Shown here: piece after piece, positions 1-64,000 of the stretch | How the letters are laid out: each line of letters starts with the position of its first letter | Numbering within the stretch: position 1 is the first letter of the stretch | From: Astropecten irregularis | Taxonomy: Eukaryota > Echinodermata > Asteroidea > Paxillosida > Astropectinidae | Assembly: GCA_963971285.1 (NCBI GenBank) | Contig: OZ020244.1 | Span: 25,358,001 to 25,422,000, forward strand | Direction: 5' to 3' | Length of the DNA: 64,000 bases | Notes under the pieces: model-generated | What the model was told of the DNA's origin: nothing | Database searches by the model: none | Seen by the model: only the letters and a program-made list of their open reading frames with translations | Program-made: the position numbers and the translations under genes

Positions 1-94
1 CAAATTTCGCAGGTTTATTATCTTATGTATTGAATCAGACAAAGTGTGGGTGCTGTCTCTAATTCTGTGACCTTTACCAATCATGTATTATACC

Positions 95-401
95 CAGGCG
101 CGGTTCTAGAGTCAAAATTTTTGGGGGGCTAGAAGAGCCATTATTTTTTTTTTTTGGGGGGGGGGCTAGAAGACCCAATATTTTGGGTTCTTCTAACACT
201 CGCTTCTGCTATGTCTTGGGTCGAAAAACATTCACATTATAGCCCACACAACGCGTTTTTAATGTAATTGGCGCTTAATAACTGAAAAAAAATCCAGTAT
301 TTTCAAGAATTTTTTTTTTTCACTTGCATTTTTTTGGGGGGCTACACACAATTTTGGGGGGGGGCTGTAGCCCCCCTAGCCCCCCCGTAGAACCGCACCT
401 G
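95..401. mobile_element. hAT-like MITE with 8-bp target duplication
   Basis: Ends are inverted copies of CAGGCGCGGTTCTA. The element is flanked by ATTATACC at 87-94 and 402-409, a perfect 8-bp target duplication as made by hAT transposases. The interior is poly-G/poly-C rich with no coding capacity. It sits inside an older repeat containing TGTATTATACCTTTAA. Confidence 0.75.
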
Positions 402-521
402 ATTATACCTTTAAGCATCTCTATGAAATTGGCCCCTGGACAGGTGAGACCGACATTGTCACGGCACAAACTACCCATCTGCAGCTTTGATAACCGATGT
501 TCACAATTTTCATTTCTGCAG

Positions 522-3493
522 AATGTTAGCAAATCCTCCGTCCTGGATAAGCCCAAGACCTTGTCGCCCATCGCCTCCAATGAATCAGAATCAATATTTT
601 CAGATCATGTCGACGATAAACAGGACGCTAGACGACTTGCGCACGTCCAGACGGGGTGTAATCGATGCGACTCTTCCAAGTTCAAAGGCCGTGAAAGGTA
701 TACACATTATCCCGACATGCAGTACATGCTATACTGAGCTTTCATGTAATTCAGCCTTTTAAAGGTAATCATGGGCAAAAATATCAAGAAAGATACAGTA
801 GCCATGGGTGTCGATCCCGGGGGGAAGTGGGGGGGGGGGGGAGTTACCCCCTCAATATTTAAGATGGGGGATGGCGTATATTATCACCCCCCAATATTTT
901 GAGGTTGAATGTCATTCAAGTTTATTGTATAGAAATATTACGTAATCCTCAACTTGTTTTTTGTGTCTTCACAGTGAATTTATACTACACATTTAATGTT
1001 TAATTCTTCTGAATATCGTTTTTAAAAGCTCTAAAATGCGACTTTTCGACTCTGTTTCAATTAAAAAGTCCCTGGTTTGGGAGGGGGGGTATCCCACCTC
1101 CCACAGTCTCCCCGGCTCGGTTGCTTCGCTCCCGTCCCTCGCATGGGACACCAAATCACCAATCACCCCCCCCACCCCCCCCCCCCCCCCCAATCATGAC
1201 AAAAAAATCGACAACAGTGCTGGTTGGAAAAAACTCGGGCTGTGACGTTGCAAAAGCAAGGTCTATACGGTTCCACTGACATTTTGATAGCTCTACAGAG
1301 CAGACGACGAGAGCGAACTGAACTATTGTAGATGTAACAGTAAAGGCCTTTTCACACGACGCTCACCTCCCACAGCCTCCCCGGATCGGTCGCTTTGCTC
1401 CCTCGCATAGGACACCAAATCACCAATCACCCCCCCCCCCCCAATCATGAAAAGAAATCGACACCAGTGACAGTAACAGTCATCTGTGAAAATTTCAGTC
1501 CCATACGACGCCCACTTTTTGAGAAAACAGTGAAAAACGGCCACAGTGTTTCTTTAGTCTTTTCTCTTTTATTTTTGATCTTTTAAAAAGACCTTTTTTC
1601 TTCATGTTCTCAATATTTTCCGACAGAAAGGGAATTTTGCGACGCTCATCCACTCCCAATAGCTTCTCCTGGTGGACAATCAATCAAGTGCGCCCTCTAG
1701 ATGCAGTAATTGAAAACGATATGAATCAAACCCCCTTCGAGACAGCTGGACGCCATGTTACTTGGAGCGATCAAGCAGGGACGTCGGCAAAAGACAGAAC
1801 CGAAATTTCTACAAAGCAGGTAGGCCAATCACTGAAACAGTTTATGAGTTCTTTTCATGAAAAAGAAACAACATAAATAGGCCTGCTTGCCGAATATCAA
1901 ATATCACCTTTGTCTTCCCTTGTGAAACTAAAATGCATGGGAAGCAATTGCGGGACATCATTGCAAGATCTACAATCGGAGAGAAGAATTGAAAAGCAGG
2001 AGGTGAAGGGTTCGAATCCAACCTGAACCAGCATGTGATTTTTTCACGTGCACTTTCAAGCACTGAGTATACAGTACTCATCAACGTCAGTAAAGGACAA
2101 GCCTAATCATTTATCTCCCGACCAAAATCATTTAATGCTCATGAAGAATTGAGTTGTCTATTCAGCATTATCAAAAAGTCATCGAAAGGTGAACTAAGAA
2201 ATATTGACTGGAGAGGGATTAAAAAAAAAAATTTCAGAAAGGCTTGTCAGAAAGAAAAGTCTAATACAGCTGCGTCAGTGAATGGAGTCGTTTATTTGTT
2301 CAAATTTCCTCGATCTTTACGCACCGCAGAAGACCAGTCCAAAGTCAGATCCTCCTCGGCCCAAGTACCTAGACGTCTCGGAGGCCACAAATGAAAGCAG
2401 ACTGATAGACTCGGCCACGTTAGATGCGCGTTACCGGTCGGTCCGGCCTGAGCAACTATCTCTCCTTGCAAGGAGGGTGCAACCCTCCGAGAATTCACCC
2501 GTATTCATCTATGAATCACCGCTAGTACCCGAGTCGCCCACGGGACCAGAGCACGGAGAACCAGAAACTTCCACTGTCGACAATGTGTTTGGAAAGCTCC
2601 CTACAAAGTCCACAATCGGCACACAAACTGCTGAAGGCGCTGGAGGGAGGACACCGGTTCGGCGTGTCCATTCGCCAACCGGCGTGCCGACGTTCTTTCC
2701 GTACGGCGATCTGGACCCGGTAAGAACCGTCCGCGGAGAAACGGTGCACGTGCCCAGTGGTGGCTTCGGCATCGGGACGGTCATGCGTCTGAGGGAACCA
2801 CCCAACTCGTTGGTGGTCGTGCTGGAGCGACGCCCGTCAACCAATGACGCTCTCATCAAGAATGAATGCAGAGCCCTCATGGCTGTGCAGGGCCACCCGT
2901 CGTTTCCAAAGCTCTACGGGATGAAGACAGGACACCACCTATCAACAGTAATCGAATTCGTTGGTAACCGACAGACACTGACAACCCTCAGCTTATCGCT
3001 CGCAGTGCGCCTAAATCGACACGATGGAATACCTCCTCACGATTGGGTCTTGATCGTCTTGGATGTTGCGAGCGGTCTGGACCACCTGCACTCTAGAGGA
3101 TACGTGTACTGCGACCTACGGACCGACGGCGTACTCTTGTGGAAGGACAAGTGGAGATGGAGGGCTAAGATCGTCGATCTGACGGGCACCGTCACCGCGG
3201 AGCAAGCTCCGGGCGCCACGGTCCACTTCGACTGCGGGCCGTGCGCTCGCCAGCGTGTCTACCCTCACCTGGCCCCGGAGATTCTGGACTCAGAGACGGG
3301 CCTTACTCCACGAGCGGACGTGTATTCCCTCGGTTATTTGATGAAGGAGACTGCACACGTTTCACAGCACCGTACCAAGCTGGTCATACTGGGCGACCAG
3401 TGCTGCTCAACGACGCCAAAATACCGCCCATCCCTACAAGAGGTGATAACCAAGCTAATGATATGGGCCTGTCAAAATGTAAAATCTCCATGA
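522..3493 (+). CDS. Protein-kinase-fold protein, probable pseudokinase (5' end missing)
   Basis: Three exons join in frame: 522-697, 1627-1819 and 2330-3493 (phases 0, 2, 0), giving at least 510 residues. Earlier exons probably lie left of the window. The first ~250 residues are Ser/Pro/Thr-rich and not recognisable. The kinase fold follows in the last exon. There is a glycine loop GGFGIGTV (2759-2782), a Glu for helix C in NECRAL, a catalytic-loop equivalent YCDLRTDGV (3107-3133), VDLT in place of the DFG region, then LAPEIL, ADVYSLG and RPSLQEV. The VAIK lysine is replaced by Leu (VVVL), HRD reads YCD, the loop Lys is Arg, the Asn is Gly, and DFG reads DLT. The catalytic Asp remains but nucleotide and metal binding look impaired, so a pseudokinase or scaffold role is inferred. 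The kinase fold is certain. The family within the kinases is not recognised. The exon 522-697 is supported by splice signals and matching phase only. Confidence 0.75.
780..1620. repeat. Kinase-gene intron with G/C runs and MITE fragments
   Basis: Contains poly-G/poly-C runs at 822-842 and 1166-1190, a duplicated motif around CCTCCCACAGTCTCCCCGG (1100 and 1370), one CCTTTTCACACGACGCT terminal repeat at 1349, and a partial copy (from 1478) of the CATACTTTGG MITE described at 33062. No exon seen. Confidence 0.5.
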
Positions 3494-3503
3494 CACTCGT
3501 TAC

Positions 3504-3830
3504 AGTAACTCAACAGGTAAACAGCAATTCATAAGCAGCTGGGGTCGATTTCATGAAGCCCTGCGATCGATCGTAACTCGAGTTACGAAGGATATTACCT
3601 ATCATTATCCTACAACTTCTACGTGAGGCTGCAATGCATAATAAGTCCTGCGACTGATAGTAAATTACGATGGGTTTGCTCCAAGTTCTTTGACAGTCCC
3701 ATCTGAAATGCAGTGAAAGTGAATGCAGTAACTCGAATTACGAAGGATAACTCATCGTATTCTGCGTAGGTCCTACGATGAAATCGACCCCAGCTGCTTA
3801 TGAATTGCTGTTTGCCTGTTGAGTGGCGAT
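3504..3830. mobile_element. MITE with long inverted repeats just after the kinase stop codon
   Basis: The arms ACTCAACAGGTAAACAGCAA... and its inverse run for about 46 bases with few mismatches, and continue into the family terminus GGGGTCGATTTCA. The interior holds CGATCGATCGTAACTCGAG-type palindromes. The left arm begins about 11 bases after the kinase stop codon, so it may lie in the 3' UTR. Confidence 0.65.
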
Positions 3831-5137
3831 GAGTTTGGTGAAATCGACCCAAGGTAACGTTTCCTATGGAAAGCTTTGAAGTGAGCAGGCTTTTTTCTTC
3901 AAAACCGACCTTTGTGGCCCATTTTCATCGTAAACTGACTACCTGGTACCACCATCCGACCAGAATTTCATGGAATCAATCGTGACAATAGGAATAAAAA
4001 GTAAAGACCATTTTGACATACATGATTTATCAACCAATAATAACTTCGTTTTAATACGAGATCTACAAAAAGCTAACAAATACATATTAGGTCCTATAGT
4101 TTTTTTTGTAATTGTCGTGTAAAGTTTTCATAAATTTGTATAATTATGAGTGACAAATGAGCAACTATAATTCCAAATCATTACCAATGTTCATGTTATC
4201 GTGTAATGAAACGGCCATTTTAACTACGCAAGCACTGCTGACCTTCTTAATACAGTGGCTGCGGCCGCATACGCACCTATGGCAGCCGATAGCCAGTAAC
4301 TGCAGCCTTTTCCATAGACTTGTGTGTTATTTGCGCACGGTGTCCCAAAGATTTGGGACACGGCCTAATAGTCAGATAAGCTTTCTGGCTCGTCTATTTA
4401 TAATATTTAAAAGAGATCAATTGAAAGCAAAGAAAAATCTGTATGAACGTGAATATTTACATAAAAATACATTGCTTACCCAATAAATTTAAAGCAAGAT
4501 ATTGTGTGAAACAACAACAAATGGGTTTGTTCTTCTCTTTTGTTTATATCGTAAACACTTAAATTTAAATTTAAATTTGCTGTAGACTGTCATGTAGCTT
4601 CTTTTTGTCGGGAAATAATTACAAAGATACGGAGCCCTTAAAGGGACATTCGATGAAAACAAAATCTCAAACAATATTAAAAATTAATAAATCATTCACG
4701 AAATGATTTCGTGGGCACAAATTAATTTTTGTAATTGTATTTGGTTTGCCACTTTGTTTTCATCGAATGTCTTTTAGGGGCTCCGTACAAAGATGATACT
4801 GGTCATTTTATGTAATCAAAATTCGAAATCAGAATTTGAATTTGATGATTATATTAATTATAAAGCCACGGTATTTTAAAAATCTTTTCACGAAATGACG
4901 TCCGGTCGTGCGCACGATTTATTTTCTTACATTGTGTTTTGTTTGAGAGTTTGTTTTCATCGAATGTCTCTTTAGGGTCTCCGTAGAAAGATGATAGTGA
5001 TTATTATTCGAAAACAAAAATTAAATCGGAACCTGAGATTTTGATATCTCTCTCGGAATTTTTTAATAGCAGGGCTTGTTTAAAGACCGTTGGGTATGAA
5101 TAATGAATGATGAAAATCGTCTCATGAATTATTCATT
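3831..5137. other. Intergenic gap between kinase and SOD genes
   Basis: No gene seen. It has three near-repeated segments of GTTTTCATCGAATGTC(T) type at about 4645, 4757 and 4951, apparently diverged copies of one short repeat. The 3' ends of the two convergent genes presumably fall here. Confidence 0.4.
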
Positions 5138-8100
5138 TCAAAGTCCTGCCCACGCGGAGCCATCTGAGCGGCCGATGACGCAGCATGCAAGGCGCCCTCC
5201 AGCGTCACCTGTCATCATGCTCTCAGTGGTACCTCCTTTGCCCATGTCGTCCTCTCCTATATGAACCTATATTATGGATACCAACGTATTGGAGATTGAG
5301 ATCAGGGGGCAGAGCTGCTTAAGTACCAAAAATATTTTGCTTAAGCACCAAAAACCTTGGTCAATAAAATCAGTATGCCAGCCAAAACTCATTGGGAATG
5401 TTATTCTCAGCAAACAATGGCCAAATACAAGTCAAAAGCAGAAAACATCACATGACAATTTGGTTGGTAATCCTGTTTGATCGAGGAAGACTTTTCATGC
5501 TTAAGCAGATTGTTGTGCTTTGTGAAAATTGGCTTCTTATTAAGGCCGTGTTATATACATGAATAAAAAAGTTGTCAAAATGTGTCTTTGCTCGTATTAT
5601 CTTGTATAGAGCATATCCTCAGCTTTATTGTGATACTTAACATGTCAGCTCGATAGCTTGAACATTGAAGGGATTATTGATGACTTTACGGACTAAGTTA
5701 CATCTGAAACTTGTAGTCCACGGTGACATTAATGCTATAGGCCTTATTCATGGCGCAGCCATTTTGTCATACCCTTAGGAAAAGATAACACCAATTCTAA
5801 AAAGAAAACGGGTACTAGACTGGCTTTGAATCCAAACCTTGGTTTGATTGCACTGCTTTGAATGCAGGATGGATGCACCGTGAATAAGGCCTAAAGCGTT
5901 ACTTGTTCTCGGTTACAAGTCATCCCAATACCTTGGGGAAACAATTCTTAGGGCTCTAACAAAAATTTCAGGCCAATTGCAGCTGTGCTATAGGTTTAAA
6001 CGAATGTTTTTGCGTGACATTCATGCACTTACCACGATTGTCCGTCCCAAGATGGAGTTGGTTCCGACCAGGGTGGCAACCTTGTCGGTAAATGTCTCCT
6101 CCACCATGCCAAATTCATCCACCAAAATGTTACCCCAGTCACCCATGTGTCTGCAAACCAAGAAAAATCATCCTCATCACTTCATCTGGCATGCATAGGG
6201 CCTTTACGAAATCAGGCTTGAGGCTAGGCTTGGGACTTACTTCGCTACGAAATGAAGGGATTGGGGCACATGACGAAGCCGAAGGAAGGCCCCAGCTTCG
6301 CGATATACCTCAATCCCTTCATTTCATTTAGGACACAAAATGGCGCCAAGGCGGTAACAAAATAAACCCCATAACTAGCTTCAAGCATCAATTCGTAAAT
6401 ACCCTATAATAGGTACGGCATGGAAACTTTGACTTTGTGGTTCTTGTAATCGCGCCCTCTTCGGCGCAATCTTGACAGTCTTAATTTGTACATCAGTGGC
6501 AATCACCAATCCATTGGAAATTTGATTGGATTGAAAATTTAACGTTACCGAATATGTCGCTCGAAAATGTCTTGTCCTTAGTTTCAGTAGGTCGAGACGG
6601 AGGTGAAAAGAATGCATTTTCACTCTTTGGAAACAAGGAAACGCTAATACCATTCACTTCGCACCAAATAGCAAATTTAAAGTTTGATATTGACTAACCT
6701 ATATTGGTCGAAGGGGGCGCTATGGTTGTATCCTTCGGGGTTATAATGGGCCCCAGCAGACATACAACCATCTCTCAGATCACCAAATTCATGCACGTGT
6801 ATTGCGTGGGTACTCTTTGGCGTCATGAATCCATACAGGAAAATTCTCACGTCCATTTGACCACCAACAGCCTGTAGGAAAATAAAAATGCCATCTGTCT
6901 GTTAGTTTCACAGTGGTTTTTATAGTGGCATCGACAATCATAACGTCCACGTCGCACAGACGTCATATTGACGTCAGTGTCAATATTAGGGGTGTCAATT
7001 CCAATGGCATTGCCAATATCAATATCAATATCAATTTGATATCGATACCAATATGAATAACGATATTGATATTGATATCGATATTACCATATATACATTA
7101 TATCATCATCAAAATCAACATCATCATCAACATCAACATAAACATGACAACAACATGACATCAACATGACATCAACATGACATCAATATGACATCAACGT
7201 CAACATCAACATCATCATCAAAATGACATCAACATGACATCTACATGACATCAACATGACATCAACATCGACATCAACATGACATCAACATCATCATCAA
7301 CATGACATCAACATGACATCAACATCAACGTCAACGTCAACATCAACATCAACATTCACATCATAATCATGTCAGTTTTAATGTCAGTGCCAATGTCAAT
7401 GGAAATATCCTCCCCAATGACCACCCTTTGGGGGTTATACGGAAGTGAATAAATCACATACAAACGTGCTTCTCAAAGGAAAAGGAAAACCTTCATTACA
7501 CACTCCTTTCATGTGCGGATACAAAATATTTTTGTGTAGGGAGGGGGGCAGAAACACTACTTTGTTTGGGAAAAACAAGACACTGCGAGGGGAAGAGGGT
7601 TCACACGAAGAGTCCCTTTCCGTCCGTGCTTCATTCTATGCTGACAGAGGTGCCCCTCTTTCCCTCCTCCATATTCTTTGTTTTCAATATTTCTGTCCCC
7701 TCTTTATAAGAATTTAGAGGCTGCAGTCCCCTTAGCCCCCCCCCCCCCCATCCCACACATCCGCCAATGACTCATGTTAAACTACAAATGTCAAATCCAA
7801 TGTTCTTGTCCTCTTTTCTCTTTCCTTGATTTTGTTTCTGTTTGTTTCACATTTTGTTGCCTTATACTTTGTTACAAATACCCGGGCCCAATTTCATGGA
7901 ATCCGTTACCGTTAGTTATTTTTGCCGATGAATCTGTATTTCTTTGACAAAAACCAAAGTATGAAGTTAACTTTAATTCTCCTTCCTTTACTCCACACAA
8001 AATGCAGTTGTTATGAGTAATAGCAACTGTGAAGGATATTAAATTATTGAGTTGTTGAAATGAAAATATGAAAGGATTGTAGATTGAATGGATTTGAATT

Positions 8101-11100
8101 TATTGAATAATGGATAATTATACACACTCGTTGTCGCATATCGATATCTCCTACTACAGGTTCATACGTGTCTGGGTCGTACACGCCATTTGGTACCATT
8201 CTGCAGTGTGCGTACATATTCCCATCTCCTGTGAAAATAACAAAAGCCCGTGCATTTAATATTACTGAGAGAGTGAAATATAGGAATACGCCTTATTAAC
8301 GATGCATCCATCCTACATTCGAAGCAGTCCAATCTAACCGAGGCTTGCGATTCAAAGTAGTCTGGTATCCGTTTTCTTATTAGAATCGGCGTTATCTTTT
8401 CCAACGGGTATACTAGGAAGGTAATAAGATGGATGCCGCTTGAATAGGGTCAATTGTCTCTGTTTTTGACGTCACTTGCAGCGAGTTACCATGGTAAACA
8501 AATTAAAGTTCAAACAATCGAACAAAGTAATTATTGGGGTATACACAATGTGTATTTAAAAGGGTTTGTGTAATAATGAAGAAATTGCTTAAAATTAATT
8601 TTCCTATATCAGTATGTAACAATGGTTTTGACAGCTCCCCCCCCCCCCGGCCCCCCTTCCTAGGTTTTGGGGCAAGTTGTGTGCAAATCAAAAATAACGT
8701 ATTTTATGAGCAAAATCGTAACGCACAACATTGTGATAACTGTTAATGTTGTGCATCCAAACCAGCTTTCCTTGTTTTACCTGGGGCCAATTTCATAGAG
8801 CTGCTTTTAGCACCAACATTTGCTGAAGTAGGCCTATGTAAAGTCTTCCTTAATCATACAGGATTTACAATTTCCATGTGATGTTTACTGCCTTTGACTT
8901 GTATACTGGTCATTGTTTACTGAGCATAACATTCACAAGGAGTTTTGCCTGGCATACCGATTATATTTGATTTATTTTTTATTAAGGTTTTTGGTGCCGT
9001 AAGCAAATGTTGGTGCTTAAGCAGCTCTATGAAATTGGCCCTAGTTCTTGTATATATCCGTCACATGTTTTAGCCAAATTTAAGAACTAAACTCTCTCGT
9101 TACCAGGCACACATTTTATGGGATGCATACGATAGTGATGAATTCTGTGGCTTTAATACAATTCTATATGCTAAAAATAAACTGTTTTTCACACTGAATC
9201 AAAACGACTGCATTCATTATTATCTATGACAGATTTTTTTTTTTAGACGCTAAGCATAACATCCAGAGCTTCCGTGGAGCTTGACAGATTGCTTAGTTCC
9301 GACTTTCTGCATAGAATCCCAATACGCAACTTGTTTGCTGACTTTATGGTACCTTCATAATTGGCAGGTTCCGGCTGTGAGGTCCGGTGTAGCGCCCCCA
9401 ATAGTTGGTCCACGTCCCGGCGCAAGATGTCAATCTGGGACTGCATGCGTGTCATCTGGGCTGCGATGGGTAGGCGGTCTGCCGCATCTGTGTGTGTATA
9501 ATTATAAAGATAGGAAGGATGTAGCACTCTCATTTGTGATGGGTTATAATGTCAGACTAGGTTGGGATTCGAAGCTACGACCGCTTCTTTACGAAAGCAA
9601 GCGTCTGGAGCCAATTTTACGGCGCGCTGCTTATCACAAAAAGTTGCTAAGCATGACATTTCTGTCTGAATAAAACTTGCAGTCATTGAAAAGCGAACAA
9701 AGAAAAATTGACTGGAGCGGGATTCGAACCGGTGACCTCCTGAGTCCTGAATAGCATGGTATTCATGAGGTCGCCGGTTCGAATCCCGCTCCCGGTCAAT
9801 GTTTGTCTTTATTCCCTTTTCAATGACTTAACCTTCAGTCAGTTTCCAGTTATGGTTGTTTGATGATTAAAGTAAATCTAATTAAAGTATTTGGGACACC
9901 GCAAGCATAGCGCTGGCCATTAGCTTAGTTGGCAGAGTGCAGCGGTACTGTATTCCCAGGGGTCACTGGTTCGATTCCTGCTCCATTCAATTATTCACTT
10001 TCCAATGACTTAACTGAATAATTGGGGACAAAACCGCTATTGAAATATGCCACAAAGTCACACAAAAGCTAGATGCCTATTAGAAATCACATTAGCGATT
10101 CCTTGTTTAAGGGTTCGAGCCACGTGACCAACGCCCTCAAGCAAACAATGACTTATCACTCAATGACGCTATCTATTATCGTATCCAAACAGCCTTCATT
10201 GCAACCCATCCCAGACAAGATTACAATGCACTTTTATATGAAATGTCAACAAATTAACACCATAATACACAGAACATAATATCAGCAGCATACTGCATGC
10301 AGGAATGAAAATTTCCACCACAATGCCTACGAGGTCTGAAATGTGTCACTATAATAAGCGTCAACATCTATTGACAATCACTTCATTACAAGTTCAAAGT
10401 TCTTTTTTTTTTACCCGCAGGGTGTGGGAGAGAACACTTTATACAGTGTGTGCAAGTTATCCAAAAAAATATAGCAGTTGTTGACAAACCATGACAACGG
10501 ATGACGAGTGTAGAACCATTCGGACCAATGCTCATTCCGTGGACAGCTATAGCTCTGCAATCAAACTGATCGGTTCTTTGTCCTGGTAAGTATTCACCCA
10601 AAATATGACTCGTGTTTTTCAATTTATTGCAATTTTGTTGTGTTTTTATGCTGAGGCAAAAGTCATGCAACTTGGAACTGTAGTTGCGGGCATGCAACGT
10701 GAATTACATCACATACTGTGTTTGGTAAGACAAATTTTCTGTCCTCAGCAAAGTTCTCTTTTTGTGGGCTTTTAGGAAGCCCGAGATTTTGTAAACTGCA
10801 GGAAGTTTTATATCTGGCTCATCTATGCAGTATCTTGAGGTATTATTAATTAGCAATGCAAAAGTCTTCCGCAGTTGTACGCAGTTGACGTTATAAACGT
10901 ATCCACATGTGTTTTTCCTCCACACAAATTATGCAGTGATTTTTACAGCCTCGATTTCACAAAATCTTTTTAGAGTGATATGTGGGCAGTTCAACGGTAA
11001 CGTAAGTTACTTTGGTAGCCTACCGAAACAGAAATCTTCACAGATTTACATATAACTTACAGGGTATAAAGATGGTGATGGTAGAAATATACCGTGAACA

Positions 11101-14100
11101 TTTTTCTGCCTGAAATGCTGTATTTATCCAGAACAAGAGTAAAATCAGTGACCAAAGACAATTTTGATCTTCGGAACTAGATCACAAATGACGATGAAAA
11201 GATTTTAACCTATCCCTTGACTCCGATTAAAAAATGTGTTAATGGAATAGCAAGTATTTACGATTACTTGAAAAGCGTAGAAATATGAAAAAAAGAGGTA
11301 ACTTACATTTCAAAAATGTTGACGGTTTGGGGACATTTTATTATCGTCGTTGCCACAAGCAAAGTATGATATCACAATGCGAGTTATACTGTATAATAGC
11401 AATACAGATAATTAGGCATAATTTTCTAAATTGAGCTCGGATGTGTAATATTGTACTCCTGCATAATTATTTGAACAAGGCCTAATATTATATAAGTGAT
11501 TAGGGATTAGTTGGAAACAAAATTTTAAATAATTATTACATGAATATTTTGCGCGTTTGAAAGTAATTGTACGTAACAGAATCATAAATATAGAATAATA
11601 ATATTTATTCTTTTGATATCTATGAACAGAATAAGCCGGACCCTGGATTAAAGGGAATATGCAACATTGGTCACAAACCAAAACAGAAATCTTCACAGAT
11701 TTATGTAACTTAATTACAGGGTATAACGACGATAATGGTAGAAAGTTAGAAAACAGTACTGTAAAAATTGCTTTGCTTGAAATGCTGTTAATCCAAATAC
11801 TAAACCATTTTCAATCTTGGAAAGATCAATATGAGACAGCTATTCCCACACAGTTTGGCGTAACAATAAATATTGCAAAGGTTTTTCGCTGTTTTCTACT
11901 GCCTCCAAAGTAATGATCAATTGAGCTGATAATTTCACAGGTTTGTTTTTATTCCATGACAAGTCAAATTATGAACAGACCACAACCGTCCTATCAACTT
12001 TATACCAAAGTATGATAGTATATATACATTTAACACAACGGTTTTAGAGGCCACTTCAAAATGCGGCATTTTGATAAAAATAATATTTCAGTTATTACCG
12101 GTAAATGAAAAATGTCCCGATGGTATACTTTTCACCAGGATTTCCATAATTTTCAACTCCAACCTCTCAGTTTTTCTTTCTTTGAGTGAGTGACACAGGC
12201 CTTCGTGTAATCTAATCACGATTTTGTGATTTGGAATTTGTGTTTTAATAATACGATTTCAATATAATTCGTTCTCTTTGTTGAAGCATCCTGCCATGGG
12301 CAGGATGCCTGCTAGCTTGTGTCAGTTATCACAACGCCAGCTCGCAAATTGGCTTGTGTAAACCGTACCATATAACCTTGGCATTATGATTAATTCTATT
12401 TCGGTGCAGGGTACGTACGTAGTGAATACACGTATAACGTACAAGCTTACTTAACCAGAGTAAAGATTCAAAGCGACATTGTATATATGGACAAGAATAT
12501 TATATTTTGCTCTATTGATAAAACTAAGGCAGCAATACTTGGACTGCAATCTATAGAAAGAAAGCTGACTGATGCAAAGCAGGCATACATGCCGGGATGA
12601 TCATTCAATGACAGAGATTCTATCAAAAGCTGGAACCAATTTTCGTTTTCCCAGTTAAAAAAACCTATTAGGTGATGAAGTCCATGGTAGAAAATTAGCC
12701 AACAAGCTTACAGGTGGATTTATTTATTAGGTTATTGATCACCTTGCCATGTATGTACGTGCCCCCTTCCTTGGCTGAGTACCCCAGGGATTGCTCTCTG
12801 TTAAACATTTCGCCAAACAGAAAATATGTAATTGATCACTGATTATCATACTGTCTGAAATATTATTAGGGCCGATTGCAAGTTTGTTATATCATGCTGT
12901 ATGTTGAATCAGATATTTTGTCGCTGTTCTGTGACCTTAAATGTACCGTGTATGGTACATGCTGGATTAGACAAAGTGTGGGAGCTGTTCTGCAATCATT
13001 ACCAATCATGTATTATACCTTGAAGGTAGTATAGGCCTATCATACTTTGGCAGTATACCGAAACAGAAACAGGGTATAAAGATGGTGATAGTAGAAACAT
13101 ACCGTTACATTAATATTCATTTTTCTACCTGAAAGGCTGTACTTATCCAGAAAAGAGTTAAAAAAAAACCAATTGACCAAAAACAATTTTGATCTTCGGA
13201 AAATCAAAATCCTGCGAAAAGAGTTTAAAATATATATTGTGGGCGTTTTTCAATGTTTTATCAAAAAATGGGCACCGCATGGGACTAGAAATTTCACAGA
13301 TGACTGTTACTGTATCTTCCATGAAATTTCTGCTCATGAATCTGCATTTCTTTGACAAAAACCAAAGTATGATATTACCAGTCATCTGCTGTTATCCCTT
13401 TAAACGGCAAAATGTCCCCGGTGATGAAATTCAAATCAACCCCGGCCCAAACTTCCAAATAATGCCTTGCAATTTCAATTTGCGCAATTTTATCGTTAGT
13501 CGATGCTCCAAAAATTCATCGGTTTTTACATGCGCGTCTGTCCAAATGCCGGCAGAATGTTGGAAAATTGGATTCGCACTTAAACAAATTGCAGTTGACT
13601 TGGATTTGTAATGAAGTTAACATTGCGGTTAATCATAATTACTGGCACTATGGGCAACCATTATGTTGGGATCTCTAGAATATCACAAGGTATGCAGACC
13701 GGATTCAAGCCTTACTCAAGCGTCTTGGGACCAATTTTATAGAGCTGCTTAAGCAAAACTCTTCCTTGATCAAACAGGATTATATACCAACCAAAATTTG
13801 TATTAGATGTTAACTGCTTTTGACTTGTATTCGGCCATTGTTTGCTGAGCATAACATTACAAGGAGTTTTGGCTGGCATTCTGATTTGATTTACCAAGGT
13901 TTTTGGTGCTTAAGCAAATGTTGGTGCTTAAGCAGCTCTATGAAATTGGCCCCCGCTGAATCACATATCATCTCGGACACATAGTTATGTCGCCAAACAA
14001 TTTGAAGATAGTGCCAAGCTTGCTTATAATTTCATTGTTTAGGCCTATATTTCTTCCGAGACTGGGGTCGATTTCACCAAGCTATCAATTTATGACGTAT

Positions 14101-17100
14101 GATGCATTGCAGACCTATGTAAGATACGATGGGTTATCTTTCGTAACTCAAGTTACGATCGATCATAGGGCTACGTGATATCGACATTAGAACGCCAATG
14201 GCTAAAATCACGAGCTAAAAAAATTGTGTGTTTTTTCTGTATTTACATTACGGATCCCATTTTTCGGATCCATGTCCTATGCAGGGTACGCTAAAATTGG
14301 ATCCGGATCCGCAGGATTCGTCATAAACAAACAGGCCCTACATTTGCCCATCATGGATTGACCCACCTGTCATGGTCAACAGAGGGCGCTCGTCTACGGT
14401 AAATTGTAGTAGATGGATGCACCACACTAAATAGGTCAACAATCAATGCGCCGAGCTGATTATCATAATGTGTGTACCCTCAAATGTTTTTTAAATATGC
14501 AATTTGGGGGGTCGTGCAATTAATATATTGTGTAATTTTGACTGGTTATGACAACCTGGGGGTTCAGTGCTTCAACCTGTTGTGGAGACTTGAGATATTT
14601 TGGTTTAAAATCCGGTCCTACATTGTCTTGAACGTGGAGGGTTGCTTCATGAAAACTCGTAGCAAGTCGGTTACGGAAGAAGGACATTTCGGGGGTGTTT
14701 TTTTCTTGGGGCAATTAGCAAAAAATCCAATCGGTTACCCAACCAAAAATTGAAAAGAATTGGGTAGATGAGAGTTCACACTATCATTTACACTATTGCA
14801 CCAACAACTGAGAAACTTCTGGATGGGTTTTTTTGAACTGTGAAGTTGAGGGATTTTACACTAAGGTCAATGGGAGTTTATTTAGTGTGGTGCACCCTAT
14901 AGGTCACAAGATGGCGGCGCATCGGTAGCCATTTTGTGATAGCGCCACCACTCTGTTGTGAGAGGCGAGAACGAAAAGAAACTGTATAAGACCAAGTTTC
15001 TCATCAGATTTTGTTAATTATTTCCTGAAAACATCAATCCTAATACGCATAAAACCTTGTATTACGCAACTTACATTGTCTTTTCTACATCCTACGAGTT
15101 TTGTTTAGACGAAGGTGGCCCAACTTTTAACCCCATTAGACCCAAAATTGTAACCCTAGCCGGCCGAAATTCCAACCCAATCCCCTTAATTGTAAACCTA
15201 GCCCCCAAAATTCAACCCTAAGACCAATTCTTAACCCTAAATCGCTCTGATTCCAACCCTAACCCCAGCCGGGGGCTCCAGACCTAGACCCAACCCTAGC
15301 AAGCCCCGCCCACACGCTGACAACCCTAATCGCCTCTTTCTCACTTTTCAGAGGGGAAATGATTATTCTCAAGGACAGCGAAATTTTGTGAAATGTAATA
15401 TGCATTGATTAATCCCAAAAAAGTTCATCATTATGTCTTAATATGGATACTGGGGCAGAAATATTCCACGGAATAGCCAAAACGCCCCCCCCCCCCACAA
15501 CCAAACAGGCCAACCCTGACCTTACACCACTTTTCCATGTGAAATAACACCCTCGCCTTGATTAATTAAACTATATGTAATGGTCTGAGCATCATTGCAT
15601 CCTAAAATAGCCATAAGATAACTTTGTGAGGAAATAATATGTGGATTCAGAGCCCGACTTTCCATGGGGTGTACACAATATTATAAGGGAGAATGTGCAC
15701 GTTTGTATGGCCACCACGGGTCAACGACCCAACACATTAAGCCGTGCCGTAGAAAAACGCAATAATATTTTTCAATTTTGTTTTCACATATGAGATCAGT
15801 GTCATAAACTCTACATTTTGGGCCTAATTGGACAACCAATTTTGAAAGTTGACCCCCCTTATAGGATGCACCACACTAAATAGGTCAACAATCAATGCGC
15901 CGAGCTGATTATCATAATGTGTGTACCCTCAAATGTTTTTTAAATATGCAATTTGGGGGGTCGTGCAATTAATATATTGTGTAATTTTGACTGGTTATGA
16001 CAACCTGGGGGTTCAGTGCTTCAACCTGTTGTGGAGACTTGAGATATTTTGGTTTAAAATCCGGTCCTACATTGTCTTGAACGTGGAGGGTTGCTTCATG
16101 AAAACTCGTAGCAAGTCGGTTACGGAAGAAGGACATTTCGGGGGTGTTTTTTTCTTGGGGCAATTAGCAAAAAATCCAATCGGTTACCCAACCAAAAATT
16201 GAAAAGAATTGGGTAGATGAGAGTTCACACTATCATTTACACTATTGCACCAACAACTGAGAAACTTCTGGATGGGTTTTTTTGAACTGTGAAGTTGAGG
16301 GATTTTACACTAAGGTCAATGGGAGTTTATTTAGTGTGGTGCACCCAGATGAATCAGGTTTAATGAGGCATACTTGGGCATTATTTTGGTATAATTATAG
16401 ACTTGGGAATTCTGCTTCATGCATGTCATCAACCAAACTGTCTTGATTGATGACACAAGAAATTATACAATAAAAATACAGCACCAAGTTTAATATTATT
16501 ATTGTCAAGGGCTGTGAGCTTGTGACACGATTTTTACTCGCATGCATGAAATGAGCGTATAAATGTCATCACGATCTATATCATTAGAGCCAGCTGGGAA
16601 TAGCTTTCAGCGTTGTTTGGTCTGGTTGCAAATACCAGAACGTGGGTAAAAGGCCTCTGAACGATCAACAGGTCGTGACAGAATTGCACGTGATTACTTT
16701 ACCCATATCCATTTGTTGTTGGGGCAAATTGTCGGACTAAGGCTTGGGGTGCCATATCCACCATAACGGCTTCTGACCCAGAAGGCCTATAAGTGAAAAC
16801 CCATCCCGGGTAATCCTATCACGACAGACCTGTCCCCTACCCCCATTATGCGCCCCACCTATTCACCTCCTATTCTGACCCTGTGTCACCGGCCTTGTCA
16901 AGTTGGGGTCGGGCAACACTAGGGGATGTAAAAAGTGCCAATCCGTGATAAAAGACATGTAACGCATCAATCATTAAAAATCGAAAATGCACCCTTAAAA
17001 AAGAGTGAAATTAAGGCGTGAACATATTGACTGCATTTTATAAGGGCATGAAGTTGGGACTAATAAAACGCCGTGTGGGTGGACCATAAAAGAAAAATAC

Positions 17101-19999
17101 AAACCAGTTTCAGGTGCTCATGGAAAATATTGGAATACATTTTGCATTTTGTAAAAAGAAAATATCAAGAAAGATAAAAACAGTCATCTGTGAAATTCCC
17201 AGTCCCATACGGTGCCCACTTTTTCAGAGGCAGAGAAAAACGCCTACGGTATTTAAAAAATCATTTCACAGTATTTTTGATCTTCCGAAGATCAATATTG
17301 TTTTTGGTCAATTGGTTCTACTCCTTTCATGATAAATACAGCATTTCAGGCAGAACAATGTTATCTACAATGTTTCTACCATCACCATCTTTAGTTATAG
17401 GTGAATCTGTCTGTGGAGATTTCTGTTTCGGTATGCTTCCAAAGTATGATAAAGCTACCTTTATAGGTAATATCATACTTTGGTTTTTATCAAAGAAGTA
17501 GAGATTCATGGGCAAAAATATCAAGACAGATACAGTAACAGTCATCTGTGAAAATTTTAGTCCCATACGGTGCCCACTTTTTGAGAAAACAGTGAAAACA
17601 GCCACAGTATTTCTTAAGTCTTTTCTCTTTAATTTTTGACCTTTTAAAAGATCAAAAAGATTTTCGGTCGTTGTTTTACTTTTTTTTTTTTTAAATAAAT
17701 ACACCATTTCAGGCGGGAAAAATTAACAGTGTGTTTCTATCATCACCATCTTCATACCCTGTAAGTTATACGTAAATCTGTGGAAATTTCTGTTTGGTTT
17801 CTAACCAAAGTATGGTACTACATGTACCTTTAAAGCAATTGCCTTGTTACTTCGGAGTGCAGGCCGTGAATCGATATTAGGTTAAAATTTCAGGGGTAGC
17901 CTCATTACAAGAATTTGGGAAATGAAAACCGATGTGGCGGTCTCAGCTGTCTTCCGGTCTCAGTCGTCCCCTTGTACCAAATAATTATGGTAAAAATACG
18001 TCATGCAATCTCTGCGCACAACAGCGGGAAAGTCGTCTGACTACGTCAGGGGGACAGCTGAGACCGGAAGACAGCTGAGACTGCCATAACTGATATGTCC
18101 GTCCAAGATTCGCTCTCAATCTTTCTCGTGCACAGAGGCCTGTCATATGAAGTCCGAAACGTCGAGTCATCCAGACCGTGTGAAAACTTCTGCAATCGTT
18201 GACCCAATTGTATTGTTCCTCTTTTGTTTGGACCAAACTTTTTAGCAGCAGCTCCATTGGTTTTGTACACTAGGCATGCTTTCTAATCGTGGACCCTATT
18301 GTTCTTTTGTTGTTAGTCCACGGTTTGAATGGCAATACTCACACACACACTTATATAATTTTTATTATGATAATAATCAAACAATGTATATAGGCGTTAA
18401 AGATTTAAGGCCTATTAAATCCATCAATATGATAATATCAGATTGTGGTACTGGCATAAAATGGTATTTCATAAAGTTTTTTCTCTGTTACGTAACAAGA
18501 CGTAACTTTGCACAAGTTCCCAGATACTGATCAAATAATAACTGGAATTGACAGTAGCCGTTATCGTGTAATACATCCCCGGTAATGTTCGAATCTTCCT
18601 ACCGTTAAAACCAAAGCAGGGTATACTGTAGTACTAAGTGATATGATTTTGCTTCTCGTTATGGTTGGATTTGTTGGCTTTTCCGAGCGTGAGCGGAAAA
18701 ACCTTTGCGTTTGGTCTGATTTTTTGTTTTTCATCTTCCTCTTCTTACTGCTATTGCTTTGTACTAGCTGCCTGTTCAACGTGCTTACTCCTGTTCCCTT
18801 TGATATCTTTCATGCTCGATATATTACTTTCGCACTTCTATTTCGTTCGTACTTCTCGTAAGGTCTCAACGTTTCGACTAGCCTGCTCTAGTCTTCATCA
18901 GAAGTTGATCGAACTTCTCGTAAGGTCTCAACGTTTCGACTAGCCTGATCTAGTCATCATCATGCGTCTCCCGATCCACATACCAATTATTGTCACCATG
19001 CAAAGCCTCAAATCTTCCTCGAATGAAAATTCCAAGGAACCCCAAGTATAGCAGTGAGCTTGTGAACGTGTGACTGCGTTGCGACCCCAGGGTACACACT
19101 ATTGAACTTCACAGGATCAAATTCATCAAAACAGTACAGACATCGCCTGCCCATAGATTGTTATGGGGGTAGGCCTTATATGCCCAGATTTAAGTTTCCT
19201 GTGGTACAGGCCTCTTGTGCCCTTGATAATATTTTGCCATTGACAATACTGCAACAGAATGATTCATCATACTTTTACTGTACTCGCGTATTATTGATAC
19301 AGATCCTATACATGTATACTCACTGTTGTAAATGGTGATCTGCATTCGTTTAATTTTTCAGATATTGAAATGCTGTGTTGTCATGGAGATGCTTCACTTG
19401 AATGCGATTATAATACTAAATTAATTAGTTCAGGCTCTTCTCAATTTATGCTGTAACCTTGCACGAACAATTACCCTTGCCCTATATCTACAAACGGTTG
19501 CCCTTCATCTACTGAAACTGAAACATGTCTATTGAAGGTATAATACATGATTGGTAAAGGTCACAGAACAGCACTCACACTTTGTCTAATCCAACATACA
19601 AACAAATAACACTCCTGTGAAGATTTGAGCTCAATCGGACATCTGATTCACGAGAAAACTGCGAAAACCGACTCAATGTTTCTTATAAAACAAAAATGGT
19701 TTTGATCTTTCCCTGAGATCAAAACTGTTTTCGGTCTTTGTTTTACTAATTTCTGGATATATACACCATTTCCGACGGAAATATTCTAACGGTATTTTTC
19801 TACCAGTACCATCATCATACCCTGAAAGTTATACGCAAATCTGTGAACATTTCTGTTTTGGTGTGCTACCAATCCTGTACTGTACCTTTAATATTTATGA
19901 ACTTCCGAATGTACAAAATGATTCTATAGGTAGCTACTTACATGCAATGCCACATGCTAGTCCTACTACAAGAAGAGGAAATCTCAGGGAACACGCCAT
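5138..19999 (-). CDS. Secreted Cu/Zn superoxide dismutase with coiled-coil N-terminus
   Basis: Dismutates superoxide to oxygen and hydrogen peroxide outside the cell. Six coding exons on the minus strand, in transcript order: 19999-19942, 9487-9353, 8228-8128, 6871-6699, 6150-6033, 5266-5138. All phases match, giving 237 residues. Exon 1 encodes a signal peptide starting [15 protein letters not shown]. Exon 2 encodes a heptad-like helix ([19 protein letters not shown]), probably an oligomerisation coil. The enzyme domain starts near YAHCRM. All metal ligands are visible: HVHEFGD (two Cu His), GAHYNP, the NHS His, RHMGD (Zn His and Asp) and VVHIGEDD (last Cu His). The disulfide Cys pair ([15 protein letters not shown]) and the active-site Arg in GGRLACC are also present. 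This resembles extracellular SOD (SOD3-like) more than cytosolic SOD1. Exon 1 is 10.5 kb from exon 2 and was placed by its phase (ends with one base), its signal-peptide content and its GTAAGT donor. It is the least certain exon. Confidence 0.85.
6198..6404. mobile_element. MITE, GGGCCTTTACGAAATCAGG family, in SOD intron
   Basis: Inverted ends GGGCCTTTACGAAATCAGG...and a diverged inverse near 6385-6404. The interior includes CCCTTCATTTCATTTAGGACAC, shared with copies at 25108 and 48863. Lies in the intron between SOD exons 6699-6871 and 6033-6150. Confidence 0.6.
6980..7080. repeat. CAATAT/GATATC simple repeat
   Basis: Imperfect array of CAATATC and its inverse, giving a palindrome around ATATCGATATTG. 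A sister tract of the same composition occurs at 21020-21115. Confidence 0.75.
7098..7368. repeat. (CATCAA/CATGACATCAA)n minisatellite
   Basis: About 270 bases of CATCAACATGACATCAA variants in the SOD intron between exons 8128-8228 and 6699-6871. Units are imperfect. Confidence 0.85.
8783..9042. mobile_element. MITE, GGGGCCAATTTCATAGAGCTG family
   Basis: Terminal inverted repeats of about 25 bases, GGGGCCAATTTCATAGAGCTG at the left and its inverse at the right, then TGCTTAAGCA-type palindromes inside. Located in a SOD intron. This is the reference copy; others are listed at 13727, 26122, 35381, 45038 and 54355. Confidence 0.8.
9711..9800. repeat. Inverted pair of tRNA T-arm-like sequences
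   Basis: The arms GGAGCGGGATTCGAACCGG and its inverse face each other around about 45 bases, and each carries the RNA polymerase III B-box core GGTTCGAATCC. It looks like two tRNA-derived SINE heads in inverted orientation, not a functional tRNA: no acceptor or anticodon arm folds. Confidence 0.55.
9911..9990 (+). repeat. tRNA-like SINE head
   Basis: A-box TAGCTTAGTTGGCAGAGTG followed 37 bases on by the perfect B-box GGTTCGATTCC. The intervening arms do not form a clean cloverleaf and no CCA-proximal acceptor pairing is evident. SINE head favoured over a tRNA gene. Confidence 0.55.
9995..13000. other. Part of the large SOD intron
   Basis: AT-rich sequence. Two diverged stretches (about 10990-11110 and 11665-11960) carry ACAGATTTA..TAACTTACAGGGTATAAAGATGGT, the end motif of the CATACTTTGG MITE. 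A short palindrome CATCCTGCC/GGCAGGATG sits at 12287-12308. No exon supported. Confidence 0.4.
13022..13385 (-). mobile_element. CATACTTTGG MITE copy
   Basis: Runs from GCCTATCATACTTTGGCAG to ACCAAAGTATGATATTACC with the family interior in reverse orientation (GATCTTCGG near 13190, GTGGGCG and TGGGCACCG near 13240-13275). Confidence 0.65.
13727..13954. mobile_element. GGGGCCAATTTCATAGAGCTG-family MITE copy
   Basis: Left end GGGACCAATTTTATAGAGCTG, right end CAGCTCTATGAAATTGGCCCC. The interior is very similar to the copy at 8783 (TTTGCTGAGCATAACATT). Confidence 0.78.
14064..14190. mobile_element. GGGGTCGATTTCA-family MITE copy (short)
   Basis: Left end GGGGTCGATTTCACCAAGC. The interior has TACGATGGGTTATC and AAGTTACGATCGATC. 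The right end GATATCGAC is degraded. Confidence 0.6.
14415..16346. mobile_element. Composite element with 483-bp direct repeats and 4-bp target duplication
   Basis: Two direct repeats, 14415-14897 and 15864-16346, appear identical by eye over the whole length. Each starts GGATGCACCACACTAAATA and ends in the inverse TATTTAGTGTGGTGCACCC. The element is flanked by AGAT (14411-14414 and 16347-16350). The 966-bp interior begins and ends with TATAG-like sequence and has no long frame. It includes a stretch rich in CCCTAACC-like words (15125-15300). The architecture is LTR-like, but the repeat ends form inverted repeats outside the usual TG..CA context. Identical repeats imply a recent insertion into the SOD intron. 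Confidence 0.8.
16347..17100. other. SOD intron sequence with no recognised feature
   Basis: Nothing coding or clearly repeated seen. Slightly GC-richer around 16740-16930. Confidence 0.35.
17140..17470 (+). mobile_element. CATACTTTGG MITE, first of a head-to-tail pair
   Basis: Begins inside the interior (ATATCAAGAAAGATAAAAACAG) and reaches the full right end ACCAAAGTATGAT..CTACCTTTA-type terminus at about 17441-17468, where the next copy starts. Confidence 0.65.
17456..17836 (+). mobile_element. CATACTTTGG MITE, second of the pair
   Basis: Left end AGGTAATATCATACTTTGG, right end CCAAAGTATGGTACTACATG. Abuts the preceding copy with about 13 shared bases, so one may have inserted at the terminus of the other. 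Confidence 0.7.
17931..18090. mobile_element. MITE, TGTGGCGGTCTCAGCTG family
   Basis: Arms TGTGGCGGTCTCAGCTG and AGCTGAGACTGCCATA are inverted, with second inverted words CTTCCGGTCTCAG/CTGAGACCGGAAG inside. A second copy lies at 56872. Confidence 0.7.
18640..19030 (-). repeat. Hammerhead-carrying dispersed repeat with two motif copies 62 bp apart
   Basis: Minus strand reads TTCTGATGAAGACTAG..CTAGTCGAAACGTTGAG at 18904-18861 and a similar motif at 18965-18923. The core words CTGATGA and GAAAC flank a GACTAG/CTAGTC stem as in hammerhead ribozymes. Flanks CATACCAATTATTGTCACCATGC and TTTGAGGCTTTGCATGGTG are shared with 38790-39095. Confidence 0.65.
19600..19880. mobile_element. Variant CATACTTTGG-superfamily MITE
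   Basis: Carries CCTGAGATCAAAACTGTTTTCGG and ACCAGTACCATCATCATACCCTG, a subfamily also seen at 37680, 40470 and 53340. It ends just before the proposed SOD signal exon. Confidence 0.55.
19942..19999 (-). other. Proposed signal-peptide exon of the SOD gene
   Basis: The ATG at 19999-19997 opens 19 codons ([19 protein letters not shown]) plus one base, followed by a GTAAGT donor at 19941-19936. The hydrophobic core and small residues at the end are typical of a signal peptide. The leftover base T joins the first two bases of the exon at 9487 to make a Tyr codon. This is an inference, not proof: another exon between 9.5 and 19.9 kb could be the true one. Confidence 0.55.
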
Positions 20000-20720
20000 G
20001 CTTGTGTCTCTCTCTGGCTCTAGCGTGGCGCACACGTCCTTGTCGTGGGGACCTTATGCTCCGAATGCCAGGGGCGAACCTGCTGCTTGCTATGCTGTGG
20101 ATCGCCGCAACTTGATAACTTCAGAATAATATCGCAAAATCTGGGCACGCCGCGGAATTAACTGGTACGCGCGCTACTGCCGTCGTGTGTTTGCATGTGT
20201 GAGGCGAGACGGAAACCAGTTTAAGTGGAGTTGACACATACTGTCTCTCGACTCGTTACGAAAAAAACAAAGCGACCTCGGTATATATATAAACATGGAT
20301 ATGACGTTACTTTGTGAACTTGTGATGCTGCTATTTCTTGCACAGCCTGCTAATACTGTACACAGAAATACAATTATTATAGGAGTTATTAAGTCAACAT
20401 TACCGTATCATTGTACGTGATGTTCGGGTCATATTCTACGAGACGACCCGCTGAGCTTTGGGCCTTTTTGAGTAAAGCCAACAAATAATTCAAATGCTAA
20501 ACCTGCGATGGAAGGGTAATTTTTGACAAACAGGTATATAACCTGTACACTTCGGTAAACCGGACGAGCGATTCGGGGCTTGTCGTGCACGAGAAGGGCT
20601 GGCCCCTTGGCAAATCAGTCATGGGCTTGCATCGTGGGTCCATAGAGTGAGTGAGGGAACTTGTCCCCTACCGCTCTTTCAAACGAGGGGCTGGGAAACA
20701 TTCACCCTTTAGGGTTCTGG
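20000..20720. other. Upstream region of the SOD gene
   Basis: GC-richer than its surroundings from 19985 to 20220. Presumed 5' UTR and promoter of the minus-strand SOD gene. No coding exon seen. Confidence 0.35.
20280..20292 (-). promoter_or_regulatory. Possible TATA box for the SOD gene
   Basis: Read on the minus strand, a TTTATATATATAC stretch lies about 280 bases upstream of the proposed SOD start codon. The position would allow a transcription start near 20255. This is weak evidence in an AT-rich genome. Confidence 0.22.
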
Positions 20721-20811
20721 TATTATTATGATGGCTGATGAATGTAAAGATCACGATCGTGAGCCGAACCACAGACCATGTCATGACCATCTCATAAAGG
20801 CACTATCATGT

Positions 20812-20830
20812 AAACAACAACAACACTGTG

Positions 20831-20863
<33 letters not shown>

Positions 20864-20905
20864 CTGTGACAATAACAATAACAACAGCGACAGCAACAGC
20901 GCCAG

Positions 20906-20936
<31 letters not shown>

Positions 20937-21150
20937 AACACTGTGACAACAACAACAACAACACAGTGACAACAACAACCACAACAACAGTAACAACAAT
21001 GTGACAGCAACAACAACGTCAGTGTCAATATCAAAACAAGTATCAATTTGATATCGATACCAATATGAATATCGATATTGATATTGATATCGACATCGAC
21101 ATCGACATCAATATCAACACCACCATCAACAACAACAACAACAACAAACA
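20812..21150. repeat. (CAA)n and related simple repeats
   Basis: CAA/CAACAGCGA/ACGACA triplet tract to 21015, then an ATATCGATATTG tract, then more CAA. All six frames are open, giving false long frames on both strands. Confidence 0.9.
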
Positions 21151-21503
21151 CACAAAAACAAAATGGAAATTCATAGGAGTGAGATGGAATGGATGCTGCG
21201 GACATTGCACAGTAATTGCTGTTCAAGAGTGGCTGCTTATAATGCTTAATCTATTTTCCTATTTTGTTTCTATTTTTGTACAGCAAACTGTAAGCCTGTG
21301 ACATGACAATGAAATGGACATTATCGTGCAAACTGCACAGGCTCACGCCTCCATGGTAAGTACATGTACAGGGTCTTAGCTTCCGTACCCCAAAATACAC
21401 GCAACTCGGGCTTCAGGGTCGGTGGCTCCCCTGGAAGGAGGTGCGTTCGTTTCGCTTCCCCGAGTCGCCACCAGTCAACCTCTCGCTTGTTTTGCGCAGT
21501 ATA

Positions 21504-21936
21504 CAGGGTGTCCTAGAAAAAACGCAACACTGTGTCGGGACCCATTATGTTAAAAATAAACTGTTTTTCACTTCCAGATTCAGATATGTGATACAGCCAT
21601 GTCTTGGCTATCACCATGTATAATTTAAGCATATTGGGGCTGAAATTGGCGAAAATATGACCAATTGAAAGAATACTCCTTAAAAACAAATTTGCAAGGA
21701 TAACACGCATAATGGTGAATACACACATAATGTGTATGAAAGAAAGATGAAAATCGGGTTTTGAGGTTGGGTAATTCAGTCTTTGTTTTTCCACTCAATT
21801 TAAGTCCAATTTGGCTCAAATTCTACATGGTGATAGCCAAGACATGGTTCTATCACATATCTGAATCTTGAAGTGATAAACAGTTTAATGTTAGTTCTGA
21901 CGCAAAGTGTTGCGGTTTTTTTGGGGGGACACCCTG
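21504..21936. mobile_element. Tc1/mariner-type MITE, CAGGGTGTCC ends
   Basis: Ends CAGGGTGTCC and GGACACCCTG flanked by TA on both sides. The two halves are imperfect inverted copies: TCTTGGCTATCACCATGTA with ACATGGTGATAGCCAAGAC. TA target duplication points to a Tc1/mariner-like transposase. A second copy lies at 46899. Confidence 0.78.
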
Positions 21937-22100
21937 TACACGACCATTCCTAGGTCAGGGCTGCCCCGTGGAAGCTAAACGAACGCACCCCCACCTGACA
22001 CTTCAATGACGAAACTTACACGCAGCCGTTTAAAGGCTGTCTGTCTTTGGAACCCGTATTGAGTTTCAGACTCTTTATTTATGAAGCGTATTAGACCTAT

Positions 22101-23877
22101 GGGTGCACCCAAGTAAATAGGGCCAAAATCCGTCCGCCGAGCTCATTAATAAAAGTTAAGCACTCAATATATTTTAAATAAGAGAGTTGTGAGAGCTATT
22201 AAAATGAAGGATTGAAGAAATATGGCACTGGACCTCCTGCCTGGACTCTGGGCTTCCATTTGTGACCATTTTTGATGCAATTGGGTGAGAAAGTGGGTCT
22301 ATTTCAGCCGCTTTGCAGAGGGATGTTTTTTTGAAAATGGCTTCTTTGACTGGAGTGATCCATACCTTGTTTTAGGGGTGTTCAGCTGAGAATGAGTATA
22401 TCTCAAAAATTCAATGGTCACCCTACCATAAATTGAAAAGAAAATGAAAGATGACATGTTGGTCATCATTTTTCTGTGTAACCTGAACAGCTGTGAGAGT
22501 TCTGTATATTTTTAAATGATTTTTGAAGTTTGATGATTTATCACTGTTGTCTATGGGAGTTTATTTACTTGGGTGCAACCTATAGTGCAGAATGGTGGCG
22601 TCCATTTTGTTTTGGATGGTGATATGTAAACATGTGTTTTTTTGCTGCTGTCTCTCTATAACAGGCTCCAAAAAGACATAAAACTGGAAATGACATGAAA
22701 AACAGGCTTTTGGCATGTTGTATCTCTGGGTTTTCAGTGTTTTATTAAAAAAAAGCACAGTGGAGTAAACATTTTGTCAGAAGTGTCAACGACTGCACAA
22801 AGTAAACACAGGGTACATGTGTAAGGCAATTGGATGGAATCAAAACATGGTATGTAATGCACAGAAAATGGTGTGTTTTTTCTGTAGTTTTGATATTTTC
22901 TGTGGGTGGAAATAATCTTGGACTGTAGTACACCTAGGGTGTGTTACTTCATACATGTATTTCACTACTAGGCTGTCTAAAAGAGATCACCTTGTGCATT
23001 AAATGAGTGTGTGTCCTCAAAATCTTTGACAAGCCCCCCCCCCCTTCCATCCTTTATCCACCCCCAAAGTGGGACCCCAAAGTGGCTATGTCCACTGCAA
23101 AATGATCCCAGATGAACACATGAAGCAAGAAATTTGTGTAACAGAGAGGATTTACACCAGATTTGGTGTTGTGGAATGGAGAATTCTCATGTTCAAAATC
23201 TTAGCATGTTAATAAGCTATATGCTTTCCCATATACAACTGTACACAAAACATGGCCGCCACCCCAGATGCGAACCCCTGCCATTTCGCAGAGGAGCAAT
23301 ATTTTTCAATTTTCTTTTCAAATAAGTGACCTTTGGAATATTCTGCTTCCCCTCAGTGTGGTATGGTGTCAAAATATGGACACTATCTGCTCTTATAGGG
23401 TGCACCCAAGTAAATAGGGCCAAAATCCGTCCGCCGAGCTCATTAATAAAAGTTAAGCACTCAATATATTTTAAATAAGAGAGTTGTGAGAGCTATTAAA
23501 ATGAAGGATTGAAGAAATATGGCACTGGACCTCCTGCCTGGACTCTGGGCTTCCATTTGTGACCATTTTTGATGCAATTGGGTGAGAAAGTGGGTCTATT
23601 TCAGCCGCTTTGCAGAGGGATGTTTTTTTGAAAATGGCTTCTTTGACTGGAGTGATCCATACCTTGTTTTAGGGGTGTTCAGCTGAGAATGAGTATATCT
23701 CAAAAATTCAATGGTCACCCTACCATAAATTGAAAAGAAAATGAAAGATGACATGTTGGTCATCATTTTTCTGTGTAACTTGAACAGCTGTGAGAGTTCT
23801 GTATATTTTTAAATGATTTTTGAAGTTTGATGATTTATCACTGTTGTCTATGGGAGTTTATTTACTTGGGTGCAACC
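22101..23877. mobile_element. Composite element with 480-bp direct repeats, second family member
   Basis: Repeats 22101-22580 and 23398-23877 differ at one seen position (AACCTGAAC against AACTTGAAC). Each runs GGGTGCACCCAAGTAAATA to TATTTACTTGGGTGCAACC. Flanks are CTAT on both sides (22097-22100, 23878-23881). The 817-bp interior shares plan and words with the element at 14415 (TATAG start, AATATTTTTCAATTTT, TTATA end) but has diverged. Confidence 0.8.
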
Positions 23878-24415
23878 CTATACACAACTCCCACAGTTCC
23901 ATTTACTCGGTTTTCACAACATGTGAAATCATAGAAGTGAGAAGGAGGCCACCGAACAATCCCCCTCGGTGCATCTTGCTGATCGCTAGGCCTTCTCATT
24001 ATTTGTATACATACACGATGAATACAATACTACTACACTTTCCTGTTCTCCCCTTACCAACGCAAACATTAATGGCACCGGCAACTGAGCCGAGCCGGTG
24101 TGCCAATACGAAGTAACTTCAGGACTAAGACTTGGTGTTGATTTAGCCCTGAACACACTATGTTAAGGACTGTTTAAGTAAAAATGCAAATGCTTCCTAT
24201 AACAGTTGGTCCAATCATGGAGGTAGGAAGAGATACCTGAAAGGTGTGCCGAAAGTGAGAAAGTCTGACATTTTCATCTCGAAATTCAGATGTTTACAGG
24301 CTGATGTTTAGGAAATTACATGGAATTTCTGACATTGTTTAATTATAGATGGTACCTCATTGGATTAATGGACTAATGTGACGATTAATGTCACGGTCTA
24401 CACCGTCGCTTAAGA

Positions 24416-27400
24416 ATGACTTCTCTCTCGTTGTCTGATGTTCAGCACCTTCATCAGCAGCAGCAAAATGCTGGCTTGGCCTCGGCTGGCTCGGACTCAG
24501 GCCTCGCCTTGATGGACCGATTCGAACCGGGGACTCGTCGGAGCAGCATGCTGTCATCCCTGCGGGTGCTGAACGGCACTGTGACCGACCGGCAACGGGA
24601 CGAGTCCCGCCGCCGACGACGCCGATTGCAAGCCGGTGGGAGCGAACGCCGAGGAAGCGACCCCTTACCGGTGGAACGGGAGAACCCCGCAACATCAGGG
24701 ACCCATCATCGTACATCACGGAGGGGAAGCCTCTTCGAAGAGCCGTCCGGCTCCAGAAGCGAGACCCAGTTCAAGCGATCCCGGAAGAGGGCGAATTTTC
24801 TGTCAGTGCCGGACATTCTCGAAGAGGAAACCGAGGAGGTCGCTCCACCGCCTCTAGCTCCACGAGGTCCCTTGAGGAGCGGCCGGCGAGCTTCCTCCAG
24901 ACTCCTACCGTCGCTTCCCAAAGACGGCTCGGGAGAGGTAACGTCTCTGACCGGTCCAGACACCCGTGGGAGCTTCTTAGCTACCGGCAACTTCACGAAT
25001 TCTTTCAGGGCGCGAATGCAGCAAGCCAGGAAATCTAGGAGGGTACGTCAATTTCAGAATTAGACCCACTTGGTAATAATTGGAATAAAACTAAGGAGTC
25101 AGTCTGTGGGACTTTACAAAACCTGGCTTGAAGCGAGACTTGATACTTATTTTGTTACCGCCATTTGAGGCACACAAAACGAAATGAAGGGATTTGGCCA
25201 CATGATGAAGCAGAAGAAAGGCTCTAGCTTCGCCATGTATCTCAAGCACTGCATTTCATTTAGGACACAAAGTGGAAGTATAGCAAAATAAATCCCAAGC
25301 CTAGCCTCAAGCCTTATTTCGTAAAGGCCCAACATGAAACATTTCAAGTGACGTCAATGTTGAGCGCAATCTTTCAACCTGCGCAATCTTTAACCGTTTG
25401 TCCGAAGTAACTTGTTTTGTTTTTTTAAATAAAACATGTGAGGCTGTGTCCAACGTTTTTTTTAACCTAGGCCTAACTGAAGTGAAGGTAGCTACGTGCC
25501 GCGATAAAAAAAACCAAATGAATGTAAAATTCAAAATTGCACACGACCCAATTTAAAACTTGCACAGGCGTCAAAATTGCGCTCAACACCGATAGGGGTA
25601 GGCCTACATCTTTTACATTCTGAAACAGCGTGGATATTAAAATAATAACAGAAATTTATCTAAATTGCATTAGACACTTTAGCGTCTAAAAGTAACATTT
25701 GGGAGACATCTGCAAATAGGGAGACTTTTTCTGTGTCAAAGGTACCAGCTATAAAAGACATATTTATTATCCATATTTTATTAGAAGACAGAGAATGCGC
25801 TCAATATAAACATATGTCAATATCAAGTTCATTGGTATGGATGATGTTTAGAAATTATAGGTAAGTAAAGTTTGTGCACGACCCAATGAGTAAGTCTCCC
25901 TAATGACCCATTCCCGGTAATTCTAATACTAATAATGTCTTCTTTTTTGTCTGATGAGTATAGGCTACCCATTGTATACCCTCTTGTTTTTGTTTTTGTA
26001 TACCACAGGAGAAACTTCGCTTCAAATTTAAAAGCTACTCTCGATTGGTTGTCTTCTTACATCGGCTCTGCAAAAACCACTTTCTCAGGTAAATGTTATA
26101 AATGACTTCGTTCGTTATCCAGGGGCCAATTTCATAGAGCTTCTTAAACACAAATTTTGCTTAAGCATGAAAAGTTTTCCTTGATCAATCAGGGTTGCCA
26201 ACCAAATTGTCATGTGATGTTTACTGCTTGTGACTTGTATTCTGCCATTGTTTGATGAGTATATCATTTTTCAAGGTTTTTTGTTCTGAAGCAAATTTTG
26301 ATCTATCCGATAGAGAATGTTGTTGACTAAGTGGGCACTGTCATTTTGACGATGTGTCTACTGTCGATGTTTTGATCGACGATCTTACGATAGATCGTAG
26401 GGCTTCGTGAAATCTACCCACGAACCCCCTAAACATTCCAATCCATAAAAACACCACGGGCAGTTCACCTTTGTCATCACGAGGTTAGGGAATAATATTT
26501 TCTTGAATTCTGTTTGTTTGTTTTTGGTTAGCGTGGACGATAGTGGTCATTCCCACCGAGGTAAATACATCAGTGACGGTCAAGAGGAAGAACTACTGTT
26601 TGACGTCAGATACTTCAGAGCCCACAAAGAGGTGAAGAAGACGCGGTGTATTTTTTGTCAATTGGCCTTTTCAAAACCTCGGCTCCAGCTCACGCCTGAA
26701 GGGTGTACCACACTAAATAGTGTCCTATTGACTTTAGTGTAAAATACCTCAACTTCACAGTTCAAAATATCTCATCCAGAAGTCTCTCAGTGTTTGGTGC
26801 AATAAATGAAAAACGTAGTTTGGACCCTCGTCTACATGATTCTTTTCAATTTTTGGTAGGGTAACCGATCAGATTTTTTTGCTAATTGCCCCAAGAAAAA
26901 AAATTCCCCAAAATGTCCATTTTCCCAAACCAACTCGCAGCCGGTTTTCATGAAACAACCCTCCACGTTCAAAACAATGTAGGGCCACAATTTGAGCCAA
27001 AATGTCTCAAGTCTCCACAACAGGCTGAAGCACTGAACCCCCAGGTTGTGATAACTCGTCATAATTACACAATATATTAATTGAACGACCCCCCAAATTG
27101 CATATTTTAAAAACATTTCATTTGAGGGTACACACATTATGATAATCAGCTCGGCGCAATGATTTTGGAGCTATTTAGTGCGGTGCACCATGAATAGCAT
27201 GGTTTTTTTTAAATACTGCCCTCTATTGGTTGGATTTCTTCCTGTCTCAGGCCGGCATCTCACCAGAATGCAAGAAGATCCTCAGCTCGCCGTCCCACCA
27301 GAGGTCAGACAAAGAGGAATACAGGGTAACAGAACAATAATTATTCATTCTCTCTGGAGGGTAGAGGGCGGGCTTGACGGCTTGATGGCTTTGGCTTTCT

Positions 27401-30400
27401 TCTCCTTCATGCAAAAGCTGAAATGAAATGATAATGGATATTATTTTGTATAGTGCCGGTATTCGCCGTAAACGGCACTCATGGCGCATTATGCCATGTA
27501 ATGGTCATGGGGCGACATCATCATTCCGGAAACCATCTCATCTCCCTGGGGAGTATACAGCCCCGGCTGCTATAAGCGCACAAAGGCTAATCAAGCACGC
27601 AAAGCCATCTCTACCCTCGCATGTACCCATTTACTCCTGGGTGTCGAAGAGGAGCAATAAATGAAAAAGCGTCTTGCCCAAGGATGCAAGCACCAATAGC
27701 ACATGGCTGGATTCAAACCCACAATCTGTAGATTGACAACAAGATCTTGAGTACGACTCACTAGACCACTAGGCCACAGCACCCCACATACTGGCTGATG
27801 TTTTTTTCGTAGCCACAAGCCTCTATTTTGATACCAGTTTACATATAAAATGAATGGCAAGAACGGAGCCGAATTCACGGTCAGCCAGAGCCAATGGTTT
27901 CAGAGGGGCGTAGATGATGTTTCTGATCAATGCAACGGCAGTCATTATGACGTATATCACTATTTCAAAAAAATATTTCAAATCAAGGCCGTGTCCCAAA
28001 TGCCTAGCTACGGCTGCAAATATTACACTCAAGTATAATGGAAACGGCCTCAGTCACTGGCTAGTATAGCTGCTATAGGTACTTGTGTAATTTGTAGTCT
28101 CAGCCAGAGACACGGCCCTAGTTAGTGATAGCCTGTAGACTGAAACTGAACAATTACCTAATATTTGATTCTTTACTTATCAATCCTATAATAATTTATT
28201 ATGCAATATCAATGGCGATAATAACGTATAAGATGTCAAGGGTTAAATTTGTACACACTACATGTGGTTTATTTGTGTGCAATTAATATTGTTGTTCAGG
28301 TGCTGATCGCATTGCGTAACTTTCCGACTTTTGCCGAGTTCCCACTCGGCATGCAGCAAGAGATCGTGAAGGTGGGCTGGTATGAGAGGTACCACGCCCA
28401 GAGAGTCATCCTCAGACAGGGTCATCGACCTCTTAACTTCTACTTCATCATGACCGGATCAGGTACGGACCACTGTGCAAGTGTTTGATAATCAAGATGG
28501 CGAAAACTATGGAGAGCCATCAATGCAAATCAAAAGCATATTACCATAATTTTGTACATAATGTTTCATAAATGTTTAACGAACAAATTATGATGAAATC
28601 AAAACATTCTATGTCGCCAGTGGAATACCTGGGGGATGGGGCAAACGGGCAAGTGCCCCGGGCGCAACTTTTTAGGGGGCACAAAAACGCAGAGGGAAAT
28701 AAGGTATATAGCTGTACTGTTGATGTTATTGGAAATCTAGTCCAATCACCAAGGAAAGAAAGATTCAAATTTCAAATTGATGGCCTTTTTCCCATTGGCA
28801 TCAGAAGTTGGACTTAGGGCGCAATTTTAGCGCTTGCCACGGGCGCACTTTTCCCTAGACACGCTGCTGAATGTTTGGGTGTATTTTGGGCAGTTATGGA
28901 AAGATTACAAACATGTTAAGTTTGGTCATATTGCCTGTCAGACAGGCAAACAAAGTTGTTGTTGAAAACAAACATCTGTTTCCTTTCGATAATTTTCTGT
29001 CCAGTTGTGGTTCGTGTTCTGGAAGAAGGCAGCGACACCCCCCGCACAATAGTTTATCTCAACCGCGGTGAAACATTCGGGGTAAGATTTGTTAGCATTA
29101 TTTTCAACTCTTGAATGAAAATACTCAATGTGTCTGTTGATTTTGATGTAGCTCTATATGAAATTGGCCTATTGTATAGTTAAAGCCCATGAACTATCCA
29201 TCTCTCTACTATACTCCTGCAGGAGTTGGGGTTGGTAAACAGAGAAAGGAGGAAGTCTACAGTCATCAGCAGGGAAAGTGTTGAACTCCTGTGCATCGGA
29301 GATGAGGTGAGTGGGTGCCTTACTTTGCTTTCCTCAGTCATGGGTTCTTATTTTCTTTCGAAAGTTCACTAGTCACTCGTCACTAGTCACTAGTCGCTAG
29401 TCGCTAGTAGCTAGTCGCTAGTCGCTAGTCACTAGTCACTAGTCACTAGTCGCTAGTCGCTAGTCGCTAGTCGCTAGTCGCTAGTCACTAGTCACTAGTC
29501 GCTAGTCGCTAGTCGCTAGTCACTAGTCACTAGTCATCTGTGAAATTCCCAGTCCCATACGGTGCCCACTATTGAGAAAATAGTGAAAACCTCACGGTGT
29601 TTTTAAAAATCTTTTCATCGTTAGGTTTGATCTTCCGGAGATCAAAATTGTTTTCGGCCATTGATTTTACTCTTTTCTGGATAAATACGGCATTTTAGGC
29701 AGAAAATGTTTAACGATATGTTTCTACCATCACCATCTTCATATACCTGTAAGTTATAGGTAAATCTGTGAAGATGTCTGTTTCGGCATGCTACCAAAGT
29801 ATACTTTTAAACCGTGTTTGGAAAAGAAAATGATAAAACAGTTGTTTTTATTTGTAATTCCCATCAGGACTACACAAGAATCTTCATGGCCGGCGGATTA
29901 CAAACGCTACTTGATCCAAACCAAAGTGACTTCATACGGTAAGAAAGAGGAAAAGATTTTATTAATACATTGTGCAAAGAGTCATTATGTTATAGTACTT
30001 GAAAATATTTCAAAAGGAGAATAGGGGACGATGTTTTGAGGAAGAAATTAACCGAATCGTGCGACGGGCTATGTGTCGATTTCACAAAGCCCTGCGATCG
30101 ATCGTAACTCGAGTTACGAAGCCAGGATAACCCATCGTATCCTACATATGGCTGCAATGCATCATAATTCCTACGATTGATACTTTGATAGTATAACGAT
30201 GACCCATGTTTGTCTATATAAACGAATGCGCTGTCCTGATTAGAACTTGACTTGAATGGGAAACGATTTGTTTTTACCTTCTTTTTAACAAGTAACATTT
30301 AGCCCGGGTATCATTAATTTCAGGAAATTCAGTATCGGCGTCTAATGGCCCTACTTGGCAACCTGAGGGCGCTCTATCAATTGTGCCCACAGCATTTGAA

Positions 30401-33400
30401 GTCAGAATTGCACCTTCTTAATCTTATGTGACATTTGCAATTCTTGTGACTTGTTTAATTTCAAAGATACTACGATTTAAAGGAGTATTATCTCAAAGCA
30501 GAACCAACTAAAACACAAAAGTTCGGTTTTAGGTGGAATTAAGTTTATACATTGTATATTGTTGTTTCTCCGATGACAGAAATCTGACTTTTCTTCAGGA
30601 CTGGCCCATGCATCTCCTCGCTGAAAACCCAAAGAAATGCATCTTTTCCTACTTCAAGTAAGTTGAAGAGCCAATAGTTTTAATACACTTTTCAAAAGCT
30701 TTTCATGGTATTAGCTGTTTATGACTCTTAATATTAGTTCGATGTAAAATCTTTCTTAATAAATAGGAACTTTGTTTGTTTAATATAGGAGGGGCGATGT
30801 TCTTGTGAAGAACAGCAAGAAATCCGACTGGATCCTTATCGTCAAATCGGTAAGTGTGTCATTATTCAAAAAAGAAAAACAAGATAGAAATCAGTCCATT
30901 GTTTTACCACGAAAAGGCGAGAATACAGATATCAACGGCTTTATCGGGAAATGAGTGAAGGTTTTGCAAGTTATGTACGTTAAATGACCAAAATGTAGGC
31001 TGAAAATAAAGATATCTTTTCTATTTATTTACACCCAATTTTTCAAAGAATTTTGGCAGTGGGAATTTCATTTGCCAGTCGAACCTTGCGTCGGTTATAA
31101 TACCGTGAAAAACCGCTTAACTTTTATTTTCATGTTTTTGATCTTTCTAATTACAGGGCAGCTGTTCGGTGATGAAACTTCTTCATAAACAGAAAGCTAA
31201 AGAGAAGAAAAGGAGGAGAAACAGTGAAACAGGTAATGTCCATATAAAGGTTGCATGCCACAGAAACATAAATGAATGCATTATTAGAGATTTTGCCCTA
31301 TGTATACTTAGCAACTCTTGGGGGATGTTATGCAAACCAGGCGCGGTTCTACGGGGGCTGGGGCGGGGTCTTGAGCACCACCCCCTAAAAAAACTTTTAT
31401 AATATGTCGCAAATCCTGTAGCAAATGTGTACTGAAACAGCTAGATACTTTTTTAAAAGAATGGTTTCCAGACAGACTAACATTATTTTATTCAACATAC
31501 AGTAATTTGCAGGGTGGTGCCACAACTCATTGAAGAAGAAGGCCGTGCACTTTTTCGTCTTTGAAACGTTTAGCGTAATACAGTGTGTATACATTCCTCT
31601 GTCGCTATTTTTGTTTACTATTTGCAAGTTTTGCTGGAATTATTAATGACATTTTGTGTATGAAAATGAAATGCTCTGTTTCGAAGGATCTCTTCTTCAG
31701 TTCGCCGTAATTTATACGGTAGAGGAAGCTTCAATTCAGCATATTGCCGTTCAGGTTCTCCTAGTCTGCTGCTCCCAATCTCAAGTCAGTACAAAGCCTC
31801 CGTCGTGCAATGGCAAAATACGAAAGTAAATACAAGATTCCCTCCTTTTGACGTTTTTATCTCAATCAATCAATCAATGAGTGGGAGCATGCGCCGCGAC
31901 AACGCGTTGCCGCATCTACCTTCGAGCGGTACTCCTTTGGTCTTCTGATGGCCATCGCCCAGGCAGCCAAGCGACCCATCCCCATCCCAGCAAAAAATGA
32001 TTCTACCACGTGTCATGTGGACGCCCTACTGGGCGAGTCCAACCAGTATAGGTTCTCTCAAAGAGAGAACCTGGCAGGATCACTCGTAGGGAATCTAGCC
32101 ACATGACCGTACAGTCGCATATCTGGCACTCACGTATCATGCAGGTAATAGGTCTCATCTGACTCTCCCTGAATAACCGTTGCATCTTTTTTGTTTGCTG
32201 AATTCGTCTTGAAGCTGCGGCTCCAGACTTAACCACCGAGGGGCATCGCGCATCTCTGCGTGGAGGTACACTGGAGGACTACCAAGAGAGAAAGACACGA
32301 GACGAGTTTGAACATTTCATGAAAGATCTGAATATTGACGAGGAACAGCCGGCAAATCAGGAGCCGAGAGAACACAGCGTGTCAGAGAGCATTGTGCATG
32401 CGGAGAGCCCGGACCACGGCACCGTCCACGAGGACTCACCAAGCATCGACGCTGTCAACTCGGACGCCGGTAAAAACCGTGAACGACGGTCAGGGCGTCC
32501 GGTGTTTCCTTCGCAACACTCAAATGTACGTACACCAATCAACCGTTTGCCGCCATTTTAATACTTCTTTCCTAATTTTAGCCCACGAACTAGTAGACTT
32601 GTAGACAAGTCGTTATAGAAGTCGTGGTGATCGTCTCTGCTTTTAAGCGACTCTCCCTATTCTTTCATGTGGTCCGAGAGCCGAAATCACGCCGAAGCCA
32701 GGGGTTTCGCGAGAAAGTAGAGCAGTTTCGCGAGAGTCGAGTGAAAGCAGAGACGATCCCCTCGACCCAGTCTAACGACTGGTCTACAAGTCTACCCAAC
32801 CAGAGGAAAAGAAACCAATTACATTAATCTCTCCATCTTGTCATCTCAACATCATGATACTTTATAATGGTCATGGTGTTTTTATCCCTTCTCAAAGGTT
32901 CATTTGTCAAGACAGCCGTCTCTTCTGACTATCACTGAAAACACTCAACCTGAAGGTAAGACGAAAAAGACTTCTAATGATGGAGATACATTCATATAGT
33001 GAAGATTTATATGATGCACCCCCAGTGCCAGAACATTTCAGGAAATACAATTACGAAAGTAGATAACCTTTAAAGGTAATTTCATAATTTGTTTGCGAAA
33101 GAAATGCAGATTCATGGGCAAAAATATCAAGGAAGATACAGTAACAGTCATCTGTGAAATTCCCAGTCCCACACGATGCCCACTTTTTGAGAAAACAGTG
33201 AAAAACGCCCGCGGTATTTACAAAAATCTGTTCACAGGATGTTTGATCTTCCAAAAATCAGAATATTGTTTTTGGTCAATTGGTTTGACTATTTCCTGGG
33301 TAAAAATATCCTCCTTTTCAGGAAGAAAGACAAATTAACGCTATGTTTCTACCATCACCATCTTTATACCCTGAAAATTATAGGTAAATCTGTGGAGATT

Positions 33401-36400
33401 TCGGTTTCGCTACGGCAAAGTATGATTCTACCTTTAACCCGTGATTCTGTCAGTGGGTCAAGCTCAAATCTCCAGGGGTCAGAACTACTTTCCCTTTAAT
33501 TGAGAATTAATTAATATGTAATAACAATTTAATATTGGTAACCTATCTTACCCGAAAAGTGTTTCTATCAGTACTTCACCACGTAAGTTGTCGGGCAAGT
33601 TCGTTACTCTATAACCAGGTATACATTCTTTATTTCTCTAGCCGGTATTGTATGGGGTGCTGGTGTCGGTGTCGGTCACCATCAGTCACCAGGACAGAAG
33701 AAGACAGTGGCCACGGAAATTGTAGATGAAATCTCCAGGAAAGAGGTACACTATATAGTGTTTATATCGTGAAAGGGGTCCATAATGTCATGATGGGTCT
33801 ATTAGAAGGATGATCTCCCTGGCCTATAACGGCCACAGCAATGTGGTTTGAGGCAGTGGCGTCACCAGACAATATATATTATATTTTTTTCACAACCCTT
33901 TTTCACCAACCCAAATCTCAAATGGGGGGGCACGCGGGGGGGGGGGGGGGGGGGGGTGGGCACGTGCCCCCCTGCCCCCCCCCCCCCCCCCCCCCCTTGG
34001 CGACGCCACTGGTTTGAGGATGTGGTGCATATTCAGTACTTTCCACTGCCGTTCCATTGTAGGCCAGGTATACTACCAACGGTGTACTTTACCTGGGGTC
34101 GATTTCACGAAGCCCCTATGATTGATCATAACTCGGTTACGAAGGACCATCGTATCCAGGGGTACAATGCACCATATTAAGTCCTACGATTGATATTATT
34201 AAGTTAAGAAGTTACGTGTTTGGTGAAATCGACCACTGGTAACATAAAATGATATGAAAGCAACTAAAATCCAAATGCAGATGAAAACTACCGCCCAAGT
34301 GAGCTGAGTTTCCATCAAAATGTGTATGTCCTCTATATTTTATCAAACCTGACATAAAGACATGACACAATTCAAATTATTCAATAAAATGTACCTTTTA
34401 GACAATATGATATGCTAGCTACTCAAGCGACTTTCTGATCATGGGGTTTTCTTATAATAGTTCACACCACCTAGTTGTAATAAATACCATTGTTAATTTA
34501 CAGTCTATGTGGATTTCGGTCTCAATTTGTTTGCATTTTATCGAATTTTCCCCTTAAAGGGACCAGAGGAGGGCACTGAACCAGTTTGGGTCCAAATTCA
34601 AACCTTGACCAAAGGATCGTATTTCGTAAGTCCAGACAAATTTGTTATCTCTTTAATTGTTCAGAAGAAACTTCGAAAAAAACTATCATGACTGTTTACC
34701 AGAGTGAGATGCAAACACATGATTCCAATGGAGTCGGTGTATAGCGCCCTCTAGCAGTGACCGTTGTGTTTAGTGGAATAAATTTACTGCCTTTTCCAAA
34801 CCTCGTCTCCGGCTCCGGCTCCGGCTCCATTTTGTGAATCCATATAAAATAACGGGTATCAAAAAAAGAGGTTTTTGGCTGCGTTTGGAAGTAGATTATC
34901 TGGTTTGAAAAAGAAAACAGAGCTTCAGCTTCAATGAAAAAACCACAATCTATATTTTCAGCAATAGAGACGAAGCCGGAGCCCGAGCCGGAGCCAAGCT
35001 TTTAAAAAGGTTTCCCTCAGAACTTTGCATTGCGCAGACTTTAAAACATGATTATAAAGGCACCACACTTTGTCGAGAAGTCAAAACTTCACTACATGTT
35101 CATGCATCTAAATTTCCATCTGGTAAACTTTTGTTTTGTGCCAGGGGTTATCGGATATGCTGTTTGATGACCAGCCGAGTTTCTCAGTGATCAGTAACGG
35201 GGCAGAGTGCATCCTCGTATCCAAGAAATTCTACCGAGAACACGCTACGTCCAGGATGCTGACTCGCCTACGGAGAGAGGTTGTTAATAATTGTCATTAA
35301 TTGGTTGTAAAGCCAATTGCGGTAACAAGCATGACATATGTGACTCGCTCTGCAAAAATGAGTCATATGTCAATCAGCCAGAGGCCAATTTCATAGAGCT
35401 GCTTAGCACAAAAAAATTGCTTAGCACAAAAATGGCTTGCCCAATAAAACAAACCACCATTTAAAATTCAATTTGATATTCATGGTCAGCGAACGACAGC
35501 CAAAGAACAATTGCAAGTGATACGCAACACATGGAAATTTGGTTGTTAATCCGGTTTTTATTAAAGGGATTGCATACGTTTGGTAATTTGAGCCTATTGT
35601 TTGTTTCAAACCAATATAATTGTATATATATACCATAAAACTAACCTGTGAAAGTTTCAATTCAAAAGGTGGTAGCGTTTGTGAGATTTTGGCGACAAAC
35701 TAGAGCGGTTATTTCACGCCAGATAACAGTAAGTCAATAGCTGAGAAGCGTTACGGCCATAACGCTTCTCAGATTCATAATTTTTGGAGATAAAAAGTGA
35801 CATATTTTTCCATAACCGCGGTACTTCGAATTGAACGTTTCTCAATATGCATTATACTATCCAAAGCAGCTGTATACTTCTCACCAAGTAAGTTTTTATT
35901 GCCATAAATTTTCAGAGTCATTACCAAACGTATGCAATGCCTTTAAGACAGAAATGTCATGCTTATCGAATTTTTGTGCTAAGCAGCTCTATGAAATTGG
36001 CCCCTGTTTACAAGTTTGGCTAATGAATCATGGGAAGAGTAAATAGAATTACAGGATCATTCTGTATTCTCGAATTAGTATACATGTACATCTAGAATGT
36101 AGCGAATCCTACAGACCTCAAACCGTTAAACCTTGTGGGCCAATCTTTCTCATCATACAGATAGTTTGTGACTTAAACCTCATTTTCACAGAGCCGGTCA
36201 CATATATTCTTGCGAATTCACTATATTAATGTGCGCCACAACCGCACCAGCTGAGGTGGCTATTCTACATCTTGAGTAAATGTCAACAGAGACAAACCAT
36301 GTTTTTCGTCATCAAATGCAACTTTTTCTATGAAAGTCGTGAGGTGCACATTGGCAAACGTAGGCCTACCTGTTACGAACTTACAGAATATAGGTCACGT

Positions 36401-36915
36401 CAGAAACGGCTGACAATGTTGATTATAGCCTATATAATATAGAATTATAACACAATCATCGCAGGTTGTATCATACTTTGGTAAAGTTGATAGAACAGCT
36501 GTGGTCTGTTCATAATTTGATTTGTCATGAAATAAAAACAAACCTGTGACATTTTCAGTTCAATTGATCATTGGAAACAGTAGAAAACAGCGAAAAACCG
36601 TCGTAGTTAATACCCACATTATTTTTTTAGCCATTCTAATTTGTTATCTTCATTTTTCGAAGCTGCCATAATTTTAACCAATACAAGTAGCCTTTGAGAA
36701 AGATCCTGCTAGGATCGAAACGCGTCAGGCCCTCCTAACTTTAAGCATAATTTTAACCAGTTCATTAATTTTTTCCTTTCTAGGAACAAAGTTACCCGGA
36801 TGACCGGGAACTACAGAAGAATCTGGAGGTCAAACTGCAGTGGAACTCATTCAAGAAGGGCGCCCTCTTGGCCACTCTGAAACGAAGCAGAAAACGAAAC
36901 AGCAAACAGCGATGA
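24416..36915 (+). CDS. CNBD2-like cyclic nucleotide-binding protein, copy A
   Basis: Seventeen coding exons give 765 residues: 24416-25042, 26009-26088, 26532-26631, 27251-27325, 28300-28462, 29005-29081, 29223-29306, 29868-29938, 30580-30657, 30789-30849, 31157-31232, 32215-32525, 32898-32955, 33642-33745, 34560-34625, 35145-35279, 36784-36915. The N-terminus (about 1-209) is basic, Ser/Arg-rich and disordered. A helix with LHRLC follows. The first cNMP domain spans about 295-425 (GWYERY, RVILRQGHRPLNFYF). Its phosphate-binding cassette FGELGLVNRERRKSTV keeps Glu375 and the Arg at about 384, as in the PKA regulatory-subunit signature FGELAL..PRAATV, so cAMP/cGMP binding is plausible. A second, degenerate cNMP domain (SDWILIVKSG ... 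GLSDMLFDDQPSFSVISNG) is split by a low-complexity insert at about 497-655. CNBD2 is known in animals as a sperm-associated cAMP-responsive protein. A similar role here is inferred. A paralogue with the same exon plan lies downstream. Confidence 0.82.
25108..25330. mobile_element. GGGCCTTTACGAAATCAGG-family MITE, CNBD2-A intron 1
   Basis: Left end GGGACTTTACAAAACCTGG, right end AAGCCTTATTTCGTAAAGGCCC. Full-length member, about 223 bp. Confidence 0.75.
26122..26420. mobile_element. Truncated GGGGCCAATTTCATAGAG MITE followed by a GTCGATTTCA MITE remnant
   Basis: Left end GGGGCCAATTTCATAGAGC at 26122. The right end is missing after TTGTTCTGAAGCAAATTTTG. The stretch to 26420 ends TCGTAGGGCTTCGTGAAATC, the end of the other family. 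Confidence 0.55.
26661..26700. mobile_element. Remnant of the GGCTCCGGCTCC MITE cut by a later insertion
   Basis: CCTTTTCAAAACCTCGGCTCCAGCTC matches the terminus of the elements at 34790 and 44570, then stops at the solo repeat beginning at 26701. Confidence 0.5.
26701..27190 (-). mobile_element. Solo direct repeat of the GGGTGCACC composite family
   Basis: About 490 bp, inverse orientation, related to the terminal repeats at 14415. It starts GGGTGTACCACACTAAATA and ends GCTATTTAGTGCGGTGCACCA, flanked by TGAA (26697-26700 and 27191-27194). No second repeat or interior nearby, so it looks like the product of recombination between two repeats. In CNBD2-A intron 3. Confidence 0.72.
27430..27785 (-). 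mobile_element. tRNA-derived SINE (full length, reverse)
   Basis: Minus strand starts GTGGCCTAGTGGTCTAGTGAG (A-box) and then has GGTTTGAATCCAGCC (B-box). The body has TTGGGCAAGACGC and TTTACTCCTGGG-type words, and the tail has CTCCCCAGGGAG. The same family occurs at 49487. Confidence 0.78.
27986..28120. mobile_element. Short MITE, AGGGCCGTGTC ends
   Basis: AAGGCCGTGTCCCAAA at the left and GAGACACGGCCCTA at the right are inverted. No coding content. In CNBD2-A intron 4. Confidence 0.6.
28650..28858 (+). mobile_element. MITE, GTGCCCCGGGCGC family
   Basis: Contains GTGCCCCGGGCGCAACTTTTTAG, AGGGCGCAATTTTAGCGC and a shared interior. The inverse copy is at 48231. Confidence 0.6.
29361..29534. repeat. 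7-bp minisatellite (AGTCGCT/AGTCACT)n
   Basis: About 24 units, higher-order pattern of CACT and CGCT variants. It lies in the intron between CNBD2-A exons 29223-29306 and 29868-29938 and runs directly into the next MITE. Confidence 0.92.
29535..29812 (+). mobile_element. CATACTTTGG MITE (left end replaced by the minisatellite)
   Basis: Interior from GTCATCTGTGAAATTCCCAG to ATGCTACCAAAGTATAC. The left terminus is missing where the 7-bp array begins, at GTCATCTG. Confidence 0.7.
30073..30205. mobile_element. GTCGATTTCA-family MITE, CNBD2-A intron 8
   Basis: TGTCGATTTCACAAAGCCC then CGATCGATCGTAACTCGAG. The right end is diverged. Lies in the intron that copy B lacks. Confidence 0.55.
31338..31420 (+). 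mobile_element. Fragment with CAGGCGCGGTTCTA end
   Basis: CCAGGCGCGGTTCTACGGGGGCTGG matches the hAT-like MITE end. The right terminus was not found. Confidence 0.45.
31700..32214. other. CNBD2-A intron 11, last part
   Basis: Mixed sequence with (CAAT)n at 31864-31877 and a GAACC/GGTTC inverted pair near 32050-32070. No exon supported. Confidence 0.3.
33062..33440 (+). mobile_element. CATACTTTGG MITE, near-complete reference copy
   Basis: Left part AACCTTTAAAGGTAATTTCATAATTTG, then ATTCATGGGCAAAAATATCAAG and GTCATCTGTGAAATTCCCAG. The central palindrome is GATCTTCC..AAAATCA. The right part is CTACCATCACCATCTTTATACCC and GCAAAGTATGATTCTACC. It carries no coding capacity. In CNBD2-A intron 13. 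Confidence 0.72.
33850..34020. repeat. Poly-G/poly-C hairpin repeat
   Basis: Inverted arms AGTGGCGTCACCAGA and GGCGACGCCACTGG enclose a G run of about 20 and a C run of about 23. The fold-back is nearly perfect. MITE-like, in CNBD2-A intron 14. Confidence 0.7.
34095..34236. mobile_element. GGGGTCGATTTCA-family MITE copy
   Basis: GGGGTCGATTTCACGAAGCC at the left, TTTGGTGAAATCGACC at the right, with a TGATCATAACTCGGTTACG interior. Confidence 0.7.
34790..35010. mobile_element. MITE, GGCTCCGGCTCC family
   Basis: Left end CCTTTTCCAAACCTCGTCTCC with (GGCTCC)n, right end the inverse (GGAGCC)n..CTTTTAAAAAGG. In CNBD2-A intron 15. The inverted sister copy is at 44570. Confidence 0.75.
35381..36004. 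mobile_element. GGGGCCAATTTCATAGAGCTG-family element, long form
   Basis: 624 bp between GAGGCCAATTTCATAGAGCTG and CAGCTCTATGAAATTGGCCCC. Internal palindrome AGCTGAGAAGCGTTACGGCC/GGCC..AACGCTTCTCAG near 35740-35770. Longer than the 230-260-bp members, so it may be a different deletion derivative. No transposase frame. Confidence 0.7.
36688..36742 (+). repeat. Hammerhead-like stem-loop remnant
   Basis: GATCCTGCTAGGATC hairpin followed by GAAACG, as stem II plus GAAA of a hammerhead. The preceding core is degraded (TTGAGAAA in place of CTGATGA). Similar at 44208 and 48049. Confidence 0.4.
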
Positions 36916-37255
36916 CTGTCCGTACCACCGTATGGGGCAATTCTGAATTTATGCATGTTCAGTGTATTATTTGAGCTTACTTTATGATTTTGTTTCATTG
37001 TACATAACCTGTTTATATTTTCCTCATTGGAAAGAACGTTTATGTATGTGAAGTTTGAAATGAATGCATGTGCCACGTGTTTGTCTTTTGATGAAAGAAA
37101 TAGTGACGAAGTAAAATTCACCATTGTCGGTTTTAAAGTTTGAGTTATTACTTTCAGTTGAGTTATTTCTCTATTGTTTTTCATTTGACTAATTTTTCCG
37201 TTGTGTTTTTTTTAGTTGAGTTATTTTTCTGTTGTTTTTGTTCTTTGGGATGTTT

Positions 37256-37292
37256 CTTTGTTTGTTTGTTTGTTTGTTTGTTTGTCTGTTTG
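37256..37292. repeat. (TTTG)n microsatellite
   Basis: About nine TTTG units in a T-rich region downstream of CNBD2-A. Confidence 0.85.
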
Positions 37293-37679
37293 TTGTGGTC
37301 GATTGGTTTATTGCTTGCTCGCTTGTGTGTTTGTGCGACCCCCATGGCTTTGTATGACTAATTCACTGGCTTATACATTCATATTTACTAATCAAACATC
37401 TGACTGACTGATTACAACATTCACTTATACATATGCTGATTAAGTATTTCGACGATAGACACTTCACGTAGACTACGAACGGGTACATACATTTTTAGAC
37501 GTGACAAGAGATGATCCGAAATTAACTTAGCACTAGATTAATTAAGTTGGGACTTCCCTAAACAAATATCTGCTATAATGTGTTATAGTTTAGTTGTAGT
37601 ACATGCAATTTGATTTATACAAGATTCCAGCCTCCCAAATGCATGCATTCAAGTATCAATATTCATATTTATAAATTTG

Positions 37680-37960
37680 GTGTTAAAGGTACGTACAGGA
37701 TTGGTAACATACCCAAACAGAAATGTTCACAGATTTACGTATAACTTTCAGGATATGAAGATGGTGCTGGTACTGAGAAACATACTGTTAAAGTATTTCC
37801 GCCTGAAAGGGTATATTTATCAAAAATTAATCAAACAAAGACCGAAAACGGTTTTGATTTCAGAGTAAGATCAAATTGAAACCATGTTTTTATATAGTAC
37901 ATGCTGGATCAGACAAAGTGTGAGCGCTGTTCTGTGACCTTTACCAATCATGTATTATAC
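37680..37960 (+). mobile_element. Variant CATACTTTGG-superfamily MITE
   Basis: GTACGTACAGGATTGGTAACA at the left, ACCTTTACCAATCATGTATTA at the right, with a GATTTCAGAGTAAGATC centre. Subfamily as at 19600. Confidence 0.6.
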
Positions 37961-38445
37961 CTTTAACCAAGCAAGAAGTTTTCCATAGGGTCACCCGTCT
38001 CCGTCGGAATTTCAAGGGTGACTTTTGATAACCTTGTCAAATCGGCTCGGAGGTTTGTTTATAGGAGAATGCACATCGTTTAGTGTCAGAAGGTCAGACG
38101 TACTGGAAGCGATGTAATGGTATAAGTTACTTGACAGCTAGTGCAGTGCTGTACGTGCAACACTCAAAGGCAATAGTAGGACAGATTTTGGGAATCGTTG
38201 AAATGGTTGAATATTATCCTATTGCTTGAGCCTACTTCGAGAGTCTGATTCAGGAAGGTTGAATCCTGTCTTGGCTTGTGGGAGCCTAGAGAAGAGTGTT
38301 GGGATAAGTGCTCATGAAGCACGGGAGAGGAAAGGAGTTTTACCCCACAAGAATGTCCTCAACACGTGAGGTGTGACCGTATAGCGCCGCTACGACATAT
38401 AATAGGCATGTCTGTCTACACTGTCATGCATGGTGAGTCTAAAGA

Positions 38446-38684
38446 GTGTACACTCACGGTCGAGAATTTCGGTAACATTTTCGGTAATAGGGCAACACAC
38501 CTGGGCAACACGACTTTGGGCCCTGTGTATACACAACATGTTACCGATATGTTGCTGCGACTACATTTTACCCAACTCGTTTTGCTCTGTGTACACCACT
38601 CGGACAATATTTTCAGCAACAAGGTACATGGGCAACATGTTACCGAGATTATTCCCGAAAATGTTGATAGTGTACACTCTGCTT
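38446..38684. mobile_element. MITE, AGAGTGTACACT ends
   Basis: AAGAGTGTACACTCACGG at the left and ATAGTGTACACTCTGC at the right are inverted. Further inverted words inside are CATGTTACCGA and TTTCGGTAACA. Confidence 0.65.
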
Positions 38685-38789
38685 AATTTTAACCACGTTA
38701 TTACTATGACAACATCATGTGTTTGGAATTTGATCTTGGGTCCAGAACTGAACAATGATGTAAATCTATGGACTACGTGACTGAGAAAG

Positions 38790-39095
38790 ATTGGAGTCTT
38801 TGCATGGTGACAATGGTATTTTGATTGGTTTGCGGAAACACCATGTAATATTTGTTCGTACTTTCGCACTTCTTATTTTGTCACACTTCTGGTTAGATCT
38901 CAACGTTTCGACTAGCCTGCTCTAGTCATCATACGTGACTTTGTATAAACTGTTTACACACCATACATACATTACAGTTTTTATGTGGATCGGTTTGCGG
39001 AAACACCATGTAAGAATCGTTCGTACTTTCGCACTTTTATTTCGTTCGCATTTCTCGTAAGGTCAACGTTTCGACTAGCCTGCTCTAGTAATCCT
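38790..39095 (-). repeat. Hammerhead-carrying dispersed repeat, two tandem-like copies
   Basis: Two units share GGTTTGCGGAAACACCATGTAA, TTCGTACTTTCGCACTT and an inverse hammerhead core (AACGTTTCGACTAGCCTGC). Motif cores are at 38933-38895 and 39094-39061. The second unit is interrupted by the array element starting at about 39100. Confidence 0.65.
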
Positions 39096-39102
39096 CCCCG
39101 AA

Positions 39103-39736
39103 ATGGGTCAAGTCGTACCCAAGTTAACTAGTACCCAAGTCAAGTCGTACCCCAAAAATGACACCCAAGTCATCTCGTACCCAAGTTAACTCGTACCCAG
39201 GTTAAGTCGTACCCGAGTCAAGTCGTACCCCATTATTGCACAAGGCATGCGGCTGCCACCAACAGACTTCGAAGCTGTCATACTACGTACTTGTATTAAA
39301 TTGGCATCTATGTAAAGGTTGAATTAAGATGAATATAAAACTACAACTAGGCTTACTGTCTGTCTGTTTTAATTTTGCTGTGTTTTAATCGTTTGTCGGG
39401 CGTGGGGTATGAACAGGGATTTTGTGGGCAGGTGGAATGCGCAATTGATTTTGATTTTGAAACGGACGTTGAGGGGTGGGGTGTTTTGTTCAATTGATTT
39501 TGAAACAGGAATTTTTTGTGATTAATGTGATTTTTTCGATTAAAAGAGACATTAAAATATGATAACTAAAATGTCACGGTCTACACGAACGAGATTTATT
39601 TACAATTGCATAGGGGTACGAGTTGACTTGGGTACGAGTTAACTTGGGTACGACTTGACTTGGGTACGACTTGACTTGGGTACGAGTTAACTTGGGTACG
39701 AGATGACTTGGGTACGAGATAACCTGGGTACGATCA
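39103..39736. mobile_element. Foldback element with tandem-repeat arms
   Basis: Left arm: about nine GTACCCAAGTCAAGTC-type 15-16-mers (39114-39235). Right arm: the same unit inverted (39606-39735). The spacer of about 370 bp is unique with no frame. It is inserted within the hammerhead-carrying repeat, whose other end resumes at 39737 (GCAAACCGATCCACATACC). Confidence 0.72.
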
Positions 39737-40469
39737 GCAAACCGATCCACATACCATTTGTCACCATGCAAAGCCTCAAATCTTTCTTGATTGATTCTTT
39801 TCATGCCTATGGTTAATTGAAATTCCTAAACTTTTCTGCCACTTCCAGATAAAGAATGTAGGTTTCAATCGTATATAGGATTAAAACGATTAATCATAGT
39901 ATTGAAAAATATTTTCCGTGTTTTGACAAACTGACACCAACACACTCAATGCAGTGTATTTACAATGTAGGTCTATATCCCCATTTAGCTGAGCGTCCCC
40001 CATACCCATAGAAACGGCCAATACATGTTTTGGCTGAGTGAACACACCTTTTGTTAACTCAATAATTGTGGGTTGGGAGCCAGTCACAGTTCCCCCTCCC
40101 ACGGGGTCATCACAATAACAACATGGCAATAGAACTGATGTATGATATGCCAAAACACACGGTATATGACTTGATGTAGGCTATACCATAGTTTTCTGCA
40201 TGTTTTGGTGACATGTACACTGTGCACACGGGGAAACCATCAGAAAACGACATGATCATCTGAAGTTAGATGCATATTTGGACTGTTTCATGGAGCCTTA
40301 TTGTTGTGTGTGTGTTTTTGCTCGATGTACCAAGTTACACAAACATTGGAAGAGATAAGGATGACACGTGAAAATAATAGCATCCATCAAATCATTGATG
40401 CAGACCGATAAAAGGTACGTAGTGGCGGGCATGTGTATCGTATACACCGATGTCAAACTCAAAGTAAAT

Positions 40470-40810
40470 GTACAGTACAGGATTGGTAATAGTACCCAAA
40501 CAGAAATGTTTACAGATTTACATAGGACCTATAACTTTCAGGGTATGAAGATGGTACTGGTAGAAACATGCGTTAAAATTTTTCCACCTGGAATGGTGTA
40601 TTTATCCAGAAATTGGTCAAACAATGACCGAAAACCGTTTTGATCTCAGAGTGAGATCAAAACACCTGTGAATAGATTTGAAAATTCTGTGAGCATTTTC
40701 ACTGTTTTCTCATACAGTTTGCGATGATGATATGAGCTGAAAATTTCACAGGTTTGTTTTTATTCCATGACAAATCAAATTATGAACAGTCTGCAGCTGT
40801 TCTGTCATCT
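40470..40810 (+). mobile_element. Variant CATACTTTGG-superfamily MITE
   Basis: ATGTACAGTACAGGATTGGTAA at the left, CTTTACCAATTATGTATTATGC at the right, with a palindromic centre TTTGATCTCAGAGTGAGATCAAA. Subfamily as at 19600. Confidence 0.65.
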
Positions 40811-41216
40811 TTACCAATTATGTATTATGCACGTACTACATTTATCACTTGTTGCTTATTTAATTGCCTTCCCAATTTCTCCTTCGTTTGCAAGATGATT
40901 GCTGCATGATGTTTTCCTAATAGTTGCCTAGAGAGTCAATTAGCGCTAATGCAGTGCATAATTACTCCGCTATGGCCGTCGGTCCATCTGACACCGGTTT
41001 GCCCCTAATGAGTATTAATTTGTATTCTGTGTAGTGTACCTTACTGGAGATATTGCTTCTTCCATGTCGATTTCATCTTGAGAATTGCAATAAACGTGTA
41101 TTTGTAGGGCTTTTCACACTTCAGCGTAATAATCGTAATTTACATGGGTCCACCCCATGAAACCTCTTCGGACTTCGGGTCAATCCTCTTCTGGTCAAAT
41201 CATGCTCTGTGTTCAC

Positions 41217-41534
41217 CAGGCGCGGTTCTACTGGGGGCTAGGGGGGCTGTAGCCCCCCCCCCCCCCAATTTTTGTCTAGCCCCCCCCCCAAAAAAAATGC
41301 AAGTGAAAAAAAAAATTCTTGAAATTACTGGATTTTTTCAGTTATTAAGCGCCAATTACATAAAAACGCAATGTGTGGGCTATAATGTGCATGTTTTTCG
41401 ACCCCTAATAAGACATAGCAGAAGCGAGTGTTTGAAGAACCCAAAATATTTGGTCTTCTAGCCCCCCCCCCCCCCCCAAAAAAAATAATGGCTCTTCTAG
41501 CCCGCCACAAATTTTGGCTCTAGAACCGCGCCTG
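41217..41534. mobile_element. hAT-like MITE, second copy
   Basis: CAGGCGCGGTTCTACTGGGGG to CTAGAACCGCGCCTG. Flanked by GTGTTCAC at 41209-41216 and 41535-41542. Same interior as the copy at 95, in the other orientation. Confidence 0.8.
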
Positions 41535-42606
41535 GTGTTCACACTGCACAAGACGCTTCAAGACATTTTAACCACCACTCTCAGCTCAAGTCAAAATGTT
41601 CAACACCGGCCAACCGCTCTCTCAACCCAGAGCAGTCTAGTTTCAACACGGCCGAGCGCTCTACACGGGTCAAGGCTGTTTTGAAACTGTCGAGATCAAA
41701 ACCTCGCAATTACAATTATACCTTACAATTTCGCGTAACAATTGTAATGTTTTTCGCTGTTTTCTACTGTTTACAAATATAAATTGAGCTGAAAATTTCA
41801 CAGGTTTGTTTTTATTTCATGACAAATCAAAATTATGAACAGACCGCAGCTGTTATATCAACTTTACCAAAGTGAGATACTACTACATTTAAGTCTTTGT
41901 TTCAATTTATTATAACTTGGTCATAATTATAGTCAACAATGTTATTGAGAGAATACGGTGCGAACGTGCCCCACTATGAAGTTGTATAGCATTATATCCT
42001 TCAACATTGATCCATCTTTCTCTAGTAACAATGTCTATCGATTCCCATGTATTGATGATGGGAGTTAGTCTGTCGGGTTGTATGAGACAGACATGATAGC
42101 CTCTGCTTCAGAATCGATTTTGTTATCGGGTTGCTAGTATCGATTCGTCGGTTGCTTCAGGGAAAGGAGACAGTGACGTATGCCTACGTACAGGTTGGTA
42201 TAACTGGCTGGATAAACAACGCATATCACACAGAAACACGATTAGGCCATTTTCATGAAAATGTTTCAGTTTACAATGTATATCCTTGACTTTGCTACAT
42301 ACATGTACTTTGAACAATGAAACGGAGTACTTGCAGAACAAAAAGGTATGGCATACTTCTGTTTCGACCATTAACGTTTCATTTGAGTTGGAAGTTAGTC
42401 AAGTTGAGTTTGGAGACATGACTTTACTTGATAATGGAAGACAAGACACTGCCTGCGTATGATTTTCAATTATTTTCTGTCGAGTAAAGGAACTGGGAGT
42501 TGAGAGCGAGATCATCTCCCTGTTGATGAAGTCATTGGTCACCAATCCTCCATCTGCCGGTGTTCCATGCATGGGTTCAACTTTCGCTTCAGTCAAATTT
42601 TCTTTC

Positions 42607-42816
42607 CAAAAGGCCTTTTCACACGACGCTAAAAAAATCTCAACCATTGAGAAATTCCCTCCTGGGTCTGGACTTAGGTCAAAATCTCTAAAGGATTCAC
42701 CAGTGACGTGGGTCACTCTCCTTTCACTTGATGACACTTTTGTAAGATTTTGCAACCATGAGAGAATTTCTCGATGGTTGAGATTTTTTTTAGCGTCGTG
42801 TGAAAAGGCCTTTTGG
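42607..42816. mobile_element. MITE, AAAGGCCTTTTCACACGACGCT ends
   Basis: The first and last ~45 bases are near-perfect inverses (AAGGCCTTTTCACACGACGC). The interior is unique. It creates a spurious 206-codon frame on the minus strand. Confidence 0.8.
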
Positions 42817-43367
42817 CTCACATAATTCTTGACTGGGAAAACAGTCTTTTGCATGACAATATTTTGTCTGTGATGATAAAGAGTATGCTGTAATGGCATT
42901 AAGAATTGTATATTAGTACACCATTTGATCAGCTGTCTGTCTGGTCCTTGCTGTTTATGACATGAGTGTGCTCTTTTTAGATGTCTGACACCAATCACTG
43001 ACGGGCGCTCCCCCTCCAATTAGGCCTAAAGGACTGGAAATCCACAGACAAAAGTCTAAATAAATAGGTACAATGTGTTTGATGGCCGGTGTCACAGTCT
43101 CATTTCTGTGACTGGTATTTGTTTGGTCTCAATCAGTAGAGGGCTTGTTATGTTTAAATCTTCAAGGGGAATTAAGTGGTGGTGTCTTGCACTGTTATCA
43201 ATTTTCGTTTTGTTGTTGTTTGTTTACTTTTAAAGGTGATTCCATATCTTGGACGCGGATGGATGATGACAAGTGCAACACCATTAATGTTTGAGTGATG
43301 GGAAACACGAGTCAGGGACGAACTAGAGTTTCGTATATACGTTAGGTTCCTTTTGAATTGACTAAAG

Positions 43368-46300
43368 ATGGAAGAAGTCGCCAAAGTGACGAAACCATCA
43401 GAGAATGTCGAGCGCCCTCTCGCGCCGCTCATTCGCGCCCCCAACATGGGCATTGCGGCACGCCCATCACCAGGCAGCAGGAAGCCATCCCCTCGGCAGA
43501 ACGTGTCCATCGAAGACAGCTCCGATCCTGTCATCAGCCACAAGAGACGGGAGAAACTACGGGCAGTCCTGGAGTTGATGGGCCGCGGTAGCAAGATGAG
43601 CACGCGGTTACGGGAACGGGACCGCCGGGACCGGGAGCCTAAGGACGGGCGAGAAGGGAGCGCAGGCTGGTCGCTCCTGGCGGCCGGTGTGAGAGGGGAG
43701 ATTACCGGTCCTGATGGCAAGCCGTTGATGAGGGGACACGCCAGGCGTCATGCCATCGCAGACGGTAGATTGCCAATTAAAAGCCCACGAATCGATACTG
43801 GCAGTACAGGTACCGATGCCGAGCTGGAACCGCCCATTAGAGTAAGTCTCCTCATGATATACCTGTTGCATTAAATCATTTAAATTTCTATTTTGGAAAG
43901 GTTTCAGTGCATGGGAACAGAGCGCATTGCCTTAATAATCTGTTCAATCAAAATCATACCGAGAAGTAGGCCTATGAAGTAAAGTTGCGAGAAGTGCGAA
44001 CGATATAGAAGTGCGAAACGATTCTTACATGGTATTTCCGCAAACCGATCCACATACAAAATAATACCATACCACAGATTGCTATCTTTGATCTTGCCTA
44101 TTTGTCTGACCACACTCAACTACTCCCACCCTCCCTTTTGTCCTGACCTTCTCATCCATTTATTTGTATCTTCACTTGCATGTTCTTGTCCTCTTGTCAT
44201 TTAGCCTTTGAGAAACATCCTGCTAGGATCGGAACGCATCAGGCCCTCCTCACTCCAAGCAAAACCATATATACCACTTGGCTTTTCACCTAGCTCATAA
44301 TTATAGAACATCACTGGAAATAAACACCTTTCGAAATTGTCTCAGTTACATCTTCCTTAGGTTTGGTAATGCCGTTTTTATTTGTTAACAAAAATAAAAT
44401 AATAATTGCGAAAAAAATCTTGTTTTCTTTTTATACAGCTCAGGAAATTCGGGAAAATGCGAACAATAGCGAAAATCGTTCTGCTTCTGATGCGCATGTG
44501 CAGAACGTACATCCTGACGTAAGTGTGGGGTGTTTATAAAGTTATATATAGAAACACGAATCGAATTTTGGGGCCTTTCTCAAAGCTCGGCTCCGGCTCA
44601 GGCTCCGGCTCAGGCTCCGGCTTCGTCTCTGTCATCCATATGCTGAAAATATAGGTTGTGGTTTTTCATTGAAGCTGACGCTCTGTTTTTTCTTGTCAAA
44701 CCAGAGTATCTACTTCCGAACCGCAGCCAAAAGTCTCTAATTTTGACACCCGCTATTTTAGAATGGATTCACGAAATGGAGCCGGAGCCGAACTTTGAGA
44801 AGGGCCCTTGGTTTTTCATATGCACAGCTGCATTATAATGTAAAGAATTGTTGACGTGAAAGCCGTCATCACCAGACGTCTCTTTTCCTTCCGATTCTGA
44901 AATGCAACTTCCGTTTTATGTCGACTGTGGATGGATCGCAAGATGAAATGTATTTTACATAGTTCTTTCGTCTTTTCCTGTAGTTTTTAGCCGTCCAGCT
45001 GTTACTAAATAACAAGTGACATATATTATTTAGAACTGGGGTCAATTTCATGAATCTGCTAAGCACACAAAAATTGCTTTGCACAATAATGTCTTGCTCA
45101 ATAAAAACAAACCACCATAACATTCCATTTGATATTCATGGTCAGCGAACAACAGCCAAAGAACAATCACAACTGATACATAACACGTCGACATTGGTTG
45201 TTAGTCATACTTTTTTATTAAAGGCAGAAATTGCATGCCTTTGCAAATGTTTGTGCTAGGCAGGGCCATGAAATTGGCCCCTGTATATAGAAGGGGGTTT
45301 GATTCAATTGAGACTATAACTCTCTCTCGAATTGGAAGTATTATCAATAAGCGATTTGCAAATTCAATCTGAATAGTATCTGGTACACAGGCTTCTTTCA
45401 TTCATTGCACATAAATACCCTACTTTGAATTTGCAGACTAAAGACTCTGTTGCAATAATGTACAGCATTTCCTTGCTGTATTTATGTATTATCTCAAGTA
45501 TCATTGGGTTGTTTGTTATCTTTAGGGAGAATGATGCCAAGATGGTGAAATTATTCAGTGCAATAGACGCGGCTCAAGCCGGAGATAAGTACAAAATTCG
45601 AGGCGACCTCCTATTCGACGTTACTGCTTACAAGGCCAAAAAACAGGTGCTGTATTTCCGGAGATATCGTGAATAATTAATTGGATATAGAGAATGAGGT
45701 TTAGTTTATATTTTTGCATACATAGATTTATTCTGTGGTAACTTGATGTTCATTTTCAAAGAATATAATGTTCATAAGATATATTGCAATTATAGCGACA
45801 GATAGGAATTGTGGGATGCGCTAAAGGGTCGAAAGGGCGCCACCACCTGCTGCCTCTTGGACAGTCTGGGTAAAATTATTTTAATCATCAAATAACCACA
45901 AGGGAAACTTCTTTTTGTTAACTGTGTTCCTGAACTTGCAGTTTCAACCCAGATGTATCCCACAATGCTTTGCGAAAGCGCCCTCTCTGGTGAAAATGAT
46001 TTTTGCGATCAACCTTATCAGTAATGATCGCTTCATTTGAAAATTGATGAACAACTACATAGAATAATAGACGGTATTTTAAATAACCTATAATTTCAGC
46101 TGCACACAATTATGAATAATTCTTGCTCTAATTTGACAGATTTTCTTCTCTTTCTTTCCTTTCTCGATATAATGATATAGAATAACATTTCGAGCGAAAC
46201 GAGGCGGGTTTTGGAAATGCCAACATCTTCGCGTACAGAAAAAGACATCCATCACGTAAGACACACAAAAGCGATCTCCACATTCCATTCTAGGAACTTT

Positions 46301-49300
46301 AAAATTGATAAACTTAAACCGAAAATAAAAACGTGTTTTATCCTTATCCCTTATCTCCACAGGTTTAGTATAACTTACAGGGTATTAAGATGGTCATGGT
46401 AGAAACATACCGTGAAATTTTTCTGCCTGAAATGCTATATTTATCAACAATAGAGTAAAACCAATTGGCCCAAACAGTTTTGATATCATAAAGATTACAA
46501 CTCCTGAAAGTATAGATTTTTTAAATACCATTGGGTTTTTTTCACTGTTTTCTCAAAAAGTGGGCACCGTATGGGACTGGAATTTTCACAGATGACTGTT
46601 ACTGTATCTTCCTTGATATTTGTGCCCATGAATCTGTATTTCTTTGATAAAAACCAAAGTGTGATATTCCCTTATCTTACCGTAAATTTACCTAAGTTTG
46701 ACAAAGACACTGTCTTGAATCTCATACAGGTGCAAGTTGAGCTTCAACAGATGGAATTCATCACCAAATACCCGGTGCAAATGCAGCGAAGCCTGATACG
46801 GACCGGGGCCTTCGAGAGCTATGAATCGGGCCGTGTAATCATCCGTCATGGCAGGCGACCGTACGCCTTCTACCTGGTCCTAGGCGGCTCAGGTATACAC
46901 AGGGTGCCCCCCCCCCCCCAAAAAAAAAAAAAAAAATCAGATATTTGATACAACCATGTCTTCGTTGGCTATCACCATGTAGAATTTCAGCACAATTGAA
47001 TTGAAATTTAGAGAAAAAACTAAGACTGAATTACCCAACCTCAAAACCCAATGTTCATCTTTCTTATGTGTGTATTGACCACTTATTCTGGAATACTGCA
47101 AATTTGTTTTTAAAGTGTACTCTTTTAATTGGTCATATTTTCGCCAATTTCAGCCCAATTTTGCTGAAATTCTACATGGTGATAGCCAAGACATGGTTGT
47201 ATCATATAGCTGAATCTTGAAGTGATAAACAGTTTGATTTTAACATTATTGGTTTCCGATAAAATGTTTTTTTTGGGGGGACACGCTGAATACCCCTCAC
47301 TCTAAGCTCGGATGGACAGTTTTTGCACTGCTTCTCTCTCTTCAAGTACCGTTTGTTTGTCGTAGGATTGTGACAGATATATACCAATTGCCTGAACCAT
47401 CAGTTTGTGAGGATCTGTTTTAAAGGGCATGTACAACATTGGTAACAAACCAAAACAGAAAATGCTCACAGATTTACGTATAGATTACAGAGTATGAAGA
47501 CTGTAATGGTAGAAACATACTGTTTTGATTTTTTTGCCTGAAATGCTGTATTTATCCAGAAAAGATTAAAACCAAACACCAAAACATTTTTTTATCTTGG
47601 CAAGAAATAGCGACAAATATAACGGCTTTTTGTTATTTTCTACTGTTTCCAGTGATCATTTGAGCTGAAAATTTCATAGGTTTTGTTTTATATTCCATGA
47701 CAAATCAAACTGCACAATATGTATCTGTTCTGTCACCTTTACCAATCCTGTATTATACCTTTAGTGGTGTAATAACGAGTATACTTGATCATAAAATCCT
47801 AATATATTGCCCGTTTTATTTTTTTTTATAGCTCTTTCATTGGAGGGAGATCCAGAGAACAGTGGGAGACCAGCCAATGCTCTGCTTAAAGGACATGTAT
47901 TCGGGGTGCGTCTGTAATTATTATAATCAATTATTATAATTATGTTATCACGTGTTCATCCTCTGACCAATCAGGATGAGGACCTACCGCACGTAGATAA
48001 CTTCCAGCCAATCAAGTGACCGAATTGAAATTGTATAATGTTTATAGCCTTCTAGAAAGATCCTGCTATAGGATCCAAACGTCGGGCCCACCCAACTCCA
48101 AACATTGTATGTATTTCAGGTCATTATTTTGGAAGTTGGTGAGCAGTTTGCATCAGTTTATTACTTGTATTTCTAAAGTTTTAAGTAGATAATGATTCCT
48201 CTGATATCCAGCGGTGTATCTATGGAAAATGGCGCCCGGGGCAAGCGCTAAAATTGCGCCCTTTATTCCAACTTCCGATGCCAATGAAACAAAACAGAAA
48301 TCAGACAATTTAAAATTCGAATCTTTCTTTGTTTGTTGATTGGATTAGATTTCCAATAACTTCACTGACAGTACAGTTTCCCTTTTGGCTGCGTTTTTGC
48401 GCCCCCTAAAAAGTGGCGCCCGGGGCACGTGCCCCCCTTGCCCCCCCCCCCCCCCCCCACTACTGATATCTGATTCGTGTCGAATATTCTTAGTAATGTG
48501 AGATCATGAATAATTATGCTTGGTTGTATTTGTATTTGTTTTTGTTTTACAGCATGAAGCAATCGTGAGTCGTGGACGCCATAACATCACGGTGATATCG
48601 AAGGAGCACATTCAGCTTCTGAGTCTGACTGTAGAGGTATGTTGAAAAGATATTACAATCAAGATTACAATTGGTATGTGGATCGGTTTGCGGAAACACC
48701 ATGTAAGAATCTTCGTACCGTTTCGCACTGTTTCGTTCGCACTTCTCGTATATATTCTCTGATATTGCATTCCTTTCATAAAATACAATACTGGTATTCA
48801 GTCATCAGAATGAGTGTTTATAACTGAATACATTTGGCTCTCGTGTAAATAAATCAAACTTAGGGCCTTTACGAAACCTGGCTTGAGGCTAGGCTTAGTA
48901 CTTATTTCCCTACCGCCATTTGAGGCCCACAAAATGAACTGAATGGATTGTGCAACACTACGAAGCCGAAGAAAGGCTCCAGCTTCACCATGTATCTCAA
49001 GCCCTTCATTTCATTTAGGACACAAAATGGCGGTGGTAAAATAAATTCCAAGCGTAGCCTCAAGCCTTATTTCGTACGGGCGATTCCAAATTAGTGCGCT
49101 ACCAAGAGTTTGCAATGCTTTGACCAATCACGATGCATGGAATTTGTTGACCCATTGCGCATGTACAATAGAAAGGGTCTACCATTGATCTAGATTATAC
49201 ATTGAAGATGAAGCATCGACTCTGACACTTTCTTCATCTTTTTTCTCAATATTGTATAGGAGTATTCGCGAATATTCTTAGCTGGCGGTGTGAGTAACAT

Positions 49301-52300
49301 CAGTGGTGTAGACGGTAGTAGTTTCATCGAATCAGTCAGCATCTTTCAAGGATGGCCGCTGCATCTCCTTAAGAAACATCCCAAGAAATGCAGATTCAAC
49401 TACTTCACGTAAGTCACAAAGTCACAAGCTCTCCTTCTGTCATATCTTGGACTACAGAACTGTTTTTGTTCTCTCGCTTTATTTCAGTGGCCTAGTGGTC
49501 TGGGGTGTCGTACTCAAGGTCTTGTGGTCAATTTAGGGATTGTAGGTTCGAATCCAGCCATGGGCCAGCGGTGCTTGCGTCCTTTGGAAAGATACTTTGT
49601 CACTTATTGCTTACCCAGGTGTAAATGGGTATATACCTGTAAATGTAGAGATGGCTTTGTGCTTGATTAGCCTCTTTGCTCTTACAACAGTCATGCTGTA
49701 TACTCCCCAGGGAGTTGAGATGGATTCAGGAATGATAATGTAGCCCAATTACCATAATGATAATGTAGAATATAAAACACTTCTGCGCTCGGAACTATAG
49801 CCCATCCATTGAGGAGTGTCACTATGCAAAAGCTTGCCCCGAATTATGTGATATAGCAACAGCGTCTTTAGTCTGGGAAATTCAAACTGGGGTGTCTGTA
49901 TGCAACGAAAGAAGTCTGTGTCAGATACTTTTCAGATTTAACTCGCAAATGGCGAATTGGAAAGGCGTGTACGAGGTTGAATTGTTTGTGTTTCTAAACG
50001 TAATAATAGACGTTTAATGTTTTGCATGTAACCTTTTACACAGGAGAGGGACGGTGATTGAACCAGACAGCACTCACAGTGACTGGATCTATGTCCTCAA
50101 ATCGGTAAGTTGCTTTCTACAAGTTTGTCTTTGCTATTCTATAAAAAATCAACACTATCAGTATCGAATCAAAGTGTCTTATTAAACTCAAACCATATTC
50201 CATATATCACATTTTACCACACATTATTTGTCCTGTGGTAAGTGTGGTATCCCACAATATACCACAGTGTGGCTTTTGTGTGGCAATGCTTGGTTTATTA
50301 TCCAGTTCCCCCTGTGGAGACTGTGGTAATGTTTGGTGTCTTGTGTGCGTGGTAGGTGCAAGCAAGCGATCTCTCTTATGCTTTCATTTAAGGGTTTTGG
50401 CGAAAGGAATGATGATCCTCGACCAAACGACTTGAGAATAATATATTGCTTGCAAGTGAAAGTATACCTAATCTTAGATTTCTGGGGCCTTGGGTTGATT
50501 TCACCAAACTCATCGTTACTTACTATCAATCATAGGACTTGTGATGCATTGCAGCCTCACGTAGGATATGATGGGTTATCCTGCGTAATTCATGTTACGA
50601 TCCGGATCGTAGGGCTTCGTGAAATCGACCACTGGACCTGTAGGTTAGAAATCTTTTTCAGTTAAACAGACTTCAGGTTCTGAATGGCTGATTTTAACAA
50701 AGAGATACATAAATCGTTAAAATATCGGTCCTTTACTTGTATAATGTGATGTTATTATACGTGCAACCAGTATGAATTTCTCTTGTTCAGGTTAATTGAT
50801 ACTTGAACATAAATCCGTTCTGAGAAGATATTAAAACAGGATTTGTATTTGGTTTATACTAGGGGAGCTGTGCAGTCATGAAGAGACTTCACCATGAGGA
50901 TCCATTGCCTACAAAACGGAAAAAATACCTGCCCTGTGAGTTATCGACTTGTCCACTGATATTCTCTCACACGTAGATTCATATATTAAAAGTCGGACCT
51001 TGTTTGCCATTGTCTTTTGAATGATTGGCGCTTCATATACAAATGTTGGTAGAACTTATGTACTGCTATCGACTAATAATTAAAACCTCAGTTCTTCTAT
51101 TATCTTTGTTTGGTTGTCTACTATGTAACAATGGCTTTTTGTGAGAATATCTCGCTGATCTTACTAGCCTGTTCACAACGAATGTTGACACCAATTATTT
51201 GAAATTTGAGGATTTCCCTGCACAATTCCACATTGCAGAATTTTGGAAAGAGAAACAAATGGTTCTGGATCTGATTCTGGTTTTGGTTCTGGTTCAGTGG
51301 TTCATGGTTTTGGTTCTGGTTCTGGCTCTGAAAGAACCGAAGGTGTGAAATTGGACGTTCGGGCCATTCATGGGAAAGATGGATCGGGAATATTAATACA
51401 TTTTTTTTACTATTATTTGGATTATTTTGAGGTAAAACTTTGCCTTTTTTCATTTTTGTTTTGGAACAGCAATTTCCTCAAAGGCTGCCACTTCTCTGTC
51501 CATGAGTCACGAGGACCAAATTACCAATAAACTACGCGACCTGCAGAGGAAGCGCGCCAAGGCTCTCAAGGGCAAATCACGCCGTCTCAAAGACACCCGA
51601 CCCAAGAACATCGTGCGGATACCGATGCGTGACGATCCGCTGTCCACCACCACGGACACTCCTCATCACGCATCGTCCAGCACTACTGTGAATCACGCAC
51701 TTGTGGCGTCACTGCGTGATGCGTGCCCAGTGCCTGCCATCGTGGTCTCCGATTCCAGTCGTCCGGACAGTCCGCCGTCGCCATTGCCAGATGCTCAGTC
51801 TGAGAGCGGATCGGAGTCGCCTCAGTCTTCTCCTGGAGGAAATACTACGCCTGAATGCCAGACCAAGACCGCCGGGGATGAAGGAGCTAACTTCAGGGGC
51901 CGCTCGCCTCGATTCTCTCGGGTGAGATTGAGTTTCAACCAATCGCATTTAGGACATTATTGTTTTACAATATGGGCAGATAGCCCTTCCACATTCTGGT
52001 ATACCTACAGGAAAACGTTTCCTCTCAACATCTCCAGACGCGGAATAGTGTAGCGCCCTCATCATCTTGCATGCGTCTTCTTTCCCAAAACTACAGGGGC
52101 CGTTTCTGACGCATACGAAACGCCTTCCCAGTATCAACGAGGCAAAGCAGTCATCGGTCAAATCCAACCCAGGATGGGAGCCTGAAAACACGGCAGCCAC
52201 TACCAGTCAAAGCAGCACCAGCCAAAACAATGCCGGTATTGATACATATCACCCTCCACTTAAAGGTAATATCGTGCGTTGGGTTTGTGTCAAAGAAATA

Positions 52301-54815
52301 CAGATCCATGAGCAAAAATATCAAGTGAGATACAATAACAGTCATCTGTGAAATTTCCATTCCCATACGGTGCCCAGTTTTTGAGAAAACAGTGAAAAAC
52401 GCCCACGATATTTTGAAATCTTTCCACGGGATTTTTGATCTTTCGAAGATCAAAATTGTTCGTGTCAATTGTTTTACTTTTTCTGGATAAATTCAGCATT
52501 TCAGGCAAACAAATTAATTTTTTTAACGGTATGTTTCTATCATCACCATCTTTATACCCTGTAAGTCATAGGTAAATCTGTGAAGATGTATGTGTCGGTA
52601 TGCTACTACCTTTCATAGCAGCTGCCCTAACAAGTTTGAGATCTCATGTTGTTTAAAGATTATCTTTTCTAACTGTTGTTGCTCCATCTTAGTATTCGGT
52701 TCATATTATGCATTGAAGTCGGTCTACATAACAAAAGTCAGTGTAACCGTCATTACATTGTTGCACATTGTACAATGCAAGTGCCCAAAAGAGGGCGTCC
52801 TTCTCATCTCGTCGAAAGTTTGGCCGCTGCATGATATTTTTATGATTTTGATTGACGGGACCAATTCGGTGTATTAATATATTTGCTAATGTTGGCTAAC
52901 TCGATATACAATATGATTCCTTTTTAAGAGATGTTTCCCCCTTTTTTAACACCCAATAGACATGAAGTGCTGGTGTAAAGGTTAAATCTGTCCCCTTTTA
53001 GCCGACGCTAAATCGTAATTTGCGAAATATGCAGTTCTAAATGCTGATTCTTGTCGTTTTAGCTTCTTGCTGCAAATTCCAGACAAGTTCTCCATCCTTT
53101 TCATCTATTTTCGATCGTGTCCACAGAAAGCACAATAGTTAGCGAGTCTGTCGACATTGGCCATACCGAGCCCAGCATCGATCCACTACCGTCTGTCGCC
53201 GCTGCTCAACCCGGTGACGAGTTTAGCTATCATAAGGTTTGTTTGTTAAAGATAACTGAAGAATATTAAGTTTGATCCAATGATTCTTTACGAAATAATT
53301 AGTCTTTGATGCAATGAACTGCCTGCTGTGTACCGTGTATAATACATGTACATGTATAATGTATGATTGGTAAAGGTCACAGAACAGCACTAACACTTTG
53401 TCTGATCCAACATGTACATAAAATTACAAATCTGTGAACATTTGAGCTCAATCAGACATCCGAGTCACGAGAAAATAGCAAAAATCTGACTTAATTTTTT
53501 ATAAAACATAAAGAATGGTTTTGATCTTACCCCGAGATCAAAACTGTTTTCGGTCAAGGATTAGGTGGCATTTTGTTCTGCAAAATTTGCATGCCGACGT
53601 GACTACAAATAATGTTCGTTTTTCCATGATAATGTAATCGACAGTCGTCTGCAACTACCAACATGGGGCGAGACATGTTTGTGCAAGTTGACACTTTGGA
53701 ACGAGGGGCGATCTTCGTAAGTATAACTTGTTGAAGAATAAAGATATGTACATGTACGTATACGCCTTAGTTAATAGGACGGTGCAGTATTGTATTATAT
53801 CATGTCTAATACAAAGTACCGGTATACAATTTTGTGTAGATATTTTGTCGTCCTCAGAAAAGAATAAGTTCAAAAGCAAAACACATTATTAGGGTGGAAG
53901 AAAAGCAATTGCAGAGGCTAGTTAAGCTAGTTAAGGCTAGTTTTTAATTTTACTTAATTTTCACCGTAATGATTCGATTTCCTCGACAGGGTGTATCGGA
54001 CATTGTGTTCGGCAACCAGCCCAGTCTGTGTCTGGTCAGTAACGGTGCAGAGTGCGTCCTGATTGCTAAGAAGTTCTACGCCAAGCACGCCACGGAGAAA
54101 AACCTCAAGGCCATAACAGATCTGGTAAGTTCACTGTCTGTAACTGTAGAAGGAGCTTAATTACTTCATATTCTCAGCTTGGAAGAAAAGTTGTTATTGG
54201 TGCCAAGGGATAGACTGTCCGCGTGCAGAGTGGTCTGACTGCGGCTGCATTATGGTGGACCACGGGTCATGATTATGTCACACCAAGCATGCGCACAGCA
54301 TTAATTGATCCATTGTTTTGGTGTGCTGATTGCTGAGTTGTTTTATATGACCATGGGCCAATTTCATAGAGCTGCTTAACGCCAATTTTTGCTTGAGCTT
54401 GAATAGCCTTCCTTGGTCAAACAAGATTTTGGTGACTGCTTAAGCAGCTCTATGAAATTGGCCCCTGGTGACGACCAGCTCAACTGCCTCAGTTGATTTT
54501 ACTCAGCTAAAACCGCCACACCGACATGAATGGGTTTGCCAAACTCTCTGATTGATCAATGTGTACTATATAATAATTGAACCATCATTGGTAGAGTAAT
54601 TTTGTTTGTAACCCGTCTGACAATATCAGCTCCGGCCATATCCGACCGAGGACACCCTCCTCCGTGACCTACGGGAGAAGCTGACCTGGCAGGACCACCG
54701 GGACAAGACGCTACTGGACACGGCACGGAGTCTGAGACGGCACCGCCGCAAGAGCTTACCCGGCATAGGGATGCATGCACCGACTACACTAAGCATGAGC
54801 ACATCAGGTCATTGA
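43368..54815 (+). CDS. CNBD2-like cyclic nucleotide-binding protein, copy B
   Basis: Sixteen coding exons give 815 residues: 43368-43841, 44439-44518, 45526-45646, 46181-46255, 46730-46892, 47832-47905, 48553-48636, 49260-49408, 50044-50104, 50863-50935, 51470-51921, 52097-52235, 53127-53236, 53645-53716, 53990-54124, 54630-54815. Layout follows copy A: a basic disordered N-terminus, the LLLMRMCR helix, a first cNMP domain at about 251-380, a second domain beginning SDWIYVLKSG and resuming at GVSDIVFGNQPS, separated by a long Ser/Pro/Thr-rich insert (about 452-650). In the first domain the cassette reads FGHEAIVSRGRHNITV. The FGE Glu (330) and the phosphate-binding Arg (339) are both His, so canonical cyclic-nucleotide binding is probably lost or altered. 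Exon 49260-49408 (149 bp) equals the two copy-A exons of 71 and 78 bp fused. The C-terminus is Arg-rich (RSLRRHRRKS) like that of copy A (KRSRKRNSKQR). It ends tail to tail with the EctC-like gene. Confidence 0.82.
43985..44065 (-). repeat. Fragment of the hammerhead-carrying repeat
   Basis: Inverse of GGATCGGTTTGCGGAAA, ACCATGTAAGAATCGTTTCG and TTCGCACTTCTCGC. The hammerhead core itself is absent. In CNBD2-B intron 1. Confidence 0.6.
44204..44258 (+). repeat. Hammerhead-like stem-loop remnant
   Basis: ATCCTGCTAGGAT hairpin then CGGAACGCATCAGGCC. Same family as 36688, more degraded (GAAAC to GGAAC). Confidence 0.4.
44570..44808. mobile_element. GGCTCCGGCTCC-family MITE, inverted sister copy
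   Basis: GGGGCCTTTCTCAAAGCTCGG then (GGCTCCGGCTCA)n. The right end is GGAGCCGGAGCCGAACTTTG..AAGGGCCC. Starts 52 bases after the CNBD2-B exon ending at 44518. Confidence 0.75.
45038..45281. mobile_element. GGGGCCAATTTCATAGAGCTG-family MITE copy
   Basis: Left GGGGTCAATTTCATGAATCTG, right GGGCCATGAAATTGGCCCC. The interior is like the first part of the long element at 35381 (TTGATATTCATGGTCAGCGAAC). Confidence 0.72.
46365..46680 (-). mobile_element. CATACTTTGG MITE copy, reverse
   Basis: ACTTACAGGGTATTAAGATGGT to TTTGATAAAAACCAAAGTGTGATATT. Ends about 50 bases before the CNBD2-B cNMP exon at 46730. Confidence 0.68.
46899..47292. mobile_element. CAGGGTG(TCC) Tc1/mariner-type MITE abutting a splice donor
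   Basis: Starts at CAGGGTGCCCCC about 7 bases after the exon ending at 46892, and ends GGGGGGACACGCTG. Inner inverted words ACCATGTAGAATTTCAGC and GCTGAAATTCTACATGG. Sister of 21504. Confidence 0.7.
47425..47765 (+). mobile_element. CATACTTTGG-superfamily MITE, mixed subfamily
   Basis: AAGGGCATGTACAACATTGG at the left, TTTACCAATCCTGTATTATACC at the right. The interior has TATTTATCCAGAAAAGATTAAAACC. Confidence 0.6.
48049..48095 (+). repeat. Hammerhead-like stem-loop remnant
   Basis: GATCCTGCTATAGGATC hairpin then CAAACGTCGGGCCC, a third member of the family at 36688. Confidence 0.38.
48231..48440 (-). mobile_element. GTGCCCCGGGCGC-family MITE, reverse copy
   Basis: GGCGCCCGGGGCAAGCGC and GCGCCCGGGGCACGTGCCCC flank an interior matching 28650-28858 inverted. 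Ends in a C run. Confidence 0.6.
48672..48755 (+). repeat. Fragment of the hammerhead-carrying repeat
   Basis: ATGTGGATCGGTTTGCGGAAA, CCATGTAAGAATCTTCG and TTCGCACTTCTCG. It ends before the hammerhead core. In CNBD2-B intron 7. Confidence 0.62.
48863..49082. mobile_element. GGGCCTTTACGAAATCAGG-family MITE copy
   Basis: GGGCCTTTACGAAACCTGGC to CAAGCCTTATTTCGTACGG. Interior GCTTCACCATGTATCTCAAGC as in the copy at 25108. Confidence 0.75.
49487..49742 (+). mobile_element. tRNA-derived SINE, forward copy
   Basis: A-box GTGGCCTAGTGGTCTGGGG and B-box GGTTCGAATCC, then a body with CAGGTGTAAATGGGTA and the tail TACTCCCCAGGGAG. In CNBD2-B intron 8. Confidence 0.8.
50213..50335. repeat. ACCACA-rich repeat (TACCACAGTGTGG family)
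   Basis: GTGGTAAGTGTGGTATCC, AATATACCACAGTGTGGCTTTTG and TGGTTTATTATCCAG also occur in this order at 63915-64000, cut by the window end. Confidence 0.65.
50491..50632. mobile_element. GGGGTCGATTTCA-family MITE copy
   Basis: GGGTTGATTTCACCAAACTC at the left, CGTAGGGCTTCGTGAAATCG at the right. In CNBD2-B intron 9. Confidence 0.65.
52258..52616 (+). mobile_element. CATACTTTGG MITE copy
   Basis: CTTAAAGGTAATATCGTGCG at the left, CGGTATGCTACTACCTTTCA at the right. Central TTTGATC..GATCAAAATTG. Starts 23 bases after a CNBD2-B exon. Confidence 0.7.
53335..53575 (-). mobile_element. Variant CATACTTTGG-superfamily MITE
   Basis: TGTATGATTGGTAAAGGTCACAG at the left and CCCCGAGATCAAAACTG near the right. 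Subfamily as at 19600, in CNBD2-B intron 13. Right end missing. Confidence 0.55.
54355..54465. mobile_element. GGGGCCAATTTCATAGAGCTG MITE, internally deleted
   Basis: Both ends intact, only 111 bp overall. In the last CNBD2-B intron. Confidence 0.75.
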
Positions 54816-55506
54816 GATTGAAGTACGACAAGCAGACATCTGATTGTGTCATGAAATAAGTATTATTAGTTTACCATTCACACAGAATGTATGTATAGTC
54901 TTTCAATATTGAGCTTGCATTTTTAATAAGACACGACATAAGTATTAACGTTGTTGCAGGAACACCATACATTATTTTTATCTGCATTAGTTTATACACT
55001 GCAACAGCTGACTATCTGATAAATCTTCCAAAGCCATTTTACCTCTCCAGTTACAAAGGTTCGACGTGCCAGTGTTTCCCTTCAGCTTGACATAGACAGC
55101 CTACATCGAGCTGGAATCACTTTATTTCATTTTTATGTCAGTGATCAGAAATTAATTCATTAGATATATCTCAAATAACATTTTCAAAAAGAGATGGCGC
55201 TTCCGCAAACATTGTATGTAGGATACATGAAATTATGGGTCGAATTTTACTCTCTGTCCAAAACTTAAGCAGCTGGGGACGCCCTTTCGACCCATGTGCA
55301 TCCCATATTTCCTAGCGGTCGCTTATTTGCGATATAGACCTAAATTGACGATGGGCTCGTCATGGTTCAGCTGTTCATAATTTAAACGTAATCATAAAAT
55401 GGCTGAGTCCTCGTGTGATTGATATAATTATAAAGAATGAGAAGTTATCTTATTAATTCAATGTCTACTAGGGTGTTGCAGTTAATAAAGATATGAATTA
55501 TGGATA
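54816..55506. other. Gap between CNBD2-B and EctC-like copy 1
   Basis: Convergent 3' ends. Nothing coding or repeated recognised. Confidence 0.4.
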
Positions 55507-55512
55507 TTTATT
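55507..55512 (-). terminator. AATAAA polyadenylation signal directly after the EctC-like copy 1 stop
   Basis: The minus strand reads TGA immediately followed by AATAAA. If used, the 3' UTR would be only about 20-30 bases. Confidence 0.4.
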
Positions 55513-56283
55513 TCATGCCTCAAATCCAGAGTAATTATCGGCCGTCTTGATTTGCTCTTCCTTCCCCGTCAGTACCGGGTACAGAATGCAGATGCAGTCG
55601 GAATATCCTTCATGGTTTTCCAAGGTGTGACTATCATGTGCATTCAGTAGGTAGTTGGTGCCATTCCCTGGGTCGATTCTGGAGACTTGGCTGACGTCAG
55701 CTCCGCTGGTATCCTGCCATCGATAGGTAACACGCCCGGACGTGTAGTACACGCTCTCGATGTGGTGTAGGTGAGCCAGTCGAGATGACGTCATGGGATT
55801 CAGCCTGGTCTTGTGAATGCCCAGCGGGAAGCCGTCGCGTTTGAGGAGGTACTGCCAGCTGTGGCCGTTCCCCCAGTCCACATCTCTCACGGTGCCCTCG
55901 ACTTCTGACAGCTGTCGAACGACGGCGAGCGACCGGTAGGCCAATTGAACGTCTGGATAGTAGACTACGAAAAGCCTCATGGCGCCCTCTGCCGATACTG
56001 CCATCTCGTATGTCATATCAGATGACATAGCCATCACGGTGTCTGGACATACATTCTGATCTTTCTCTGTCGACGAAACCGTTCCCTTCCCGCTGATGCA
56101 ATAATAGAAGTGCAGGCTCTTTTCACCATCGGGCGATCTCAGGGAAACGGTTGCTTTAGGCGGAATGCGGGCTTCGTAAACGGTAAAGTCTTTGAAATCC
56201 TCCTCAGTGGTCAGTTGGACACCGTTGAGGGCGCTGTTTGGAAGAGCGACCTCGCTGAGATCGACCGAGTGCGTGATTTTCAT
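55513..56283 (-). CDS. EctC-like double-cupin protein, copy 1 (ectoine synthase family)
   Basis: 256 residues in one coding exon. The start is the ATG at 56283, matching the paralogue's MK(I/V)THS start. A TTG two codons upstream is not used. Residues 121-256 align along the whole length of bacterial ectoine synthase: RDVDWGNGHSW, DGFPLGIH, HHIESVYY, NYLLNAHDSHTL, ILYPVLTGKE. The three iron ligands described for bacterial EctC (Glu, Tyr, His) correspond to Glu176, Tyr211 and His219, all present. Bacterial EctC closes N-gamma-acetyl-diaminobutyrate to the osmolyte ectoine. Whether this protein does so is unknown, and no EctA or EctB partner is in the window. Residues 1-120 look like a second EctC/cupin unit (HFYYCISGKGTV) lacking the ligands. 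A 5'-UTR intron is suggested by an acceptor at 56300-56299 and a donor at 56472. An AATAAA directly abuts the stop codon. Confidence 0.85.
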   Translation of the reverse strand: MKITHSVDLSEVALPNSALNGVQLTTEEDFKDFTVYEARIPPKATVSLRSPDGEKSLHFYYCISGKGTVSSTEKDQNVCPDTVMAMSSDMTYEMAVSAEGAMRLFVVYYPDVQLAYRSLAVVRQLSEVEGTVRDVDWGNGHSWQYLLKRDGFPLGIHKTRLNPMTSSRLAHLHHIESVYYTSGRVTYRWQDTSGADVSQVSRIDPGNGTNYLLNAHDSHTLENHEGYSDCICILYPVLTGKEEQIKTADNYSGFEA

Positions 56284-56871
56284 TGTCAATGAAGTTGGCT
56301 GCGAATAAAACCATTCAAGAAAAACAAAACCATTTTATTTCGAAAGTTAACTCGGTAAATGCACCTATAATCAATTCCTTGCACATGTGCCTATTTTAAG
56401 AAGCATGAAAACATGACAGTTGGATTAACGAATACAAATTACGAAAAAACGATCACTGTAAAATGCACTCACTTCCTCCTTGCGTGTTGAGTAGGCCTAT
56501 CCCTGTTGTAGTTATAGTCCCTACCTTTATCGAACTTGTACCTTCCAATGGGACCTATAGTGCTACCACATCATCACTCAAAATGGAAGACAATGACTAT
56601 AATCTGACCAAAGTACAGTACGTACAGAGTTCGTACGATTTATCTCGTTTGTGTACAATCTAATTGTTCAAATAAAATATAAAGAAAAATCCAGTCAAAT
56701 CCAGATACGCTTTATTCATAACTTTATACCAAATATGGCATTTTTTAATTCCTACTTCCCCAAACTGAAGATATTAGATATAAGACTTATCAAATGAGGT
56801 GCGTTTTAGGTCAAAACTCGATCGAGACAAATGTTTGTTTTGTCGTATCCCATGCAATTCTAGATACCCGG

Positions 56872-57049
56872 TGTGGCGGTCTCAGCTGTCACCCAGTCTC
56901 AGCTGCCCCCTTACCAAATATGGTCAAAAAAAGTCACGCCATCTCTGCGCACAATTCAACATCAACGAGAAAAACGTCCGTTTATTAATTGGCGTGCTAT
57001 ATTTCAGGGGGACAGCTGAAACTGGGAAACAGCTGAGACCGCCACACCT
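56872..57049. mobile_element. TGTGGCGGTCTCAGCTG MITE, second copy
   Basis: GTGTGGCGGTCTCAGCTGTC and CAGCTGAGACCGCCACAC are inverted. Lies between the two EctC-like genes, near the presumed promoter of copy 1. Confidence 0.75.
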
Positions 57050-57392
57050 GAACACTTTACTTGATTTTGATTATAATATTGTCTTTCTAATAACTAACAT
57101 GAAAATGAACAGGTATCGATAAAGAATCGAGTTACTTTTTTTTTATAATTCCTGAGTCATGGGTCCCCCGCTACACATCCCAACACAAAAGATTTCATGA
57201 TCATACAAAATGTAACAACCATACCTATATAGCTGCATTCTCAATGATTATTTTGAAGGAAGTTTTCGAGTATAAGTATTAATTAACTTCATTATTTTGA
57301 GACCCATAGTTGCAATATCATTTCTTTCCATTACAACCTATTTGGTCGTGTTGTTATTTTTACTGTCTTACATTTCTGCGAGGTATTTTGTT

Positions 57393-57398
57393 TTTATT
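57393..57398 (-). terminator. AATAAA polyadenylation signal of EctC-like copy 2
   Basis: On the minus strand about 50 bases after the TAG/TGA-type stop at 57449. Confidence 0.4.
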
Positions 57399-57448
57399 TC
57401 AGATGCTTTTTTCAGTTAATCAAAAGTGGTCAACTCTTTCAGTTTGTC

Positions 57449-58222
57449 TCAATCTTGATATCCTGAGTAGCCATCTTCAGTGTGCTGATGGTTCTCATTT
57501 CCAGTCAACACAGGATCAAAGATACAGATGCAGTAGGAATCTTGATCATGATTTTTGAGCACGTGACAGTCATGCATATTCATAAGATAGTTGGTGCCGT
57601 TCCCTTCGTCCACCCGTGAGTTTTCGTGCACCCACTCGCCGCTGGTATCCTGCCACCGGTAGGTCACTCGCCCTGATATGTAGTAGACGCTTTCAATGTG
57701 GTTGAGATAACCGAGTTTAGTGGAGGTTTTTGGGTACACCTGAGTGTTGTTGATACTCAAAGGGAAGCCATCTTGTTCGATCAGGAATCGCCGACTGTGA
57801 CCTCGTTCCCAGTCGATGTCTCGGTCTGTGCCAATCAATTCCGACAGACTTCGTACGACTGCTAAAGACCGGTAGGCAAACCCGACGTCTGGATAGTAGA
57901 CTACGAATAGCCGCATACCGCCCTCTTCTGACACCATCAGCTCGTAAGTCACATCGGAGGAGAGCGCCACCACGGTGTCTGGGTTGAGATTGATCTCTTC
58001 ATCCCCAATTCCAAGGAGCTTGCCATCCCCGCTGATGCAGTAGTAGAAGTGCACGTTTTTCTTGTCGTCTGCAGATCGCAGAGGAACAGAAGCCTTGGCC
58101 GGGATTCGAGCCTCAAAAACTGTAAAGTTTTTGTGATCTTTTTCGTGGGTCAGTTGGACGCCTGTGAGGGCGCTGTTTGGCAGAGATATCTCAGGGAGAT
58201 CAGCAGAATGGGTGACTTTCAT
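57449..58222 (-). CDS. EctC-like double-cupin protein, copy 2 (ectoine synthase family)
   Basis: 257 residues. The frame is open for 47 codons further upstream, but the ATG at 58222 is chosen because a strong acceptor (CTTGTCTTCAG) lies 13 bases before it and the protein then matches copy 1 from residue 1. The C-terminal EctC domain keeps RDIDWERGHS, DGFPLSI, NHIESVYY, NYLMNMHDCHVL and DPVLTGNENH. The iron-ligand equivalents are Glu177, Tyr212 and His220. The tail (EDGYSGYQD) is like the bacterial one (EDG.Y). The N-terminal half carries HFYYCISGDGKL with His in place of the Glu. A donor at 58621 (GTAAGT on the minus strand) fits a non-coding first exon. AATAAA occurs about 50 bases past the stop. 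Identity with copy 1 is roughly half by eye, so the duplication is not recent. Function is inferred from family only. Confidence 0.85.
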   Translation of the reverse strand: MKVTHSADLPEISLPNSALTGVQLTHEKDHKNFTVFEARIPAKASVPLRSADDKKNVHFYYCISGDGKLLGIGDEEINLNPDTVVALSSDVTYELMVSEEGGMRLFVVYYPDVGFAYRSLAVVRSLSELIGTDRDIDWERGHSRRFLIEQDGFPLSINNTQVYPKTSTKLGYLNHIESVYYISGRVTYRWQDTSGEWVHENSRVDEGNGTNYLMNMHDCHVLKNHDQDSYCICIFDPVLTGNENHQHTEDGYSGYQD

Positions 58223-58504
58223 GGTGAAGTCGCTCCTGAAGACAAGAAAAGGAAAGAGCGCAATTTTTTTAACAATCACTTTTGAAACCGGTAATAGAGT
58301 TTGTTTAATGGCATTGTTACTTGATCGAAGACGGTGGTTTGTAGTTAGACATGATTTGATCAAGTTTCCCGTCGAAACCGGTTTGGTTCAGTCCACTAAT
58401 TGCTCCACCTATTAGACCTATGGGCCTCCAATGTGATATCGGCATGTCGTCCATGAATGATTGTATACAGACAGCTGCATTTTGACATATTGATATTGTT
58501 GTGC

Positions 58505-58560
58505 TTTAAAGGTAGTATCATACATTTCTTTGACAAAAACCAAAGTATGATATAACTTTT
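58505..58560. repeat. Minimal CATACTTTGG MITE (ends only)
   Basis: AAAGGTAGTATCATACATTTC joined to GACAAAAACCAAAGTATGATAT, apparently an almost completely internally deleted copy inside the 5'-UTR intron of EctC-like copy 2. Confidence 0.5.
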
Positions 58561-58621
58561 AATGAAGGCCTTACATAAAAGACAAGAAAACCAAACAAAA
58601 AGATAGACTCTTTAGACTTAC

Positions 58622-58750
58622 CTCTTCCTGTTGTCGTTTATTGAGGTACGAAGTCAAATTCGATGAAAATGTAATGTAGACGGGATAATATCTACTGAAT
58701 ATTGAAACCACTTACTGTACGCACACAGTATAACACCGTGCCACCAGCCT
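58622..58750 (-). promoter_or_regulatory. Probable non-coding first exon and promoter of EctC-like copy 2
   Basis: The minus strand shows AGGAAGAG|GTAAGTC at 58622/58621, a near-perfect donor, 400 bases upstream of the coding exon's acceptor. No ATG-initiated frame across it is needed. The outer (5') limit is a guess. Confidence 0.4.
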
Positions 58751-58759
58751 CGGACAGAG

Positions 58760-61700
58760 ATCATTTGCACTGAGTGGAGTTTAATATTGAATCGTGTATA
58801 TCTTGTTCAAACACATAAAAAAACAGAACGCACCATAAAGTCACAAAACGTTAATTTCCGGACTTTAACCCCAAAGGGTATAGGTTGTGTGACGTTCCCA
58901 CTGCCCGGGGAGCTAGCTGGGGCGACCCTAGTAGATATTGGCCGAGCAATGATGGGAAGTTCAGTGAAATAGCAGGGTGATAGGAAACAATTACAATTAC
59001 ATGGGTTGAGGGTGGACAGTCGATTCTAGCTCCCGAGGTGTTGGACTAAGGTGATAAACCATATAGTTCCCGAAGCGAACTATTTGTTTAACTATACCTC
59101 AGAAATATTCTCAAAATAATTTCGTCGAGATCGGTAACACTAGTGCAGCAAAATGTTCGTGTTCGTGAGCCGCCATTATACTTCATGTAGGCCGAGGCTC
59201 ACACACGCGCGCCCGCTCCAAACTTTTCTTAGGATGCGTATATAGTGAGATGTTACATGCGCAGTGAGATGTTATGTGTAACAGTTCCGTCGGAGATTCC
59301 CCGGCCTGCCGGTACTCGCTGGTGATCAGCAAATATATCCACTGGCGCGTGATGGTTAATTGACCCATTGGGATTCGGCTCTAGGTCATGAATATTTATG
59401 AGGCATATTAAATGATGTCATAATGACTACCTGGGTACAATTTTATATCGGTCAATTCAGCCTATCAACAAGGGAATTCCGGTACCTGCTCTCTAATGGT
59501 TTATAAATACCAAATAGCCGTATTTTTGCTGAATATCAATGATGCCATCTTGTTCGTAATCTTTACTCACATTTTCTTTCCTAAATGTTTCGTTTACTTT
59601 CTTAATGATGTTTCTGTACAAGGAAATTTATTTTTCCCCGGGGCATGGGAAATAATTGACACGCATACGGTTTATGCCCGATCTGTTCCGAAGGCCGATG
59701 AATGGTTTTGCCATTATCGTGCAGTACTGCGCCAGCTAAGTCTTTTGGGGAGGCCTTATTAAGAATATTTTAAATCCTAATTACAATAATGGTGCATAAT
59801 GAATCATAATTATTTTTTCCTTGACGAGATCGCATACATTGGTGGCGTCCTAAAAAATAATAATGATCCAGGGGACGACTATTGGTGGCGCTATAGTTGT
59901 CCCTCACACGCGGATATCGGGGCGCGATTTTTGAGGCAACGATTTTGCCAGGTGTAATCTGTAAAATTGTTTACGTTTACGTATGTACGCAGCTAAAAGA
60001 AAAGTCGAACAAGTCAATTGAGCAGGCGTCCGGAATCAGGTAAGCAGGTTAAGTGTCGTGGTTTATTTAGTTGGACCATATCAAGTAACTCTTCCTTGCT
60101 CTATGGTTGGACTATTAACTTGCTGAGGTTTTCGTTAAACACTCCATGAGAGGTGACATGTTCATTGGCGCAGCTTATTGCTCCGAGTCCACCGGGTCCT
60201 TGCACTCCGCACAGGCTCGGGTTGTACTACTAGACAGTACAGCGGGAGGACTCACTACGCCATACTTACCCACAAGCCCCTTGAAATGATTTCGAGTTAA
60301 CTATCCATGGTAATTGTGGACAAACAAGTGGTTCCCAAAACAGTGTTAAGGAGAGGACAAATGCTCATACGCTTCGCTCATACGCATGAAAAACAATTTT
60401 ATTTTATTGGAGACTTGGAGTACATAATAATATCACAGACTAGACAATGATTGCGTTTCTTTAGGAAAGGAAAGCAACTTTTGATAGCTACTGCTCCCAA
60501 ACGATGTTTTATACTTTCAGCAAATGTTCCAGCTAACCCTAGATTGAAGACATTCTCCAATATTTCAGTGAAAAGGTACATATTTCTTACCTGCTTGTTG
60601 CGAACCACTTGTCCTTTCCTTTATAGTTTCAGGAACCACTTGTCCGCCATTATACAATTTTATTGTGTCTATTTTGATAAAACTAACGTTGGACCATACT
60701 CATTCATTGTATTTGATGCATTGTTTTGGTGATTGGAACTTGGAAGTGCATGGAAGTTTGCTGCACCATTTTGTAGAACTACTTATCCTAAGTGATATCG
60801 TTGCAATGTATGATAATCTGGAATTATTTTGTAGGAGTAAAAAGCGAAATTTTGACCTATGGAATACCAATGAACTTTTCCTTTGATAACAGGGAGACCA
60901 ATGAATAACTTAGATATATAGTCTCCTTCTCAAGTCCCAGTTCCTTACTCAGCAAAAAAATCACTAAAAATTATACGCAGGCAGTGTCCCTCTATACATC
61001 ACCAAATGTTAACTTAAGATTTGGGACCAACTTCAAACTCAATGTGACAAAAAGTTCAATGGGTGAAACTTAAAGATATGAATTACTTTTCTTTCTTTTT
61101 TTATTAGCACAAAACTACAAAACAACAAATAACTAAGCAAAGGGAACAATAAGTAACTCAACAGAATGTAACGACTAAATTTAGTGCAATTTCCTATGAT
61201 TGAAAAGGCATTACGACAAACAAGTGGTACATACAATGGTTTCAAACTTCAACGTATTCTTGTTTTTAGTACTCATTTTTGTTCCGTACACTAATTGGAA
61301 AATATAAGATTTCTACAATGTACAACTAAACCAAAAAATTCTAAACTGTATAAAAGAAAGTACAAATTGCTAACATCTTACAAACTTTTTATTTGAGAGT
61401 GGACCCTTTGCCAATGCCTTTATACATGTATATGGCAGGGATCTAATGATTGTGCATTGGCAAGCTTGTTATAAAGATCATAGGCATACACCCATGCATA
61501 AACATGCAAGTTCATCTTTATATCGTTGCCTAATAAGCTCTTGCCATTGCCAATCGTCCTGAGTTATTACAAATTTAAAAGTTATCACCAGTTTGAAAAT
61601 CTGGGAGAGAATGATCCATTTTTGAAAGATCCCAACAGGCTATTTGAATATTGCCCTCAACGACAGAATTAAGACAAGTTAAGGTTCAATGTTGATTTTT

Positions 61701-62150
61701 GTAATCGGCCATACATGATGAAGTCCATAAAAGGAAAAAATTAACCAACTGATGAACTGCCCAGCTCTTTTGAGGGTGTCCCAAATTGTCAATTATATTT
61801 GTTAAGTTGGTTTTCCAGAAGCCATGAAACTTCGCACATACCACTATATCCCCAGGAACATTTCAGATAATGAGCAACAATATTAAATCCCTTTAGGAAA
61901 ACTAATCACCCCTGGGTTTCGGCAGCTAACTATTTTGGCTGGCAGGTGCTTAAGAATCGGTAAGGTTTTCCAGGAGTTGCAAGTTAAAATCCCACTCTAC
62001 TAAGTTTTTCCTTCCTCACTTTTTTCAATGACTTAAAATGAATCAATTTCCATTGTAGATACTTGAAGATTAAATTCAATATTTATTCAGAAAACCTGAC
62101 ATTTGCAACCAACCCACAAAGCCTGTCCATGCTTTATGTGTATCTTCAAC
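58760..62150. other. Intergenic region before DCPS
   Basis: No exon supported. At 60035-60055 a GCGTCCGGAATCAG|GTAAGC junction looks like a splice donor on the plus strand and could be an untranslated first exon, but no following acceptor was found. 61000-62100 is AT-rich and featureless by eye. Confidence 0.35.
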
Positions 62151-62156
62151 CATGTT

Positions 62157-62500
62157 AAAGGTAATACATTGTATTATACTTTGGTTTTTGTCTCAAGAAA
62201 TGCAGATTCGTGGGCAAAAATATCAAGGAAGATACAGTAACAGTCATGTGTGCAATTTTCAGTCCCATAATATGCCCACCTTTTGAGAAAACAGCAAAAA
62301 ACAGTGACGGTATTTTAAAAATCTTTTCACTATTATTTGTGAAGTATCAAAAGTATTTGATACTTTAAAGTATCAAAATTGTTTTTGGCCATTGGTTTTA
62401 CTCTTTTCTGGATAAATACAGCATTTCAGGCAGAAACATGTTAACGGTTTGTTTCTACAATAGCCATCTTTATACCCTGCAAGTTATAGGTAAATCTGTC
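62157..62500 (+). mobile_element. CATACTTTGG MITE copy
   Basis: AAAGGTAATACATTGTATTATACTTTGG at the left (from 62158). Right part CTACAATAGCCATCTTTATACCC..AGTTATAGG. The central palindrome is changed to AGTATCAAA/TTTGATACT. Confidence 0.7.
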
Positions 62501-62759
62501 ACTGACATTCATTAAATCAACAAAGAGTTGCCTGGAACCCCAGGGTATTTGATCCTACATATGGCAAACATGCTCAAGGTCATACATGTACCTCATTACT
62601 GGGCCATCATTTTGCATAAATTTACATACATTCAAAAGGTTTTTGCATTCATCCTTGTGCAGTTTTAATGTACACTTGCATCAGATGGACTTATGCTAGA
62701 CAATTTGCAGAGACTGATAGATGTGATCTTTTTGAAAACTGGACGGTTGATCACATTTC

Positions 62760-63481
62760 TTAGTTCTTCCCCGTCACCTCTTTAAACTTTGCCAGTAGTC
62801 CGTCTTTCTCCCTGAGAACAAACGTCAGGCTTTTCCTCTGATAGTAATCTGGCAGGAGCTCTATATTCCCAATCACGTCTGACAGGAGGTGGGCCTTGGT
62901 GACCCCCGACCCAGGGGCATCAAATTTCAGATGGGTGACGTGGACGTGGAGGTGGTAATAGGAGGGCTGGTAGTGGAGGTACATCCTCAACTGGTCTGGA
63001 GGGACGGAGTACCTTTCCATGACAGCTTCCTGAAAAAAATAACAACAAACATCATCTCAGTCCAAACCAGTTTTGTGGCTTTGATAACTGTTACTTCAAG
63101 AATGTTTAAGTGCAATGGTTCGGACTTCGGAATGACTTGTCACTATACTTGATGTTCTCCAGGCCTGAGCAAATGGTTACCCGTAAGGGTAGATCAGTTT
63201 GCTGTGTTTGCATGTGTGGCAACCTTTTGACCTTTAATTGGTAGATATCTAACCTGGCACTTGTCTCTGATATTCCTCAGCAGTGGTAGATGTGTCTGGT
63301 CTAGGTCCCTCAGGCTCTTGATGCCTCTGCGGTGGCAGATGGCCACCAGGTACAGATTCTCCATCTGCTTCAGGTCCCACTTCATGTCTGGGAGCAGCAC
63401 AAAGCCATCCTGTGGGTCGGCATCCTCAAGGACGATGCGCTTCACCTCCTCAGCTGTCTTTTCCAGGATGTTGTACACCCA
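62760..63481 (-). CDS. DCPS: Scavenger mRNA decapping enzyme DcpS (last two exons)
   Basis: Hydrolyses the m7GpppN cap left after 3'-5' mRNA decay, releasing m7GMP. It is a homodimeric HIT-family pyrophosphatase of nucleus and cytoplasm. Two exons are visible, 63481-63254 and 63029-62760. They join in frame as ...[18 protein letters not shown]... and end at TAA. The first begins WVYNILEK, then [11 protein letters not shown] and [12 protein letters not shown], all typical DcpS segments. The second contains [17 protein letters not shown] with the histidine triad HLHVH (about 62940-62954), then [13 protein letters not shown]. Upstream exons for the N-terminal swapped domain are beyond position 64000, so this is a partial gene cut by the window edge, not a pseudogene. 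The C-terminal length matches the family. Recognition is secure. Confidence 0.93.
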
Positions 63482-63914
63482 CTGTCAGGAGTGGACACAG
63501 AACAGTTTATCAACGACCCTGCTACGCCAGTTAATATTGACTATTCTCTGGCAATGATGAATAAGCTGACCTCACATACTCAAAACCTGCTCTAACTTAA
63601 AGCCACCAGCAAAGTAAAATGGTCTGCAAGTTGCAACCCAGTCTCCTTCTTTCCCTGCATCCTGATTCGGATGCAGCCAAAGAATCTTTGGCTGCATCTG
63701 AATCTGTGGTCTAGAGCTAGGTCTAGGTCTTTGCTCCATTGGAAATATGCAGAGACACCAAGAAAATAGACCTAGCCTTAGCTCCGGAAGCCCGTTTCTG
63801 ACACGGCCTTAGTTGATAGCCAAATTTCGTTAAAACTTTTAATTTGATAATGTTACCACTTCATTAACCCTAACCCACATGCAAATTGGTTTACCCGAAA
63901 TGAATGTTTTTCCA

Positions 63915-64000
63915 GTGGTACGTGTGGTATCCTGAAAGACCTGAATACCACAATATACCACAGTGTGGTTTTCGTGGTAATGCGTGGTTTATGATCCAGT
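63915..64000. repeat. TACCACAGTGTGG-family repeat, cut by window end
   Basis: CGTGTGGTATCCTGAAAG, AATATACCACAGTGTGG and TGCGTGGTTTATGATCCAG, same word order as 50213-50335. In a DCPS intron. Confidence 0.65.

Follow-up and report, generated by a model that had tools for sequence, protein, structure and literature searches.

Ectoine synthase, EctC (EC 4.2.1.108), forms a head-to-tail dimer (PMC4795551) and, according to PMC6344544, binds iron through E57, Y84 and H92. The same source describes the function of orphan EctC proteins as not yet clear and reports that the class mostly retains the catalytic and substrate residues. Animal relatives have been seen before: as related in a review and a commentary, Harding et al. 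(2016) found EctC-related sequences in Branchiostoma floridae and Saccoglossus kowalevskii. These deuterostome genes reduce the novelty implied by an earlier note on the DNA studied here.

We analysed a window of 64 kb (64,000 nucleotides) from Astropecten irregularis, whose features are collected in the table. The two unbroken open reading frames, P0001 and P0002, are 63% identical and, judged by their sequences, are tandem duplicates, as the earlier note had it. Their divergence (dN 0.27, dS 1.45; dN/dS about 0.19) is of low ratio in the N-terminal as well as the C-terminal half. The AATAAA signals described earlier are present after both stop codons and the 5'-UTR introns proved plausible on inspection, the predicted introns of both genes lying at a similar spot just 5' of the ATG.

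Table. Features of the gene pair and its right flank (positions in the window)
Feature	Position	Strand	Basis
AATAAA immediately 3' of P0001 stop codon	55507..55512	-	sequence
P0001 CDS (256 aa), diverged copy: iron ligands retained, four pocket positions altered	55513..56283	-	
P0001 N-terminal half, degenerate EctC-like cupin; E57/Y84/H92 positions are H/M/Y	55933..56283	-	
Predicted 5'-UTR intron, P0001 gene (GGAA/GTGAGT ... CGCAG/CC)	56299..56472	-	splice consensus by inspection
AATAAA 3' of P0002 stop codon	57393..57398	-	sequence
P0002 CDS (257 aa), conserved copy: N-terminal degenerate cupin and C-terminal EctC-type cupin	57449..58222	-	
P0002 C-terminal half, EctC-type domain; iron ligands E177, Y212, H220; shifted Trp W138; S-G-Y near C-terminus	57452..57868	-	
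P0002 N-terminal half, degenerate EctC-like cupin; E57/Y84/H92 positions are H/V/Y	57869..58222	-	
Predicted 5'-UTR intron, P0002 gene (GAG/GTAAGT ... TTCAG/GAG)	58236..58621	-	splice consensus by inspection
DcpS exons (m7GpppX diphosphatase), eukaryotic gene on right flank	62760..63484	-	homology

The pair had been placed between clear animal genes. This stands for the right flank, where DcpS exons at 62760-63056 (E 1e-28) and 63194-63484 (E 3.5e-30) lie about 4 kb from the pair on the same strand. The left flank is weaker, offering a cyclic-nucleotide-binding-like fragment at 46508-46948 (best E 0.04) and a kinase-domain reading frame at 2282-3493, 52 kb away. A palindromic repeat at 54350-54469 is, we presume, reminiscent of echinoderm genomes. 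EctC is mainly bacterial, as stated in PMC5924519, which would suit an origin of the pair by contamination, as pseudogenes or through faulty assembly. We considered this explanation and dismissed it as highly improbable, in agreement with the earlier view of the locus, because the DcpS exons are so close; predicted introns in both genes, two intact paralogues under low pairwise dN/dS, and an N-terminal half not covered by any of the bacterial matches listed likewise speak against it.

The C-terminal halves of both proteins belong to the EctC family rather than to an unrelated cupin family. Searches with the Pfam profile PF06339 (Ectoine_synth, cut-off 27 bits) gave 76 bits (E 4.1e-21) for P0001 and 99.2 bits (E 2.7e-28) for P0002, and the only PDB chains with E < 1e-5 were the ectoine synthases 5ONM, 5ONN, 5ONO and 5BXX; the match across the C-terminal half, noted earlier, is thus borne out. 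On the narrower NCBIfam profile NF009806 (ectoine synthase), P0001 and P0002 reached 78.6 and 105.2 bits, below the 128-bit cut-off, which all eight bacterial EctC proteins scanned (six orphan, two operon) passed with 152.9-190.5 bits. In the alignment, both animal proteins keep the equivalents of the three iron ligands, as had been claimed. P0002 furthermore retains those of S23, R25, N38, T40, Y52, C104, F106 and H116, residues whose roles in the EctC pocket we take from PMC6344544. P0001 is altered at R25, Y52, F106 and H116, all invariant in the 86 bacterial proteins compared, and given these changes it may be no cyclase at all. We dropped the replacement of N38 by His in P0001 as a residue loss, since His stands there in 41 of 53 operon-clade proteins.

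Which kind of EctC the animal halves resemble was read from two signatures in these 86 bacterial proteins, which comprise 33 basal orphans and 53 operon-clade rows (47 encoded beside ectA/ectB and six without ectA/B in the stretch examined). Position 21 is Trp in 51 and Phe in two of the operon-clade rows; in both animal proteins it is Gly, with a Trp three residues earlier. This WxxGxS arrangement occurs at 33 of the 39 loci without adjoining ectA/ectB and at none of the 47 with them. A C-terminal S-x-Y (middle residue optional, F accepted for Y, at most three residues following) ends 30 of the 33 basal orphans and none of the 53 operon-clade rows, and the animal ends, SGYQD and SGFEA, both score as such. 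At the level of sequence, then, both animal C-terminal halves bear the signature of orphan EctC and lack the one typical of ectoine synthases encoded in operons. Bacterial orphans, at 33-43% identity to P0002 (14 orphan rows aligned together and a further four), share with the animal halves the early Trp, the S-x-Y end, the iron ligands and substrate residues, but differ from P0001 at its four altered positions. Operon enzymes such as 5ONM and 5BXX are alike in the fold of this half, in the iron ligands and, for P0002, in most substrate contacts; the animal proteins differ from them in the Gly, in the C-terminus and in that no EctA/EctB was found in the window. Adenylation or ketosynthase genes lie near 13 of 33 orphan loci as against one of 47 operon loci, although seven of those 13 are from related rhizobia and the other 20 orphan loci have no assembly-line gene nearby.

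A tree of EctC proteins was built from 88 rows (86 bacterial, two animal) and 136 columns, and its outcome was divided. The operon clade of 53 rows leaves out both animal proteins with support of 100/97, and they also lie outside it in a second analysis and in a set of three further trees, one of which was constrained to make them adjoin it. In the free trees they group with orphan EctC, on a branch of more than two changes per column. Their exact placement depends on the model: the tree constrained to put them on the operon side fell 20 log units below the free tree under LG+G4, but 2.31 log units above it under a mixture model, where the AU test does not reject attachment just beside the operon clade (p 0.523). 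With 136 columns for the 88 rows, a long animal branch, model-dependent placement and bacterial relatives only, the tree names no donor.

The N-terminal half, left unexplained by the earlier note, also appears from sequence and model to be a cupin, a second EctC-like barrel devoid of the metal ligands. The AlphaFold model of P0002 (pLDDT 87.4) has two barrels, a bicupin fold. Comparison of the N-terminal half with EctC profiles by hhalign gave 93.5% and a score of 44.8, against a maximum of 17.0 across 60 column shuffles, and its single NCBIfam match was ectoine synthase. In Pfam, Cupin_2 or AraC_binding rank above Ectoine_synth, and in a sequence-only PDB search generic cupins were about as strong as EctC, with phosphomannose isomerase slightly above it. 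The N-terminal half did not align with the C-terminal half of the same proteins (blastp E 2.1; hhalign probability 0.1%). Its model matches the fold of the polyketide cyclase RemF (3ht1; TM 0.73), a cupin cyclase, albeit at 16% identity and with polyketides as RemF substrates; one N-terminal fold was built from an alignment that included EctC rows.

We found no two-barrel relative among the bacterial genome, plasmid and phage matches listed. The best 80 of at least 563 bacterial relatives in a second genome scan all match residues 83-257 or less, the bacterial orphan matches being single barrels of about 125-130 aa to which the animal proteins add the N-terminal one. An initial search of genomes and viruses, with the two animal proteins as queries, had returned no relatives. 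Of 116 plasmid records, none reached 80% query coverage among the 40 matches listed, and the phage scan yielded one record, on a contig also carrying ectB. A profile of the N-terminal half gave no match in 398 genomes of one phylum, a scan run without a positive control; the whole profile matched in three of 291 genomes of another phylum, in the C-terminal half only. Two barrels per chain, as in the P0002 model, are found in the bicupins (S)-ureidoglycine aminohydrolase (4e2q) and oxalate decarboxylase, but these are only 12-14% identical to the animal protein, and their ligands and chemistry differ from the EctC type. The animal bicupin looks as if it were built from EctC-like barrels.

That the animal makes ectoine, as the earlier note entertained, with a precursor supplied by EctA/EctB elsewhere in the genome, by diet or by microbes, now seems unlikely. 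P0002 does keep the catalytic and substrate-contact residues, the shifted Trp excepted, as orphan EctC proteins mostly do, and a solitary EctC from Pseudomonas syringae gave ectoine in a Halomonas elongata ectC mutant, a dataset that the review calls not yet conclusive. However, the orphan-type signature and the sub-threshold NCBIfam scores weaken this reading, and the ectoine pathway leaves the altered pocket of P0001 unexplained. No EctA or EctB turned up in the window, as had been stated (best match of either query E 0.76). Moreover, among 12 searched bacterial genomes with an orphan EctC, six of them metagenome assemblies, ten had no EctA above the cut-off, and in the two that did, a second EctC lay near it. 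The other proposals of the earlier note, that the product is some related amino acid in cyclised form or that the cupin has been neofunctionalised, come nearer, above all for P0001. One might go further and regard the proteins as hydrolases of cyclic amidines or amides, for instance of dietary ectoine-like molecules, as catalysts of some other reaction, or as non-catalytic cupins. The four altered invariant residues of P0001 would fit, the whole P0002 model resembles 4e2q (TM 0.69), and synthetic ectoine analogues are hydrolysed by EctC according to PMC5924519, where, on the other hand, hydrolysis of ectoine itself is given as negligible. The resemblance to 4e2q is at the level of fold, with 14% identity, P0002 has preserved the residues that bind iron along with the greater part of the EctC pocket, and both halves show low pairwise dN/dS; we regard this alternative, too, as doubtful.

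We favour, with a probability of roughly 0.55, an iron-dependent EctC-type cyclodehydratase whose substrate is probably not the ectoine precursor, present as a conserved (P0002) and a diverged (P0001) copy, with the N-terminal half as a pseudo-dimer partner. Because the C-terminal half is of the stand-alone EctC type, ring closure in another small molecule is more likely than ectoine formation. We infer that this barrel, an orphan-class cyclodehydratase using iron, would polarise an amide carbonyl through the metal bound to Glu, Tyr and His; an internal amine would then attack the carbonyl and, with loss of water, a cyclic amidine would form. The substrate would probably be an acylated diamine, an amide or an amino-acid derivative akin to the ectoine precursor, though probably not the precursor itself. 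The N-terminal barrel most likely takes the place that the partner chain has in an EctC homodimer, which would yield a covalent pseudo-dimer with a single active site. P0002 would keep the ancestral-type pocket, and P0001, its tandem duplicate, probably takes another substrate because its pocket has been remade.

In conclusion, we tentatively propose an animal enzyme lineage that arose from two fused EctC-type barrels, acts as a one-site pseudo-dimer, and makes not ectoine but another cyclic amidine or an amino acid closed into a ring. Two paralogues would since have parted, one conserved and one re-specified. The annotation 'ectoine synthase' should not by itself be taken as evidence of ectoine. 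An animal pair with one pocket kept and one remade offers a eukaryotic model in which to study substrate, expression and knock-out, and could reveal whether the product in an animal lineage is a solute resembling ectoine or an as yet undescribed cyclic metabolite. If the proposal is true, the fused-barrel lineage suggests that deuterostomes have a small-molecule pathway that has so far escaped notice.

The two tandem ectoine-synthase (EctC)-like genes described in the earlier note are a real pair. P0001 and P0002 have intact reading frames, their products share 63% identity over the whole length, and the C-terminal half (C-half) of each matches PF06339 Ectoine_synth far over cut-off, which places them with EctC and not in an unrelated cupin family. 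The 5'-UTR introns and AATAAA signals were likewise found in both genes, as consensus predictions by inspection: a GT..AG intron lies at a similar place just 5' of the ATG, and AATAAA lies 3' of the stop. Because nucleotide similarity covers the coding sequence (69% over 712 nt) and pairwise dN and dS are 0.27 and 1.45, in a ratio that is much the same for the N-half and the C-half, the sequences suggest an old duplication with the protein under constraint, the constancy of constraint on each copy being beyond what such a pairwise value can show. Within the window we found no third copy and, in agreement with the note, no EctA or EctB gene, queries for these reaching only E 0.76. Between the two genes lies an inverted repeat, one arm of which also pairs with a separate segment.

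Features of the P0001/P0002 locus (window positions)
Feature	Position	Strand	Remarks
Kinase-domain ORF	2282-3493	plus	403 aa uninterrupted; PF00069 E 1.1e-13
Dispersed repeat family, ORFs	about 13177, 17327, 46508, 52151, 62155		by eye
30-nt inverted repeat	54350-54379 / 54440-54469		97% complementary; 60-nt spacer
Segment pairing with one arm of 41-nt repeat	54504-54523
P0001 (diverged copy)	56283-55513	minus	uninterrupted frame, 256 residues
41-nt inverted repeat	56870-56910 / 57008-57048		90% complementary
P0002 (conserved copy)	58222-57449	minus	uninterrupted frame, 257 residues
DcpS exon (scavenger mRNA-decapping enzyme)	62760-63056	minus	E 1e-28
DcpS exon	63194-63484	minus	E 3.5e-30
ORF	63572-63808		may be further DcpS exon

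The locus is eukaryotic and animal-like. The claim that the pair lies between clear animal genes held on the right, where, some 4 kb from the pair and also on the minus strand, DcpS exons matched solved DcpS/m7GpppX diphosphatase chains; to the left there is a cyclic-nucleotide-binding-like fragment with a weak match (best E 0.04) and, far off, the kinase-domain ORF. The 30-nt inverted repeat looks like a short MITE-type element, perhaps of a kind present in echinoderm genomes. The ORFs of the dispersed repeat family have in common a string of 21 residues, with a few changes in each.

Our scan of bacteria, one genome per species, yielded at least 563 confirmed relatives; the best 80 of 563, together with 6 plasmid and phage loci, form a comparison set of 86, chosen as nearest to P0002 and so not random. 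Of these loci, 47 have EctA or EctB nearby (operon EctC) and 39 have neither, as judged on the available stretch, which in some cases ends at a contig end. A WxxGxS motif, whose Trp sits three residues before the W21 position (Paenibacillus lautus EctC numbering), occurs in 33 of the 39 loci without EctA/EctB and 0 of the 47 with them, groups that are independent of any tree, and also in both animal proteins. A Trp shift has been reported in some orphan (solitary) EctC (PMC6344544), of two residues as against three in our alignment.

In a tree of 88 rows and 136 columns, a clade of 53 rows (the operon clade: the 47 with EctA/EctB and six of the 39) excludes the animal proteins with support 100/97, and these group with the other 33 rows, the basal orphans. 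An S-x-Y end is shared by both animal proteins and 30 of those 33 orphans and is absent from all 53, counts that are not independent of the tree since the groups derive from it. Under LG+G4 the animal proteins join two Nocardiopsaceae orphans, and forcing them with the 53 costs about 20 log units; in all three trees of that test, including the constrained one, the 53 form one group with the animals outside. With P0001 omitted, a quick tree puts P0002 among the orphans' side (SH-aLRT 95). Under a mixture model, the best tree forcing the animals with the 53 beats the free tree by 2.31 log units (AU p 0.523), the free search having missed this better tree. The attachment point of the animal proteins is model-dependent, and the tree does not settle it.

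The only strong PDB relatives of the C-half are the ectoine synthases of P. lautus and Sphingopyxis alaskensis. In the P. lautus enzyme, E57, Y84 and H92 bind iron, W21, R25, N38, T40, Y52 and E57 contact the substrate, and S23, N38, Y52, E57 and F106 contact the product (PMC6344544). Equivalents of the three iron ligands are present in both animal proteins, as the note had it, and P0002 has every other named residue too, except that the Trp is displaced. P0001 retains S23 and T40 besides the ligands; it is changed at R25 (to Q), Y52 (to H), F106 (to L) and H116 (to Q), four positions that do not vary among the 86 bacterial proteins examined. Its His at the N38 position was not counted as a loss because 41 of the 53 operon-clade proteins have His there, more than have any other residue. 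One copy is thus conserved and the other diverged.

Residues 1 to about 115 adopt a cupin fold in an AlphaFold model of P0002 (pLDDT 87.4, pTM 0.87), whose whole chain resembles the known bicupins oxalate decarboxylase and (S)-ureidoglycine aminohydrolase. This N-half reached probabilities of 88.5-93.5% against bacterial EctC profiles, and a score of 44.8 against an orphan EctC profile, whereas none of 60 column shuffles exceeded 17.0 and reversal gave 13.2. What the shuffles establish is a relationship with cupins, not one with EctC in particular. Ectoine synthase was the sole NCBIfam family matched (E 3e-4 and 3e-3), and a separate N-half model, with EctC rows in its alignment, had three ectoine synthase entries as best PDB matches. 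In Pfam, Cupin_2 or AraC_binding outrank Ectoine_synth; in a PDB sequence search, phosphomannose isomerase came slightly ahead of EctC. No alignment was obtained with the animal C-half (blastp E 2.1; hhalign probability 0.1%, two-row profile), and no bacterial match covered the N-half among the genome and plasmid matches listed. At the E57/Y84/H92 positions of the N-half, P0002 has H, V and Y and P0001 has H, M and Y, so an EctC-type iron site is no longer present there. Two EctC subunits assemble head to tail as a homodimer, strand 1 of one pairing with strand 8 of its partner (PMC4795551). The simplest role for the fused metal-free barrel would be to stand in the dimer partner's place.

The function of orphan EctC is described as not yet clear; they may be remnants or use a substrate akin to the precursor of ectoine (PMC6344544). 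EctA exceeded cut-off in 2 of 12 orphan-bearing genomes chosen from 33 (6 of the 12 titled metagenome assemblies), both with a second EctC within 2 kb of EctA; some EctA match at E ≤0.001 occurred in 7 of 12, versus 7 of 14 control genomes. Among 26 neighbouring proteins scanned at 12 orphan loci, several orphan EctC adjoin adenylation, ketosynthase, NRPS, PKS or acyl-CoA-dehydrogenase genes, others a desaturase and an acetyltransferase, and others creatinase-like peptidases. A BLAST search placed adenylation or ketosynthase genes in the vicinity of 13 of the 33 orphan loci, leaving 20 with none, and of 1 of the 47 operon loci. Its queries came from orphan neighbours, which biases the count towards that side, and 7 of the 13 are related rhizobia, hence fewer than 13 independent cases. 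Such neighbourhoods would suit an EctC that closes a ring on carrier-bound or free amides in specialised metabolism. At four bacterial loci (L001, L004, L007, L075), NRPS, PKS or ketosynthase genes adjoin EctC and no EctA/EctB was found nearby; the EctC of L001 and L004 is annotated ectoine synthase and that of L001, L007 and L075 exceeds the NCBIfam cut-off. The ectoine synthase label probably over-reaches. A Streptomyces plasmid locus (L005, 342-5405) carries ectB, ectA, a cytochrome P450, a ferredoxin, an adenylate-forming enzyme and a divergent EctC, possibly for an ectoine-derived natural product.

The note had proposed an animal enzyme making ectoine or a related cyclised amino acid, or a neofunctionalised cupin. 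A case for ectoine synthesis, and against ring closure on other amides as the role of orphan EctC, is the solitary Pseudomonas syringae EctC, with which a Halomonas elongata ectC mutant made ectoine, in a dataset called not yet conclusive (PMC5924519). However, both animal proteins bear the orphan-type signatures, and on the NCBIfam ectoine synthase model P0001 and P0002 score 78.6 and 105.2 bits, below the cut-off of 128; 8 of 8 bacterial EctC scanned (6 orphan, 2 operon) reach 152.9-190.5. We regard ectoine synthesis as possible but unlikely, and the best-supported reading is a non-ectoine cyclodehydratase, to which we give a probability of roughly 0.55.

In conclusion, Astropecten irregularis has a real animal-like EctC-family gene pair with orphan-type signatures and a fused degenerate second barrel, one copy being conserved and one diverged. 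EctC-related sequences of Branchiostoma and Saccoglossus are credited to Harding et al. in a review (PMC5924519) and a commentary (PMC5796728); the accessible text of a 2017 paper from the same group (PMC5447177) mentions neither EctC nor these animals, and no work on an animal EctC-like protein appeared among the open-licence literature matches listed. EctC-like genes in deuterostomes had thus been reported before.
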